Source of the DNA: Photorhabdus bodei | GTDB lineage: Bacteria; Pseudomonadota; Gammaproteobacteria; Enterobacterales; Enterobacteriaceae | Assembly (NCBI RefSeq): GCF_003287735.1 | Contig: NZ_NSCM01000001.1 | Location: 248,001-312,000, forward strand | DNA length: 64,000 nt | Reading direction: 5' to 3' | Shown here: piece by piece, positions 1-64,000 of the stretch | How the letters are laid out: each line of letters opens with the position of its first letter | Numbering within the stretch: position 1 is the stretch's first letter | Notes under the pieces: generated by a model | Told to the model about the DNA's origin: nothing | The model's database searches: none | Seen by the model: only the letters and a program-made list of their open reading frames with translations | Made by a program: the position numbers and the translations under genes

Positions 1-1
1 C

Positions 2-115
2 CGCATGATGGGAATCAAAGATGCCAAACAACAGATGATCGTTTGGTCAATACCAACCACTATTGCATGGGCGATTGGCTTGTGTGGTGTCATCATCTTG
101 GATCTAGTGTTATAA
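2..115 (+). CDS. C-terminal end of a membrane protein (partial)
   Basis: The window opens inside a gene. Reading from base 2, 37 codons lead to a TAA at 113-115. The tail holds one clear hydrophobic helix (IAWAIGLCGVIILDLVL) after a short polar loop (GIKDAKQQ). A final transmembrane helix with such a loop is typical of ion or carboxylate/gluconate-type permeases, but too little is present to name a family. The tnpB relic begins about 50 bases downstream. Confidence 0.5.
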   Translation, partial: RMMGIKDAKQQMIVWSIPTTIAWAIGLCGVIILDLVL

Positions 116-175
116 ATACCAAATCATTAGCAAAACTATCATTTAGCCTCCTTATAAGTGGGAGGGTGACTGCTC

Positions 176-196
176 CTCGCCGTAAAAAACGGCGAG
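176..196 (-). other. Right-end hairpin of the tnpB element
   Basis: CTCGCCGT and ACGGCGAG form a perfect 8-bp stem around a five-A loop, just beyond the tnpB C-terminal codons. IS200/IS605 elements carry such subterminal hairpins, recognised by TnpA, and the guide RNA of TnpB is read from this end. Assignment to the right end follows from position and orientation. Confidence 0.5.
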
Positions 197-360
197 ACTT
201 CCCACTTCTCAGGCCGCAACCGTCGCGCTGGCCTCTGTGGGCAGAAACGACGAGTCCCGCCGCCTGTAATTCCAGTATGCCCTTATGCTGGATGTTGATC
301 GGGGTAGTGACCGGGTAGCTGGTCGAGTAGCCAGAAGGCGCTTCCCCTCCTGGCTCTCAC

Positions 361-395
361 AGAACCGTACCTGAACCTCTCGATTCATACGGCTC
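361..395 (-). ncRNA. Group II intron domain V (relic)
   Basis: On the minus strand a 34-nt hairpin begins GAGCCGTATG and ends GTACGGTTCT, with a CGAGAG-type terminal loop region. This is the sequence pattern of group II intron domain V. A second hairpin (AGCCAG...CTGGCT, about 331-355) follows and fits domain VI. The upstream intron ORF is truncated, so only the 3' end of the intron survives. Confidence 0.75.
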
Positions 396-404
396 TTATC
401 GTTC

Positions 405-639
405 AGCCCTGAGCCAGAATATACCAGTGTGCGAAAAGTCCCCGATTTTGCTGTTGCAATCTCTTTAGAAATTTTGCGCTTTTCCGGTAACTTCTGCTAA
501 GTTTCTTGTATTTCTTTCGTGCCCAGCGCACAAGCGCAAAGTCAAGTCTCCGCACCAGCGGATACAGTTCTGACTTACCAAAGTGCTTGTAGTAGTTGAA
601 CTATCCCTTGATCACCGGATTTAAGGCCAGAGCAATTTC
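405..639 (-). pseudogene. ltrA: Group II intron reverse transcriptase/maturase, C-terminal relic
   Basis: Minus-strand translation gives NPVIKG-stop-FNYYKHFGKSELYP, then LDFALVRWARKKYKKL and GLFAHW. That is the C-terminal maturase region of bacterial group II intron proteins, where the usual sequence is NPVIRGW-NYY. The Trp codon after KG has become TAG. All reverse transcriptase motifs upstream are gone; the relic stops abruptly where the higA-like fragment begins. Domain V follows at the expected distance. It was probably trapped as cargo when the surrounding element formed. Confidence 0.75.
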
Positions 640-1026
640 ATGGGCATTATGTCCGCTCCATGTTTGAATTTTCCATTTCTTAATTCTCGTACCAATCCGC
701 TTCAAGGCCTTCTTGCTGATCGCTGGAGCAAAACTTGTGAAGACTGCCCCCTGTTTTGCCATTGCCTTTCTCGGCCTGAAGGTGAAATCAAGAAAATCAA
801 AGCTTATCCATTCATGCTTTCCTTATCGCGTTTTCTTGCCGGTAAAACTGCGTTAACTCCACGACTGGCAATTCGTATTGCCGCCGCGCTGGGAAGTACA
901 CCTGAGTTTTGGCTGCGTCTCCAGAACGCTTATGACCTGCGTCAGTTGGAAAATCAAATCGACACGTCCGGGATCGTTTTATATGGCGAACAGGACGAAA
1001 TGTCGCAGGTCATCTCAAAGCTTTAA
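640..1026 (+). pseudogene. higA: HigA/VapI-type antitoxin fragment
   Basis: The C-terminal two thirds of this 128-codon frame (from about base 815) reads [39 protein letters not shown], the typical second half of the XRE helix-turn-helix and trailing helix of HigA-family antitoxins. The N-terminal part is unlike the family and contains Cys-rich out-of-family sequence, so the first helices appear to be lost. No HigB toxin gene lies next to it within the 798-bp element. It could still be transcribed, but without a complete helix-turn-helix I regard it as a fragment. Confidence 0.6.
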
Positions 1027-1357
1027 GCAATAGTAAATGCGGGGCTACGCCAGCCCTGCGTTTGTTGGCGGTTATCGCAGCTACCCGGTCACTACCCCTG
1101 ATCGCGGCGTTGATATCACGATCATGTTCGACACCACAACAAGGACATCGCCAGATCCGCGCAGAGTATTGAGGCGTAATACTTGCCTGTTGCAGTGCGA
1201 GTGATTGTGATGCTTTTCACTTCCCCGTTAATTTCACAATGCAGCCGGGCTTCTACCGGCGGTAATTTCGGTATTTTGATTGCACCGTCAAGCACTCATA
1301 AGAAGCAAGTAAAATGCCTGAGAAGTTAAATACTCAGGCATAAAAAAGAATACTATT

Positions 1358-1759
1358 TTATATTGGAGATTCTTGCGGTGTTTTATATCGAGATAATGTT
1401 GATGAAAAATCACTTCCCGCACTTGTTACCTTACCAGTAACGACATTGACGGGTGATGACAATATCCCCGAACAATTATGGCAAGCAGCAAAATTATCTC
1501 CAGCTTGTTTAGTTGTTAATCGCTGAGTGAAAATAGATGATTTCAGCATATCCCGTATATATTCGCTTATTTTCCGACTTCCAATAATTTTCCCTACCTT
1601 TTTATCTTCTAAAATCAATAAATTATTCAGTGCCTGTACCTCTGCATGCAAACCAGCAATACCCGCCATCGTCGGTAATATACGGTCGTTGTTGATAATA
1701 TGATTTCTGATCAAAGATTCTATTACTGGATGCAAAGGTGTATTTACCCTACCATACAT
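1358..1759 (-). CDS. YwqJ-like deaminase toxin domain
   Basis: This 133-residue protein carries the zinc-deaminase signature HAE at residues 38-40 (LHAEVQALN) and CHNC at 93-96, followed by SGIL and a VNVVTGK strand. This matches the YwqJ-type deaminases found as C-terminal toxins of polymorphic secreted proteins; His and the two Cys should bind zinc and the Glu act as proton shuttle. The ATG has only a weak upstream AGGG. The frame is open back to the TGA ending the preceding ORF, in the same frame, so the domain may once have been the end of one longer protein. The target is unknown, and no immunity gene is obvious. Confidence 0.6.
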   Translation of the reverse strand: MYGRVNTPLHPVIESLIRNHIINNDRILPTMAGIAGLHAEVQALNNLLILEDKKVGKIIGSRKISEYIRDMLKSSIFTQRLTTKQAGDNFAACHNCSGILSSPVNVVTGKVTSAGSDFSSTLSRYKTPQESPI

Positions 1760-1840
1760 ATCTCTTATCCCTGAAATAAAGGACTCAATGTCAATAATCT
1801 TATAAGCTTCGGCCTCATCACTTTGTTGTATTTTCCATTC

Positions 1841-2293
1841 TCATTTACCTTCCACTATCGATAATTTCGGACGTTTAATCAGGTTAATACCCGGGAATAA
1901 TTTTCCAGCGGCTAAATTTCTATTATTATCCTTAAAGTTGACAAATTCATCGTAATAATGACCATTATACTCGTATCCAGCATGAGCAGCGAAATTCTCC
2001 AAGGATTTCTTTGCATAAAGAAATTTTCCATCATAGACACCATTCGATTTTAAACCCGGTTTTGAGAAATTATGCTGCTTCGCTGGTTTCAATTGTCCAA
2101 ATTCCCTTGAAGAGCTAAGGATTAATTGCGTTTTTTTACCAAAACCATCAAATTCAGGAATCTGTTTTTGATAAGCCGACATAACTGCTTTTGCATCAGG
2201 AAGATCCAAATGTAATGCATCCAATAACCTTTCATCCGCAGTTTTACCTTTGCCAAGTTTAGCTGTTTTTTCACGTATATCATTTTTGAACAT
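1841..2293 (-). CDS. Hypothetical protein upstream of the deaminase domain
   Basis: 150 codons with a GAGAG ribosome site seven bases before the ATG. The sequence is basic, rich in Lys and aromatic residues, without signal peptide or membrane segment. I recognise no family. Its TGA stop is followed in the same frame by 27 open codons and then the deaminase ORF (2293 and 1759 differ by a multiple of three). It may therefore be the N-terminal part of a toxin split by a nonsense mutation, or a separate adaptor or immunity protein. The preceding ORF ends only 46 bases upstream, which suggests one operon. Confidence 0.45.
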   Translation of the reverse strand: MFKNDIREKTAKLGKGKTADERLLDALHLDLPDAKAVMSAYQKQIPEFDGFGKKTQLILSSSREFGQLKPAKQHNFSKPGLKSNGVYDGKFLYAKKSLENFAAHAGYEYNGHYYDEFVNFKDNNRNLAAGKLFPGINLIKRPKLSIVEGK

Positions 2294-2339
2294 TTTTAAA
2301 CTCTCTATAATGATTGAAATTGGATACCTGAAATTATTA

Positions 2340-3308
2340 TCAACGTCTTCCTGTTAAGGATGAAAAAATTCTTCTCGGTAATGCTATTAATCTAGACATT
2401 GCTCCTCCATTTCTCTGAGTAGCTATATTTCGATTACTACCCTGAGGAATATAATTCTGCCATAACGTTGGATTTTCGTCCCACGGCGCAATAACTTCCT
2501 TACCATCCCAATAAAAATGAATTCTTCCCACCAATCTCTCTCTATTGCGATAAGCATAACGCAATTCAGACGCGGTAACTGACTCACCTGGCCCTGCCTC
2601 CAGAGGAGTAGAACCTTTTGTTTTATTAACAACCTGTTCGATATTCAGGCCATCAAGAACAAAGTGTATTTTTGTTCTCCCATTACGGGCTGCCATTTCT
2701 ATACCAAGCTTACTTCCTCTTTTCCAAAGTAATCTAGGTTCAAAGGTAAGCCATGTTTTGTTATAACAAACATGATAATAGTCAGAATTATACTTACTAG
2801 TTATTTCTTTAAATATTTTATACATGTTAAATTTCTTATTTTCACCTCCTATTTTAAAATAATCATTCCATAAAGGATATCTTCCTTTTTGCTCTTCAAT
2901 AATATCTTTCTGTAAACTGTCTTTAACCTTAATATTCCTTGCATATTTTTTAGGATTTTTCACCAAATCTTCTGATTTTTTAGGTAATATCGTGGTGTCT
3001 TTAAAAATAACTCTAGATACTTCGTTATTATAAAAATCTATAATCATTGGCGTACTATCAGGATTCTTTGAATCAAAATTAGGATTAACATCTCTTATAT
3101 ACTTTCCCCTTTTAGCAGCAAGGCCATAAAACAGATCGCCATTTTCTTCACTGTAATTATCTTTCGCTACCCTAGGAGTATTATTCATCATCTGATTTAG
3201 ATCCAACCCTGATCCTAACGGATTATTATCTATTTCATGCTGATCAATAGAATTCCCCAACGGTATTGAAGTTTTTTTCTTTTCTTTTTCACTATATTCA
3301 CGTCCCAT
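2340..3308 (-). CDS. Putative effector-like protein, family unnamed
   Basis: 322 codons, with AAGGTG four bases upstream of ATG. The N-terminal 40 residues are polar and Lys/Asn-rich; there is no signal peptide. The C-terminal half contains IHFVLDGLNIEQVV (about 214-227), then SVTASELRYAYRNRERL and VHFYWDG-like/APWDE segments, then a basic tail ending in TGRR. From memory this FVLDGL...SELRYxYRNR...PW pattern recurs in enterobacterial secreted or effector-like proteins, but I cannot name it. It leads an apparent three-gene unit with the deaminase domain. Low GC relative to the flanking core genes suggests horizontal origin. Confidence 0.4.
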   Translation of the reverse strand: MGREYSEKEKKKTSIPLGNSIDQHEIDNNPLGSGLDLNQMMNNTPRVAKDNYSEENGDLFYGLAAKRGKYIRDVNPNFDSKNPDSTPMIIDFYNNEVSRVIFKDTTILPKKSEDLVKNPKKYARNIKVKDSLQKDIIEEQKGRYPLWNDYFKIGGENKKFNMYKIFKEITSKYNSDYYHVCYNKTWLTFEPRLLWKRGSKLGIEMAARNGRTKIHFVLDGLNIEQVVNKTKGSTPLEAGPGESVTASELRYAYRNRERLVGRIHFYWDGKEVIAPWDENPTLWQNYIPQGSNRNIATQRNGGAMSRLIALPRRIFSSLTGRR

Positions 3309-3439
3309 ATTATCACCTTATAATTTTTTATAATAAATATATTAGGAATAAATAACATATAAATCCAAATATTATTGGCATTTAGACATAGATGATCATA
3401 AATGAATATAGTGTTATTCAAACCATTTAGCGTCAGATT

Positions 3440-3566
3440 TATACCCGTCATCTTTCAAGTTGCCTCTTTGTTGGCTGCACTCACTCACCCCGGTCACATC
3501 GTTATCTATGCTCCCGGGGATTCGCTCCCTTGCCGCCGCGATGCATCTTGAAATCCATAGGGTATA
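3440..3566 (-). repeat. ERIC element 1
   Basis: 127-bp imperfect palindrome running from TATACCC to GGGTATA, with the internal blocks GCTCCCGGGGATTC and CACCCCGGTCACAT. These match the Enterobacterial Repetitive Intergenic Consensus, whose usual orientation ends ...CTTGAA-GACGGGTATA; this copy is the reverse. It separates the toxin operon from the secreted-protein pseudogene. Confidence 0.9.
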
Positions 3567-3844
3567 ATCTGGTTATCCACTTCTTCTTTGCGGCTCATTT
3601 CGGCAAGTTATGGGCCGCTTTGTCGCTATTATCCCAATGAATATTATATTCATTTGTTTTTAATGAGATTTTATTCACAAATTATAGAGATAAATGAGTA
3701 CTAAGAGGCGGGAAATAATTACCAATTAATCAATAAAGTAACGTTGTGATGTTAAATAAATTCATAAAGCAATGGAACTATCTGCCTTGTTAAGTGGTCA
3801 TAAGCCTGTTGCTCATTCCCCTACAATTAAGGATGGAAATAATA

Positions 3845-4661
3845 ATGGTGCTAAAACAACTCATCCCAGTTACTCTGATTTTTAGTTTATTGCCAACCGC
3901 TGCCCTCGCAGGAAAACCACAAAACTATCTCTACACTTCATCCGATGAGCTCGATCAATTACGTCCTCTGTTAGCACGTCAAGATATTGACGGTGTACAA
4001 GTTGTTTATTCCATTTTATCTTCAACAAGGCACAAAATATCAAGGCGGTTTAGTTGCACAGGTTGATAATCCCGGTGAAAATAAAGAGCAAGGTTATGGT
4101 TGGGTTGCTATTCAGTGGAATACAGCGTTGCGCAAACGCTATCAGGATCTGCTTTCTGAGCTGGCAAAAGAGTTTGATGGTCGTATTACCGGGATTAATC
4201 TACCAGAAACCACCGTTGATATTGACATGAAACAGGATAAGACCGGTTTTAGCCGTGACCGCTATTTTGCCGCCGAACTTGATAATATCAAATTTGCCCG
4301 CCAGGTATTTAAAAAATCCTACGTAGTACAATATGTTAATTTCTGGCCATGTGAATGGGATAACGATTATCAGTATATGTCTCGCTTTTTTAATTTCGCG
4401 TCGAAAAATAAGATCGGTCTCGGTGGCCCCGATATCGTGCCATATCAATCTGCTCAGATGAAAAACGCTTATCCCTTTTTCAATCGTTACAAAGGCAAAC
4501 TGGATTTGGTGACAATGGCAGTTCAAGAACCAACACTGACCTACACCAACCCAAAAACTAAAAAACCCTTCACTAAGGAGGAGTTTACTAATTTTGCTGA
4601 AAACTACTTGGAGGCTAACATTATTTTTTGGAGTACCACAACACCATGGCTAAAGCAGTAA
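3845..4661 (+). pseudogene. Secreted protein (glycoside-hydrolase-like fold), internally deleted
   Basis: The start is taken at 3845, behind AAGGATGG; it gives a clean signal peptide (MVLKQLIPVTLIFSLLPTAALA). The mature protein begins GKPQNYLYTSSDELDQLRPLL...DGVQVVYS and then breaks. From about 4015 the family sequence resumes one frame over as YQGGLVAQVDNPGENK...GINLPETTVDIDMKQDKTG...VVQYVNFWPCEW...GLGGPDIVPYQ...IIFWSTTTPWLKQ. About 50 residues normally lying between VVYS-W and YQGG appear to be missing (estimate from remembered relatives), and the reading frame is lost. The intact family looks like a periplasmic TIM-barrel glycosidase; the exact activity is unknown to me. Confidence 0.65.
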
Positions 4662-4928
4662 AGCAAAGGCCATGCAGATTTGTGCATGCACAATGGGCTG
4701 TGCCAAACACCAGACGAGGATGAATAGATAATGTCGAGCTTGTAGTACAAGTTGCTCCAAAAGGCGAGGAACAGTCCATTTTTCCTCACCACGACCAAAC
4801 ATTCACTCGGAATATTCAAATAAGAATTATAAATATGAATTTATCATTTAGGTACAGTGAAAAATCTTTATGATTATCTCCGCATAATAACGCGGAGCTT
4901 ACAATAATCCTCTCCGCGTAGATAAATT

Positions 4929-5792
4929 TTAACTCATGTCATTAACTGAATCGATAAAACGATTAAGAACACTTGAGTGTGATTTAGACTTATAAATATA
5001 ACATTGATTTGCTGCACCAGGTTTTTCAATGGGAACAAAGCTCAAAGCATCTCCTCCTTCCAATTCATCAGGATGAGAATCTGTAATAAATATATAATCT
5101 CTGGAATAAATGAAATTCATGCAGCATCCCATATTATCCATCTGACGCATATTTACTTTTCCACCACTTTGAATAACTTCTTCTTCCAAGTTTTTAATGA
5201 AGCTACTTTTATAAAGTACAGGATCGCATAGCCAAGTATTACTCTTTAGTAATTGCATCACATCGCCATTAGCAATATCTAATAACTCTTTTCGGCAGCA
5301 AATTCCCAATTCAGGCCCTTTTATTTTGCGAATGAGAAGAAAACGGTCACTTAGTATCTTTTCTGAGCTCAGAATGAGCGTATTGCCGTCATAATCCACT
5401 ATTTCTTCAATGTTATCATAACTAAACCGGAATATATTTACCTGTGAGCTATTTCTGTCAGCTGCCTTATATAAATAAATAAGATGTTTGTTTTTCCCCC
5501 AATCGTAATAAATATTAACTATGTTACATATACTACCACTGATATGTTTTTTAGTTATTTCTTTTTCTTGTAAATAAAGATCTTTAAGATCATTATATAA
5601 TTCTAAACCATCTTTAGTCAGACTCATCCCAAATTTCTCCCTTTTGAAAAGGCGCTTCCCTAATGTTGCTTCGAAGTCTTTGATTGATTTAGCTACTGGA
5701 GGAGTTGTACGGTTCATCACTCTTGCCGCTTTACTTAAAGAACCATTTTCCACCACTGCCATGAATGCTTCTAATTTACGAGAAAAAAACAT
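4929..5792 (-). CDS. LysR-family transcriptional regulator
   Basis: 287 residues. The N-terminal winged helix-turn-helix is clear: FFSRKLEAFMAVVENGSLSKAARVMNRTTPPVAKSIKDFEATLGKRLFKRE, residues 2-52. The remainder fits a divergent periplasmic-binding-like effector domain, and it is shorter and more divergent than in well-known LysR members. AT-rich coding sequence sets it apart from xthA downstream. It is transcribed away from xthA across a 0.5-kb AT-rich gap and has no obvious divergent target; the deleted secreted-protein gene lies convergent to it. The regulon and inducer cannot be read from the sequence. Confidence 0.8.
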   Translation of the reverse strand: MFFSRKLEAFMAVVENGSLSKAARVMNRTTPPVAKSIKDFEATLGKRLFKREKFGMSLTKDGLELYNDLKDLYLQEKEITKKHISGSICNIVNIYYDWGKNKHLIYLYKAADRNSSQVNIFRFSYDNIEEIVDYDGNTLILSSEKILSDRFLLIRKIKGPELGICCRKELLDIANGDVMQLLKSNTWLCDPVLYKSSFIKNLEEEVIQSGGKVNMRQMDNMGCCMNFIYSRDYIFITDSHPDELEGGDALSFVPIEKPGAANQCYIYKSKSHSSVLNRFIDSVNDMS

Positions 5793-6294
5793 AATTCACC
5801 GTTCCTATATAACTTGTGGCTAAAATAATTTCTTTGAAATAGCCTTCACCAAATGACAGCTAAATCAAGTTTGATACTGTGAAGGCATAAATTTTGTACA
5901 AAAAAACAAATACTTCTCAAACATATACCACATAAAAAAAGCGTATGTTCAATACATAGGTGGCTCAATAAACTCTATTATTCATGTTTATCATGGTTCA
6001 AAAATTAATCTCAACCAATCAACCATTAGAAAATATAAACATTACTAACGAGCTCAATTTTCTATCAAAGATTAGGATAGGGTTCTACATTTTTCAGTAA
6101 TCAATTTTTGTAACACTAGAGATAAAAACGGTCTAACAGAGGCTTTTTCTCACTACAAATTATTATATTTTTCACAGCAAATTATAATATTAGGGGATCC
6201 GTTACTATTTCGTGCTGACCATTGTCAATAGTTACTTTTTAAGATCCATCTGTTATTATTGTTCCTGTGTCTTTTTACTGGATGGCTGTAAAAG
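5793..6294. other. AT-rich intergenic region between the LysR gene and xthA
   Basis: About 500 bp with no ORF of convincing coding character and no repeat shared with the rest of the window. It must contain the promoters of both divergent genes, but no near-consensus sigma-70 site stands out. Confidence 0.5.
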
Positions 6295-7101
6295 ATGAAA
6301 TTTATCTCTTTTAATATTAATGGATTACGTGCCCGCCCCCATCAGTTAGCTGCGATCATCGAGCAACATCAACCCGACGTTATCGGTCTACAGGAAACAA
6401 AAGTCCATGATGACGCGTTTCCTTTAGAAGAGGTTGGGGAGCTTGGCTATCATGTATTTTATTACGGCCAGAAAGCCCATTACGGCGTTGCTCTGTTAAC
6501 ACGCCAGATGCCTCTTGCGGTGTATCGTGGTTTTCCAGGGGACGATGAAGATGCTCAACGCCGTGTTATCATAGCAGAAATGGAAACCCCACACGGGTTA
6601 TTGACCGTTATTAATGGCTATTTCCCACAGGGAGAAAGCCGTGACCATCCAGTGAAATTTCCGGCAAAAGAGAAATTTTACCAGGATCTGCAAAACTACC
6701 TGGAGCAAAACTTAACCCCTCAATCACAAGTGATTATCATGGGTGATATGAATATCAGTCCGACGGATCTGGATATCGGAATTGGTGAAAACAACCAAAA
6801 ACGCTGGTTAAAAACAGGTAAATGTTCTTTTCTGCCAGAAGAGAGAGATTGGATGGATCGCCTGAAAAATTGGGGTCTGGTTGATACATTCCGGCATCTC
6901 AATCCTGAATGTAATGACCAATTTTCCTGGTTTGATTATCGATCCAAAGGGTTTGATGATAACCGCGGATTGCGGATTGATTTACTGCTTGCAAGTAAAC
7001 CCTTGGCGGAGCGCTGTATCGCAACAGGCATTGATTACAAAATCCGTGAGATGGAAAAACCGTCAGATCATGCCCCAGTTTGGGCAGAATTCGAAATTTG
7101 A
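6295..7101 (+). CDS. xthA: Exodeoxyribonuclease III
   Basis: 268 residues, full length for the family. The AP-endonuclease/exonuclease fold is evident from [16 protein letters not shown] (Asn7), [10 protein letters not shown] (metal-binding Glu), [13 protein letters not shown] (catalytic Asp/Asn), LRIDLLLAS and the terminal [10 protein letters not shown] with catalytic Asp-His. The enzyme cleaves at abasic sites and removes 3' blocking groups in base-excision repair. It stands alone, convergent to topB; a hairpin terminator overlaps the topB stop codon. This begins the long segment colinear with E. coli. Confidence 0.97.
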
Positions 7102-7152
7102 TATTCCGTTAACACCGAATATCAATCGTTTTTTTAAAATAATGCAATAATT

Positions 7153-7177
7153 GCTGCGCTCTATGGCGCAGCTGTTT
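7153..7177 (+). terminator. xthA terminator
   Basis: GCTGCGC-TCTATG-GCGCAGC followed by TGTTTTGG. The right arm runs into the last codons of convergent topB (stop at 7161-7163), so the two transcripts end in overlapping sequence. Confidence 0.6.
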
Positions 7178-9089
7178 TGGCATTTTTCGTTGCTTTTATT
7201 TTTTTCCCCTTTTTATCTTTCACTGGAAGTGGTGGTAAGTCACGAAAAGCGGTTAAATTACGGTTCTGTTTGGCCTGCAAAATTAATTGCCGCAATGTCT
7301 CCTCAAGTGGCCCCATGAAATCTTGATAGCGGAACTGTTTTTCACTGATTTGCGTTAACCGAGACTCCCAATGGGCGGTCATATCCGGTAAAGCGGCCAT
7401 ATCAGGCAATACATGGATCAACGCCCTACCCGCAGGTGTTGCATGAATATGACGCCCTTTTTTATAAAGAAACTCCCGTTTAAACAACAGTTCGATAATG
7501 CCAGCCCGCGTTGCTTCGGTTCCCAACCCATCTGTTGCACGAAGGACTTTTTTCAGCTCTTTATCCTGTACAAAACGGGCAATTCCGGTCATAGCAGAAA
7601 GGATAGACGCATCAGTAAATGGCTTTGGCGGTTGGGTTTGGCGCTCTACCACCTCTCCTCTTTCACACAATAATTCATCACCTTTAGCAACAACGGGTAA
7701 TGGCGTTCCGTCATTCTCTTCATCACGCTCTTTATTACCAAGTAACGTTCTCCAACCTGCCTCAGCAAGAAAACGGGCTTTAGCAATAAATTTTCCACCC
7801 GCAATTTCCAATTCAATAACACATTTACGGAATATGGCATCCGGGAAAAATTGCATCAAATATTGTCGGGCAATCAAACCATAAATATTAGCCTCGTTAT
7901 CCGTCAGATTTATATGGCTACTTCGAGCTGTAGGAATAATTGCATGGTGAGCATCAACCTTTTTATCGTCCCAACAACGATTCTTTCTATCTATTTCCAG
8001 TAACTCTTGTGGCAACAGATTTGTTGCGTGAATAGATATCGCATTAAGCACTGCATGACGACCGGCAAAGTGTTCATCCGGCAAATAACGGCAATCAGAA
8101 CGGGGATAAGTAATTAGCTTATGTGTTTCATACAATCGCTGACAAATATCCAACACTTGCTGCGCATTTAGGCCAAAACGTTTAGCGGCTTCAATTTGCA
8201 AAGAAGATAATGAAAATGGCAAAGGAGCGACTTCAGATTCCCGTTTATCCTGATAAGAGATCACATAGGCTGGTTGACCGGTTATTCTGGCAACAACATG
8301 TTCAGCCAGAGGCCGGTGTATCAATCGCCCTTCTTCATCTAAAAAATCGATACAAGATTCACTTGGTTGCCAGATAGCGGTAAAACGTTCATCTTTCGGC
8401 GTAACAATATGCGCTTTCACCTCAAAAAAATCTTTGGGTACGAAATGCTCAATCTCTTCATCCCGACGAACGACTAAACCTAAAATAGGGGTCTGAACCC
8501 GCCCGACAGATAATACCCCCTGATACCCCGCATTGCGGCCAAGCAAGGTATAAGCACGGGTCATATTAATGCCATAAAGCCAATCAGCCCTAGCCCTAGC
8601 GAGAGCTGAAACACATAGCGGAACAAAATCCCGGTTATCTCTTAACCGATCAACAGCTCTGGTTACCGCTTGTGGATTTAGATCACTTATCAAGCAGCGG
8701 CGAACATTTTTCCGCCTCACAGCATCCAGTTTCAAAAAATCCAAAACCTCATCCACCAACAGTTGCCCTTCCCGATCTGGGTCACCGGCATGCACTATTT
8801 CATCGGCTTTTTCCAACAATGTCTGGACAATGTTGAGCTGTTTCTCAACAGAAGGTCGCGGTTTTAACTGCCATTTTTCAGGAATGATTGGAAGATCACC
8901 TAATGACCAACGAGCAAAACGACTGTCATAGGCATCAGGTTCCGCCTGTTCCAGCAAGTGCCCAATACACCAGGTAACAAACTGGTTATCTCCACAAGCG
9001 ATAAAGCCATCACCACGGCGATGCGGTTTTGGTAGAACATCGGCAATCGCCCTGGCTAGACTTGGTTTTTCTGCAATAAAAAGCCGCAT
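7161..9089 (-). CDS. topB: DNA topoisomerase III
   Basis: 642 residues. The TOPRIM domain is at the N-terminus ([19 protein letters not shown], with the acidic triad at [15 protein letters not shown]). [20 protein letters not shown] marks the type IA core, and the active-site Tyr lies in [14 protein letters not shown]. The C-terminal tail is Lys-rich ([20 protein letters not shown]). The enzyme relaxes and decatenates single-stranded DNA and helps resolve replication intermediates. It starts 6 bases after the selD stop, so ydjA-selD-topB are very probably one transcript. Confidence 0.97.
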
Positions 9090-9094
9090 GGATA

Positions 9095-10138
9095 TTATTC
9101 ATTAACCTCAATGAGTACTCTGCCTGACTGTTGCTCAGACAATTCACCAATCGCGGTCAGTTCGATGCCATGACATCGTGCAATCGCTTTCACTTCGTCC
9201 ATAGCTTCCGGTAGAACAGCCAATAGCAGGCCACCGGATGTTTGCGGATCACATAACAGTTTGCGCTGAAGTTCTGTCATTTCACCAATAAGATGACCGT
9301 AACTATCAAAGTTACGCCCAGTTCCCCCCGGAACACAACCCTTTTCAATATAGGATTCCACTTCCGGCAGTTTAGGCACTTTTGCAAAATGGAGAGTTGC
9401 CTGAACCCCCGATCCTGCACAAATTTCACTTAAATGCCCTAAAAGACCAAACCCGGTTACATCGGTCATTGCTGTAACGCCAGCCACCTCGGCAAAATCC
9501 ATCCCCAAGTTATTTAAGCGACACATGGTTTCTATCGCAATTCCCTGATGTTCAGGTAACAGCAAGCCTTTTTTCTCCGCCGTGGCCAATACGCCAATTC
9601 CAAGTGGCTTTGTCAGAAATAGCTGGCTTCCCGCTTTCGCGGCACTGTTCTGTTTCACTCGGCCAATATTAACGATACCAGTTACAGCCAAACCAAAAAT
9701 AGGTTCAGGTGCATCAATAGAGTGCCCTCCCGCCAGTACAATCCCAGCCTCTTTACACGCAGCCCGGCCACCTTCAATCACCTTACGGGCAATTTCCGGC
9801 GCCAATTTATCAATAGGCCATCCCAAAATAGCTATCGCCATAATAGGCTTACCGCCCATCGCATAAATATCGCTGATAGCATTTGTGGCAGCAATGCGCC
9901 CAAAATCAAATGGATCATCGACAATCGGCATGAAAAAATCTGTCGTACTGATAATGCCGGTATCATTGCCAATATCATAAACCGCAGCATCATCACGGGT
10001 TTCATTACCAACCAGTAAGTGAGGATCAAGAAATTTTTCCTGCTCACTATGTAGAATGGTTTCCAAAACTTTTGGTGAAATTTTACAACCGCATCCAGCA
10101 CCGTGGCTGTATTGGGTAAGACGAACTTCCGTTGACAT
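9095..10138 (-). CDS. selD: Selenide, water dikinase (selenophosphate synthase)
   Basis: 347 residues. The N-terminal [13 protein letters not shown] loop carries the catalytic Cys (not selenocysteine) and Lys of bacterial SelD. The glycine-rich ATP-binding and AIRS-like domains follow ([52 protein letters not shown]). SelD makes selenophosphate from selenide and ATP for selenocysteine and selenouridine. It is 11 bases downstream of ydjA and just before topB, the same order as in E. coli. Confidence 0.97.
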
Positions 10139-10149
10139 AACAGACCCCG

Positions 10150-10701
10150 TTACAAGTAGCTGACAAAATTGGTCATATCAGGCGCAGTAACCTTATTTGG
10201 TGCTTTTAGTGCAGGCGTTCCAAGGTAGAGAAAACCCACTATTTTGTCATGTTCATGACAACCCAAACCGGCACGCACGGTATTATCATCAGTCCATGAA
10301 CCCGTACGCCAGATACCACCAAACCCTTGAGCCACAGCAGCCATTTGCATCGCATGCACCGCACAACCAGCTGAAACCACCTGCTCCCATTCAGGTATTT
10401 TGGAATTCTCAGCCACTTTTGCAATAACAGCGATGATTAATGGTGCACGATAAGGCGCATTTTTCGCTTTTTCTTCCGCCTCAGCACCAAGCTGACTATC
10501 AATGGCTGCTTGATGGAGTAATCGACTGAATCGCTCAATTCCTTCATCCTGCATGACAATAAAGTGCCACGGACGTAATGCACCATGATCAGGTGCTCTC
10601 ATTGCCGCCGCCAGAATATGCTGTAATGCTTCACCTTGAGGTGCTGGGGTTGTTAAACGTGATACTGAACGTCTGTTCAACAAAAGTTCTAGTGCATCCA
10701 T
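10150..10701 (-). CDS. ydjA: Nitroreductase-family protein YdjA
   Basis: 183 residues, the minimal nitroreductase fold. The FMN-binding N-terminal motif [15 protein letters not shown] is followed by [16 protein letters not shown], and [11 protein letters not shown] lies near the C-terminus. YdjA is an FMN protein of uncertain physiological substrate. It is the first gene of the ydjA-selD-topB unit; the association with selD is conserved in enterobacteria, although a role in selenium metabolism is only an inference. Confidence 0.92.
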
Positions 10702-10871
10702 CTTTTCTCTCCTAAGTAATGTATTTTGGTATAAGCTAACATTTTCTGTTTATTTGTTAACAAATAAAAGCCCTAAAGCCGTCTTTTCAGGCAATATGCC
10801 ACTATTTGAAGCTGACATTTACATGCCTGATCATTAGGATAGCTTCACTTGATCCTATTTTTGGAGATGAT

Positions 10872-12737
10872 ATGCGTATTTTATGGAAGTTGATCGCAAG
10901 ATTATTTAAATGGAGTTGGCGACTATTAAATTTTATTCGAGAAGTCATTTCAAACCTGATTTTTATCATGCTAATTCTGTTTGTGGTTGGTGGTTTTCTG
11001 ATTTACCAACAGACAGACAAAACGGCAGATAGTTATCAAGGAGCATTATATGTCAATCTCACCGGTATCATTGTGGATCAGGTCTCCAGCCGTACTCCAT
11101 TGACTCAATTAGGCCGTGAGTTGTTTGGTACATCCAGCAATAAATTCCAGGAAAACTCCCTGTTTGATATTGTTGATAGCATTCGCCAAGCAAAAACCGA
11201 TAACAAAATCACCGGTCTGGTGCTGAAACTTGATGATTTCATCGGCACCGACCAGCCATCCATGCAGTATATCGGTAAGGCAATTAATGAGTTTAAAGCT
11301 TCCGGTAAACCAGTTTATGCTATCAGTGATAGTTATAATCAATCACAATATTATCTGGCTACCTTTGCCGATAAAATCTATCTATCGCCACAAGGAACGG
11401 TTGGCCTTTATGGTTATTCAACCAATAACCTGTATTACAAATCCCTGTTGGATTCACTGAAAGTCACCGCGCATATTTTCCGTGTCGGGACGTATAAATC
11501 AGCCGTTGAACCAGTTATGCGTGATGATATGTCCCCCGCTGCCCGCGAAGCTGATAGCCGCTGGGTCAACGGCCTGTGGCACAACTACCTCAATACTGTC
11601 GCTACCAACCGCAAGCTTTCTGTTCATCAAGTATTCCCAGGCGCTGATGAGATGATTGCTAACTTACGTGCTGTTGGCGGAGACAATGCACAATATGCAC
11701 TTAAATACAAACTGGTCGATTATGTTGCGCCACGCAATGTCATTGAAAATGATATGACAAAAGCCTTTGGTTGGGACGAGAAAAACCGTCACTTCAATGC
11801 TATCAGCATTTATGATTATGCACCGCAATTAGTAGAAGGCAGGTTATCATCTAAAGGTAATATCGCCGTTATTGTCGCACAAGGTGCAATCATCGATGGG
11901 CAACAGACTCAAGGCATGGTTGGCGGTGACACGACCGCCGCTCAAATCCGTCAAGCTCGTCTGGATGATAATATCAAAGCCGTTATTCTGCGGGTAAACA
12001 GCCCTGGTGGCAGTGTGAGTGCTTCTGATGTTATCCGCACTGAACTGGCTGCGCTACGTGCAACGAATAAACCCGTGGTGGTTTCCATGGGGGGAATGGC
12101 GGCATCTGGTGGCTACTGGATCGCGACCCCGGCTAATTACATCATCGCAAACCAAAGTACGTTGACGGGTTCTATCGGTATCTTCGGTGTCATTACCACT
12201 TATGAAAACAGTCTGGAACATATTGGTATCCACACCGATGGCGTTTCTACCACACCACTCGCGGGTATTTCTGTTACTAAAGGACTCAGCAAAGAGTTCT
12301 CAGCACTGATGCAACTTAATATTGAGAACGGCTATAACAACTTTATTGGCCTTGTTGCTACTTCACGCCATAAAACACGTGAAGAAGTCGATAACATTGC
12401 TCAGGGGCATGTGTGGACGGGTAATGATGCGAAAACCAATGGATTGGTCGACCAACTAGGGGATTTCGATGATGCGGTCACCAAAGCGGCTGAATTGGCG
12501 AAATTGGATAACCCTGAGCTTGACTGGATGCAACCTGAAATGTCATTCAGTGAGTTGCTGATGAACCAGTTGACAACAACCGCACAGGCTATCGTGCCGG
12601 AAGCAGTTCAAGCCTGGCTACCCGCTCCATTGGTGCAGGTAGCTCAGGAAGTGAAACAACAGAGTGAGTTCTATCGCCATCTGAATGATCCACAAAATCG
12701 TTATGCATTCTGTTTAAATTGCGGAGATGTTCGCTAA
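10872..12737 (+). CDS. sppA: Protease IV, signal peptide peptidase
   Basis: The ATG at 10872 is chosen because it gives the family N-terminus (MRILWKLIARLFKWSWRLLNFIREV) with GGAG just upstream; the frame is open further 5'. The protein has 621 residues with one N-terminal transmembrane anchor and tandem S49 domains. The catalytic Lys is in FRVGTYKSAVEP and the nucleophile Ser in GGMAASGGYWIA. It degrades signal peptides left in the inner membrane, acting from the periplasmic side. An ERIC copy lies between its stop codon and its terminator. Confidence 0.96.
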   Translation: MRILWKLIARLFKWSWRLLNFIREVISNLIFIMLILFVVGGFLIYQQTDKTADSYQGALYVNLTGIIVDQVSSRTPLTQLGRELFGTSSNKFQENSLFDIVDSIRQAKTDNKITGLVLKLDDFIGTDQPSMQYIGKAINEFKASGKPVYAISDSYNQSQYYLATFADKIYLSPQGTVGLYGYSTNNLYYKSLLDSLKVTAHIFRVGTYKSAVEPVMRDDMSPAAREADSRWVNGLWHNYLNTVATNRKLSVHQVFPGADEMIANLRAVGGDNAQYALKYKLVDYVAPRNVIENDMTKAFGWDEKNRHFNAISIYDYAPQLVEGRLSSKGNIAVIVAQGAIIDGQQTQGMVGGDTTAAQIRQARLDDNIKAVILRVNSPGGSVSASDVIRTELAALRATNKPVVVSMGGMAASGGYWIATPANYIIANQSTLTGSIGIFGVITTYENSLEHIGIHTDGVSTTPLAGISVTKGLSKEFSALMQLNIENGYNNFIGLVATSRHKTREEVDNIAQGHVWTGNDAKTNGLVDQLGDFDDAVTKAAELAKLDNPELDWMQPEMSFSELLMNQLTTTAQAIVPEAVQAWLPAPLVQVAQEVKQQSEFYRHLNDPQNRYAFCLNCGDVR

Positions 12738-12743
12738 ACAACC

Positions 12744-12870
12744 TATACCCAATGGATTTCAAGATGGATCGCGACGGCAAGGGAGAGAATCCCCGGGAGC
12801 ATAGGTAACTATGTGACCGGGGTGAGCGAGTGCAGCCAACAAAGAGGCAACTTGAAAGATAACGGGTATA
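12744..12870 (+). repeat. ERIC element 2
   Basis: Consensus-orientation copy (TATACCC-AATGG ... GACGGGTATA type ends). It starts 6 bases after the sppA stop and ends before the sppA terminator, so it is transcribed as 3' UTR. Confidence 0.92.
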
Positions 12871-12905
12871 ACAATGCATGATTCTAGTAATAACTCGATT
12901 AATTT

Positions 12906-12936
12906 AGCCTGACAGATGCCCTGTCAGGCTTTTTTT
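12906..12936 (+). terminator. sppA rho-independent terminator
   Basis: AGCCTGACAG-ATGCC-CTGTCAGGCT, a perfect 10-bp stem followed by seven T. Confidence 0.9.
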
Positions 12937-12985
12937 ATTCTGCAATACTCCTATAATCCTGCTGATCTTTTTATGAGGTACAGTC

Positions 12986-14005
12986 ATGCAGAAGAAATCT
13001 ATTTATGTCGTCTATACTGGTGGAACCATTGGGATGCAACGCTCATCTCAAGGATACATCCCCGTTTCCGGGCACTTACAACGCCAATTAACAAAGATGC
13101 CCGAATTTCATCGACCGGAGATGCCGACATTCACCATCCGTGAACATCAACCATTGATCGATTCTTCTGATATGACCCCAGAAGACTGGCAATTTATCGC
13201 TGATGATATCCGAGAAAATTACCATGATTATGATGGGTTCGTGATCCTGCATGGTACGGATACAATGGCATTTACGGCATCTGCCCTCTCCTTTATGTTT
13301 GAGAATCTAGGTAAGCCAGTCATTGTCACCGGGTCACAAATCCCATTGGAAGCACTGCGCTCTGATGGGCAGACAAACTTGTTGAATGCGCTTTATCTTG
13401 CCGCTAATTACCCGGTTAACGAGGTCAGCCTGTTTTTCAATAATAAACTGTTTCGTGGGAACCGGACCGTCAAAGCACATGCCGACGGTTTCGATGCTTT
13501 CGCTTCACCAAACTGTTCTCCATTAATGGAAGCCGGTATTAATATTAAAACCTTCAATACAGATTCCACCTTTGCTAGTCACGGTAAATTTATTACCCAT
13601 CAGATTACCCCTCAGCCCATTGGCGTAATCACCATTTATCCCGGCCTTTCCAGTCAGATTGTGAATAATATTTTGATGCAACCGGTTAAGGCTCTCATCC
13701 TGCGCTCATATGGTGTCGGGAATGCGCCTCAACACCCTGAATTATTAAAAGAGCTAAAACAGGCAACAGAGAGAGGGATCGTGGTCGTTAATTTGACTCA
13801 ATGCATTTCTGGCCGAGTAAATATGGAAGGGTATGCAACGGGCCATGCTCTGGCTGAAGCGGGGGTGATAAGCGGCTACGATATGACTTTTGAAGCAACT
13901 TTAACCAAGTTGCACTATTTACTCAGTCAACCCTATGGCAATGAAAAAATTCGTTATTTAATGCAACAAAATTTACGTGGTGAATTAAGTTATGCTGATA
14001 AATAA
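12986..14005 (+). CDS. ansA: L-asparaginase I (cytoplasmic)
   Basis: 339 residues without signal peptide. The two catalytic threonine motifs are present: YTGGTIGM near the N-terminus and ILHGTDTMAFTASAL around residue 88, with GSQIPL and the RSDGQTNL segment after it. It hydrolyses asparagine to aspartate and ammonia. It begins 50 bases after the sppA terminator with ATGAGGT upstream and runs 12 bases from pncA, forming an ansA-pncA operon as in E. coli. Confidence 0.96.
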   Translation: MQKKSIYVVYTGGTIGMQRSSQGYIPVSGHLQRQLTKMPEFHRPEMPTFTIREHQPLIDSSDMTPEDWQFIADDIRENYHDYDGFVILHGTDTMAFTASALSFMFENLGKPVIVTGSQIPLEALRSDGQTNLLNALYLAANYPVNEVSLFFNNKLFRGNRTVKAHADGFDAFASPNCSPLMEAGINIKTFNTDSTFASHGKFITHQITPQPIGVITIYPGLSSQIVNNILMQPVKALILRSYGVGNAPQHPELLKELKQATERGIVVVNLTQCISGRVNMEGYATGHALAEAGVISGYDMTFEATLTKLHYLLSQPYGNEKIRYLMQQNLRGELSYADK

Positions 14006-14017
14006 TCAAGGAAAGAG

Positions 14018-14656
14018 ATGAAAACGGCCCTATTACTTATTGATCTACAGAACGACTTCTGTACCGGCGGCGCTTTAGCCGTAGAAGAGAGTGAACAAGT
14101 CATTGTTGCAGCAAATCAGGCAATTGCTATTTGTTTGAAACACAATATCAGCATTATTGCCAGCCAAGACTGGCATCCTGCTGAACATATGAGCTTTGCC
14201 GTAAATTCCGGCCAGAAGATCGGCAATATCGGTCTATTAAACGGTATTCCACAAGTATGGTGGCCGGTACACTGCGTTCAAAGTCAGCATGGCGCTGATT
14301 TTCATCCACAGCTAAACAAGCAGGCAATTGTTGAAATTTTCCACAAAGGAGAAAATCCACAGATCGATAGTTACAGTGCTTTCTTTGACAACGGCCATCA
14401 GAATAAAACCCGACTTGATGACTGGTTACAAACACAGCAAATTGAACGCCTGTTTATTATTGGGATCGCCACTGACTATTGTGTGAAATTTACCGCGCTA
14501 GATGCGCTGGCATTAGGTTATGAAACCTGGGTCATTACGGATGGCTGTCGAGGGGTTAACCTTAGTCCAAATGATAGCCAATCAGCCTTCAAAGAGCTAA
14601 AAGAGCAAGGCGCTATATTGATAGAACTTGATCAACTAGAAGATGCTCTTCTCTGA
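14018..14656 (+). CDS. pncA: Nicotinamidase/pyrazinamidase
   Basis: 212 residues, isochorismatase-like fold. Catalytic Asp sits in LLIDLQNDFCTGG, the metal-binding D-x-H in ASQDWHPAEH, the Lys in FHKGENPQIDSYSAFFD and the nucleophilic Cys in GIATDYCVKFTALDAL. It deamidates nicotinamide to nicotinate for NAD salvage. An AAGGAAAGAG ribosome site lies in the short gap to ansA, and a clear terminator follows. Confidence 0.96.
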   Translation: MKTALLLIDLQNDFCTGGALAVEESEQVIVAANQAIAICLKHNISIIASQDWHPAEHMSFAVNSGQKIGNIGLLNGIPQVWWPVHCVQSQHGADFHPQLNKQAIVEIFHKGENPQIDSYSAFFDNGHQNKTRLDDWLQTQQIERLFIIGIATDYCVKFTALDALALGYETWVITDGCRGVNLSPNDSQSAFKELKEQGAILIELDQLEDALL

Positions 14657-14672
14657 TATCAATCCAAGGTCA

Positions 14673-14699
14673 GGCTGAGTCTTACACACTCAGCCTTTT
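14673..14699 (+). terminator. ansA-pncA terminator
   Basis: GGCTGAGT-CTTACAC-ACTCAGCC followed by TTTTC, 17 bases after the pncA stop codon; yeaC converges from the other side. Confidence 0.75.
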
Positions 14700-14719
14700 C
14701 ATATCTAATTTGCCAAAGA

Positions 14720-14989
14720 TTATGGCTTGAATGTTGCCACCATTTTAGACTGAAAGATCGCTTTCAGTTCTTGTTTACTCTTCATCACCAACTGACCATC
14801 AGTACCAATCGTCATATGTTGCGGATCATGGTTATGCCTTGATTGCCATAGCATAATCATTTGCAAACTATGCTCTTTCTGCTCTACCGTTAGAGGCTCA
14901 CCATCCTGCCATTTACCCAGTTCTACTGCCTGAACCAGGCGTTGATATATTTCTGGTGTCATTACAGATAACAGATCATCCAGTTCCAT
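14720..14989 (-). CDS. yeaC: YeaC family protein (DUF1315)
   Basis: 89 residues beginning MELDDLLSVMTPEIYQRLVQAVELGKWQDGEPLTVEQKE, which is the signature start of the YeaC/DUF1315 family. It is small, soluble and without catalytic motif; function unknown. It lies downstream of msrB on the same strand in the E. coli order and is likely co-transcribed across the 82-base gap. Confidence 0.88.
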   Translation of the reverse strand: MELDDLLSVMTPEIYQRLVQAVELGKWQDGEPLTVEQKEHSLQMIMLWQSRHNHDPQHMTIGTDGQLVMKSKQELKAIFQSKMVATFKP

Positions 14990-15071
14990 TGATATTTCCT
15001 CACTATTTTCCAGAATTAGCTGAAACGATTTTTTACGTAAACTAAGATTATGCCCGCAATAATAAAAACGA

Positions 15072-15482
15072 TTAACCTACTGTTTTTTCGCCTGTATTTT
15101 CATCAATAAAGCTTAATGCAACCGAGTTGATACAAAAACGCTCTCCTGTCGGCTGCGGTCCATCAGGGAACACATGCCCCAAATGAGCGTTACAATGACC
15201 GCAACGAACCTCAATACGATGCATATTGTGACTATCATCATCAAGATACTGCACTGCATCATGAGTGGCAGGCTGGTAAAAACTCGGCCAGCCACAACCA
15301 GAATCAAATTTAGTGTCGGACATAAATAACGGCTGCTCGCAGCACAAACAATGATACACGCCACTTTTCTTATTATGTAGCAATTTCCCTGAAAATGGCG
15401 GCTCTGTCCCGGCATTCTGGGTTACGTGACGCTGAATATCAGTTAGTTCTTTATAAAGGGAAACATCAGGATTCTTAGTCAT
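15072..15482 (-). CDS. msrB: Methionine-R-sulfoxide reductase B
   Basis: The start at 15482 is preferred (AAGGTGGT upstream) over an in-frame ATG 57 bases earlier, because it gives the family N-terminus and 136 residues. Zinc is held by two CxxC pairs (HCLCCEQ and RCGHCNA). The GWPSF and [10 protein letters not shown] motifs and the catalytic Cys in [11 protein letters not shown] are intact. The enzyme repairs methionine-R-sulfoxide in oxidised proteins using thioredoxin. It diverges from gapA, with ERIC 3 in the intergenic region. Confidence 0.95.
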
Positions 15483-15592
15483 AACGACCACCTTAATAAT
15501 AAGACTCATGTTCTCAATAAAATTGATTAATAATAACAAAAAATTAACATTACATCAGTGGAATTTATTTTAAGTGGTTAACTGAATCTGTC

Positions 15593-15719
15593 TATACCCT
15601 ATGGATTTCAAGATGCATCGCGACGGCAAGGGAGCGAATCCCCGGGAGCATAGATAACGATGTGACCGGGGTGAGTGAGTGCAGCCAACAAAGAGGCAAC
15701 TTGAAAGATAACGGGTATA
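15593..15719 (+). repeat. ERIC element 3
   Basis: Full 127-bp copy in consensus orientation inside the msrB/gapA divergent intergenic region, upstream of both promoters. Confidence 0.92.
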
Positions 15720-15791
15720 TCCTACTATTTGTGATGTGACTCGCATATCTAACCAATTAACTTTCAATATCTGTCTGCACCTTGATAATGA

Positions 15792-16946
<1,155 letters not shown>

Positions 16947-16966
16947 CTGAGTAATTACTTTGTCTG

Positions 16967-17000
16967 AAAAGAGCTGCCCTCCCCCGGCAGCTCTTTTGTT
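16967..17000 (+). terminator. gapA terminator
   Basis: AAAAGAGCTGCC-CTCCCCC-GGCAGCTCTTTTG: a 12-bp stem including its own T-run, 20 bases after the gapA stop. Confidence 0.9.
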
Positions 17001-17074
17001 TCAATCTGTGTACAACATGCGTTATTCTTGGGCTATTGCCATTATCCCGGCTTTGGTTTTACAAGGTTATACGG

Positions 17075-17953
17075 ATGAACGATAAAATCTTTTCATTACC
17101 GGTTACAGAACAGATTTCTCCTGCTATTAGTCAACGAAATATAGATGGCTTTCCACTGATAGTCGTCTCTCATCCTAAAGTTCGTGGTGCAATCAGCTTG
17201 CAAGGGGCGCACCTTATCGCCTGGCAACCCAGTGGTGAAGAGCCGGGGTTATGGCTGAGCAAGAAAACCGCATTTGCAGCAGGTACCGCTATCCGCGGTG
17301 GTATACCTATTTGTTGGCCTTGGTTTGGTTTCTCAAGAGCACCAAGTCATGGCTTTGCCAGAATTCTTCCCTGGGAATTTAGCGCACATAATGAACATGA
17401 AAATGGCGTCATATTAACTTTCACACTGAAAGACAATGAATATACCCATAAATTGTGGCCTTATGATTTTACCTTGATTGCCCGTTTCAAACTGTGTGAA
17501 ACCTGTGAAGTGGAGCTAGAAACCCATGGTGATTATCAAGCAACTTGTGCCCTGCACACTTATCTGAATATAGGCGATATTAATCAGGTTTCGATTAGCG
17601 GTTTAGGTAAACATTTTATTGATACGGTGGCTGACAAAGAGCAACACATCACAGCAGAGCATCTTATTTTCAATGGTCGCACTGATCGCATTTATACCGA
17701 GCCGGAAGATTTCAATTTGATAAGGGATAAATCGCTGAAACGGACTATTGAAATTCACCATTATCATCACAGTGATGTTGTATGCTGGAATCCAGGTGCC
17801 CAATTGTCAAACAGTATGAAAGATATGTGCAATGAAGGTTATAAAAATATGATTTGTGTAGAAACAGCTCGCATCAATAAGCCACTAATCTCTAAAGATG
17901 ATAGCCCAGCCCATATTTCGGTGTTAATCCGTTGCCGGAAAGACTACCAGTAA
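17075..17953 (+). CDS. yeaD: D-hexose-6-phosphate mutarotase
   Basis: Start at 17075 behind AAGG, yielding 292 residues starting MNDKIFSLPVTEQISPAISQRN. The aldose-1-epimerase-like beta-sandwich is shown by LQGAHLIAWQPSGEEPGLWLS, IRGGIPICWPWFG, PSHGFARILPW (catalytic His), ALHTYLNIGD and the Glu of CVETARI. It interconverts anomers of glucose-6-phosphate and related sugars. The gapA-yeaD order is conserved. A longer upstream frame adds 13 unlike residues and was not used. Confidence 0.94.
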   Translation: MNDKIFSLPVTEQISPAISQRNIDGFPLIVVSHPKVRGAISLQGAHLIAWQPSGEEPGLWLSKKTAFAAGTAIRGGIPICWPWFGFSRAPSHGFARILPWEFSAHNEHENGVILTFTLKDNEYTHKLWPYDFTLIARFKLCETCEVELETHGDYQATCALHTYLNIGDINQVSISGLGKHFIDTVADKEQHITAEHLIFNGRTDRIYTEPEDFNLIRDKSLKRTIEIHHYHHSDVVCWNPGAQLSNSMKDMCNEGYKNMICVETARINKPLISKDDSPAHISVLIRCRKDYQ

Positions 17954-18015
17954 ATATATCACTCATTCACATTAAAAAGACTGAATATTATCCCATGAAT
18001 TCAGTCTCTATTCGA

Positions 18016-18142
18016 TATACCCGTTATCTTTCAAGTTGCCTCTTTGTTGGCTGCACTCACTCACCCCGGTCACATCGTTATCTATGCTCCCAGGGATTCT
18101 CTCCCTTGCCGTCGCGATGCATCTTGAAATCCATAGGGTATA
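18016..18142 (-). repeat. ERIC element 4
   Basis: Full-length reverse-orientation copy between convergent yeaD and mipA, 16 bases before the mipA stop. Confidence 0.92.
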
Positions 18143-18158
18143 TTATCGCCGTGAGTAA

Positions 18159-18911
18159 TTAAAAACTATATGTAACACCTGTCCAAACAATACTTGAATA
18201 TGACTTATTAACCATTGGGCTATCTTTAATTTCACTCGGTAAACGCTCAACGCGCCCCATCATAAATACAGACCATTCCTGGTTAAATTTATAATTAGCA
18301 GATAATTCGAGATAGGGAGTCCAACTATCATCTGGAGTATATTTTTCTAGTCCGCTATGGCGTGATTCACTATCTTTAATACCATATTCATAACGATTTT
18401 GTTTTTTACTATTCCAAACCACCCCTAATCCTGGTTGTAATGACCAATCATCACTTTTAAATTCATATAAATAAGCCAGGTCAATCGTTATGCCTTTACT
18501 TTTACCCAAAGTATCCGCAGCAAAAGAGCTACGCAACGTTCCCCAATCTTCAATATGACGATAGCTAAAGCCGCCCATCATAGTATCATGGCGACGATCC
18601 AACTTTTTCATCTGCTTATCTTCATTATCTTTTGGGCGGAAATTTTGAGGATAGTAATAGACATCTAAAGATAGCTGATCTTTTGGTTGATTCCACAAAT
18701 AATACCCGGCGGCTAAAGTATGAAAATAGAAATTGTCACTTTCATAATTAACCATTGGAACAAACAACACTTTATCTTTATTCTTTACCCCCTTATAAGG
18801 TGATGCCTCAGCTAAAACAGAGGCACCAATTGACCACTGTCCCGCATAAGCCAAAGATGAAGAAAGACAAAAAGTGACGACTGTGGCTAAAATTTTAGCT
18901 TTGTTGATCAT
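18159..18911 (-). CDS. mipA: MipA/OmpV-family outer membrane protein
   Basis: 250 residues with a cleavable signal peptide (MINKAKILATVVTFCLSSSLAYA). WSIGASVLAEASPYKGVKNKDKVLFVPMVNYES and the terminal GVTYSF, ending in an aromatic residue, are typical of the MipA/OmpV beta-barrels. In E. coli MipA scaffolds the murein synthase PBP1B and the lytic transglycosylase MltA. It sits after yeaD, convergent as in the E. coli neighbourhood, though yeaE is absent here. Confidence 0.9.
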   Translation of the reverse strand: MINKAKILATVVTFCLSSSLAYAGQWSIGASVLAEASPYKGVKNKDKVLFVPMVNYESDNFYFHTLAAGYYLWNQPKDQLSLDVYYYPQNFRPKDNEDKQMKKLDRRHDTMMGGFSYRHIEDWGTLRSSFAADTLGKSKGITIDLAYLYEFKSDDWSLQPGLGVVWNSKKQNRYEYGIKDSESRHSGLEKYTPDDSWTPYLELSANYKFNQEWSVFMMGRVERLPSEIKDSPMVNKSYSSIVWTGVTYSF

Positions 18912-19154
18912 GATTAACTATTTCCTTTAAAACAATTATGCGATTAGCGATATCAAGTGTAAAAGATCATTTCCCTCATTTCCAAGTAATAACGTCCTAT
19001 TTTGCCTTAAAAAGCACAATATGTTTAGTGCCCGCCTAATTATTCTGACAAAAATAGACAGATTAGAAAAAACAAAGATATATTAATTTAGCGAAAACGG
19101 TAACTTATTTCCTGCAATAATACCAAACGGTGACGACTATTTAACGACATCATA

Positions 19155-19281
19155 TATACCCGTCATCTTTCAAGTTGCCTCTTTGTTGGCTGCACTCGCT
19201 CACCCCGGTCACATAGTTACCTATGCTCCCGGGGATTCACTCCCTTGCCGTCGCGATCCATCTTGAAATCCATAGGGTATA
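19155..19281 (-). repeat. ERIC element 5, forms the 3' end of alr
   Basis: Full 127-bp copy. Its right 61 bases (19221-19281) are the last codons and stop of alr, so the gene reads into the repeat. Confidence 0.93.
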
Positions 19282-20345
19282 GATACCGGGACCCGATCTG
19301 CCAATGCGCACAATAATTCATAGCCAATCGTTCCAGAGCTCTCCGCCACATCATCCACCGGCAAATTTTTCCCCCACAATTCAACACGACTGCCAATTTG
19401 GGCCTGCGGACAAGGTGTTAAATCCACCGACAACATGTCCATTGATACTGTACCTAATACTTGGGTCCTAACACCATCGACAATAATCGGTGTTCCCGTC
19501 ATTGCACAACGGGGATAACCATCAGCATAGCCACAGGCGACGGTACCGACTCGCATAGGGCCTGACACTGTATATTTACTGCCATAACCTATTTTGTCTC
19601 CTGCCTTGAGATTCTGAATAGCAATAATCTCACTTTGCAGACTCATCACCGCTTTCAACCCAATATCGGCAATATCTTTCCACTTTCCACTCGGTGAGGC
19701 GCCATAAAGCACGATACCGGGACGTACCCAATCTCTATGAGTTTGTGGATACCACAAAGAAGCAGCTGAATTAGCCAAACATTGAGAAATATCCAATCCC
19801 TGACTCACTGAATTAATAACGTTAAGTTGTTCAGTAACGCCGATCTCCTTATTATCCGTATTCGCAAAATGTGACATTAACGTTATTTGCCCAATTTGCC
19901 GGATACCTCTTGCTAATGATAAAACCGCGCTATATTGATCCACAGGAAATCCCAATCGATTCATACCGCTATTGAGTTTGAGATAAATATTGATGGGCTT
20001 ACTCAAATTGGCCGCTTCGATTGCTTCAAGTTGCCAATGGCTATGCACTACCGTTGTCAACTGATATTCATCAATTATTGGTAAATCTTCCGGTTTGAAA
20101 AACCCTTCCAATAGTAAGATTGCCCCCTGCCACCCCTGCTCCCGCAATAAAATCGCTTCATGAAAATCAAGTAAAGCAAATCCATCAGCCTGATCAAGAT
20201 ATCGCCATATACAATGCAGACCATGCCCATAAGCATTTGCTTTAACAACAGCCCAGATTTTACTATTACCGACCTTATTACGAATAATCGCCAGATTATT
20301 TTCCAATGCATCAAGATGGATCGTTGCCGAAATCGGACGTGGCAT
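19221..20345 (-). CDS. dadX: Alanine racemase (DadX type) with ERIC-encoded tail
   Basis: 374 residues. The PLP-binding Lys is in WAVVKANAYGHG, and TVACGYADGYPR and VDLT follow the racemase pattern. The usual C-terminus would fall at CALADRVPV; here it continues [20 protein letters not shown] and stops, all encoded by ERIC 5. The protein is therefore about 18 residues longer than its relatives. Position directly downstream of dadA supports the catabolic role: it converts L- to D-alanine for oxidation by DadA and also supplies D-alanine for murein. Whether another alr exists lies outside the window. Confidence 0.93.
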   Translation of the reverse strand: MPRPISATIHLDALENNLAIIRNKVGNSKIWAVVKANAYGHGLHCIWRYLDQADGFALLDFHEAILLREQGWQGAILLLEGFFKPEDLPIIDEYQLTTVVHSHWQLEAIEAANLSKPINIYLKLNSGMNRLGFPVDQYSAVLSLARGIRQIGQITLMSHFANTDNKEIGVTEQLNVINSVSQGLDISQCLANSAASLWYPQTHRDWVRPGIVLYGASPSGKWKDIADIGLKAVMSLQSEIIAIQNLKAGDKIGYGSKYTVSGPMRVGTVACGYADGYPRCAMTGTPIIVDGVRTQVLGTVSMDMLSVDLTPCPQAQIGSRVELWGKNLPVDDVAESSGTIGYELLCALADRVPVSIPYGFQDGSRRQGSESPGA

Positions 20346-20383
20346 ATTCTATTAGCCTCTCAGTTCAGTGTGTAATTGATGTC

Positions 20384-20510
20384 TATACCCGTCATCTTTC
20401 AAGTTGCCTCTTTGTTGGCTGCACTCACTCACCCCGGTCACATAGTTATCTATGCTCCCGGGGATTCGCTCCCTTGCCGCCGCGATGCATCTTGAAATCC
20501 ATAGGGTATA
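20384..20510 (-). repeat. ERIC element 6, forms the 3' end of dadA
   Basis: Full copy between dadA and alr. The dadA stop codon (20450-20452) lies in its middle; the rest forms the spacer to the alr start. Confidence 0.93.
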
Positions 20511-21787
20511 AATGGCACCAATTTTGTATTAAAACCATTAATATAACGAAATACTGATAAATCATCAGATGCAATGGCAGGCTTTTTACCCGAAATAATA
20601 TCAGCCAGCAATTGACTGGAACCGCATGCCATTGTCCATCCCAATGTACCATGCCCTGTATTTAGATAGAGATTGTGATATTCAGTCGGCCCAACAATTG
20701 GCGTACCATCTGGTGTCATTGGACGTAATCCTGTCCAAAAATGAGTCTGAGCAATATCGCCACCGCCTGGATAAAGGTCTTGCACCACCATTTTCAATGT
20801 TTCATAACGTGCTTTAAGCAGATTCAAATTGAAACCGACAACTTCTGCCATTCCACCCACACGAATACGGTTATCAAACCGGGTAATCGCAATTTTGTAT
20901 GTTTCATCCAATGCAGTCGATACCGGAGCCCGTTGTGCATCGACAATAGGCATAGTTAATGAATAACCTTTCAGTGGATATACTGGAATTTTGACAAGAC
21001 CTTTCAGTAATTCAGTGGAATAAGCGCCCATTGCAACAACATAGTTGTCTGCTGTCATAACACCATCTTCGCACTGGACGCCGGTAATCCGATCCCCTTC
21101 CACCAATAACTGTTTGACCTGTTTATTAAACAGAAACGTTACACCCGCCGCTTCTGCCATTTTTGCCAACTCTTTAGTAAAAAGCTGACAATCACCCGTT
21201 TCGTCGTTCGGTAATTGTAAGCCCCCCGTCAGTTTGTAAGCGACATGTGCTAATGCCGGCTCTACTGTCGCTAGCTTATCTGCCGTTAATAAATTGTAAG
21301 GAACACCTTCCTGTTCAAGAACGGCGATGTCATTCACGGCATTATCAAACTGCTTATTGGTGCGGAATAACTGAAGCGTGCCCCCCTGCCGCCCTTCGTA
21401 TTGAATACCCGTATCTGCCCTCAATTGTTTGATACAGTCACGACTGTACTCTGCCAGTCGTACCATCCGGCTCTTATTTATCGCATAGTGACTTGCATCA
21501 CAATTACGCAGCATCTGCCACATCCAGCGTAACTGAAACAGCGATCCATCCGGACGAATAGCCAATGGAGCATGACGTTGAAACATCCATTTAATCGCTT
21601 TCAATGGAATACCCGGCGCTCCCCATGGGGTCGCGTATCCCGGCGAGATCTGCCCGGCATTAGCCGCACTGGTTTCCTCAGCAGCGCTTCCCTGGCGATC
21701 AATGACAGTGACTTCATGACCTTGCTGTACCAAATACCAGGCACTGGTTACACCAATAACACCACTACCTAAAACAAGGATTCTCAT
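20450..21787 (-). CDS. dadA: D-amino acid dehydrogenase small subunit with ERIC-encoded tail
   Basis: Start chosen at 21787 ([22 protein letters not shown] dinucleotide-binding motif); an adjacent ATG at 21790 is equally possible. 445 residues. The family core includes [37 protein letters not shown] and [22 protein letters not shown]. The normal end near SVFRYINGF is followed by NTKLVPF and [19 protein letters not shown] from ERIC 6. The enzyme oxidises D-alanine to pyruvate at the inner membrane. It forms an operon with the racemase, as dadAX in E. coli. Confidence 0.94.
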
Positions 21788-22207
21788 CATGGCCCCCGGA
21801 CGATTTAAAATTTTAGGCAAGCATAATATGCTGATTATAAAAAACCAATATAGAACAATCATCGGTCACGTCAATAATCTACATTTATGATTTAGGTCAC
21901 AATTAAATTACATTTATGCAACAGGCTTATTTGTGATTCATACATACCCAACTTATGAAAATTAATATTAAAATCATAAAATTAAGATAATAATTACGAT
22001 ATGAACCACATGCTAATTATTTCATATCAAGTCATTATTCTGAGTTTTTCAGTGAAAAAAATGAATCAATTAAACAACCACAAGATACCAATAACCATCA
22101 ATTAATCGAAATAAAAACCTAAACAAAAACCAAAAAATCAGAATAACATTCTGAAATAGAGACATTAACGATTAGCTTGAGATTGAATCAGAAAAAAGAA
22201 ACAAAAC
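21788..22207. other. AT-rich dadA upstream region
   Basis: About 420 bp, very AT-rich with A-tracts, between dadA and the fadR terminator. No ORF and no repeat are seen. In E. coli the dadA promoter region is bound by Lrp and CRP over several sites; the A-tract-rich character is compatible with that, but I could not assign a site. Confidence 0.4.
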
Positions 22208-22235
22208 GCCCGGTACAGAGCATTCTGCACCGGGT
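22208..22235 (-). terminator. fadR terminator
   Basis: On the minus strand CCCGGTGCAGA-ATGC-TCTGTACCGGG (one mismatch pair) is followed by CGTTTTGTTTC. It lies 76 bases beyond the fadR stop. Confidence 0.7.
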
Positions 22236-22310
22236 CAATTCAAAATAATTTTGATTTGAAACTACTAGATCGGATAAGGCCTGGAATTAAGTAAAAATAC
22301 TAACGAGATA

Positions 22311-23030
22311 TCAGCGACGCACTTCAGACAAATCACTTGGCATCGTACTTTGCATACTGTGCCAAATGACACCGCTCTCTTTACCATAGTTACGTACACA
22401 TTCCATGACGTTATCGTAAGATTTATCACGACATAATATCACCAGTTGCTGATAAAAATTCAGCGCCAATTTACGCGCCTCAGGATTAGAGAAGTAATAA
22501 CGCCCTATACGGGTATATAGCCCTTTCAACCCATTGATAATAAGGCCGTAAATTGGATTACCTGAAGCAAAAGCCAAACCACGGAAAATATCATAATCTA
22601 GCATACTAAATGAATCCGAGTTATCTTCCACATGCTCTTTTTCCGCCAGTACTTCCAATGATTTCCCCGGATTATGCTTAAAAGCCGTGCGAATAAATAT
22701 CGCCGCAATATTCGTTCTCACCGCCAGTAGGTTATCAATCAACTCAGGAACGCGATCGTGATCAAGACGGGCCAGAGTCTCTAAAATATTAAGACCCGAT
22801 GTTTCCCAAAAGTTATTCACTTTTGTTGGTTTGCCATGCTGAATAGTTAACCATCCATCACGTGCCAAACGCTGCAATACTTCACGCAGGGTGGTCCTTG
22901 TCACACCAATTAACTCAGATAATTCACGTTCTGCCGGAAGAATGGAGCCTGGAGGAAAACGGCCGTTCCATATACTCTCAATAATATACTCTTCCGCAAA
23001 ACCTGCGGGACTTTGAGCCTTAATGACCAT
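22311..23030 (-). CDS. fadR: Fatty acid metabolism regulator FadR
   Basis: The start at 23030 gives 239 residues, the E. coli length, with [64 protein letters not shown]. This is the GntR winged helix, nearly invariant across enterobacteria. The C-terminal acyl-CoA-binding domain has [32 protein letters not shown]. FadR represses fatty-acid degradation and activates fabA/fabB. It is divergent from nhaB, as in E. coli, with ERIC 7 between them. An ATG 30 bases upstream was rejected. Confidence 0.97.
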
Positions 23031-23106
23031 ATTTTTATTATTCCAACGTGATTTTTTCAACTAAAAATAGATGAAATTATATCAGAATACGCAACTTCAA
23101 TATAGC

Positions 23107-23232
23107 TATACCCGTTATCTTTCAAGTTGCCTCTTTGTTGGCTGCACTCGCTCACTCCGGTCACATAGTTACCCATGCTCCGGGGATTCACTCCCTTGCC
23201 GTCGCGATGCATTTTGAAATCCATTGGGTATA
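23107..23232 (-). repeat. ERIC element 7
   Basis: 126 bp; one C is missing from the CCCGGGGATT block. It sits in the fadR/nhaB divergent promoter region. Confidence 0.9.
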
Positions 23233-23352
23233 TGTAGTCTAGAAAGCGTACTAATGCTTAATTATACCTCATTTCCCTTAAAACATTCTGTATTAAAGCG
23301 TATTATTGTTTAAAGAACACAATTTTACGAATTTAGAGGAACTTTAATTGCA

Positions 23353-24900
23353 ATGGAAACCAGTATCCTAAAAACAGCGGTAAAAAACTTTCTCGGCAAC
23401 TCGCCAGATTGGTATAAGCTCGCTATCATCATCTTTCTCATCACCAACCCATTGATATTCTTCTTTATTAATCCATTTGTCGCAGGCTGGCTACTTGTTA
23501 TCGAATTTATCTTTACTTTAGCAATGGCACTTAAATGTTACCCGCTACAACCAGGTGGCCTGTTGGCGATTGAAGCGGTCATTATCGGCATGACCTCACC
23601 TCAACAAGTTGGTCATGAAATTGCTAATAACTTGGAAGTTGTACTGTTGCTGATATTTATGGTCGCAGGAATTTACTTTATGAAGCAATTACTATTATTT
23701 GCTTTCACTAAACTCCTGCTCTCCATAAAATCTAAGCGTATGCTTGCCTTGGCATTCTGCCTAGCCAGCGCATTCCTGTCAGCATTTCTTGACGCCCTGA
23801 CCGTTATCGCGGTAGTTATTAGTGTTTCCCTTGGTTTCTACTCTATCTACAACAACTTCATTACGGATCAGCATGATGTAATTAACGCTAAACATGACAA
23901 TGACACTGATACAGCAAAAAAGAAGCAAACTCTTGAACAGTTTCGCGCTTTTTTGCGCAGTCTGATGATGCATGCAGGTATAGGTACTGCACTCGGTGGT
24001 GTAATGACGATGGTAGGAGAACCACAAAATCTGATTATCGCCAAAAACGTTAATTGGGATTTTGTCACCTTCTTTATTCGCATGGCGCCAATTACCCTAC
24101 CTGTCTTTCTCTGCGGGCTGCTAGTCTGTTTTCTGGTCGAACACTTTAAATTGTTCGGTTATGGTACAGAATTGCCAGAACGCGTCCGACAGGTATTGGA
24201 AGATTACGATAAAAAAACCAGCGCAAAACGAACACGTAAAGAAAAAGCACAGCTTATTGCTCAAGCGCTAATAGGTATATGGCTCATTGTCGCGCTGGCA
24301 TTTCATCTGGCAGAAGTTGGTCTGATTGGCCTTTCAGTCATCATTCTAACCACATCGTTCTGTGGTATTACCGAAGAACATGCACTGGGTAAAGCATTTG
24401 AAGAGGCACTACCGTTCACGGCATTACTGACTGTATTCTTTTCTATCGTTGCAGTCATTGTTGACCAGCAACTGTTTACGCCATTTATTCAGTTCGTATT
24501 ACAGGTTTCTGAAACTTCTCAACTTTCCCTGTTCTATCTGTTCAATGGCTTACTCTCATCAGTATCAGATAACGTGTTTGTCGGTACGGTTTATATCAAT
24601 GAAGCAAGAGCTGCCATGCAAGAGGGCCTGATTTCACATAAACAATTTGAATATCTGGCTGTTGCGATTAATACCGGCACTAACCTGCCTTCCGTTGCAA
24701 CACCTAACGGACAAGCCGCATTTCTGTTCTTGTTGACTTCGACATTATCACCATTGATTCGTTTATCTTATGGCCGCATGGTGATCATGGCATTACCTTA
24801 TACCATTGTCATGACGCTGGCCGGTTTGCTGTGTGTAGAATTTCTGCTAATTCCAGTCACTGACATGATGGTTCATTGGGGCTTAATTGCTTTGCCATAA
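23353..24900 (+). CDS. nhaB: Na+/H+ antiporter NhaB
   Basis: 515 residues with roughly a dozen hydrophobic segments. [26 protein letters not shown] at the N-terminus and the block [16 protein letters not shown], then [17 protein letters not shown] and [20 protein letters not shown], are hallmarks of NhaB. It exchanges sodium for protons across the inner membrane and supports growth at high Na+ and near-neutral pH. A strong terminator follows, before dsbB. Confidence 0.97.
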
Positions 24901-24910
24901 CCAACCAATG

Positions 24911-24951
24911 CCGTATTGAGCAATGATTACGCTCAATACGGTTTTATTTTT
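24911..24951 (+). terminator. nhaB terminator
   Basis: CCGTATTGAGC-AATGATTAC-GCTCAATACGG followed by TTTTATTTTT, 10 bases after the nhaB stop. Confidence 0.9.
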
Positions 24952-25056
24952 CCTCGAAAAAGCCAGATTTACCTTAATTGACTTTTTTTGTTACCTGTAA
25001 ATCGGCAAAATAGGCGCTCAATTGTTTATCTTAATCTGCATGGAAAAAAGGAAATG

Positions 25057-25563
25057 ATGCGATTTTTGAACCACTGTTCTCAAGGACGAAGCGCATGGCT
25101 GTTAATGATTTTGACTGCCCTGATATTAGAAAGCTCGGCATTATATTTTCAACATGCGATGAAATTACAACCCTGCGTGATGTGTATTTATGAACGGGTT
25201 GCTCTGTTTGGTGTGTTGGGCGCTGGGATATTAGGTGTAATCTCACCAAAAACGCCGTTACGCTGGCTGGCTATTATTTTGTGGACCTACAGTGCCTGGA
25301 GTGGCCTGCAACTCGCATGGGAACATACTATGATGCAGTTGCACCCTTCTCCATTTAATACCTGTGATTTCTTCGTAAACTTCCCTTCATGGTTGGCGTT
25401 AAACCAATGGCTTCCTTCTGTATTCGAAGCTACAGGTGATTGTTCAGTAAGACAGTGGCAATTCCTGACATTAGAGATGCCACAATGGTTAGTCGGTATT
25501 TTTGCTGCTTATTTAGTTACTGCTGTATTCGTATTAATCAGCCAATTTTTTATTCGTAAATAA
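25057..25563 (+). CDS. dsbB: Disulfide bond formation protein B
   Basis: The start at 25057 has the better spacing from AAAAGGAA than the ATG immediately before it; 168 residues. Four transmembrane helices are visible. The two periplasmic Cys pairs are intact: PCVMC in the first loop, and NTCDFF with GDCSVRQW in the second. It reoxidises DsbA and passes electrons to quinone. The fadR-nhaB-dsbB order is conserved. Confidence 0.96.
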
Positions 25564-25692
25564 TTACCAACTCAGACAGGTGAAAATGATTGTCTGATGA
25601 ATCAAATATACTCGCAGAATCATGCCCAAGGCACCTATAACCGGATATCCGAACGGCATGTTCTGCACATATCAAGTTGGTTAATTTCTACC

Positions 25693-26010
25693 TCAAATTG
25701 ATGCACAAGAACCTTGCAACAATGCCCTTTCATCACAACGCTTTCCATTTGCCAACTGGCAAACAGGTATTTGCGCGCCATTTAATTGTATTGCGAATGC
25801 AGGCATACCACCCACATAAGAACAAATTGCTCTGGCATTGTCCCTAAGAGCAACTTCTGGTTGAGAATTTTCCGGTTGAAAGTATTGTATCCCCTGATAT
25901 TGGGTAGATGTTTTCCCTGCCTGGCGACTACAACCCGCTAATACAGCAAGACTAAAAAGTACCCCTAATAAGACTGTCTGGAATCCTTTCTTATTACTGG
26001 CATTTAACAT
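25693..26010 (-). CDS. DUF333-type lipoprotein
   Basis: 105 residues. The signal peptide ends with a lipobox (LAVLAGC), so the mature protein would be anchored by Cys. The C-terminal half, AICSYVGGMPAFAIQLNGAQIPVCQLANGKRCDERALLQGSC, is the DUF333 pattern (C...GG...NG...C.LANGKRCDE.AL..GSC) seen in YoaF-like proteins, sometimes labelled putative hemolysin. Four conserved Cys may form disulfides. Function unknown. Confidence 0.75.
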   Translation of the reverse strand: MLNASNKKGFQTVLLGVLFSLAVLAGCSRQAGKTSTQYQGIQYFQPENSQPEVALRDNARAICSYVGGMPAFAIQLNGAQIPVCQLANGKRCDERALLQGSCASI

Positions 26011-26063
26011 ATCTCTTCTCCAGAAAACGATTCAGGGAAAACAAGGGCACCGTTAATTGTTAA

Positions 26064-26396
26064 TTAATGTGCACTGCTGTTAGAAAGCAGGTTTATTACC
26101 ATTACACCGGCAACAATAAGAGCCATACCTAAAATAGCCGCCCAATCCAGCTTCTGTTGATATAAAAATATCGCGGCAATAGAAACCAACACAATACCCA
26201 AGCCAGACCATATGGCGTAAGCAATTCCTAATGGCACAACTTTGACCACCTGAGATAACCCCCAAAAAGCGATACCGTATCCAACAATGACCAGTATAGA
26301 AGGGAATAATTTACTAAACCCATCAGAGGCTTTTAATGAAGCCGTTGCTATAACTTCGGCAACAATTGCCATTGCTAAATATGCAAATCCATTCAT
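26064..26396 (-). CDS. emrE: Small multidrug resistance efflux protein (EmrE-like)
   Basis: 110 residues and four transmembrane helices. The membrane-embedded Glu14 lies in AMAIVAEVIATASLKASDGF, and PLGIAYAIWSGLGIVLVS and GMALIVAGVMVINLLS match the SMR family. It works as an antiparallel dimer exporting cationic compounds against protons; the specific substrate cannot be deduced. Its start lies just outside the diverged duplicate of the ttcA leader, suggesting emrE and ttcA were once divergent neighbours. Confidence 0.9.
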   Translation of the reverse strand: MNGFAYLAMAIVAEVIATASLKASDGFSKLFPSILVIVGYGIAFWGLSQVVKVVPLGIAYAIWSGLGIVLVSIAAIFLYQQKLDWAAILGMALIVAGVMVINLLSNSSAH

Positions 26397-26432
26397 ATCA
26401 TGACTCTCTATAGTAGAAACAACAAATCGACC

Positions 26433-26535
26433 AACATTAATAGATAGAAGGCTGAATCTATCACAAACGCTTTAAGGTGTAACGTAACAAAATTGATATA
26501 TTTCGTTCCTTAAATCCAATTCAAACCTTATTTAT
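26433..26535 (+). repeat. Diverged copy of the ttcA upstream region (left flank of the hcp island)
   Basis: GAATCTATCACAAAC-CTTTAAGGTGT-AACGTAACAAAA, then TATATT..CCTTAAATCC, aligns with 32911-33020 just upstream of ttcA in the same orientation. The identity is partial, with several small indels. The two copies bracket the type VI island. Confidence 0.65.
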
Positions 26536-26709
26536 CCCCGCTTAAGAGGTACCGCTCAGGCAGGAAAATCGCTGGAGAGATTTTACAGAGAATATGGAAA
26601 AGTGCTAACGATAGGTTCCAGCTTTGAGATTTAGATCAGAATCATTCGCACGATACCCTTTAGGATTTCTAAGAAAACATAGCGAGGTAGAATTAAAAAC
26701 GTGTAGATT

Positions 26710-26969
26710 TATAAACTAAAAATAATCTTATCATTTGATTAAGTAATGATAGTGACGAAACGATAAGGAAGTTATATGGTCTGACGTTGAGTCAACATGT
26801 TAAAAACAACTACCGGAGCAAAGAAAAGAAACATTCAACCCAGTTCCTGTATCGTACAGCAATTCACTGGACAATAACATATTTCATCACCATTAATATA
26901 AGCCTTATATTATGCTTGATATCAATGGCAATGTATTTACTATTAAAAATACGCTTAGCTATTAAATGA
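26710..26969 (+). pseudogene. Scar: effector promoter and first codons fused to an immunity-gene 3' end
   Basis: 26710-26858 aligns with 27888-28012: the leader and first dozen codons of the effector gene, with the ATG lost by a short deletion. It then switches at AGCAATTCACTGG to immunity-paralogue 3' sequence (HWTITYFITINIS...MAMYL), close to 30100-30180 and 30520-30600. The result is a join of the beginning of one unit to the end of another, as expected from deletion between module copies. The 60-codon frame here is unlikely to be functional. Confidence 0.65.
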
Positions 26970-26981
26970 AAACTAAGCGTA

Positions 26982-27107
26982 TATACCCTATGGATTTCAA
27001 GATGCATCGCGACGGCCAGGGAGCGAATCCCCGGGAGCATAGAAAACTATGTAACCGGGGTGAGTGAGTGCAGCCAACAAAGAGGCAACTTGAAAGATGA
27101 CGGGTAT
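26982..27107 (+). repeat. ERIC element 8
   Basis: 126-bp consensus-orientation copy just downstream of the scar and 13 bases beyond the hcp stop; it may serve as the hcp transcript 3' end. Confidence 0.9.
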
Positions 27108-27119
27108 AAACTGCATTTA

Positions 27120-27599
27120 TCAATAAACCATCTCATCCCAGATACAATATCCTGATGTTCCCGCCATATGATGCCGACAAGTAATATTGACATACTGAAC
27201 TGAAACAACTTCCTCCGGTTGACCTTTATTATCATTAATAACATGCGGATAATTAACATTTAAATCGCAAATTTTTGCCCCGGTGAGCAAGATGGAATAA
27301 AAAAGTTCCTGTGAGCCTATTTGAGAAGTCCGATAAATATCAAATGTCAATTCCAGTTTTTCACGATTAGCCGCCGCGATCATGAGCAATGGAGAAGATT
27401 TATCTAATAACTTAATAAAAGTTACCGGCTGATAATTAACATGTTGAGCGACAGTCAAACCATGATTGAATTGCAACACCATAATTTGATTTCCATGTCC
27501 ATTCTGATATCGGTTACCAATGGAATCCAAAGTCGAACATCCTTGAGAAATAAGCCCCTGAGATTCACCTTTTATCGTCACATAAATCATATTTGCCAT
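27120..27599 (-). CDS. hcp: Hcp family type VI secretion tube protein (orphan)
   Basis: 159 residues. MANMIYVTIKGESQGLISQGCSTLDSIGNRYQNGH, FNHGLTVAQHVNYQPVTFIKLLDKSSPLL and the terminal RHHMAGTSGYCIWDE are the Hcp1 pattern of enterobacteria. Hcp hexamers stack as the inner tube of the T6SS and can carry small effectors in their lumen. No other T6SS structural gene is in the window, so this is an orphan hcp. It is divergent from the effector gene across 379 bp containing a palindrome, implying shared regulation. Confidence 0.92.
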   Translation of the reverse strand: MANMIYVTIKGESQGLISQGCSTLDSIGNRYQNGHGNQIMVLQFNHGLTVAQHVNYQPVTFIKLLDKSSPLLMIAAANREKLELTFDIYRTSQIGSQELFYSILLTGAKICDLNVNYPHVINDNKGQPEEVVSVQYVNITCRHHMAGTSGYCIWDEMVY

Positions 27600-27760
27600 A
27601 GCCTTACCTACTTAGTTTACCTTATGTTCGAGTTCGCATTCTGAATTATTTTCCTTTGATTTCAAGAAGAGAATTGTAATTAATCGTTAGTTATCTTATA
27701 TAAATGTAAATATTGCAGGCTTGTAGTCAGGCCAAATATACAAACGAACTTCTTTCACTG

Positions 27761-27782
27761 TTTCTATACTTTAGTATAGAAA
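27761..27782. promoter_or_regulatory. Palindrome in the hcp/effector divergent promoter region
   Basis: TTTCTATACT and AGTATAGAAA form perfect 10-bp arms with a 2-bp centre. No T-run makes it a terminator in the context of the two divergent starts. Its symmetry and midway position suggest an operator. Confidence 0.45.
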
Positions 27783-27978
27783 AAACCATAAATTAATCAA
27801 TATCAACGGACAGCATCAGATTGAATTTATCCATCACCTAACCCCCTATGAATTCTCACTCTGTAGAGATTATAGACCCGTTTACTATATGTTGAAGATA
27901 ATCCGATTATCTGATTAAGTGATGTTATCTAACATTGAGCCAGCATGTTAAAAGCCACTAGCGGAACAAATAGGGTAT

Positions 27979-28980
27979 ATGAAAAGAAACATACAACCCG
28001 GTTTCTGTGTTGTACAGCAACCCGGAGGATTGAGCTTTCAAGCAAGTCTGTTATTCAGCCATTCAAATAGCGAAGCGGCCCGCTATTTTATGGAATTAAA
28101 TTCAAATTACCGATTCCTGAAACCGGGGCAAATCCTGCTGGTGGCAGATCCAGATTCCTATAATCCCCCGCATCTCATACAGCTATTGAAACAATCTCAG
28201 TATGAAGTCAACCAATCCGTTTCAGCTCTGCCTGGTGAATCCGCAGCATTTTTGCATCGTCATTTTGGTCTGTTTCACTATGTACTGGATCAAGGAGGAA
28301 CCTTAGTTGGCACCGCATCATCAATGGGTGACACTTATTTCTCCCAAATCAAAAAAAATCTGTCAAAGTTACAAAAGCTTTATGAAAAAGAATATCGGTT
28401 AAATGGGCTAAACCGAAAATTTATCAGTACCGAGTTTTATGTAGAAAGACAACTGATTATGGGTAACTTAAAGGGATTATTAAATAAATTTAGCAGACTC
28501 TATTTGAAAATCGACCAACATCCTAATTTAAAACATGCGTTAAAGTTATCAACCAAAGCCATTGCTCACCAATGGGATAAAGCAGGGATTGGCGCGATAA
28601 AGGGATATAATCATATAATCACCCGCAGTGCTAAAATGGTTAAATGGATGAAATATGGCGGCCGAGTTGCTATTGGTCTAGATTTTATCGATACCACCGG
28701 GCAGGTTATTGATGCCTGTAATTATGGACAAACAGGAAAATGTGAAAAAGTGGCTATCAAAGAATATAGTAAATTTTCCGGTAGAACGATAGGAGGAGGA
28801 AGTCTTGCGTATATTAGTGGAGTTGCCGCAGGCACAGCATGTGTTGTTCTTGGGATTGCAACTGAAGGATTAGCGGCTGGAATTTGCATAGCAGGCGGCG
28901 GCTTATCTGGTGGTTATATTGGCAGTAAAATCGGAGAAAGGGCTGCTGAATCTATCGTAGATTTATTTATAGGAAATTAA
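27979..28980 (+). CDS. Putative T6SS effector with glycine-rich hydrophobic C-terminus
   Basis: 333 residues. The N-terminal part resembles an Hcp-associated family I know from Pseudomonas and enterobacteria: GFCVVQQPGG, FLKPGQILLVADPDSYNPPHLIQLLKQSQYEVN, EYRLNGLNRKFISTEFYVERQLIMGNLKG, HPNLKHALKLSTKAIAHQWDKAGIGAIKGY. The last 65 residues are glycine-rich and hydrophobic (GGGSLAYISGVAAGTACVVLGIATEG..., then AGGGLSGGYIGSKIGE), reminiscent of glycine-zipper pore formers. No catalytic motif is visible, so membrane damage is the likely mode (inference). The stop is 2 bases before the first immunity-like gene. Ribosome site AGGGTAT is close to the ATG. Confidence 0.7.
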   Translation: MKRNIQPGFCVVQQPGGLSFQASLLFSHSNSEAARYFMELNSNYRFLKPGQILLVADPDSYNPPHLIQLLKQSQYEVNQSVSALPGESAAFLHRHFGLFHYVLDQGGTLVGTASSMGDTYFSQIKKNLSKLQKLYEKEYRLNGLNRKFISTEFYVERQLIMGNLKGLLNKFSRLYLKIDQHPNLKHALKLSTKAIAHQWDKAGIGAIKGYNHIITRSAKMVKWMKYGGRVAIGLDFIDTTGQVIDACNYGQTGKCEKVAIKEYSKFSGRTIGGGSLAYISGVAAGTACVVLGIATEGLAAGICIAGGGLSGGYIGSKIGERAAESIVDLFIGN

Positions 28981-28982
28981 CT

Positions 28983-29387
28983 ATGAGCATATTGGATTTG
29001 ATAATGACAATATGTCTTTTCTTATCTCTTTTATTTTCGGTTATATCAATAGCCATTTACAAAATAAATCAAAAAAAGATGGATAAAATTATTGAATTAT
29101 ATATAGAAGAAGGACTTTATTTACCAACAGGCATAATAATAAAACGCTTCGGAAGGATGCGTGATCAGATTCACGTCGTTTTGTTCTTCTACATGTTGTT
29201 AATCGGAAAAAAAATGAAGATAAATCAGCCTGATAGTAAATATATGCACCAAGAATCTTATTACTTTATTCAAAATCTACCCTCCAGTTTAACGCATTGG
29301 ATGAAAACATGCATTATTATCACTTATATAGGTGGAGCATTTGCTCTAATATCAACAATAATAATCTTAATTCAAAATTATTATTAA
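28983..29387 (+). CDS. Putative immunity protein, paralogue 1
   Basis: 134 residues with transmembrane helices near 6-26 and 108-131 and a basic central domain between them. Family features shared by all eight paralogues are IAIYKINQxKMDxIIELY, GRMRDQxHVxxFFYxLLxGK, DSKYMxQESYxFIQNLPSxLTHW. It begins 2 bases after the effector stop with AGGAAA upstream, the usual layout of a cognate immunity gene, and a membrane topology fits protection against a membrane-active toxin. Function is inferred from context only. Confidence 0.65.
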   Translation: MSILDLIMTICLFLSLLFSVISIAIYKINQKKMDKIIELYIEEGLYLPTGIIIKRFGRMRDQIHVVLFFYMLLIGKKMKINQPDSKYMHQESYYFIQNLPSSLTHWMKTCIIITYIGGAFALISTIIILIQNYY

Positions 29388-29389
29388 TC

Positions 29390-29746
29390 GTGCTAAACCT
29401 AATATCAGTAGCTATTTACAAGATAAATCAGCGCAACATCAATAAAATCATTGAATTATATACAGAGGCTGGACTTTATATGTTAGCAGGAGCAAAAATG
29501 GGCCGTTTTTTGGGCATTTATAGTCAGTATCAGGTTGCAATGTTTTTCTATATGCAGCTCACCGGGAAAAGAATAAGAATCAATGAAAAGGATAGTAAAT
29601 ACATGTACCAAGAATCTTATAACTTTATTCAAAACCTACCCTCCAGATTAACTCACTGGATAAAAATATATTTCATCACCTTTAATATAAGTGGTGCATT
29701 TTTCTTCATAACAATGAAGTCATTTCTATTTAGAGAATATTCTTAA
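29390..29746 (+). pseudogene. Immunity paralogue 2, 5'-truncated
   Basis: The paralogue frame starts abruptly at IVLNLISVAIYKINQRNINKII, fused to the 3' end of paralogue 1 (ATTATTAATCGTGCTAAA, as at the ends of paralogues 5 and 8). The first transmembrane helix is missing. An in-frame GTG at 29390 could start a 118-residue product; an ATG at 29297 inside paralogue 1 is less likely. The rest, including KRIRINEKDSKYMYQESYNFIQNLPSRLTHW and the last helix, is intact. Probably a deletion product between array members. Confidence 0.6.
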
Positions 29747-29775
29747 CTATACTGGACATTCAATAGGATTTTAAT

Positions 29776-30182
29776 ATGAATATAATCACTTTTATCATTT
29801 TACTTATTCCTTGCGCTTCTTTTATTGGTTTTTTCATTATATCAGCAGCTATTTACAAAATAAATCAAAGAAAGATGGATAAAATTATTGATTTATATAT
29901 GGAAAAAGGATTTTGTTTATCATCAGGAGCATACATGGGGCATTTTATGGGTATTCACGGTCAATTTTATACTGCCGCATTTTTCTATAAATTATTGACA
30001 GGAAAAAAATAAGAATAAATAGACCTAATAGTAAATATATGCCACAAGAGTCTTACGATTTCATTCAAAATTTATCCCCCAATTTAACTCACTGGATAAA
30101 AATATGTTACATTACCATCAATATAAGTGTTGCATCCTTCATTATATCAATGGCAATATGCTTGTTTGAAAAATACGCTTAA
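29776..30182 (+). pseudogene. Immunity paralogue 3, frameshifted at an A7 run
   Basis: Codons from 29776 encode MNIITFIILLIPCASFIGFFIISAAIYKINQRKMDKII... up to LLTGKK and then TAA at 30010-30012. Moving one base back after GGA-AAA-AAA resumes the family sequence IRINRPNSKYMPQESYDFIQNLSPNLTHWIKICYITINIS... to a TAA at 30180-30182. The break lies on seven A in register A-AAA-AAA, a heptamer that allows -1 slippage, so full-length protein might still be made. Otherwise it is a one-base deletion pseudogene. Confidence 0.65.
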
Positions 30183-30211
30183 CCATACTAAATATTCAAT
30201 GGGACTTTAAT

Positions 30212-30631
30212 ATGAATAGAATAACTTTTATCATCTTGGTTATTTCTTATATCTCTTTCAATCTTTTTCTCATTATATCAATAGCCATTTACAAAATAAA
30301 TCAAAAAAAGATGGATGAAATTATTGAATTATATATGAAAAAAGGTTTTTGCTTATCAGCAGCAGCATACATTGGTCATTCTATGGGTATTCATGGTCAG
30401 ATTCATCCTGCCGTATTTTTCTATAAATTATTAACAGGGAAAAGAATAAGGATAAATGAGCCTGGTAGTAAATATATGCCCCAAGAATCCTATGATTTCA
30501 TTCAAAACTTACCCTCCAATTTGACCCACTGGATAAAAATATATTTCATCACCATTAATATAAGTTTTATATCCTTCTTTATATCAACAGTAACGGCTTT
30601 ATGTCATAAATACTCTTATATTTTTAACTGA
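30212..30631 (+). CDS. Putative immunity protein, paralogue 4
   Basis: 139 residues, intact. N-terminal helix MNRITFIILVISYISFNLFLIISIAIYKINQKK, middle domain GFCLSAAAYIGHSMGIHGQIHPAVFFYKLLTGKRIRINEPGSKYMPQESYDFIQNLPSNLTHW, C-terminal helix about 112-133. It is closest to paralogue 3. The leader (CTAAATATTCAATGGGACTTTAAT) repeats that of paralogue 3, showing tandem amplification. Confidence 0.6.
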   Translation: MNRITFIILVISYISFNLFLIISIAIYKINQKKMDEIIELYMKKGFCLSAAAYIGHSMGIHGQIHPAVFFYKLLTGKRIRINEPGSKYMPQESYDFIQNLPSNLTHWIKIYFITINISFISFFISTVTALCHKYSYIFN

Positions 30632-30730
30632 ATTCAACTCAAAATACGCACTAAAATTTGGAGATCACATTAAGAATAAAAATGGAGAATGTAATGGGTA
30701 AATCTGCTATTGAGTATTTTTTGGAGATGA

Positions 30731-30850
30731 ATATGCACAGAATAATTCCTCTTGTTGTTATTATCTCTTAATCAGTTTATTATCTTTCGCTATTGGAATA
30801 GTATTTCTTACATATGATAAATATATCTTACCGTTTTTTAATTAAGACTT
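30731..30850 (+). pseudogene. Immunity paralogue remnant, start joined to end
   Basis: MHRIIPLVVIIS at 30731 resembles paralogue N-termini (MNRITFIILVIS). It is fused, one frame over, to ISLLSFAIGIVFLTYDKYI, which matches the C-terminal helix of paralogue 7 (SILSFSIGMIFVLYFKYI). The whole middle of the gene is missing. Confidence 0.5.
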
Positions 30851-30851
30851 T

Positions 30852-30943
30852 TTTAGAAGAACACGTAGCCAGGAAGACTATAGATAACTATGGATTTGAG
30901 AAAGCTGCGGAATTTACTGTAGATTTTTTTATAGGAAATTGAC
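30852..30943 (+). pseudogene. Orphan effector tail A
   Basis: An open stretch ending NYGFEKAAEFTVDFFIGN-stop closely parallels the intact effector's end (GERAAESIVDLFIGN-stop). It is followed at the same spacing by an immunity-like gene (paralogue 5). No start or N-terminal domain is present, so it is the 3' stub of a lost effector. Confidence 0.65.
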
Positions 30944-30944
30944 T

Positions 30945-31358
30945 ATGTGCATATTGGATTTGATAATGACCATATGTTTTTTCTTATCTATTTTATTTTT
31001 GGTTATATCAATAGCCATTTACAAAATAAACCAAAAAAAGATGGATAAAATTATTGAATTATATATAGAAGAAGGACTTTATTTACCAACAGGCATAATA
31101 ATACAACGCTTCGGAAGGATGCGTGATCAGATTCACGTCGTTTTGTTCTTCTACATGCTGTTAACTGGAAAAAAAATGAAGATAAATCAGCCTGATAGTA
31201 AATACATGCACCAAGAATCTTATTACTTTATTCAAAATCTACCCTCCAGTTTAACGCATTGGATGAAAACATGCATCATTATCACTTATATAGGTGTAGC
31301 ATTTGCTCTCATATTAACAATAATAATATTAATTCAAAAATATTATTCATCGTGCTAA
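30945..31358 (+). CDS. Putative immunity protein, paralogue 5
   Basis: Start at the ATG 30945 (AGGAAATTGACT upstream), not the TTG two codons earlier. The protein is almost identical to paralogue 1 (MCILDLIMTICFFLSILFLVISIAIYKINQKKMDKIIELYIEEGLYLPTGIIIQRFGRMRDQ...), with a short SSC extension after IQKYY. Near identity at DNA level points to recent duplication or gene conversion with paralogue 1. It follows orphan effector tail A. Confidence 0.6.
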   Translation: MCILDLIMTICFFLSILFLVISIAIYKINQKKMDKIIELYIEEGLYLPTGIIIQRFGRMRDQIHVVLFFYMLLTGKKMKINQPDSKYMHQESYYFIQNLPSSLTHWMKTCIIITYIGVAFALILTIIILIQKYYSSC

Positions 31359-31449
31359 ATGGATATGCGTAGCTGTCTGTAGTGTAGTAGGTGGAATTGC
31401 CGGAAGCACAGCAGGAGATTTTTTAATAGATAAAACCGTAAGTGAATAA
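31359..31449 (+). pseudogene. Orphan effector tail B
   Basis: Directly after paralogue 5 an open frame reads WICVAVCSVVGGIAGSTAGDFLIDKTVSE-stop. The Gly-rich hydrophobic stretch followed by GDFLIDK resembles the end of a glycine-zipper effector with a different sequence from tail A. Paralogue 6 starts one base after its stop. No upstream part of the gene remains. Confidence 0.55.
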
Positions 31450-31450
31450 C

Positions 31451-31852
31451 ATGAATATCTTAATCAATACAGTTAACTTTATCATGCTTTCTTTATTTTT
31501 AGTTAGTATGTTTTTGTTGCTATCTTTATTCATTTTTTATGGAATAAATAAAAAATCCTTCACAGAAATCAGAGACGAATATATAAAAAATGGGTTTTTT
31601 ATACCACAAATTATATATGTAATATCGTTTTCTGGCTTCTATGGGAGTTATTATCTATCATGTTTCTTCTACCAGATAATAACTAGAAGAAAGACTATAA
31701 TATCTCGTGCTTTTATAGGTAATTCCATCCCGCAAGAAGCATATGAGTTCGCAAATAGTATACCTAAAAAACTTGCATTAATAATGATTATCCATTATTC
31801 TATATTCTTATTCATTTTAAGCTGTTACTTCTCTTGTTATACAAGTAATTAA
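31451..31852 (+). CDS. Putative immunity protein, paralogue 6 (divergent)
   Basis: Start at ATG 31451, giving 133 residues. Two hydrophobic segments (about 6-33 and 108-130) flank a basic middle. Only the frame of the family is kept: FYGINKKSFTEIRDEYIKNGFFIP, CFFYQIITRRK, IPQEAYEFANSIPKKL. The distinct sequence matches the distinct tail B in front of it, as expected if each immunity protein co-evolved with its own toxin. Function inferred from context. Confidence 0.55.
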   Translation: MNILINTVNFIMLSLFLVSMFLLLSLFIFYGINKKSFTEIRDEYIKNGFFIPQIIYVISFSGFYGSYYLSCFFYQIITRRKTIISRAFIGNSIPQEAYEFANSIPKKLALIMIIHYSIFLFILSCYFSCYTSN

Positions 31853-31901
31853 CGAATACATAAAATACACCCTATTAATTAAAACATCAATGGGAATTAA
31901 T

Positions 31902-32312
31902 ATGAACAGATTAACTCTTATCATTATGACTATCCTTTATATTTTATTTATTGTTTTTTTAGTTGTATCAATCATTATTTACAAAATAAATCAGAGTAAG
32001 ATGAATGAAATTATTGAATCATATATAGGAAAAGGACTTTATTTATCAGCAGGAGTAAAGCTGGGCCGTTTTTTGGGTGTTTATGGTCAATTTCAAGTTG
32101 CTATGTTTTTTTACCAATTACTCATTGGAAAGAGAATAAGAATCAATGAAAAGGATAGTAAATATATGTATAAAGAGTCCTACGACTTTATCCAGAGATT
32201 ACCGAAAAATATGACAAGGTGGTTAAAGCCCTATATTTTAACCACCTCCATCAGTATATTATCTTTCTCTATCGGAATGATATTTGTTTTATATTTCAAA
32301 TATATCAAATAG
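31902..32312 (+). CDS. Putative immunity protein, paralogue 7
   Basis: Start at ATG 31902 after CAATGGGAATTAAT; 136 residues. MNRLTLIIMTILYILFIVFLVVSIIIYKINQSKMNEIIESYIGKGLYLSAGVKLGRFLGVYGQFQVAMFFYQLLIGKRIRINEKDSKYMYKESYDFIQ follows the family pattern; its middle is closest to truncated paralogue 2. The last helix (SISILSFSIGMIFVLYFKYIK) is the one found in the start-to-end remnant at 30731-30850. Confidence 0.6.
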   Translation: MNRLTLIIMTILYILFIVFLVVSIIIYKINQSKMNEIIESYIGKGLYLSAGVKLGRFLGVYGQFQVAMFFYQLLIGKRIRINEKDSKYMYKESYDFIQRLPKNMTRWLKPYILTTSISILSFSIGMIFVLYFKYIK

Positions 32313-32350
32313 ACTATAAATTTATATTCAACATTCAATTGAATATTAAT

Positions 32351-32758
32351 ATGAACAGAGTCACATATATCATCTTATTTATTTCATTCACTATTTTTAT
32401 TATTATATCAATAGCCATTTGCAAAATAAATCAGAAAAATATGGATCAAATTATCGAATTATATATAGAAGAAGGGTTTTATTTACCAATAGGAATAACG
32501 ATAGAACGCTTCGGAAGGATGCGTGATCAGATTTACGTCATTTTGTTCTTCTACAGGCTGTTAATCGAAAAAAGAATGAAGACAAATCAGCCTGATAGTA
32601 AATATATGCACTAAGAATTTTATTACTTTATTCAAAACCCACCCTCCAGTTTAACTCATTGGATGAAAATATGTATCATTACCACTTATATAGGTGCAGC
32701 ATTAATTCTCATATCAACAATAATAATCTTAATTCAAAAACATTATTCATCGTGTTAA
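32351..32758 (+). pseudogene. Immunity paralogue 8, nonsense mutation
   Basis: MNRVTYIILFISFTIFIIISIAICKINQKNMDQIIELYIEEG... runs to DSKYMH and a TAA at 32612-32614. In paralogues 1 and 5 this codon is CAA (Gln). Beyond it the frame stays open through EFYYFIQNPPSSLTHWMKICIITTYIGAALILISTIIILIQKHYSSC to a TAA at 32756-32758. A single C-to-T change thus removes the second half, including the last helix. Confidence 0.65.
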
Positions 32759-32778
32759 ATCTATTTAAGAGGCTCAAT

Positions 32779-32816
32779 AAACATCAAATGTCAGTTCCAG
32801 TTTTTCACGTGTTAGC
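32779..32816 (-). pseudogene. hcp fragment
   Basis: A stretch of about 37 bases (ATCAAATGTCA-TTCCAGTTTTTCACG with few mismatches) matches hcp at 27337-27372 and has the same orientation. It encodes part of the EKLELTFDIY segment. It lies just past the last immunity paralogue, where the hcp of another module copy would be. Confidence 0.5.
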
Positions 32817-32910
32817 ATCCGCTATCATTAACAATGGTGAAGGTTTAATGACGTTTAGCATCTAGAATATAGGCAATCCTCATCTCCCATACAGAAAAAA
32901 CTGTCAATTC

Positions 32911-33020
32911 ATCCGCATTAACAGGTAAAAACGAGCGGAATCTATCACAAACTCTTTAAGGTGTTAAGGTAACAAAAATGGTATACTCCACCGCCTAAAT
33001 CCCATTTAAACATTATTTAC
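32911..33020 (+). repeat. ttcA upstream region, right flank copy of the island repeat
   Basis: Partner of 26433-26535. It contains GGTATACTCC, a possible -10 (TATACT) for ttcA. This is presumably the original copy, since it is still attached to ttcA. Confidence 0.6.
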
Positions 33021-33029
33021 AGAGCGTCC

Positions 33030-33944
33030 GTGGTGGATCAGAAACAACAATATAACCTGAACAAATTACAGAAACGTTTACGCCGTGATGTCGGTCAGGC
33101 AATCGCTGATTTCAATATGATTGAGGAAGGCGATCGCATTATAGTCTGCCTTTCTGGTGGTAAAGACAGCTATACCCTGCTGTCCATCCTGCAAAATCTG
33201 CAAAAAAGCGCTCCGGTTAATTTCTCACTTGTTGCAGTTAATCTGGATCAGAAACAACCCGGTTTTCCTGAGCATATCCTTCCCGCTTATCTGGATGAAC
33301 TGGGGGTCGAATATAAAATTGTCGAAGAAAACACTTATGGCATAGTGAAAGAGAAGATACCCGAAGGTAAAACAACTTGTTCTCTCTGCTCCCGCCTGCG
33401 CCGTGGCATCTTATATCGTACAGCCACTGAGTTGGGCGCCACGAAAATTGCATTAGGCCATCACCGTGATGATATTTTGCAAACCTTATTTCTCAATATG
33501 TTTTATGGCGGCAAACTAAAAGGTATGCCGCCAAAGTTAATGAGCGATGCTGGTAAACATGTTGTTATTCGCCCTCTCGCCTATTGCCGCGAGAAAGATA
33601 TTGAACGCTATGCAACCGCCAAAGCATTCCCGATCATTCCTTGTAATCTCTGTGGTTCACAACCCAATCTGCAACGTCAGGTTATCAAGGATATGTTACG
33701 GGAATGGGATAAGCGTTATCCCGGCAGAATTGAAACCATGTTTCGTGCGGTACAAAATGTCGTTCCATCGCATCTCAGCGATTTTAATCTATTCGATTTT
33801 AAAAATATCACTCACAACAGCGAAGTGATTGATGGTGGCGATCTCGCTTTTGACCGCGAAGAATTACCCATACAACTCGTCAGTGATATAGAAGATCAAC
33901 CCGATTATCAATCAGAACGACTGGATGTTATTGAAGTCAAATAG
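33030..33944 (+). CDS. ttcA: tRNA 2-thiocytidine biosynthesis protein TtcA
   Basis: 304 residues with a GTG start (GTGGTGGATCAG; no ATG fits). PP-loop [16 protein letters not shown] binds ATP. The Fe-S cluster Cys pair is in [12 protein letters not shown] with the third Cys in [33 protein letters not shown] completes the signature. It thiolates cytidine 32 in some tRNAs. The first residues are shorter than in E. coli, starting directly before [16 protein letters not shown]. Confidence 0.97.
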
Positions 33945-34078
33945 CTATTCTTACTGCCTATCCCAATAGCAGGATCTTAATCATACCGCTCTGGATATAT
34001 CTCAGAGCGTTAATTTCTGCTTCTCTTTCACTTTCGTCTTGATTTTTATTTATTTTCCTAAAGCAACAAATGAAAAAT

Positions 34079-34110
34079 AAAAAAAGCCGACATTAGAAAT
34101 TAATATCGGC
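34079..34110 (-). terminator. zntB-side terminator
   Basis: On the minus strand GCCGA-(15 nt)-TCGGC is followed by TTTTTTTATTTTTC. The stem is short but the T-run is good; it is placed to stop transcripts from the zntB side. The remaining intergenic sequence between ttcA and zntB shows nothing else recognisable. Confidence 0.45.
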
Positions 34111-34321
34111 ACAAGAATGGGCAATTATTCTGTATAAAGACTTATGTGAGAAAAACTAAAATTACGGAGAACAACATTCATCGCTTAACGTTGTTTTCAC
34201 CTGCGAGAGTTATCATGCCTCAATGACGACTGGTGAATATTGATATATCTCAAATTAAGGGCTAGTTTTAGTAACTCTTCTCCGTAGTTATGTTTCATAT
34301 CTCCAAATAACGATTTAATTT

Positions 34322-35408
34322 TCATAGCCATTTACTTCTTTTTAACCACCAGGCAACAAATATAATCAATCCCAATAACAGCAAACAAAAAATACTAAAA
34401 CCCAGATGGTTTTCATTACCAGGAATACCGCCAAGGTTGACACCAAATAATCCAGTCAGGAATGTTGTCGGTAAAAAAATCATGGCAAATAATGACATAG
34501 TATAAGTACGACGGTTCATCGCATCCGCCATCATGGATGTAATTTCATCTGAAATAATCGCTGTGCGAGCAATACAACCATCCAAATCATCCAATTCCCT
34601 TCCCAAGCGATCAGAGATTTCCTGCATTCGATGACGATCTTCATCACTCATCCAGAGTAATCTTTCATTGGCGAGACGAGCAAATACATCTCTTTGAGGC
34701 GCCATATAACGGCGCAGAACAATCAATTGCTTACGCAGTAAAGCTAATCCACCCCGTCCCGGTATCCGTTGCTCAAGAATCATATTCTCAAGCTCAATAA
34801 GGTTGTCATGAAGATCTTCAATAAAATTACCCACTTCATCGGTTATTGCATCAGCCATTTCAACCAACCAGTGCCCGGTCGTTTTCGCGCCTACCCCATT
34901 CTGTAAATCATTCAGTACCTGTTCCAGTGAATGAACTTTACGATGGCGACTGGAAACGATAATTTCAGAATTAATATATACCGAATGAACTTCAAGATGC
35001 TTGAGTCGTCAGACATAAAAACATTTAAATTCAACAACATAATCGTTTTTCAAACATGCACTTTGAAGTATCTTGAGTATAAATACGGAACGTGACCAGT
35101 TGATCGGGACGTTCACTTTTATTGCTATTAATTGTTCGCAGCGTAATCATCGTACCATCTCCGGTACGAACTATTTTTGGTCTAAAACTCTCTCCGGCCA
35201 GCCCCTTTTTGACTGTTTCTGGTAACAGATCCGTGTCCATTATCCAGCGATAACTTTTGGGATTGTGGTAATCCAGATGTTGCCAGAAAGGTTGAGCTGG
35301 TGTGGCTAATCCATTCATGTCAATCGGCGTCATACCGCCTTGACCATCAAACTGACAAGCATAGACTGCATCAGCCTCTTGCAATGATGAGCCATAAATG
35401 GTTTCCAC
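34322..35408 (-). pseudogene. zntB: Zinc transport protein ZntB, split by a 105-bp element
   Basis: The N-terminal part (35408 downward) reads METIYGSSLQEADAVYACQFDGQGGMTPIDMNG...RPDQLVTFRIY and then enters foreign sequence with a stop. The C-terminal part resumes [27 protein letters not shown]...[30 protein letters not shown]...[29 protein letters not shown], with the CorA-family GVN signature and the last helices. Removing 34977-35081 plus one TA restores RIYINSEII. ZntB mediates zinc transport; this allele should be inactive unless the C-terminal 181-codon frame is made separately. Confidence 0.85.
34977..35081. mobile_element. 105-bp palindromic MITE-like insertion in zntB
   Basis: It begins TATACCGAATGAACTTCAAG and its other end read inward is TATACTCAAGATACTTCAA. 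The ends are similar but imperfect inverted repeats around an AT-rich centre, with a TA duplicated at the insertion. It has no internal similarity to the ERIC core, but the TATAC...CTTCAAG ends and the TA target recall ERIC. No coding capacity. Confidence 0.65.
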
Positions 35409-35424
35409 ATCCAGCTCCTTACCC

Positions 35425-37056
35425 TTAATGCTTAATTATGTACATAGTATGACTATATGCCACGTCTTCTGGATTGGTGATCGGGTATCCTTTTAACCAA
35501 GGTTTTATCAATCTGCCGTTAGTGTATTGATAAATCGGCGCAATAGGCACCTGTTCAGCAATCATTTGCTCCGCTTTGTTGTAGTCATCGTTTCTTAAGC
35601 CATCATCTGTTCGCAAACTAGCAGATTGTAGCAGTTTGTCGTAATTTGCCTGATGGAATTTAGCAATATTGCCACTATGCGTTGACGTTAACAGGCTTAG
35701 AAATGTAGAAGGTTCGTTATAATCACCCACCCAAGATGCACGAATAACATCAAAATTACCCGTGTTACGGCTATCAATATAAGTTTTCCATTCCTGATTC
35801 ATCAAACTTACTTGCACCCCCAGTTTTTTCTTCCACATAGAGGCAATAGCAATCGCAATTTTCTGGTGGTTTTCGGAATTATTATAGAGCAGAGAAAGTT
35901 TCAGTGGATTGTTCGGCCCGTAACCAGCCGCTTGTAACAAAACTTTAGCCTGTTGGTCCAGTTCTGCCTGTGTATGTTGTTCCATGTCACTAAGCACAGG
36001 ATGGAAACCTGCGGTCACATCCGGCGTAAAATGCCAGGCAGGTTTCTCTCCCGTCGCCAAGACTTTTTCCGCAATGACTTTACGGTCAATTGTCATAGAA
36101 AGCGCTTTACGCACTCTGGCATCATTCGTTGGTGCACGTTGGGTGTTAAAAGCGTAATAATAGGTCCCCAACTGATCCGGCGTATAGACTTGCCCAGGTA
36201 ATTCATGCTGCAATTTTTTATACATATTTTTCGGGAAGGATTCGGTAATATCCAAATCATCCGCCAGATAGCGTTTAGTCGCGTGCGATTCCTGATTAAT
36301 TGGTACGAATGTGACTTTGGTCAGGACGGTTTTTTTATGATCCCAGTAATAAGGGTTTGGTGTCAGAACGATTTTTTCATTAACAATTCGATCATGTAAT
36401 TTGAAAGCACCATTCCCCACCAAATGACCAACTTTTATCCACTCTTTCCCATATTTTTCTACTATTTTCTTATTTACCGGATAGAGACTGAAATTCGCAG
36501 TCAGATTGGGAAAATAAGGCACAGGCCGGTTTAATGTCACCTTTAATGTGTGCTTATCAATGGCCTCAACACCCAGTTTTGCCGGCAGTAGTTTACCGTC
36601 AATAATTTCCTGAGCATTTTCAATACCCGCTAGTGCGGCAAACCAAGCAAAAGATGAGGTATTAGCCGGAGTGACCAACCGCTGCCAACTATACACAAAA
36701 TCTGTCACAGTAACCGGTTCACCATTTGACCAACGAGCATCAGAACGCAAGGTAAAAAACCAAGTTTTGTTGTCTGCGGTTTTCCACGCTGTTGCGACGC
36801 CGGGAATGGCCTTGCCATACGCATCCTGATTCACTAACCCTTCAAACAGATCACGCTGAACTTGCGCTTCTGTCAAACCCACGGCATTAATCGGGTCCAA
36901 GGACGCCGGTTCGTCTTTTAGGTGACGCACCAGTTCCTGTTTGTCATTAAGCTGAGTGCCAGAAGGAACTTCCGCAGCAAAAGCAGAAACGGAGATAAGA
37001 GAACTATTGATAATAATGATAAGTAGTGCACAAGAAATCAGATTGAAATAGCGCAT
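35425..37056 (-). CDS. mppA: Periplasmic murein peptide-binding protein (OppA family)
   Basis: The start at 37056 gives a signal peptide (MRYFNLISCALLIIIINSSLISVSAFAAEVP) and 543 residues; the upstream open frame lacks family sequence. Solute-binding family 5 features: LVRHLKDEPASLDPINAVGLTEAQVQRDLFEGLV, DARWSNGEPVTVTDFVYSWQRLV, and GDYNEPSTFLSLL. MppA and OppA are close relatives; the position near zntB and tpx matches mppA in E. coli. It would bind tripeptide murein fragments for uptake through the Opp permease. Confidence 0.8.
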   Translation of the reverse strand: MRYFNLISCALLIIIINSSLISVSAFAAEVPSGTQLNDKQELVRHLKDEPASLDPINAVGLTEAQVQRDLFEGLVNQDAYGKAIPGVATAWKTADNKTWFFTLRSDARWSNGEPVTVTDFVYSWQRLVTPANTSSFAWFAALAGIENAQEIIDGKLLPAKLGVEAIDKHTLKVTLNRPVPYFPNLTANFSLYPVNKKIVEKYGKEWIKVGHLVGNGAFKLHDRIVNEKIVLTPNPYYWDHKKTVLTKVTFVPINQESHATKRYLADDLDITESFPKNMYKKLQHELPGQVYTPDQLGTYYYAFNTQRAPTNDARVRKALSMTIDRKVIAEKVLATGEKPAWHFTPDVTAGFHPVLSDMEQHTQAELDQQAKVLLQAAGYGPNNPLKLSLLYNNSENHQKIAIAIASMWKKKLGVQVSLMNQEWKTYIDSRNTGNFDVIRASWVGDYNEPSTFLSLLTSTHSGNIAKFHQANYDKLLQSASLRTDDGLRNDDYNKAEQMIAEQVPIAPIYQYTNGRLIKPWLKGYPITNPEDVAYSHTMYIIKH

Positions 37057-37229
37057 AAGGTAATAATCTGCCCTGTTATAAAATAGATATCCCATTACTA
37101 AATTATAAGCCATTGTCAGAATGACACAATCAGACAATTTTACTCTTACAAGCACTATTTTTGATGGGCAAGCGCCAAATATTCTTCTACACTGGGCAAT
37201 CGTGGTTCATTTATCAGAGGAAGAAAGCT

Positions 37230-37733
37230 ATGACACAAACAGTAAAATTTCAAGGCAATGATATCGCCGTAAGCGGCCAGTTCCCAAAATCAGGGGAAAA
37301 AGCGAAAGATTTTACTCTGACAGCCAAAGATCTCTCCGATGTCTCTCTTAGCCACTATGCTGGAAAAAGTAAGGTGCTGAATATTTTCCCAAGTATCGAT
37401 ACCGGTGTTTGCGCGGCATCAGTACGTAAATTTAATCAGGTAGCGAATGATTTGGAAAATACCGTCGTACTGTGCATTTCTGCCGACCTGCCTTTTGCTC
37501 AGTCCCGTTTCTGTGGCGCGGAAGGGTTATCAAATGTCGTCACGCTGTCTACCCTGCGTGGCGGTACTTTCAGTGAAGATTATGGCGTTGCCATCAGCAG
37601 TAGTCCTCTGAGTGGTCTCACAGCCCGTGCAGTCATTGTGCTTGATGAAAGCGATAACGTGATTTATAGCCAACTGGTTGATGAAATCACTAATGAGCCA
37701 GATTACGATAGCGCACTGGCCGCACTGAAATAA
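37230..37733 (+). CDS. tpx: Thiol peroxidase
   Basis: Start at 37230 behind GAGGAAG; 167 residues. The atypical two-Cys peroxiredoxin features are the peroxidatic Cys in [15 protein letters not shown] and the resolving Cys in [16 protein letters not shown]. It reduces alkyl and lipid hydroperoxides in the periplasm or cytosol with thioredoxin. The C-terminus is YDSALAALK. It is followed by ERIC 9 and then by a terminator, convergent to tyrR. Confidence 0.96.
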
Positions 37734-37744
37734 ATCCCGTGATT

Positions 37745-37871
37745 TATGCCCTATGGATTTCAAGATGGATCGCGACGGCAAGGGAGTGAATCCCCGGGAG
37801 CATAGGTAACTATGTGACCGGGGTGAGCGAGTGCAGCCAACAAAGAGGCAACTTGAAAGATGACGGGTATA
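37745..37871 (+). repeat. ERIC element 9
   Basis: 127 bp, TATGCCC instead of TATACCC at the left end. It lies between the tpx stop and its terminator, like ERIC 2 behind sppA. Confidence 0.9.
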
Positions 37872-37876
37872 TATAG

Positions 37877-37903
37877 TGCCCACTTCCGGTGGGCATTGTT
37901 TTA
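37877..37903 (+). terminator. tpx terminator
   Basis: TGCCCAC-TTCCG-GTGGGCA followed by TTGTTTTATT; the tail abuts the tyrR stop codon. Confidence 0.75.
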
Positions 37904-39484
37904 TTCATCACCATCCGGCTCATATTCAGTAGCATGCTTCCTGCTACTCAGACCATATTCTCTCAATTTATTGGCAATCGCAGTATGCGATACCCCAAGA
38001 CGTTTAGCCAGTTTACGCGTGCTAGGATAGTGCCGATAAAGACGCGTTAACACCGAACGTTCAAAACGTTTACTGATTTCATCCAGAGAACCATTGAACA
38101 CATCTTCACTAAAAGAAACCTCTGTTTCAAACTCTGGCAGTTGTATATCCCGCGGCGTCAGCTCCATATTTTCAAGCTGAGTCAGCGCCCGATAGATGGC
38201 ATTTTGTAACTGCCTTACGTTACCGGGCCAACTGTAACTCGTCAGAAAGTGGGGAAGTTCAGGGGACAATTTCGGTTTCAGTACTCCCTGTTCTTCAGAA
38301 AAACGCTCAATAAAATACTCCACCAGCGGCATAATATCTGCTTTACGATCACGCAACGGCGGGAGTGTAATCGCCAACACATTAAGACGATAATAGAGAT
38401 CTTCGCGAAATTCCCCTCGCTGCACCAATTCAACCAGATTTTTTTGTGTAGCACAGATAACTCTGACATTCACTTTGACTTCATTTTCCTCCCCTACTCG
38501 GCGGAAAGTACCATCATTAAGAAAACGCAGCAGCTTAATTTGCATCTGTGGCGACATTTCGCCAATTTCATCCAGTAAAACAGTGCCTCCATTAGCCTGC
38601 TCGAAGAAACCTTTCTTTCCTTCAATCGCATTCGGATAAGCGCCGGCGGCATAGCCAAACAGTTCACTTTCTACTACATCATCCGGCATTGATGCGCAGT
38701 TCAACCCCAAAAAGGGCTGTTTTCCGCGTAAGCTGTGAAAATGACAGGCTTTCGCCAGAATATCTTTGCCAGTTCCTGTCTCACCAATCAGCAACAGTGG
38801 CGCATCCAGCATCGCCATTTTACGGGCCTGCTCAATAATCTGAGTCATTTTTGGGCTAACAGCGATAATCGCCTTAAACTCACTACCATCATTGACAGTT
38901 AGTTTTTTCAGTTGATTCCCTATTCGAGCAGCAGATTTGAGCATAATCACTGTGCCAACACATTGCATTTTCTGCTTTTCATCAATCAGCTGAATAGGAG
39001 TAATATCCATCAGGTAGTCCAGGCCTTTGAGAGTTATCCTTTCCACTCGTTGCTGGATATTTTTATTTTCAAACCAGCGCGAAAAGTTATAACCGCTGAT
39101 AAACTGCCCAATAGGTTTTTGATAAGTTTGTTCCTCACTAACACCAAACAGCTTAAACACCGCGGAGTTAGCAAGCTCAATATTTCCTTTCAGATCAACT
39201 GAAAAAACAGGCTCAGGCAAGGATTCCAACAGTGCACACATCGCTTTGTGTTCTCTTTCTGAAGGCATAAAAGAGACGGTACGAACATCAATAACACCAT
39301 TAATACGGCGAATTTCTGCCATCAATTTACGAAATACATTGAAATCAACTTGTGAAAAATTAAGGTAAATCCGGCCGATTTGAGATATTTCTATCCCTTT
39401 TAAATCAATATTCTCTAATACCAGTAGATCGAGCAGTTCACGGGTCAGCCCAATTCGATCATGGCAAGCAACTTCTAAGCGCAT
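37901..39484 (-). CDS. tyrR: Transcriptional regulator TyrR
   Basis: 527 residues: N-terminal ACT-like domain (MRLEVACHDRIGLTRELLDLLVLENIDLKGIEI), PAS domain around 80-180, AAA+ domain with Walker A IGETGTGKDILAKA and Walker B GGTVLLDEIGEM, and C-terminal STRKLAKRLGVSHTAIANKLREYGL helix-turn-helix. The sigma-54 contact loop is YAAGAYPNA, not GAFTGA, as in E. coli TyrR, so it should act at sigma-70 promoters. It controls aromatic amino acid synthesis and transport genes in response to tyrosine, phenylalanine and tryptophan. Confidence 0.96.
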   Translation of the reverse strand: MRLEVACHDRIGLTRELLDLLVLENIDLKGIEISQIGRIYLNFSQVDFNVFRKLMAEIRRINGVIDVRTVSFMPSEREHKAMCALLESLPEPVFSVDLKGNIELANSAVFKLFGVSEEQTYQKPIGQFISGYNFSRWFENKNIQQRVERITLKGLDYLMDITPIQLIDEKQKMQCVGTVIMLKSAARIGNQLKKLTVNDGSEFKAIIAVSPKMTQIIEQARKMAMLDAPLLLIGETGTGKDILAKACHFHSLRGKQPFLGLNCASMPDDVVESELFGYAAGAYPNAIEGKKGFFEQANGGTVLLDEIGEMSPQMQIKLLRFLNDGTFRRVGEENEVKVNVRVICATQKNLVELVQRGEFREDLYYRLNVLAITLPPLRDRKADIMPLVEYFIERFSEEQGVLKPKLSPELPHFLTSYSWPGNVRQLQNAIYRALTQLENMELTPRDIQLPEFETEVSFSEDVFNGSLDEISKRFERSVLTRLYRHYPSTRKLAKRLGVSHTAIANKLREYGLSSRKHATEYEPDGDE

Positions 39485-39740
39485 CTGTTTTGACCTTATT
39501 TACACTAATGCATATAATTTTTTAAAATACTACTCTCTACAATTATGCATATGAAGCATTCTGTCAGTAAAAATTGACCAGACTCCAGTTTTTTAATGTC
39601 GCAAATAACACAGTATTTGAAACTTTCACTAAAATAAACAAATCCTAAGATTGATTATAAAACAAATTAATAAAATAACGTAAAATATTGTCATTATCTG
39701 GATATTTTGTGCGTTCATATAGAATTAAAGTATATATCAT

Positions 39741-40805
39741 TTAATTAACTATATTCTTAGACTTATCTGGCAGGATATTCTTAAGTTGAGTGATTAGCTG
39801 ACGACGGAAATCTCCTAATTTAGGTTTATCACCTTCTATCCAAGGTAATGGCCTACATAATTCCATCGCTTTAATACCCAACCGGGCGGTCAGTAAACCT
39901 ACACCGATCCCTTGAGCGGCTCTGACAGAAAGACGCGCAGCGATATCCTGCGATAACCAATCCATACCCACTTCCCGCACCACTTCTGAAGCACCAGAAA
40001 AAACAATATTCAGTAGAACAAGACGGAAGAGCCGAATACGACTGAAATATCCCAGTTCAATACCATATAGAGCTGCAATACGATTAATTAGCCGGATATT
40101 ACGCCAGGCAATAAATGCCATATCGACAATGGCCAACGGGCTAACTGCTATCATTAATGCCGATTCCGCAGCACAGCGGCTGATTTCAGCCTTGACTTGA
40201 GAGTCCAAAACAGGTTGAACCCATTTACTGTACAACACCACCACTTCACGATCGTTATGTGTATCATGTAAAGCGGCCCGCCAGCGCTGTAACGCCGGGT
40301 TATGCTGTTCGATACCCGCCTGACTTGCCAACTTCTCACAAAATTCCCGCCCTTTACCCACGCCATGATGCTGCAATAACGCTCTCGCCGTATCGCGTTC
40401 CTCAGACCGCATTCTTAGTCGATAAAGGCGATGCCACTCATTGACAAGAGAACCTATTCCCGCAAAGACAATCATGCCCCCGGCTGCCGCTACACCTAAT
40501 GCACTCCAATCCTGCTGCTGCCATGATTGATAAATCCACTGCACAAACTGAGCAACAGCACTCACCCCCAATAACATCAGAGAACCATATACCATTCTAC
40601 GCCAGCAACTACGCTTAGGTTTCAGTGCCGCATTAACTATCCCTTCTACCTGACCTTCGCGTTCTTCAGCCTCAAGTTCCGGTGAAGCAGGACAAAAATT
40701 CGCTGTGTCTTTTTCATTAAAGATCTGAGCAGGCTTTAAAACCGGCTCTTGTGGCCCCGATAAAGATTCTGCAAAGTCAATTCTTGGCTTCAAGGGCTCC
40801 GTCAT
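39741..40805 (-). CDS. ycjF: YcjF family inner membrane protein
   Basis: 354 residues. Two transmembrane helices around 100-145 ([22 protein letters not shown] and [21 protein letters not shown]) follow an acidic N-terminal region, and a long cytoplasmic domain comes after ([53 protein letters not shown]). This is the YcjF/TIGR01620 family, of unknown mechanism, usually paired with YcjX. Its ATG overlaps the ycjX stop by four bases, so translation is coupled. Confidence 0.93.
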
Positions 40806-42199
40806 TTCACTTTATCTCCCACTAAAAATTCCAGCACGGTATCTAACCGGATATGAGGCAATGGTGTATCAACATTTACCGGGCAAGGGCTAAACTCTTC
40901 GAAAGCGAAACCCTGTTTTTGCCAGAAGTTATCCTCAGGTAAACGCCGTGGCACCTCTCCTGGAAAAAATGTCAGCGGTTTACCATCTGTAAGCCGATAT
41001 CCTTTCAACGCCGGAATACTTTCACCATTGTGTTCAATCACGCCACTTTCTGTCGCTCGTACCGACGCAAGGCCAACACAATCCATGCTGATACCTTCAA
41101 AAACCGCATTTTGTCTGGCTTCCTGAATCAATTGCTGGAGTAAAGAAACCAAATTAGCATGCTGATCTGCGGTAACGTGATCGGCTTTACTGGCAGCAAA
41201 CATTAATTTATCAATGCAAGGGGAAAACAGGCGACGGAAGAGCGTTCGTTTACCATAATGAAAACTTTGCATTAATTGTGTCAGCGCCAAACGCATATCA
41301 TTAAATGCTTGTGGTCCACGGTTTAATGGCTGTAAACAATCTATCAACACAATCTGCCGATCAAAACGTAGAAAATGCGCTTTATAAAACCCTTTCACCA
41401 CCGACTGGCAGTAATATTCAAAGCGCTGACGCAGCATACCGATATTCGTGTGTCTATCTGCCTGAGCAAATCGTGACTCAGTGATATTGTTGATATCCGG
41501 CCACGGGAAAAATTGTAAAGCCGGAGCACCCATCATATCACCGGGCAGAACAAATCTCCCCGGCTGAATAAAATGTAAACCTTGCTCTTTGCATTTAGCC
41601 AAATATTCCGTATAGGCCTGAGCAATAGCAGCCAACAGATTCTCATCCGCGGGTGCCAGTGGATCGCACTGTTTACAAAGTTCCAACCAAGGTTTCGCCC
41701 ATGCAGCTCTTTGTCCCTGCAATAAGCTATTCATCTGGTGTGACCATGTTAAATAACTTTGCGCCAACATCGGTAGATCCAACAGCCATTCGCCGGGATA
41801 ATCCACAATTTCCAGATATAACGTGGCAGTTTCTTTAAAATGGCGCAACAGAGAATCCCCAGAACGGTAACGAAGTGCCAGACGGATTTCACTGACACCC
41901 CGCGTCGGAGTCGGCCAGGCTGGCGGTGTGCTGTAAAGTGCGGTCAACCCTTCATCATAAGTAAAACGAGGAACGCCCAAATCACGTTGTGGAACCCGTT
42001 TTACACCCAACAAGCGACCGTCACGCACAGCAGAAAATAGCGGCAACCGGGCACCGCTATGGAGGTTAAGTAACTGATTAACCAAAGATGTGATAAACGC
42101 TGTTTTACCACTACGACTTAATCCTGTTACAGCTAACCGTAAATGGCGATCCATCCCACGATTAACCAACGCAGTTAATTCATTTTGTAGCCGTTTCAT
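40802..42199 (-). CDS. ycjX: YcjX family ATPase/GTPase-like protein
   Basis: Start at 42199 behind AGGAGAGAC, giving 465 residues, the family length. P-loop [20 protein letters not shown] lies near residue 25. [25 protein letters not shown] contains a Walker-B-like Asp-Pro-Gly, and [19 protein letters not shown] follows. The DUF463 family is stress-linked and in E. coli belongs to the Psp-associated set; the two genes lie next to pspABC here too. Biochemical role not established as far as I know. Confidence 0.94.
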
Positions 42200-42243
42200 G
42201 TCTCTCCTGTGATAAATATGACGATCAGGCAATACCCGTTGCA

Positions 42244-42435
42244 TCATTTAACTTTTCCTGCAACTCGTGCTGGCAAAGCTTCACGCTGACGCTACATCTC
42301 TTGTTTAGCCAACTTATGAGAAACCCAAACCGTGTTAGGATCATCGGCTTCATTGAGGCCCTGTTTCACTTGTTCCCGGAACCAATTATCGTGTTCCGCC
42401 GCTTCATGAGTTCGTTTCAACACTAATGACCCCAA
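42244..42435 (-). pseudogene. Relic of a short antitoxin-like (RelB/StbD-type) gene
   Basis: Minus-strand reading gives LVLKRTHEAAEHDNWFREQVKQGLNEADDPNTVWVSHKLAKQEM-stop-RQREALPARVAGKVK-stop. The HDxWFRxQVxxGLxxAxDPxTxWV pattern is that of small RelB-like addiction antitoxins. There is no ATG start and a TAG interrupts the C-terminus, so it is decayed. No partner toxin is adjacent. It fills the gap between pspC and ycjX. Confidence 0.55.
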
Positions 42436-42462
42436 TTAGCCCAAGGCCTCCCTTAATTATTA

Positions 42463-42816
42463 TCAAAGCTGCCTGAAACGACTGCGAACGCTGAACGTTT
42501 CCGAGGTGATATAACGCTCCATTTGGCGCAGACGAATCTCTCCCGATTTCAATTGATAATCGATTTCATTCAGCAAGTTTTGTACTGAAAAATGGTCCTC
42601 TTCGGTATAACCCGTAGGTGCCGGATCAAGGACGAAAACCAGTACAATATAAGCAACAACCACAAAACCAAACAGGCCAAAGAAGAGTGACAATACCGCG
42701 ATGACACGAATCAAACGTACTGGTACATCAAAATAATAGGCCAACCCAGCACAAACACCTTTAATTTTGCCCTTTTCGGGTATTCGATACAGTTTCCGGC
42801 GGTTACCATTCGACAT
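42463..42816 (-). CDS. pspC: Phage shock protein C
   Basis: 117 residues from the ATG at 42816, which overlaps the pspB stop (TAATG) and is served by GGAGG. PspC domain: RKLYRIPEKGKIKGVCAGLAYYFDVPVRLIRVIAVLSLFFGLFGFVVVAYIVLVFVLDP, including the membrane helix, then the C-terminal QMERYITSETFSVRSRFRQL. PspC senses inner-membrane stress and with PspB releases PspF from PspA inhibition. No pspD follows. Confidence 0.95.
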   Translation of the reverse strand: MSNGNRRKLYRIPEKGKIKGVCAGLAYYFDVPVRLIRVIAVLSLFFGLFGFVVVAYIVLVFVLDPAPTGYTEEDHFSVQNLLNEIDYQLKSGEIRLRQMERYITSETFSVRSRFRQL

Positions 42817-43034
42817 TATGATTGCCTCCAATCAGGATGTTCCGCATCCAGAATATCTTCCAATGTTTTGATTCGTGCCTGCATATGTTGTACCCGCTCT
42901 GCCAGACGCTGAATTTCATTCTGATCTAACTGGCTTTGGTTTGAATTCCGGCTGTTATAATGCAACCACAACCAGATGGGTAACACAAAAAGTACAAAAA
43001 TAGTCAGCGGAATGCCAAGAAATATAGAGCCCAT
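42816..43034 (-). CDS. pspB: Phage shock protein B
   Basis: 72 residues starting MGSIFLGIPLTIFVLFVLPIWLWLHY, one N-terminal membrane helix followed by a cytoplasmic coiled coil (QRLAERVQHMQARIKTLEDIL) and the conserved DAEHPDWR end. The ATG at 43034 has AAGGAAAAGTG upstream; a GTG directly before it was not used. Partner of PspC in stress sensing; second gene of pspABC. Confidence 0.95.
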   Translation of the reverse strand: MGSIFLGIPLTIFVLFVLPIWLWLHYNSRNSNQSQLDQNEIQRLAERVQHMQARIKTLEDILDAEHPDWRQS

Positions 43035-43071
43035 CACTTTTCCTTAAATGGTTAGTTGAGTGCGCCAACAC

Positions 43072-43746
43072 TTAATGTTGTTCTTTATTAGCATTTATTT
43101 TAGCCTTCATTGCCGTTAACTGCGCACTGATTTCATCGTCTGCTTTTAATTCAGCAAACTGTTGATCCAGCGATTTTTGTTTTCCCATGCCCACGGCTTC
43201 TGCTTCCGCTTCCATATGATCGATACGGCGTTCAAATTGTTCGAAGCGAGCCATTGCCTGATCAATTTTACCGCTGTCTAGCTGATGACGAACCTGTCGG
43301 GAAGAGGCGGCCGCCTGATGACGCAAAGCCAATGCCTGTTGTCTTACTCGGGTTTCGCTAAGTTTGTTTTCAAGCTCAACAATCTCCCCTTTCATTCTCT
43401 CAAGTGTCTCTTCCAGTATGGTCAATTCATGTTTCAATGTATCCACTAAAGCAGCCACTTTCTGCTTTTCAAGCAGGGCTGCCCGTGCCAAATCTTCTCT
43501 CTCTTTATTCAACGCCAGTTCCGCTTTTTCCTGCCAGTCGTGCATTTGTTGTTCACCTGCGGTAATGCGGCGAGATAACTGCTTTTTCTCTGCCAAAGCA
43601 CGGGCGGAAGTTGAGCGAATTTCAACTAAAGTGTCTTCCATTTCCTGAATCATTAGACGAATCATTTTCTGCGGATCTTCCGCTTTATCCAGTAATGAAG
43701 AGATATTGGCATTCACGATATCAGCAAAACGAGAGAAAATACCCAT
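43072..43746 (-). CDS. pspA: Phage shock protein A
   Basis: 224 residues: [45 protein letters not shown], an amphipathic N-terminus, then long coiled coil to the end. PspA binds and inhibits PspF when free, and under membrane stress oligomerises on the inner membrane to limit proton leakage (ESCRT-III-like). It is the first gene of the operon, with a sigma-54 promoter upstream and pspF divergent. Confidence 0.97.
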
Positions 43747-43803
43747 GGCAAATTATCCTCTTTGGTTAAGGTTGGTTAATACTATTCATGTCACTTCTAT
43801 CCT

Positions 43804-43819
43804 ATCAAGAGTCGTGCCA
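43804..43819 (-). promoter_or_regulatory. Sigma-54 promoter of pspABC
   Basis: Minus strand reads TGGCACGACTCTTGAT: GG and TTG elements at -24/-12 spacing (TGGCACG-N4-TTGAT against TGGCACG-N4-TTGCW). It lies 58 bases before pspA. PspF encoded next door would be the activator. Confidence 0.85.
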
Positions 43820-43927
43820 ACTTTTCATTTACTTTATTTCCATGAAATATAAAGAAATTTTTTTATTTAACTTTTTATCACAACGTAATAAAGTGGCTAA
43901 AATAACCAATTATCGGTGAAAATAACC

Positions 43928-44929
43928 ATGAATGACGCCACAGAAAACCTATTGGGTGAAGCAAACAGCTTTATTGAAATTCTGGAGCAGGTATCCGCGC
44001 TGGCAAAATTAAACAAACCCGTTATCGTTATTGGGGAACGCGGAACCGGCAAAGAGCTGATTGCCCGCCGTTTGCATTATTTATCTCCCCGCTGGCAAGG
44101 CCCATTTATCTCCCTAAACTGCGCGGCTCTGAATGAAAATTTATTGGATTCAGAGTTATTTGGTCATGAAGCTGGCGCATTTACCGGTGCACAAAAGAGG
44201 CACCAAGGAAGATTTGAACGTGCTGATGGAGGAACACTATTTCTTGATGAATTGGCAACCGCACCAATGCAAGTTCAAGAAAAGCTGTTGCGTGTCATTG
44301 AATATGGGCATCTTGAACGCGTTGGCGGCAGCCAATCATTACAAGTTGATGCTCGACTGATATGCGCGACCAATGATAATCTGCCCGCAATGGCAGCCAA
44401 GGGGCAATTCCGCGCTGATTTGCTCGATAGGCTGGCTTTCGATGTGGTTAAAATCCCACCATTGCGGCAAAGACAGCAGGATATCATGTTGTTAGCGCAG
44501 CATTTTGCTATTCAGATGTGCCGCGAACTTGATTTACCACTATTTCCCGGGTTCACTGACCAGGCAAGACAACAGTTACAGGATTACACGTGGCCCGGTA
44601 ATATTCGTGAACTGAAAAATGTTGTGGAACGATCGGTTTATCGTCACGGCGAAAATTCTGCTCAACTTGATAATATTATTATTAACCCATTCGCTTCCAC
44701 ACCACATTTTATAGCCAATGATGATAGTAATGATTTATCTTCACAACTTCTGCCTTCACTACCCGTTAATTTAAAACAGTGGCAACATGACAGCGAACGA
44801 CAATTAATAGCATTATCATTAAAAGAGAGCAGATTTAACCAAAGAAAAGCAGCAGAGAAACTACGACTGACCTATTATCAATTACGAGGCTTAATGAAGA
44901 AACATGATATCAACGTCGGCGATAAGTGA
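43928..44929 (+). CDS. pspF: Psp operon transcriptional activator PspF
   Basis: Start at 43928, 333 residues. A bEBP without N-terminal sensor domain: Walker A VIGERGTGKELIARRLHY, sigma-54 loop ELFGHEAGAFTGAQKRHQGRFE, Walker B GGTLFLDELATA, WPGNIRELKNVVERSVYRHGE, and a C-terminal helix-turn-helix FNQRKAAEKLRLTYYQLRGLMKKH. It is controlled by PspA binding. It ends 14 bases from the 3' end of convergent RyhB. Confidence 0.97.
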   Translation: MNDATENLLGEANSFIEILEQVSALAKLNKPVIVIGERGTGKELIARRLHYLSPRWQGPFISLNCAALNENLLDSELFGHEAGAFTGAQKRHQGRFERADGGTLFLDELATAPMQVQEKLLRVIEYGHLERVGGSQSLQVDARLICATNDNLPAMAAKGQFRADLLDRLAFDVVKIPPLRQRQQDIMLLAQHFAIQMCRELDLPLFPGFTDQARQQLQDYTWPGNIRELKNVVERSVYRHGENSAQLDNIIINPFASTPHFIANDDSNDLSSQLLPSLPVNLKQWQHDSERQLIALSLKESRFNQRKAAEKLRLTYYQLRGLMKKHDINVGDK

Positions 44930-44943
44930 TCCGGATTACAGAT

Positions 44944-45042
44944 AAAAAAAAGCCAGCACCCGAGCTGGCTAAAAAACACTGGAAGCAATGTGAGCAATGT
45001 CGTGCCTTTCCTGAGATACAAAAACTGTTCCCCGGAAGTGCG
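44944..45042 (-). ncRNA. ryhB: RyhB small RNA
   Basis: On the minus strand the RyhB core GCACGACATTGCTCACATTG continues into CTTCCAGT, as in enterobacterial RyhB, and then the terminator AGCCAGC-TCGGGT-GCTGGCT with eight T. The promoter is TTTACA (45073-45078) and TATCAT (45049-45054), spacer 18, so transcription should begin near 45042 and give about 99 nt. RyhB is an Hfq-dependent RNA that silences iron-using and iron-storage mRNAs in low iron. The 5' segment is less conserved than the core. Its place between pspF and sapA differs from E. coli. Confidence 0.9.
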
Positions 45043-45050
45043 ATACAGAT

Positions 45051-45063
45051 GATAATGGTTATC
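45051..45063 (-). promoter_or_regulatory. Fur box over the ryhB promoter
   Basis: Minus strand GATAACCATTATC, 12 of 13 bases of the Fur GATAAT-C-ATTATC palindrome, overlapping the ryhB -10. Iron-loaded Fur should repress. Confidence 0.8.
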
Positions 45064-45087
45064 AATACGTTTTGTAAAGCACTTTAT

Positions 45088-45102
45088 TGAGAATTTTTCT
45101 CA
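45088..45102. promoter_or_regulatory. Second Fur-like box between ryhB and sapA
   Basis: TGAGAATTTTTCTCA matches the 7-1-7 Fur palindrome TGAGAAT-N-ATTCTCA at 14 positions. It is upstream of the ryhB -35 and faces the sapA side. Confidence 0.6.
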
Positions 45103-45176
45103 TTATCATCCCCGCAGCGTTTTTTTGGGCTCAAGCGCGAATTGAGATACAATGTGTCAATTCTAATTAATAACAG

Positions 45177-46850
45177 ATGCCTTATATGCGCAGTTTGATT
45201 TACTGGATCATATTATCCCTTTCAGCTCCTGCTATTGCAGAAACAATAGCTATGCCTGAAAAAAATCCCCACGTTCCGACTGACATTCAGCAACAAGGGC
45301 TTATTTATTGCGTTAATGGCAATCTGAATACCTTTAATCCCCAACTGGCTAGCAGCGGCTTAACTGTCGATACACTGGCGGCACAACTCTATGAGCGCCT
45401 ACTAGATGTTGACCCTTATACTTATCGTTTACTCCCTGAATTAGCCTCCCATTGGGAAATACTGGATAACGGTGCTACCTACCGTTTTTATTTGCGCCAT
45501 AATGTCTCATTTCAATCAACAGACTGGTTTACTCCGACCCGTAACATGAATGCTGATGACGTCATTTTCAGCTTTAAGCGCCTGTTTGATAAGCAACACT
45601 ATTATCACAGCGTCAATGGCGGGCATTACCCCTATTTTGACAGCCTCCAACTGGCCGATTCTATTCAAAGTATCCGTAAACTTAATGAATATACGGTGGA
45701 GTTTCGCTTGAACGAACCAGATGCTTCTTTTCTTTGGCATTTGGCAACCCACTATGCCCCAATCCTTTCACAAGAATATGGGCAACAATTGCATCAAATG
45801 AATCGCCATGAACAAATTGACTGGAAGCCTGTCGGCACAGGCCCGTTTATGTTGGAAGATCATCGGACCAGACAATTTATCCGTCTGGTTCGTCATGATA
45901 AATACTGGAAAGGCAAACCACAAATGCGTCAGATAGTTATTGACGTCGGCGCCGGCGGCACCGGCAGGATGTCTAAACTTTTAACCGGTGAATGTGATGT
46001 ATTAGCGTATCCCGCTGCCAGTCAGCTTACAGTTTTACGAGATGATCCTCGCCTGCGCCTGACTTTACGCCCAGGAATGAATATCGCTTATCTGGCTTTC
46101 AATACCAGCAAGCCACCACTTGATAAGCTACAGGTCCGGCAAGCCATTGCTTACGCTATTAATAACCAACGGCTGATGCAATCCATCTATTATGGTACGG
46201 CGGAAACAGCCTCATCAATTTTACCTCGGGCGTCATGGGCTTATGATAATCAAACTGAAATTACGGAATACAACCCAGAAAAATCCCGTAAAATGCTTAA
46301 TGACCTCGGATTAAATGGCTTGCAATTGAGCTTATGGGTACCTTCCGCCTCTCAATCATATAATCCAAGTCCACTCAAAATGGCAGAACTGATTCAGGCC
46401 GATTTAGCACAAGTTGGTATTACCATGAGTATCAAACCTGTTGAGGGCCGCTTTCAGGAAACCAAACTGATGGATAAATCTCACGATATGACATTATCAG
46501 GTTGGTCAACTGACAGTAATGACCCAGACAGTTTTTTCCGTCCACTGTTAAGTTGTGCTGCTATCGCTTCACAGACAAATTTCAGCCATTGGTGTGAGCC
46601 AACGTTTGATAAAATTTTGCGGGAAGCTTTGATTAACCAGCAATTATTATCCCGAATTAAGTATTATCATGCTGCTCAACAAGTCCTTGAGCAGCAATTA
46701 CCTATATTACCATTAGCCTATTCTCTGCATTTACAGGCCTACCGTCATGATATTAAAGGGCTGGTACTCAGCCCATTTGGTAATACCTCTTTCGCTGGCG
46801 TTTATCGGGAAAAAGAGACTAATCGAATGAATCAGAAGGGTGACAAATGA
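45177..46850 (+). CDS. sapA: SapA periplasmic peptide-binding protein
   Basis: 557 residues, signal peptide at the N-terminus ([15 protein letters not shown]). Family 5 solute-binding features: [61 protein letters not shown]. SapA binds cationic peptides, and in E. coli the locus is also implicated in putrescine export and potassium-uptake energetics. First gene of sapABCDF; its last four bases overlap the sapB start. Confidence 0.95.
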
Positions 46851-47812
46851 TTATTTACACTCTCCGTCGTCTGCTATTGCTGATTATTACCCTGTTTTTC
46901 CTGTCACTGATAAGCTTTAGCCTAAGTTACTTTACCCCCAATGCTCCACTCAGCGGGGCATCCCTATTTGATGCTTATATATTCTATTTCAACAGCTTAT
47001 TACTATGGGATTTTGGCGTATCCAGCATTAATGGTGAACTTATCAGCGGACAACTACGGGAAGTGTTCCCCGCTACAATGGAGCTCTGTATTCTGGCTTT
47101 CTCTACCGCCTTACTAATCGGCATCCCACTCGGGATTATTGCGGGAGTATGGCGTAACAAACCAGCGGATACTGTTATCATCTCCATTGCTTTAGTCGGA
47201 TTTTCCATCCCGATTTTTTGGCTAGCATTATTACTGACTCTATTTTTCTCTCTTTATCTCGGCTGGCTACCCGTCTCCGGGCGCTTTAATCTGCTATATC
47301 AGATTGAACCTGTAACAGGTTTCTCATTAATTGATGCCTGGTTATCAAAATCACCCCATCGTAATGAGATGATCATTAGTGCCATGCAACACTTACTGCT
47401 ACCCGTTATTACACTCGCCGTTGCACCGACAACCGAAGTTATCCGGTTGATGAGGAACAGCACAGAAGAAGTTTTTGGTGAAAACTATATTAAAGCCGCC
47501 GCAACCCGTGGTTTATCAAGGCTGACAATTATCCGTCGTCATGTATTACACAATGCGCTGCCCCCTATCATTCCGAAACTAGGATTACAATTTTCCACCA
47601 TGCTGACACTGGCAATGATGACAGAACTCGTATTTAACTGGCCGGGACTTGGTCATTGGTTGGTCAGTGCCATTCGTCAGCAAGATTATTCCGCCATTTC
47701 TGCCAGTGTTATGGTGATTGGCACACTGGTGATTTTTGTCAATGTTCTGTCTGATATTATTGGCGCAATGGCTAACCCTCTGAAGCATAAGGAATGGTAT
47801 GCCCTTAGATAA
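46847..47812 (+). CDS. sapB: SapB permease
   Basis: 321 residues, six membrane helices. [29 protein letters not shown] is the typical DppB-like start. The EAA loop [33 protein letters not shown] contacts the ATPases. It pairs with SapC to form the inner-membrane channel. Overlap with sapA (ATGA) and with sapC (14 bases) indicates coupled translation. Confidence 0.95.
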
Positions 47813-48689
47813 TTTTTATCGTGAAAAGAAAATGCCGTCACCGATAAAGGTCATCTGGCGCTTTTTCTATTCTGACATGTTGGCAATGATGGGGTTTTAT
47901 GGGGTGCTGATTCTGATCGCCCTAAGTCTGTTTGGTAGCTATCTGGCCCCCTATAAGCTCGATCAACAATTTCTTGGTCATCAGTTGCTGCCACCTTCAT
48001 GGTCATATCACGGTAATATCGCATTTTTTCTAGGTACCGACGATCTTGGACGCGACATTCTCAGCCGATTACTAATAGGTACGGCCTCTACATTCGGTTC
48101 AGCGCTGTTAGTCACTTTAGCAGCCGCTTTATGTGGTCTGATTATTGGCTGTCTGGCAGGCATGACACGAGGACTGAAATCCGCGGTGCTCAATCATATT
48201 CTCGATACATTACTCTCTATCCCATCACTATTGTTGGCAATCATTGTCGTCGCCTTTGTGGGTGCCAGTTTGCAGCATGCAATAATCGCTATTTGGTTGG
48301 CGCTATTGCCACGTATCGTTCGCACAGTTTACAGCGCCGTTCACGATGAGCTAGATAAAGAATATGTTATTGCCGCTCGCCTGGATGGTGCCTCTAATTA
48401 CCACATTCTATGGTATGCCGTATTACCAAACATTACCGCCGCCTTGGTCAACGAGCTAACACGTGCCCTTTCTATCGCCATACTTGATATCGCTTCACTT
48501 GGTTTTCTTGATCTTGGCGCCCAACTTCCCTCACCCGAATGGGGAGCCATGTTGGGCGATTCACTGGAGCTAATCTATGTTGCGCCCTGGACCGTTATGT
48601 TGCCCGGCGCGGCAATTATGTTCTGTGTCTTGTTAGTCAATTTATTAGGTGATGGATTACACCGAGCAATTAATTCCGGGGTGGAATAA
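47799..48689 (+). CDS. sapC: SapC permease
   Basis: 296 residues, the E. coli length. [38 protein letters not shown], then [17 protein letters not shown] (DppC-like signature), and EAA loop [27 protein letters not shown]. Second membrane subunit of the Sap transporter. Its stop overlaps the sapD ATG by one base. Confidence 0.95.
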
Positions 48690-49681
48690 TGCCATTACTA
48701 GACATTCGCAATCTCACTATTGAATTTATGACTGCCAAAGGGCCAGTTAAAGCGGTTGATCGCGTCAGTATGTCACTGACAGAAGGCGAAATACGTGGTC
48801 TGGTTGGTGAATCCGGCTCAGGTAAAAGCTTGATTGCCAAAGCAATAAGCGGAGTCACTAAAGATAATCTCAAAGTGACGGCTGACCGTTTTCGCTTCGA
48901 TGATATTGACCTGCTCCGTCTGACTCCACGTCAGCGCCGAAAAGTGATCGGCCACAATATCTCAATGATTTTTCAGGAGCCACAATCCTGTCTTGATCCT
49001 TCTGAAAATATTGGTCGTCAACTCATTCAAGCCATTCCCTGCTGGACATACAAAGGCCGTTGGTGGCAACGTTTCAAATGGCGAAAACGCCGGGCTATTG
49101 AATTACTCCATCGTGTGGGAATTAAAGATCATAAAGACATTATGAGTAGCTTCCCTTGCGAGTTAACGGAGGGAGAGTGCCAAAAGGTCATGATTGCTAT
49201 CGCATTGGCTAACCAACCACGCCTGCTGATTGCAGATGAACCAACCAATGCGATGGAACCGACCACACAAGCTCAGATTTTCCGTCTGTTAGCACGATTG
49301 AATCAGAACAACAACACCACCATTTTACTGATAAGTCATGACTTGCAAGTCATGAGCAAATTGGTGGATCGCATTAATGTTCTGTACTGTGGTCAAACGG
49401 TCGAAAGCGCCGTTCCCGATGAATTACTGGTAACACCACACCACCCTTACACACAAGCGTTAAGCCGCGCTATCCCTGATTTTGGTAGCTCTTTGCCCCA
49501 TAAAAGCAGGTTAAACACCTTATCAGGCGCTATTCCATCCCTTGAACACTTACCCATCGGCTGCCGTTTAGGTCCGCGTTGTCCTTATGCGCAAAAAACG
49601 TGTATTGAAACACCGCGGTTGCGGGTGATTAAAAACCACGCTTTTGCCTGCCACTTTCCACTGAATCTGGAGGAACAGTAA
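48689..49681 (+). CDS. sapD: SapD ATPase subunit
   Basis: 330 residues, OppD-like. Walker [15 protein letters not shown], Walker [13 protein letters not shown]. The ABC signature is degenerate ([15 protein letters not shown] instead of LSGGQ), as is usual for SapD. A C-terminal oligopeptide-transporter Fe-S-type Cys cluster is visible ([15 protein letters not shown]...FACHFP). In E. coli SapD also supplies ATP-binding to Trk potassium uptake. Confidence 0.95.
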
Positions 49682-50491
49682 TTGATTAATACTCTGCTAG
49701 AAGTCAGGAACTTGGCTAAAACTTTTCGCTATCGAACGGGGTTTTTTCATCGTCAACATCTCAATGCGGTAAAACCCGTAAGCTTTACCTTAAAAGCTAA
49801 ACAGACGCTGGCGATTATTGGTGAAAACGGTTCTGGAAAATCAACACTGGCAAAAATGCTTTCAGGCGTCATCGAGCCAACTGCCGGTGAAATCATGATC
49901 GAAGGCCATAAACTCACTTACGGTGATTACAGTTATCGCAGCCAACGCATTCGCATGATATTTCAGGACCCAAGTACGTCGCTAAATCCTCGTCAGCGTA
50001 TTGGACAAATTCTTGATATTCCCCTTCTGCTTAATACAGCGCTTAATACAATGGAGCGGGAAAAACGGATCAACCAGACATTGCGACAAGTTGGCCTGTT
50101 ACCGGACCATGCCAATTATTATCCACATATGTTAGCCTCAGGCCAGAAACAGCGGGTAGCACTGGCGCGCGCATTGATATTACAACCTCAGATTATTATT
50201 GCTGATGAGGCATTAGCATCACTCGATATGTCTATGCGATCTCAAATCATTAATCTGATGTTGGAATTACAGGAAAAACAAGGTATTTCTTACCTCTATG
50301 TCACCCAGCATCTTGGCATGATGAAACATATCAGCGATCAGGTGCTGGTCATGCATCAAGGGGAAGTTGTTGAGCGGGGAAATACAGCAGAAGTGTTGGC
50401 TTCTCCTCTGCACGATATGACCCGCCGTTTAATCGCTAGCCATTTTGGTGAAGCACTCACCGCTGATGCCTGGCGGCAGGATATTCCTTAA
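49682..50491 (+). CDS. sapF: SapF ATPase subunit
   Basis: 269 residues, starting at a TTG placed directly after the sapD TAA; the encoded start INTLLEVRNLAKTFRYRTGFF matches the family so the rare start codon is accepted. Walker A IGENGSGKSTLAKML, signature LASGQKQRVALARAL, Walker B IIIADEALASLDMS. OppF-like partner of SapD; last gene of the operon. Confidence 0.94.
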   Translation: MINTLLEVRNLAKTFRYRTGFFHRQHLNAVKPVSFTLKAKQTLAIIGENGSGKSTLAKMLSGVIEPTAGEIMIEGHKLTYGDYSYRSQRIRMIFQDPSTSLNPRQRIGQILDIPLLLNTALNTMEREKRINQTLRQVGLLPDHANYYPHMLASGQKQRVALARALILQPQIIIADEALASLDMSMRSQIINLMLELQEKQGISYLYVTQHLGMMKHISDQVLVMHQGEVVERGNTAEVLASPLHDMTRRLIASHFGEALTADAWRQDIP

Positions 50492-50665
50492 CATATAGAA
50501 AACGATAATCACTGCTCGGAGCAGAACGCAAAATACAGCATATTTCTCTCTAGCGTGATAGAATTACTGGGTTTATTAACAATAAAACGTCATATTGATA
50601 TTGTCTCTGTGAGCAATTTTAATCCATGAATATCATTACCGGCGTTATCACACAAGGATACTGTT

Positions 50666-51454
50666 ATGGGTTTTATGACCGGCAAGCGCATTCTGATCAC
50701 TGGCGTCGCCAGTAAACTCTCCATCGCTTATGGTGTTGCAAAAGCAATGCATGACCAGGGAGCTGAGCTGGCTTTCACTTATCAAAATGACAAGTTGAAA
50801 CCTCGTGTTGAAGAATTTGCTGCTTCCCTAAATTCTACTATCGTTCTGCCTTGCGATGTAGCTGAAGACGAAAGCATTGAAGTCCTGTTCACCGAACTGA
50901 GTAAAATTTGGCCAAAATTCGATGGTTTTGTTCACTCCATTGGCTTTGCACCTGCTGATCAACTGGATGGTAACTATGTCAGTTCCGTTACCCGCGAAGG
51001 TTTTAGAATCGCGCACGACATCAGCTCTTACAGCTTTGTTGCTATGGCAAAAACTTGCCGAGAAATGCTGAACCCAAATTCTGCTTTACTGACTCTCACC
51101 TACTTGGGAGCAGAGCGCTCAATCCCTAACTATAATGTAATGGGTCTGGCAAAAGCATCTCTGGAAGCTAACGTCCGTTATATGGCTAACGCCATGGGCG
51201 CTGAAGGTATTCGTGTTAACGGTATCTCTGCCGGGCCTATCCGTACTTTGGCTGCGTCTGGCATCAAAGATTTCCGTAAAATGCTGGCTCACTGTGAATC
51301 CGTTAACCCAATTCGCCGCACTGTAACAACTGAAGATGTTGGTAACGCTGCGGCATTCTTGTGCTCGGATCTGTCCGGCGGTATTACCGGTGAAATCCTG
51401 CATGTTGACGGTGGTTTCAGCATTGCCGCAATGAATGAGCTGGAATTGAAATAA
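50666..51454 (+). CDS. fabI: Enoyl-[acyl-carrier-protein] reductase (NADH)
   Basis: 262 residues, the E. coli length. An SDR-type fold: [45 protein letters not shown], and the active-site Tyr/Lys arrangement in [19 protein letters not shown], with [13 protein letters not shown]. It completes each fatty acid elongation cycle. It follows sapF as in E. coli (ycjD absent) but has its own leader of about 170 bp and a strong terminator. Confidence 0.97.
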
Positions 51455-51489
51455 TCTGATTAATAATCAGTAAATTTCAACTCACAAAA

Positions 51490-51523
51490 CAAGGCCCGAA
51501 AAGCTAGTTTTTCGGGCCTTTTA
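51490..51523 (+). terminator. fabI terminator
   Basis: AAGGCCCGAAAA-GCTAG-TTTTTCGGGCCTTTT, a 12-bp stem with T-run, 35 bases after the stop. Confidence 0.92.
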
Positions 51524-51538
51524 TTATCAATAAAATAA

Positions 51539-51665
51539 TATACCCGTCATCTTTCAAGTTGCCTCTTTGTTGGCTGCACTCACTCACCCCGGTCACATAG
51601 TTTGCTATGCTCCCGGGGATTCGCTCCCTTGCCGTCGCGATGCAGCTTGAAATCTATAAGGTATA
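51539..51665 (-). repeat. ERIC element 10
   Basis: Full-length copy just behind the fabI terminator; right end slightly diverged (TCTATAAGGTATA). Confidence 0.92.
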
Positions 51666-51998
51666 GATTAATCACTTCATTAAATCATCACTAATAGGTA
51701 AAAATTAATTTTAAATCAAAATATAAAAAAACGATTAGGCCGAATTATTAAACCCTTTGTAATTAAAGAGTTAAATGATATTACCTTATAATTGTTTTAC
51801 CGAAATAAAAAATATCAGCTTGTTTCCTTGCACTAATCAGTAATATGTCCTTTAATATAATCAACAACTTAATTTCATAAAATCGATTATTAGGTCAATA
51901 TTTTATTTTTATTATTATTTTAACCTTTTAGTTTTAATATTATATTTCATGCTTTCATACAATTTAATCATATTTATTATTTTAGCAAGGTGCATAAA
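51666..51998. other. AT-rich leader of the hypothetical gene
   Basis: About 330 bp of very AT-rich sequence between ERIC 10 and the next start codon. No ORF or repeat is seen; AT-rich promoter regions of this kind are typical H-NS-bound accessory DNA (inference). Confidence 0.35.
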
Positions 51999-52595
51999 AT
52001 GAAAAATGATTTTTTAATTATATCCAATATGTTTAAATCAATTACCAATATAAAATTACCAGAATGCCTGAAACATTATGATCTATCCCAAGAAATTGCA
52101 GCTTCTTGGAATGAATTCAGTGGATCATTATATCGCTGGCCATCAGCACTGGAAGATTATGAATATGCATATAATTCCGATGAACAAGATATTGATAGAA
52201 TCATTAAAAATATACACAAAGCAACAACTTATTTAGGTTCACTTAGCAGTGGATATTTAGGTCATGGTTATATTGCCAGAGTCAATCATGCATTGAAAGA
52301 AATTGAATCAGATTTTAGTAAGCTAAACGATTTCATCTCAAAATTACCACAACCATTTGAAATATCTCAAATTAATTTTGAAAGCAAGAAAAACTTCGCA
52401 GAAAAGACACATATAAAAATACAACAATTATTAAAGAATATTCCCGATGGAGAAGATAAAAAACAAATATATAAACTCTCTTTATTGATGGAAGAAATCA
52501 CTTTAAACATACCAGATATTTCATTTAGTCTTAGAAATATAAACAATTCAGTCAATAAACTTAATGGACAAATAAAAGCAATTAATAATAAATAA
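51999..52595 (+). CDS. Hypothetical helical protein
   Basis: The ATG at 51999 has AAGG eight bases upstream, better than the GTG nine bases earlier; 198 residues. No signal peptide or membrane segment. The sequence looks largely alpha-helical with heptad-like runs in the second half (FAEKTHIKIQQLLKNI, SFSLRNINNSVNKLNGQIKAINN). Base composition is far more AT-rich than flanking fabI and gstA, which suggests horizontal acquisition. No family recognised; the long amphipathic helices are compatible with an alpha-helical toxin or adaptor, but that is speculation. Confidence 0.55.
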   Translation: MKNDFLIISNMFKSITNIKLPECLKHYDLSQEIAASWNEFSGSLYRWPSALEDYEYAYNSDEQDIDRIIKNIHKATTYLGSLSSGYLGHGYIARVNHALKEIESDFSKLNDFISKLPQPFEISQINFESKKNFAEKTHIKIQQLLKNIPDGEDKKQIYKLSLLMEEITLNIPDISFSLRNINNSVNKLNGQIKAINNK

Positions 52596-52941
52596 CGTTT
52601 CATAATTCTGCTACACATAGCCTTATTCAACCCATTGTTATACATAGAATTATGGGTGGCATAAGATGTAGCACTATTTTGGAATCTTATTTATTTACAA
52701 TGAGTTAGTCGAAAACTTTAATGAAGAAAATAAAAAAGATATTTTCACGAGAAACTATAGGCAATGCATGGTCTATTTTAGTGATTTTACAAATAAATTC
52801 AATTTATTTTCCTATGATTACAAATCATTTAACAAAAATAATATATTAATTATCTTATAATCAATATAAGATGAATTTTTGCAACTATCAATAATCGCCA
52901 TTATTTATTCCATATAATATAACCAGTTGTAAAATATGCTA
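52596..52941. other. AT-rich gap after the hypothetical gene
   Basis: No convincing gene. A 42-codon frame (start about 52721) with a weakly hydrophobic middle is seen but lacks a ribosome site. No terminator with a T-run was identified. Confidence 0.35.
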
Positions 52942-53068
52942 TATACCCGTCATCTTTCAAATTGCTTCTTTGTTGGCTGCACTCACTCACCCCGGTCACA
53001 GAGTTATCTATGCTCCCGGGGATTCTCTCCCTTGTCGTCGCGATGCATCTTGAAATCCATAGGGTATA
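52942..53068 (-). repeat. ERIC element 11
   Basis: Slightly diverged copy (AAATTGCTTCTTTG, CTTGTCGTCGCG) upstream of gstA. Confidence 0.9.
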
Positions 53069-53162
53069 TTTCCATCTATCGTGGTAGTATATATCAAGGC
53101 TATAGCAATGCCTTACTGAGTTCCTTTGTTCTATTATATCGAAAATTTTTAAGGAGCCATAC

Positions 53163-53768
53163 ATGAAACTTTATTACCAACCTGGAGCTTGTTCTCTCTC
53201 ACCTCACATCATACTTCGTGAAGCAGGGCTTGATTTCAGCGTGATTAAAGTTGATCTGAAAACTAAAAAAACGGAGAACGGCGACGATTTCTTCGCAACC
53301 AATCCAAAAGGCCAGATACCCACTCTTCTGTTAGATAACAATGAGATCCTCACCGAAGGCTCTGTTATTGTCCAATATATTGCCGACCAGAAACCGGACA
53401 AAAAATTAATTGCGCCAGCCGGAACGATGGAACGATATCGTCAACTTGAATGGCTTAGCCATATTTCCAGCGAAATTCATAAAGGATTTTCGCCTCTGTT
53501 TTTTCCAGGAACACCAGAAAATTATCGTCCTGTTGCGATTAATAATCTACTGAGAAAATTCAAGTACATAGATGAAGTATTAGCAAAACAGCCATACATT
53601 GCCGGGGAGCATTTTACTGTTGCTGACGCTTACTTATTCACTCTCAGTAATTGGGCACCTTTAGTGCAATTGGATCTATCTGATCGGGTTCATCTTAAAG
53701 CTTATCAAGAGAGAATTGCAGAACGTCCAAATGTTCGTGATGCACTGAAAGCGGAAGGGTTAATTTGA
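53163..53768 (+). CDS. gstA: Glutathione S-transferase
   Basis: 201 residues: thioredoxin-like N-terminal domain ([32 protein letters not shown], with the catalytic Cys10 of beta-class enzymes) and the [29 protein letters not shown] glutathione site. The helical C-terminal domain carries [16 protein letters not shown]. It conjugates glutathione to electrophiles. AAGGAGCC precedes the start. Convergent to pdxY, the order known from E. coli. Confidence 0.95.
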
Positions 53769-53783
53769 TTTACAGATAAAAGA

Positions 53784-53814
53784 ACCGTTCCACACAATAT
53801 CAGTGGAACGGTTA
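53784..53814 (+). terminator. gstA terminator-like hairpin
   Basis: AACCGTTCCAC-(9 nt)-GTGGAACGGTT, a perfect 11-bp stem 16 bases after gstA. The T-run is poor, so rho-independence is uncertain. Confidence 0.55.
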
Positions 53815-53822
53815 AATATCTT

Positions 53823-53862
53823 TACCCGTCTTTCAAGATGCATCTTGAAATCCATTGGGTAT
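53823..53862. repeat. Mini-ERIC (internally deleted, 40 bp)
   Basis: TTACCCGTCTTTCAAG joined directly to ATGCATCTTGAAATCC and ATTGGGTA. Both ERIC ends are kept and about 87 bp of core are gone. It touches the pdxY stop codon (53862-53864). Confidence 0.75.
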
Positions 53863-54725
53863 TAATCTAACTGTATTGCCCAAAATTTATGATTAGGTGC
53901 CACCATTCTGTCCTGAGCAGCCACAATCTGTAGTTCGTATTCGCCCATCTCTTTGGTTGTTACCATCACTTCATAAACCGCAGCAGCGACATGTTCGAGG
54001 GCGGTTTGTAAAGACTCACCTTTTAATAGATTAACCAATAGCAAGCCGCTGGTTAAATCACCAACACCCACTGGCTGCCGTTCGCCAAAGTCCACCAAAG
54101 GCCGACTCACATGCCAGCTATGTTCTTTAGTCACTAATAGCATTTCAAAACGATCAGTCCGATAACCCGCGCGACTAAGGTGTTTAACCAGTACAATATC
54201 CGGCCCTTTATCGCATAGTGTCCGAGCAGCCACAACAGCCTGTTCTACATTAGTCACTTTCTGCATACTGAGTGTTTCAAGCTCCAGCAAATTTGGCGCA
54301 ATGATATCACTTACAGGAAGTGCATCTTTACACAAAAATTCAGCCACCCCAGGCACAACAATACAACCTTTTTCTGGGTGCCCCATAACGGGATCACAGA
54401 AATACCAAGCATCAGGATTCACCGCTTTTACCCGTTTTACTATATCGATAATATGGCCCCCTTGCTCCGCTGAACCGATATATCCACTCAGTACTGCATG
54501 ACAAGATTTGAGCTGTTCAATTTCTTCTATGCCCTGAACGATTTCTGTAAGATGGTTAGCTGGCATAACACACCCTTTCCATTGAGCATATTGGGTGTGA
54601 TTTGAAAACTGTACGGTATTCAACGGCCATACGTTTACCCCCATCCGACGCATAGGGAATTCCGCAGCACTGTTGCCAGCGTGACCAAAAACAACATGAG
54701 ATTGAATTGAAAGGATATTTTTCAC
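53862..54725 (-). CDS. pdxY: Pyridoxal kinase PdxY
   Basis: 287 residues, ribokinase-like: [62 protein letters not shown], and the catalytic [18 protein letters not shown] loop with the general-base Asp. It phosphorylates pyridoxal in B6 salvage. It lies downstream of tyrS on the same strand, with about 100 bases between, as in the pdxH-tyrS-pdxY cluster. Confidence 0.96.
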
Positions 54726-54824
54726 AATGACGGCCTATATTTTTATTCTGGCTTCTGTTTATAAGATTAAAGTCATAGTAAGAAAAAGGACAACATTTGT
54801 TGCCCCATCATAATGCAATATTAG

Positions 54825-56099
54825 TTATTTCCAGCAGATCAAACAATCGTGTTTTTTACCACGACGCAGCAGGGTGTAACGATCAAACAGACGGTTACTG
54901 TCAGTAAACAGATATTCAGGTTCAGATTGTTTTTCACCATTAATTGCGACAGCGTTGGAACTGATCATCGTACGCGCCTGACCACGAGAAGGTACCAACC
55001 CGGCATTAACCAAAGCTTGTTGCAAATCTGCACCTTTTTCCAACTCAATTACCGGCATACCATCCTGCGCCAATTGAGCAAAATCCGCTTCGGTCAAATC
55101 AGCAGCAGCTCCGGAGAATAAACTTTCTGTAATCCGTTTAGCGGCTGCTAACCCCTCTTCACCATGCACCATACCGGTGACTTGTTCTGCCAACACGTAC
55201 TGAGCACGAGGAGCTTTACCGCTATTTTTATCTTCTTCTTCCAAAGCATCAATATCTTCAAGATTCATAAAGGTAAAGAATTTCAAGAAGCGATAAACAT
55301 CAGCATCCGCAGTGTTAATCCAGAATTGATAGAATTTGTATGGACTGGTTTTCTTCGGATCTAACCAAACAGCGCCACCTTCTGTCTTACCAAATTTAGT
55401 GCCATCAGATTTCGTGATCAATGGAACGGTCATGCCAAATACTTGTTTCTGGTTGATACGACGCGTTAGATCAATACCAGAAGTAATATTCCCCCACTGG
55501 TCAGAACCACCAATCTGTAACTCAACACCATGTACTTCATTCAGGCGAGCAAAATCATAGGATTGCAGTAGATTATAAGAAAACTCAGTGAAAGAGATAC
55601 CCACATCATCACGGTTCAAACGCTGTTTAACCGCCTCTTTGTTAATCATCTGATTAACTGAGAAATGTTTGCCGATATCACGCAGGAAAGTCAGAACATC
55701 CATGTTGCCAAACCAATCATAATTATTGGCTGTTTTAGCGCTATTTTCGCCACAATCAAAATCGAGGAAAGGTGAAACTTGTCTACGAATTTTCTCCACC
55801 CACTCTTTAACGGTAGCTTCAGTATTCAATTTACGTTCAGTGGCTTTGAAACTTGGATCACCAATCAAACCCGTAGCTCCACCAACTAACGCCACGGGTT
55901 TATGCCCGGCTAGCTGGAATCGTTTTAAACACAGCAAGGGAACCAGATGCCCCAAATGCAAGCTGTCAGCGGTCGGATCGAAACCACAATAGAGGGAGAC
56001 AGGACCCTGCGCCAGTCTCTCCGCTAACGCATTCTCATCCGTCACCTGGGCAATGAGGCCCCGCTCTTGCAGTTGTTTTATCAGGTTATTGCTAGACAT
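54825..56099 (-). CDS. tyrS: Tyrosyl-tRNA synthetase
   Basis: Start at 56099 (GGAG upstream) gives 424 residues, the E. coli length. Class I synthetase motifs: [21 protein letters not shown] (HIGH), [11 protein letters not shown], and KFGKTEGG (KMSKS equivalent). A C-terminal S4-like RNA-binding domain follows ([23 protein letters not shown]). An ATG 15 bases upstream is in frame and was rejected by homology. ERIC 12 separates it from pdxH. Confidence 0.97.
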
Positions 56100-56164
56100 T
56101 AATGACTCCATCAATTTGTGTATTTTGTCTGTTGTATAAATCGCGATTTAAAAAGAGTGCGGCA

Positions 56165-56291
56165 TATACCCGTTATCCTTCAAGTTGCCTCTTTGTTGGC
56201 TGCACTCGCTCACCCCGGTCACATCGTTACCTATGCTCCCGGGGATTCACTCCCTTGCCGTCGCGATGCATCTTGAAATCCATAGGGTATA
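56165..56291 (-). repeat. ERIC element 12
   Basis: Full copy between pdxH and tyrS, therefore inside what is a co-transcribed cluster in relatives. Confidence 0.92.
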
Positions 56292-56343
56292 GGATAAAAC
56301 GCCAATACTATAAGTGCTAGTATTAAAAATGATAATCCACGAT

Positions 56344-56997
56344 TTATGGTGCAAGCCTGTCAACATGCCAGATATCGCCTTGCCGTTGATAAATAAACCG
56401 ATCATGGAGCCGGTTTGCACCACCTTGCCAAAATTCAACAGAATCAAAGGTCACTTTGAATCCCCCCCAAAAGCTAGGCAAAGGCACCTCACCATTCAAG
56501 AATTTCTGTTTCAATTCAAGGAACTTCCCTTCTAAAACACCGCGTGCGGAAATACGGGAAGATTGTTGTGATGCCCATGCGGCAATCTGGCTATCTCTAG
56601 GACGGCTATGGAAATATTTCACCACCTCAACAGGAGAAAGTCGTTCCGCTTTACCAAGAAAAGAGACTTGCCTTTCCAAAGGATACCAAGGGAAATGGAG
56701 GCTGATTTTGTTATTGTGCGCCAAATGTTTCGCTTTCCGGCTGCCTAAATTTGTATAAAAAATCAGACTATTTGTATCAAAATGCTTCAATAACACAATA
56801 CGTTGATACGGTTGACCATTCTCATCGACCGTCGCTATAGACATTGCTGTGGGATCACTCAACTTAGCGTCACATGCTTGATTAAGCCAACGCTCAAAAA
56901 GTTCGATGGGCTCTTCAGTCAAATCCTTACGTCTTAACCCACCACGAATATATTCACGGCGTAATTCTGCGACATCAAATTCATTATGTTCTGACAT
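56344..56997 (-). CDS. pdxH: Pyridoxine/pyridoxamine 5'-phosphate oxidase
   Basis: 217 residues from 56997; an ATG 18 bases upstream is also possible and neither ribosome site is strong. FMN/PLP motifs: [86 protein letters not shown]. It makes pyridoxal phosphate. Genes for three B6/tyrosine functions cluster here. mliC, which I recall between pdxH and anmK in E. coli, is absent: the gap is about 50 bases. Confidence 0.96.
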
Positions 56998-57046
56998 TAA
57001 CGTAGCTCTGTTCATGACTCACTAAATACCCAATAGCTTATCATTG

Positions 57047-58165
57047 TTATTGATTAATAACAGGATAAATCGCTCCTAAAATAGTTTCAGTACTCGCACC
57101 GGTAACAGAGGGTAAATTCCCTGGCACACCTGACATTGTACGGAATGCTAACCAAGCAAATGCCAGTGCTTCCATATCATCACCGCTTAAGCCATATTTA
57201 TCTGTCGGGCAAACCTCCGTCCCCGGTAATAAGGCAGAAAGTCGACTCATTATCTGCGGGTTACGTGCGCCACCACCACAAACCAACAGACGTTCACATC
57301 CACCACTCAACATAATTTGCTGTGATACAGACGCTGCTGTCAGCTCGGCCAGCGTTGCCTGAACATCGACAGGAGATATGTCAGGAAAGTTAACTAATTG
57401 CGCCTCCAACCAACTCATATTGAAATACTCCCGGCCTGTACTTTTAGGGGCTGGTCGTGAAAAATAGTGATCAGAAAGCATTTGTCCGAGCAATTTGTTA
57501 TTAACAACACCTTTTCGTGCCCATTGCGCATCTTTATCATAAGGTTTTTTCTGATGACGCCATACCCAACTATCCATCAGCATATTACCCGGACCTGTGT
57601 CATACCCTTTGACAGGTGATCCAGGTAATAGCGTCGTTATATTGGCAATACCACCGATATTGAGAATTATCCTTCGTTCTGTCGAATGGCCTAATACGGC
57701 GAAATGAAAAACTGGAACTAATGGCGCTCCCTGCCCACCATATGCCATATCCCTCCGACGAAAATCGCCAACCACAGTTATTCCAGTCAAAGCCGCAATA
57801 CGGTTATTGTCGCCAAGTTGCATAGTGAAAGGCGTATGACTATCTGGCTCATGCCAAACGGTTTGCCCATGACATCCCACAGCAGTAATATCACTTGTGG
57901 TTAACCCTGTTTTAATCAGTAAGCCTTGTACAGCTTCAGCGAATAAAGAACCAAGTTCATAATCCAACCGACCGATTGCCGATAATGTCGTTTGCTGCCC
58001 TTGACAGACTGCGAGAATTTTCTGTTTTAATTCGTATGGGAATGGATGCGAATAACTGGCTTGCTGAGCAACAACTTTATCATTGATTGCGGCAAGCACC
58101 ACATCAACGCCATCCAGACTTGTACCCGACATTACACCAATATAACGACCTGACTTCATAACCAT
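57047..58165 (-). CDS. anmK: Anhydro-N-acetylmuramic acid kinase
   Basis: 372 residues; the ATG at 58165 has AAGG at good spacing, so it is preferred over the ATG two codons later. Actin-like ATPase fold: [79 protein letters not shown]. It converts anhydroMurNAc from wall turnover to MurNAc-6-phosphate. Divergent from slyB, as in E. coli. Confidence 0.96.
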
Positions 58166-58356
58166 TTAATTTGCCTTCCTGCTTAGAATCTGTCTTGATA
58201 AAATCAGAAACCATGCCAATAACTATAAAGCGCAGTGGTTTTGGCTGTATATGACTAATAGACAAACGAAGGAATAAAACCTGAGTTTTGGAAACAACTT
58301 CACAAAAAATGCTGAATTTTTCATTAATAGCTATTTCTTTTAAAAATCTCTATTGA

Positions 58357-58373
58357 CGTTTAATATATGTTTA
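58357..58373 (+). promoter_or_regulatory. PhoP-type box of slyB
   Basis: CGTTTA-ATATA-TGTTTA, the GTTTA-N5-TGTTTA direct hexamer repeat bound by PhoP. It is followed after 12 bases by a possible -10 (TAATGT, 58386-58391), the known architecture of PhoP-activated promoters. slyB is a PhoP target in E. coli and Salmonella. Confidence 0.75.
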
Positions 58374-58506
58374 GCACTAGATTGCTAATGTACTGATATT
58401 CTATTTGAATAAACTTTTTATTACTTATTGCCAATGCCGGTTGTTAGCCTGATTGCCCAGTGAGCTATCAGATTTCCGCAGTCAGGCATCGAAATTAGGA
58501 GTTACT

Positions 58507-58977
58507 ATGTTTAAGCACTTTTTAGTTAGCGCGGTCGCCGTTGCTTCATTATCAGGCTGTGTCAACACCGATTCTCTTTCTGGTGATACCTACACTGCTG
58601 GACAAGCTAAGCAGGTCCAAACTGTCTCTTACGGCACAGTTGTTTCTGTTCGTCCTATCAATATTCAGGCGAGCAGCAATGAGAATGTATTAGGCGCGAT
58701 TGGTGGTGCAGTTCTAGGAGGCCTTGTTGGTAATACTATTGGTGGTGGCAGTGGCAACACATTAGCAACTGCCGCCGGTGCGATTGCCGGTGGTGTCGCG
58801 GGCCAAAATGTTCAGGGAGCTCTTAACACAACTAAAGGTGTAGAACTCGAAATTCGTCGTGACAGTGGTGAAAGCATCATTGTTGTTCAAAAACAAGGCA
58901 AAACACTCTTTCATAAAGGCCAACGTGTAAGAATCGCAGGCCAAGGTAGTAATATTACTGTTTCACCTCGACAATAA
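58507..58977 (+). CDS. slyB: Outer membrane lipoprotein SlyB
   Basis: Start at 58507 behind AGGAG; 156 residues. Lipobox ASLSGC after a short signal sequence. The glycine-zipper block GAIGGAVLGGLVGNTIGGGSGNTLATAAGAIAGGVAGQNVQ lies in the middle, followed by the conserved VELEIRRDSGESIIVVQKQG. SlyB stabilises outer membrane proteins under envelope stress. It is convergent to slyA, and probably under PhoP control given the upstream box. Confidence 0.95.
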   Translation: MFKHFLVSAVAVASLSGCVNTDSLSGDTYTAGQAKQVQTVSYGTVVSVRPINIQASSNENVLGAIGGAVLGGLVGNTIGGGSGNTLATAAGAIAGGVAGQNVQGALNTTKGVELEIRRDSGESIIVVQKQGKTLFHKGQRVRIAGQGSNITVSPRQ

Positions 58978-58991
58978 GATATAGATAAGAA

Positions 58992-59022
58992 AACCGTGAC
59001 TTCATTTTAGTAAGTCGCGGTC
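58992..59022 (+). terminator. slyB terminator-like hairpin
   Basis: ACCGTGACTT-(11 nt)-AAGTCGCGGT with one G-T pair, then CTTCTTTC. Lies between convergent slyB and slyA. Confidence 0.5.
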
Positions 59023-59061
59023 TTCTTTCATCCGGTTAGCATTTCATGGATATCGTCATTA

Positions 59062-59493
59062 CTATCTATTTTGTAATTGGATAATATTTTGCTCTAACTT
59101 CTGAACTAAAGTGGAAAGAAAAGCAAGTTCCTCGCGTGAAATACCTCCCAGAATCTCATTTCTTGTGGATTCAATAACACCATCTAACTCCCTAATAACC
59201 GATGCAGAATCTTCAGTTAGCTTGATTCTCTTTGCACGACGATCATTGGCACAAGTATGCCGGGTGATAAGTTTTTTTTCCTCAAGCTGATCTAATGTCC
59301 TGACTAAAGATGGTTGCTCGATACCGATAGCTTTCGCCAACTGTATCTGAGATTGCTCCTGAGGTAACCGGCTAATATTGTATAACGTTACCCAATGAGT
59401 CTGAGTTAATTCTAACGGCTTTAAACGATAGTCAATTAAAGCTCGCCAAATACGAACTAACCGTGCCAGATCTGATCCCAATGTAGATTCCAA
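59062..59493 (-). CDS. slyA: MarR-family regulator SlyA
   Basis: 143 residues. [94 protein letters not shown] covers the dimerisation helices and winged helix, close to enterobacterial SlyA. It often counters H-NS silencing and controls virulence and envelope genes. It stands convergent to slyB. Its promoter region carries a palindromic candidate site, suggesting autoregulation. Confidence 0.96.
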
Positions 59494-59549
59494 TTGTCCC
59501 TCCTTAAATAACTAGCCTACTAAACATAACAGCCAAATTTTTCTAAATC

Positions 59550-59563
59550 AGGCTAACTAGCCT
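59550..59563. promoter_or_regulatory. Palindrome upstream of slyA
   Basis: AGGCTA-AC-TAGCCT, perfect 6-bp arms, 57 bases before slyA. An AACTAGCC half repeats at about 59508. It resembles the SlyA motif TTAGCAAGCTAA only in its core (GCTA...TAGC), so it is a candidate autoregulatory site. Confidence 0.4.
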
Positions 59564-60057
59564 TAAAAAGTATATATAACTTCTGTATAATCACAGTAAA
59601 TTCTTAGTAACTAACTAATTCAGGTAACTATAACCAAGAATAACTAAACTTAATTTAAACTCAGAACAAACAATTAACATACAATATTTTTACCACAAAA
59701 ACTATCAGAACTATCAGAACTACGAATACAAACAAACAGAAACCAATAAATATCATTCAATACTTTATTCAAAGTACTATAAGAATAGCTGTCATCTAAA
59801 TGCTAAGCTATCTATTTTTACATTAATGTTGTTTTTATTTTACATTTATCACACAATCAAGCTTAAAATTCCATTTAAAACATAAAGTTATGAAAACATC
59901 AAATAAGCTCACTTAGCCTTTCCGTTAATCAAGAAATAAAAAAATAACAAACAAAATACTTAAAATTATAGTAGAACATTTATAACTTTGCCAAAAATAT
60001 AACCCTATATAAGTAAATCATTGAATTGTTAATCCCAATAACCTCAAAAATCGATAA
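59564..60057. other. AT-rich intergenic region between slyA and ydhL
   Basis: Nearly 500 bp, strongly AT-rich, with no ORF of coding character. In E. coli ydhIJK, sodC, ydhF and nemRA occupy parts of this neighbourhood; none is recognisable here. Confidence 0.45.
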
Positions 60058-60297
60058 TTAAAACAGTGATGGCTGCTCAGGTGGTTCTTCATCTATCTGA
60101 TTTTGTGCTCTCAATGCGCGTAAATATCTTTGCCGGCACAGTCGCAATACTTCACGCTTTTGCCCATCTGACATTTTCATCCAATTAAATCTTTCTTCCC
60201 GGCTGCGATAACACCCCAGACAAAAACCCCGCTCATTCGCCTGACAAATTCCTCGACAAGGACTGGGAATAGCAAAAAACTCTAGTTGCTCAGCCAT
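60058..60297 (-). CDS. ydhL: YdhL, DUF1289 family protein
   Basis: 79 residues from the ATG at 60297, the E. coli length; an ATG 21 bases upstream is rejected. The Cys-rich N-terminus SPCRGICQANERGFCLGCYRSREERFNW is the DUF1289 signature and probably binds a metal or Fe-S centre. It ends in PEQPSLF, as in E. coli YdhL. Function unknown. Confidence 0.9.
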   Translation of the reverse strand: MAEQLEFFAIPSPCRGICQANERGFCLGCYRSREERFNWMKMSDGQKREVLRLCRQRYLRALRAQNQIDEEPPEQPSLF

Positions 60298-60469
60298 CAC
60301 ATCCCGTTTCCTATACAATTCACATACTATATTTAATTATAAACCTAGATAAGAATAAATTATAATTATGGACAAATTGAACTGTAACCGTAAGACACGT
60401 TATAGTTAGTGGTTTTTGTGCGATCTACCGCACAAAAATATTGGTAAAACCATTAAATTAGAGGTAATT

Positions 60470-60883
60470 ATGCGTTTACTCCATACCATGATCCGTGTTG
60501 GTGATCTACAACGCTCCATTAATTTTTACACTGAAGTGTTAGGAATGCGCCTGTTGCGCACCAGTGAAAACACCGAATATAAATACTCACTCGCCTTCGT
60601 TGGCTACGCTGATGAAAGCGAAGGAGCAGTAATCGAGTTGACCTATAATTGGGGAGTTGACCATTACGAAATGGGAAATGCCTTTGGTCACATCGCATTA
60701 GGTGTTGATAATGTCTCAGCCACTTGCGAATCTATTCGCAAAGCAGGTGGTAACATTACCCGTGAAGCGGGTCCTGTAAAAGGCGGAACAACCATTATTG
60801 CTTTCGTTGAAGATCCAGATGGCTACAAAATTGAACTTATTGAAAACAAAAATGCCAGCAACGCTCTGGGTAACTCAATCTGA
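60470..60883 (+). CDS. gloA: Lactoylglutathione lyase (glyoxalase I)
   Basis: Start at 60470 with GAGG upstream; 137 residues. The metal ligands are His5 ([10 protein letters not shown]), Glu56 ([10 protein letters not shown]), His74 (AFGHIALGV) and Glu122 (YKIELIE), the nickel-type arrangement of enterobacterial enzymes. It converts the methylglyoxal-glutathione adduct to lactoylglutathione. Its TGA overlaps the rnt ATG (TGATG), giving translational coupling. Confidence 0.97.
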
Positions 60884-61536
60884 TGTCTGACAAAAAAGAG
60901 CCAAACGTCCTTAGTGGACGTTTTAGAGGTTATTACCCTGTTGTTATTGATGTTGAAACTGGCGGTTTTAATGCCAAAACAGATGCATTACTTGAAATTG
61001 CCGCCGTTACACTGGAGATGGATGGTGAAGGTTGGCTAACGCCTGGCGAATCACTTCACTTCCATATTGAGCCATTTGAAGGAGCCAACCTTGAACCAGC
61101 AGCCCTAGAATTCACCGGCATTGATCCATTAAATCCGCTACGTGGGGCAGTGAGCGAATATGAAGCTCTACACGCTATTTTTAAAATGGTTCGTAAAGGG
61201 ATAAAAAATAATCATTGTAATCGGGCAATTATCGTTGCTCACAATGCTAACTTCGATCACAGCTTTGTTATGGCTGCCGCGGAACGCACCGGACTAAAAC
61301 GAAATCCGTTTCATCCGTTTGCAACTTTTGACACCGCTGCTTTAGGTGGTCTGGTGTTAGGACAAACAATCTTAGCAAAAGCCTGCATCACAGCCGGTAT
61401 CCCATTCGATAATAATCAGGCTCACAGTGCTTTATATGATACTGATCGTACCGCTGAATTATTCTGTGAAATGGTCAACCGTTGGAAACAACTTGGTGGC
61501 TGGCCATTAGCAACAACAGCAGAAAAAACTGGATAA
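60883..61536 (+). CDS. rnt: Ribonuclease T
   Basis: 217 residues, DEDDh exonuclease. Catalytic motifs: [23 protein letters not shown] (Asp, Glu), [11 protein letters not shown] (Asp), and [14 protein letters not shown] (His, Asp). The dimer trims the 3' ends of tRNA and other stable RNAs. The gloA-rnt pair is conserved; lhr, which follows in E. coli, is missing and an ERIC copy lies there instead. Confidence 0.97.
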
Positions 61537-61578
61537 ATAGCTGAATGGCTAGATTAATATAATCAAATCTAAACAATA

Positions 61579-61608
61579 ATCCCCCCATATATCAACATAT
61601 GGGGGGAT
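61579..61608. terminator. Perfect 12-bp hairpin after rnt
   Basis: ATCCCCCCATAT-ATCAAC-ATATGGGGGGAT. A very stable G/C-rich stem 42 bases beyond rnt without a T-run on the plus side. It may act as a bidirectional end or RNA stabiliser together with ERIC 13. Confidence 0.5.
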
Positions 61609-61620
61609 AGCATAATAATC

Positions 61621-61747
61621 TATACCCGTCATCTTTCAAGTTGCCTCTTTGTTGGCTGCACTCGCTCACCCCGGTCACATAGTTACCTATGCTCCCGGGG
61701 ATTCACTCCCTTGCCGTCGCGATGCATCTTGAAATCCATAGGGTATA
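61621..61747 (-). repeat. ERIC element 13
   Basis: Full copy between convergent rnt and grxD, 15 bases from the grxD stop codon. Confidence 0.93.
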
Positions 61748-61762
61748 TAAGTAATTAAAAAA

Positions 61763-62113
61763 TTACTCTTTCGCGTTTTCGTCCTGAGAACGATATTTAT
61801 CAGCAGTTTCTTTGATTAATGTTTGTAACTCACCACGCTGATACATTTCAATGATAATATCGCATCCACCTATCAACTCACCTTCCACCCAAAGCTGAGG
61901 AAAAGTTGGCCAATTAGCATATTTTGGCAATTCTGCACGAATATCTGGATTTTGCAAAATATCTACGTAAGCAAAACGTTCACCACACGCAGATAAAGCC
62001 TGAACCGCCTGCGCAGAAAAGCCACAATTTGGCAATTTAGGAGAACCTTTCATATACAATAAAATCGGGTTTTCTTTAATTTGGCGCTCAATCTTCTCTA
62101 TAGTAGTCGTCAT
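61763..62113 (-). CDS. grxD: Monothiol glutaredoxin 4
   Basis: Start at 62113 behind AAAGGAAAT; 116 residues. The monothiol active site is PNCGFSAQAV, with conserved WPTFPQLWVEGELIGGCDII. It carries and delivers 2Fe-2S clusters, often with BolA. A longer frame upstream has no family sequence. sodB and mepH, expected near here in E. coli, are not present. Confidence 0.96.
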   Translation of the reverse strand: MTTTIEKIERQIKENPILLYMKGSPKLPNCGFSAQAVQALSACGERFAYVDILQNPDIRAELPKYANWPTFPQLWVEGELIGGCDIIIEMYQRGELQTLIKETADKYRSQDENAKE

Positions 62114-62268
62114 TTTTATTTCCTTTAAACCAACAGTCTGTTGATAACCAACATCGTCACAATATTGCGGAGAATACCATTTTCTCTCACTAATATGTAT
62201 CCTGATCTCTTCGTATCCTGACACAGATGACATGATTTTCACGGTTATTTATTGTAGAGGTTGTTAAG

Positions 62269-62544
62269 ATGACAGACACAATGGCGGCAGAAAAACAAAG
62301 AGCAGATAAAGAGACTATCTGCCCAATTTCCTTTCAACGTAAAGCCCAATTTTTAAATCATCTAACCCGTTCAAAACATCAGGCAAAGATCAAGCAAAGA
62401 GCGGCAAAAATGGCAATCATCACCAACGTGCTGACAGCAGTAAATAAACCAAGCTTCAAATCGGTATTCATAGAGCCTCCTCAGAATAAAAAGTTTATAA
62501 CGACAAAAACCAGTCTATTGAGATGGTTAATTGCCCTTACATAA
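62269..62544 (+). CDS. Small basic hypothetical protein
   Basis: 91 codons with a good AGAGG ribosome site seven bases before the ATG, in the gap between grxD and purR. The protein is very basic (CPISFQRKAQFLNHLTRSKHQAKIKQRAAKM) with a short hydrophobic end. CPISF...HLTRSKH superficially resembles a zinc finger but has only one Cys. No family recognised; it may be a real small gene or a chance frame. Confidence 0.35.
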   Translation: MTDTMAAEKQRADKETICPISFQRKAQFLNHLTRSKHQAKIKQRAAKMAIITNVLTAVNKPSFKSVFIEPPQNKKFITTKTSLLRWLIALT

Positions 62545-62669
62545 GGAAAAGTATAAATAGCGATTACCACACATTTTATAACACTGATTATTGCTTTCAC
62601 TTTTGAGCCAGATCAGACAAAATCCAGGATTTATCGCTAACTTATTGCTAGTCCTTTTATGTAAAGGGC

Positions 62670-62685
62670 TAGCAAGCGATTAACA
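62670..62685. promoter_or_regulatory. Candidate PurR operator upstream of purR
   Basis: TAGCAAGCGATTAACA keeps the PurR core GCAAnCGnTT; outer positions diverge. It lies 45 bases before the purR start, consistent with the autoregulation known in E. coli. Confidence 0.5.
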
Positions 62686-62729
62686 AAGCGTTTTAAATTT
62701 AGACCAAAAGGTCAGGAGTCTTTCACCTC

Positions 62730-63755
62730 ATGGCAACGATCAAAGATGTGGCTAAGCACGCTGGCGTCTCAACCACCACCGTATCCCATGTTATTAATAA
62801 AACCCGCTTCGTCGCTGAAGATACTAAAGCTGCTGTTTGGACTGCTATTAAGGCACTGAATTATTCACCCAGTGCCGTTGCCCGCAGTCTGAAAGTTAAC
62901 CACACAAAATCGATCGGATTACTGGCAACGTCCAGTGAAGCCCCCTATTTTGCTGAAGTCATTGAGGCTGTTGAAAACAGTTGTTATAGCAAAGGCTATA
63001 CGCTGATTTTATGTAACTCACACAATAACATTGATAAACAGAAAGCCTATCTAGCCATGCTGGCACAAAAACGTGTGGATGGACTGCTAATTATGTGTTC
63101 AGAATACCCGGAACAATTGTTGGGAATGTTGGAAGATTATCGCAATATTCCAATGGTCGTCATGGATTGGGGACAGGCCAGAAGTGATTTCACCGATACT
63201 ATTATTGATAATGCATTCCACGGCGGTTATCTAGCTGGCCGTTATCTTATCGAACGTGGTCATCGTGATATTGGTGCGATCCCCGGCCCTCTGGCACGAA
63301 ATACCGGTGGTGGTCGTCATCAAGGATTCTTAAAGGCGTTAAAAGAAGCCAACATTCCGATCAGAGAAGAATGGGTTATTCAGGGGGATTTTGAACCAGA
63401 ATCGGGCTATAAAGCCATGCATCAAATCTTGAATCAAAAACAGCGCCCGACTGCGGTTTTCTGCGGCGGAGATGTTATGGCTATGGGAGCGATTTGTGCT
63501 GCTGATGAATTAGGATTACGCGTCCCACAGGATATTTCTGTCATCGGTTATGACAATATACGCAACGCTCGTTATTTCTCTCCGGCATTGACCACCATTC
63601 ATCAACCAAAAGAACGACTGGGGCAGATGGCCTTTTCCATGTTGCTGGACAGAATAATCAATAAACGTGAAGATGCACAAACTATTGAAGTACATCCACG
63701 CTTGGTTGAGCGACGTTCCGTCGTGGATGGTCCATTTATCGACTATCGTCGTTAA
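62730..63755 (+). CDS. purR: Purine repressor PurR
   Basis: 341 residues, LacI family. [54 protein letters not shown] contains the helix-turn-helix and hinge helix. The ligand domain follows ([71 protein letters not shown]). With hypoxanthine or guanine it represses purine biosynthesis genes. AGGAG lies upstream of the start. Confidence 0.97.
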
Positions 63756-63761
63756 TTCGTT

Positions 63762-64000
63762 TTATTCATCTTGAAGCCATTCAGCATTAAGAGTTTCACT
63801 ATCGCCAAGATAGTCAAGCAGCCAACTTAATGCTGGAGAATGGCTGTTTTGAACCCATGCCAAACAACATGGACTGTCTGGTAAAGGCTGTTCCAGTTCC
63901 AGCACGGTTAGTTTATTCTGCCGAATAAGCGGCATTGCCCTATGCTTAGGCACCATTCCTACACATAACCCTTCGTTTAGACAAGACAGACCGGACTCCC
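63762..64000 (-). CDS. punR: LysR-family regulator, C-terminal part (runs off the window)
   Basis: The frame is open to the window edge; 78 codons are seen (SCLNEGLCVGMVPKHRAMPLIRQNKLTVLELEQPLPDSPCCLAWVQNSHSPALSWLLDYLGD). The GMVPKH segment and final helix fit the last part of a LysR effector-binding domain. In E. coli the gene convergent to purR is ydhB/punR, a LysR activator of nucleoside transport; the position supports this name but the N-terminus is not visible. Confidence 0.7.
   Translation of the reverse strand, partial: ESGLSCLNEGLCVGMVPKHRAMPLIRQNKLTVLELEQPLPDSPCCLAWVQNSHSPALSWLLDYLGDSETLNAEWLQDE

Follow-up and report, generated by a model that had tools for sequence, protein, structure and literature searches.

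In Photorhabdus bodei, two adjacent genes of one pathway, dadA and dadX, both run into a full-length ERIC copy near their native ends and finish with the same kind of repeat-encoded tail of 19 codons. We analyzed a window of 64,000 nucleotides (the whole stretch of DNA under study), in which positions 19155-20510 span exactly from the start of the ERIC at dadX to the end of the ERIC at dadA. The initial annotation had reported that both reading frames enter an ERIC and end with IPYGFQD(A/G) and 11 more residues, and the translations and coordinates agree with this. Judged from sequence, the tails very probably represent the neutral survival of ERIC insertions near gene ends, a tolerated damage of known type.

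According to this explanation, two ERIC (MITE) insertions would have taken place at TA sites, probably independently and a few codons short of the dadA and dadX stops, and the native 3' ends of both genes would have been displaced by the repeat. Translation would then enter the ERIC for 19 codons and end at the ERIC TAG. With the family domain nearly whole in both DadA and DadX and a tail predicted to be flexible behind it, the insertions would be tolerated. The common tail would be a by-product of a common repeat that both genes enter in one orientation and one frame.

The dad genes and their ERIC-encoded ends

The features concerned, in the gene order dadA and then dadX on the minus strand, are as follows.

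20450 to 21862, minus strand: dadA reading frame (D-amino acid dehydrogenase), 470 amino acids as listed, with orthologues in 11 congeners
20384 to 20510, minus strand: ERIC at dadA, full-length, 127 bp, 10 codons ahead of the native dadA end, with TA duplicated
20453 to 20509, minus strand: DadA tail, 19 codons, read from 20509 to 20453 and followed by TAG at 20450 to 20452
20346 to 20383, minus strand: displaced native dadA 3' end and spacer, containing GAGAGG
19221 to 20345, minus strand: dadX reading frame (catabolic alanine racemase), 374 amino acids
19155 to 19281, minus strand: ERIC at dadX, full-length, 127 bp, near the native dadX end
19224 to 19280, minus strand: DadX tail, 19 codons, read from 19280 to 19224 and followed by TAG at 19223 to 19221

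DadA matched the D-amino acid dehydrogenase family NF001933 with 735 bits (cut-off 383), its residues 26-443 aligning to model positions 1-419 of 429, and DadX matched NF002970 with 612 bits (cut-off 600), its residues 1-356 aligning to positions 1-355 of 356. Because the family models are covered almost throughout, the enzyme parts of both proteins are essentially complete. Since the DadA model begins at residue 26, the true start probably lies near this residue and the listed frame would begin 25 codons too early. Native DadA ends with ..PFSHQLHTELRG in the nearest relatives and with minor variants in other relatives, while native DadX ends in relatives with ..VPVS(I/L/V)CR or a near variant. 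The proposal that the tail replaces the normal ends thus holds for both genes, its extent being 10 residues in DadA (SHQLHTELRG in the nearest relatives) and merely two, CR, in DadX. The predicted tryptic peptide spanning the junction of DadX and ERIC is VPVSIPYGFQDGSR.

Both insertions and their reading frames can be seen directly in the DNA, and the empty site of dadA is preserved in the congener G007, which matches the flanks of the dadA ERIC, joined with a single TA, at 46 of 47 bases. This site thus shows insertion at TA with duplication of TA. The right flank of the dadX ERIC varies by small indels among species, and its TA junction is less clean than that of dadA. The dadA copy is probably young, because it is identical to three other sampled copies. 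A sequencing or assembly error is extremely improbable as the source of these ends: the assembly is indeed a draft of 192 contigs, but both ERICs are full length and lie within a 418-kb contig, the dadA junction is clean and flanked by TA, and two further assemblies also carry an ERIC at dadX.

The DadA tail was present in none of the 13 other Photorhabdus compared (the 11 congeners together with P. akhurstii and P. heterorhabditis). The two extra species come from a wider set in which 32 of 80 loci were read; the faulty readings in it were DadA of CRCIA-P01, whose end was taken from the congener comparison, DadX of X. budapestensis and Y. similis, and the CRCIA-P01 gap. At dadX, two of the 11 congeners carry an ERIC at the identical point, G007 reading VSIPYGF* and G004 reading VSIPL*, and the insertion was absent from both of the extra species. 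The tail is consequently broken in two of the three ERIC-bearing dadX genes, and the present genome (G000) has the only intact one. Retention of the tail by selection on the dad enzymes was rejected, given its occurrence in 0 of 13 others at DadA and the early stops in both other ERIC-bearing dadX genes. In a tree of dadA and dadX (14 rows, with the Xenorhabdus row left out), G000 and G007 are sisters and G004 is placed elsewhere, the nearest to G000 being G007 and Photorhabdus sp. CRCIA-P01. The distribution of the dadX ERIC needs at least two changes on this tree, so it would reflect two insertions, a loss or an exchange. A single common insertion in the three carrier species was rejected on the same ground. 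As G000 and G004 have the right flank TATGATGTCG in common, descent or exchange is favoured.

The dN/dS was 0.06-0.08 for dadA against the two nearest relatives and 0.11 for dadX against CRCIA-P01 (a dadX value of 0.78 against G007 was excluded because an indel had evidently shifted its rows against each other). These low values count for the account of tolerated insertions. Lys35 and Tyr254 of DadX, which we take to be the catalytic pair, are invariant across a 37-row alignment. We infer that DadA and DadX are both made, folded and active, and that neither enzyme has a use for the tail. In the predicted structures, pLDDT fell below 50 at residues 360-374 of DadX and at 444-470 of DadA, the latter stretch starting ahead of the ERIC-coded part; the tail is present in the window row alone of the structure alignments, and the low confidence there is in part due to this shallow coverage. 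The model of DadA is of mediocre quality, with a mean pLDDT of 71.6 and values below 50 also at 1-22 and 64-110, and its predicted disordered tail is for that reason weak evidence.

Moreover, the ends of DadX differ naturally, as Proteus and Photorhabdus sp. CRCIA-P01 carry unrelated extensions, and on comparison the DadX end has changed more than once within Photorhabdus. The extension in CRCIA-P01, IMSLNTRMPLNTR, is derived from a short tandem repeat downstream (L015, L044). A second alanine racemase gene with 42% identity is found elsewhere in the genome (G000:C16:27818-28864) and may make a damaged dadX less costly.

ERIC copies and the openness of their frames

The ERIC is an imperfect palindrome of 127 bp with TATACCC..GGGTATA ends, and both dad copies have this length. 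In the 5.06-Mb genome, in 192 contigs, there were 517 matches to one ERIC end with at most three mismatches; in the window and 100 further stretches (2,055,718 bases) we found 219 copies, 207 of them near full length. The two dad copies differ at 5 of 127 bases. Among pairs of copies of equal length, 30% differ at five bases or fewer and the median is 7, and each of the dad copies has closer matches elsewhere. As their mutual likeness is only ordinary and closer matches lie elsewhere, they look like separate insertions, and a local duplication of one from the other found no support.

The open frame from TATACCC to a stop, which the initial annotation had drawn from the consensus, is a regular property of the repeat and runs for 19 codons in 192 of the 207 full-length copies sampled. 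Of the 195 full-length copies that no ORF of at least 100 codons enters from the tail end, 180 have it intact, as do all 12 that are so entered. Selection is therefore not needed to explain the intact tail in dadA and dadX, since the consensus is open and so are most of the un-entered copies. The consensus has no stop within the first 19 codons of any of its six frames. This six-frame openness, which was tested after the fact, was matched by 36 of 20,000 dinucleotide shuffles and by 242 of 20,000 with the fold kept, and it is not a feature of the E. coli ERIC consensus, whose shortest frame has 3 codons. Several counts speak against giving it weight: stops over both ERIC strands are ordinary in number (10, with a shuffle mean of 10.6), shuffles often have two frames that are fully open (6,773 of 20,000), and all six frames are open for 18 codons in just 136 of the 207 single copies.

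We then counted how often genes read into the repeat. ORFs of at least 100 codons enter 13 of 404 ERIC ends (about 3%) in about 2.0 Mb of this genome, a count that omits L223, L224 and L228, which had been picked for tail hits, and ends with fewer than 310 bases upstream. Entries in frames 0, 1 and 2 numbered 2, 4 and 4 at the left end and 0, 1 and 2 at the right end, so that five of the six frames are used. That entry is uncommon and spread over frames counts for tolerated insertions. A preference for the tail frame over other frames was not significant, with 4 of the 13 entered ends (P = 0.16) and 2 of 11 when the two window genes are removed (P = 0.57). The lean in orientation, 10 of 206 left ends vs 3 of 198 right ends (P = 0.088), was counted against tolerated insertion. 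So was the occurrence of tails on two neighbouring genes that serve one pathway, which is a coincidence on that account: by a rough estimate, which assumes about 0.9 gene per kb and is built on the sampled entry counts, 0.2 such pairs per genome would be expected in any frame and 0.02 in the tail frame. Identical protein tails in Photorhabdus need not signal a common function, as about 3% of the sampled ERIC ends are entered by an ORF.

A scan of the genome for other tailed ORFs, which the initial annotation had suggested, gave further instances. Among 150 exact tail copies scored (of 511 candidates), five sit in open frames of at least 200 codons, DadA included. Together with the same 19 residues on DadA and DadX, these instances would fit a functional C-terminal cassette that gives both enzymes a common property, e.g. 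localisation or turnover. We regard such a function as very doubtful. The intact dad tail occurs in this genome alone among the Photorhabdus compared, both other ERIC-bearing species having early stops at dadX. The nearest relative, G007, has one tail match in an open frame of at least 200 codons among 150 scored (of 604 candidates, 105 of those scored being exact), and the other genes with the tail are unrelated, one of them, a DUF4225 gene, being cut short. The idea of ERIC as a special coding cassette is not supported, given the openness of all six consensus frames, five of which are entered by long ORFs, the intact tail frame of most un-entered copies, and the confinement of the intact dad tails to one genome; the view is true only passively.

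As a side result, the first-look candidates of the DadX search were few in three members of one clade (6 in G005, 13 in G010 and 27 in G008) vs 500 in G000 and 576 in G007. If these counts mostly represent ERIC tails, this suggests a very different ERIC load between Photorhabdus clades.

Other ERIC-tailed genes

We compared nine tailed genes with their congeners, six in the dad tail frame and three in others, and Pfam was applied to 10 of the 21 listed ERIC-entering ORFs as well as to both dad ORFs. Overall, ERIC-tailed genes are survivors near gene ends together with broken genes. In the dad tail frame, a sodium:solute symporter lost one residue and has its native end in all 11 congeners, and the L137 family (no Pfam match) lost two to three residues; in 10 congeners the top match lacks its tail, four of these matches being close orthologues with 76-85% identity. 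In the same frame, the DUF4225 gene is cut at 206 codons vs 240-291 in the eight congeners with a match, and a radical SAM gene had no match in any of the 11 congeners. Among the genes read in other frames, one for a glycosyl hydrolase 16 is cut at 212 codons vs 264-271 in the eight congeners with a match, none of which has the tail, and a GNAT gene is cut at 120 codons vs about 155-169 in the seven congeners read. The L213 gene (no Pfam match; L213:4770-5795) is near full length; four congeners have its native end at about 300-302 residues, three of them with an ERIC just past the stop, and its frame continues into the ERIC in G000 and in G009, where the gene has an earlier stop.

Four of the five near-full-length tailed genes (DadA, DadX, the symporter and the L137 family) use the dad tail frame and the fifth uses another, which was counted against tolerated insertion, an excess to be read with the fact that three of the four were found by the tail search and that six of the nine compared genes have the tail. 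The recurrence of ERIC tails outside dad, for GNAT in G000 and G007 and for L213 in G000 and G009, was also counted against it. The GNAT gene of G007 has the ERIC at the same point and a matching tail. Constraint on this tail was considered and rejected: G000 and G007 differ at 4 of its 60 bases, close to the usual divergence between two ERIC copies (median 7 of 127), which therefore gives no sign of constraint. The GNAT body in G000 (L278) is nearest to the uncut gene of G004, with dS of 0.04 vs 0.37 to G007 (L279).

These recurrences raise a further reading, in which ERIC would hit certain Photorhabdus gene 3' ends repeatedly and its openness in all frames would let the same few tails arise in parallel on unrelated proteins, with the dad pair as one such outcome. 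It is hinted at by the two or more changes at dadX, by ERICs at the L213 gene in five species and both orientations, by the GNAT insertion that G000 and G007 have at a common point, and by six open 19-codon frames being uncommon in shuffles. DNA exchange between species accounts equally well for the dadX, L213 and GNAT hints, and we hold the idea to be distinctly unlikely.

Three side observations concern single loci. Among the L213 gene and its relatives L290-L294, an ERIC lies at or directly after the stop in five Photorhabdus species, in reverse orientation in G007; either this gene end was struck repeatedly or DNA was exchanged. At L246, the G009 orthologue of the L137 family has its native stop, and 17 bases after it the right end of an ERIC starts, and as the right end faces the gene, this ERIC is oriented opposite to that of G000. 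Lastly, an Orn/Lys/Arg decarboxylase ORF (L224:6025-8034) meets an ERIC after 583 codons and runs for 86 more through and beyond it; its N-terminal and major Pfam domains match with no C-terminal domain, so it looks truncated.

Known systems and the dad mRNA

Peptides encoded by Rickettsia palindromic elements (RPE) are mostly internal, with native protein sequence after them. The dad tails are unlike these, as both stop inside the ERIC at TAG without a return to native sequence. In the portions available of PMC2229807 and PMC10969869, which review MITE fusions, RPEs and mRNA effects, RPEs are described as translated in frame in unrelated proteins, and an RPE-bearing guanylate kinase as active with changed substrate affinity. 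As far as the text available of Delihas 2007 (PMC2759123) extends, ERIC/RU-1 ORFs fused to enzyme C-termini were published there: the E. carotovora amidase ECA3499 has an in-frame ERIC beyond its conserved domain, absent from the amidases that the article names for other species, and an in-frame C-terminal ERIC is also present in L-threonine 3-dehydrogenase ECA0168. The dad cases resemble the fusions so described in that an ERIC is read in frame at an enzyme end and is absent from orthologues, and differ from them in frame, ECA3499 and ECA0168 using YTRH.. and RU-1f. The IPYGFQD frame, dadA and dadX are absent from tables 1-5 of that article, in its accessible parts. The accessible text of PMC10969869 cites 711 ERIC copies for P. 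luminescens, and that of PMC3091717 brings up ERIC in connection with Photorhabdus rearrangements. A literature text search with three pieces of the tail gave no match, and among the matches listed for ERIC and Photorhabdus the dad case is not named in the title or the start of the abstract. Within the searched literature, the dad tails are new as an instance and not as a kind; they show cleanly how a mobile repeat can rewrite the C-termini of enzymes, a close relative having kept the empty site.

The distance from the dadA stop to the dadX start is 104 nt here vs 1, 6 or 14 nt in Photorhabdus relatives (the gap of CRCIA-P01 was left out), and the dadA-dadX region folds at -73.1 kcal/mol (z -3.4, with 2 of 200 shuffles as good). 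From the sequence one might thus suppose that the dad ERICs were kept for an effect on the mRNA, their 3' hairpins altering stability and parting the dadA stop from the dadX start, with the tail incidental. This would also agree with Yersinia, where, as summarized from De Gregorio et al. 2005 in the available portions of PMC2229807 and PMC10969869, an ERIC at the 3' end destabilises upstream transcripts via an RNase E site; the dad ERICs likewise lie at gene 3' ends with a possible mRNA effect. However, the hairpin is general to ERIC (the consensus folds at -48.7 kcal/mol), the dadA insertion occurs in 1 of the 14 Photorhabdus genomes compared, and GAGAGG in 20346-20383, which may be the dadX ribosome-binding site, is still present. 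Retention for such an effect is therefore unlikely in our estimation, though the peptide may be of less consequence than the longer gap and the RNA hairpin.

Apart from the tails, ERICs in the same orientation at 18016-18142, 19155-19281 and 20384-20510, about 1.1-1.2 kb apart, flank dadX and the ORF at 18159-18911. If the second and third of these ERICs recombined, dadX would be lost and DadA would still end in a tail of this kind.
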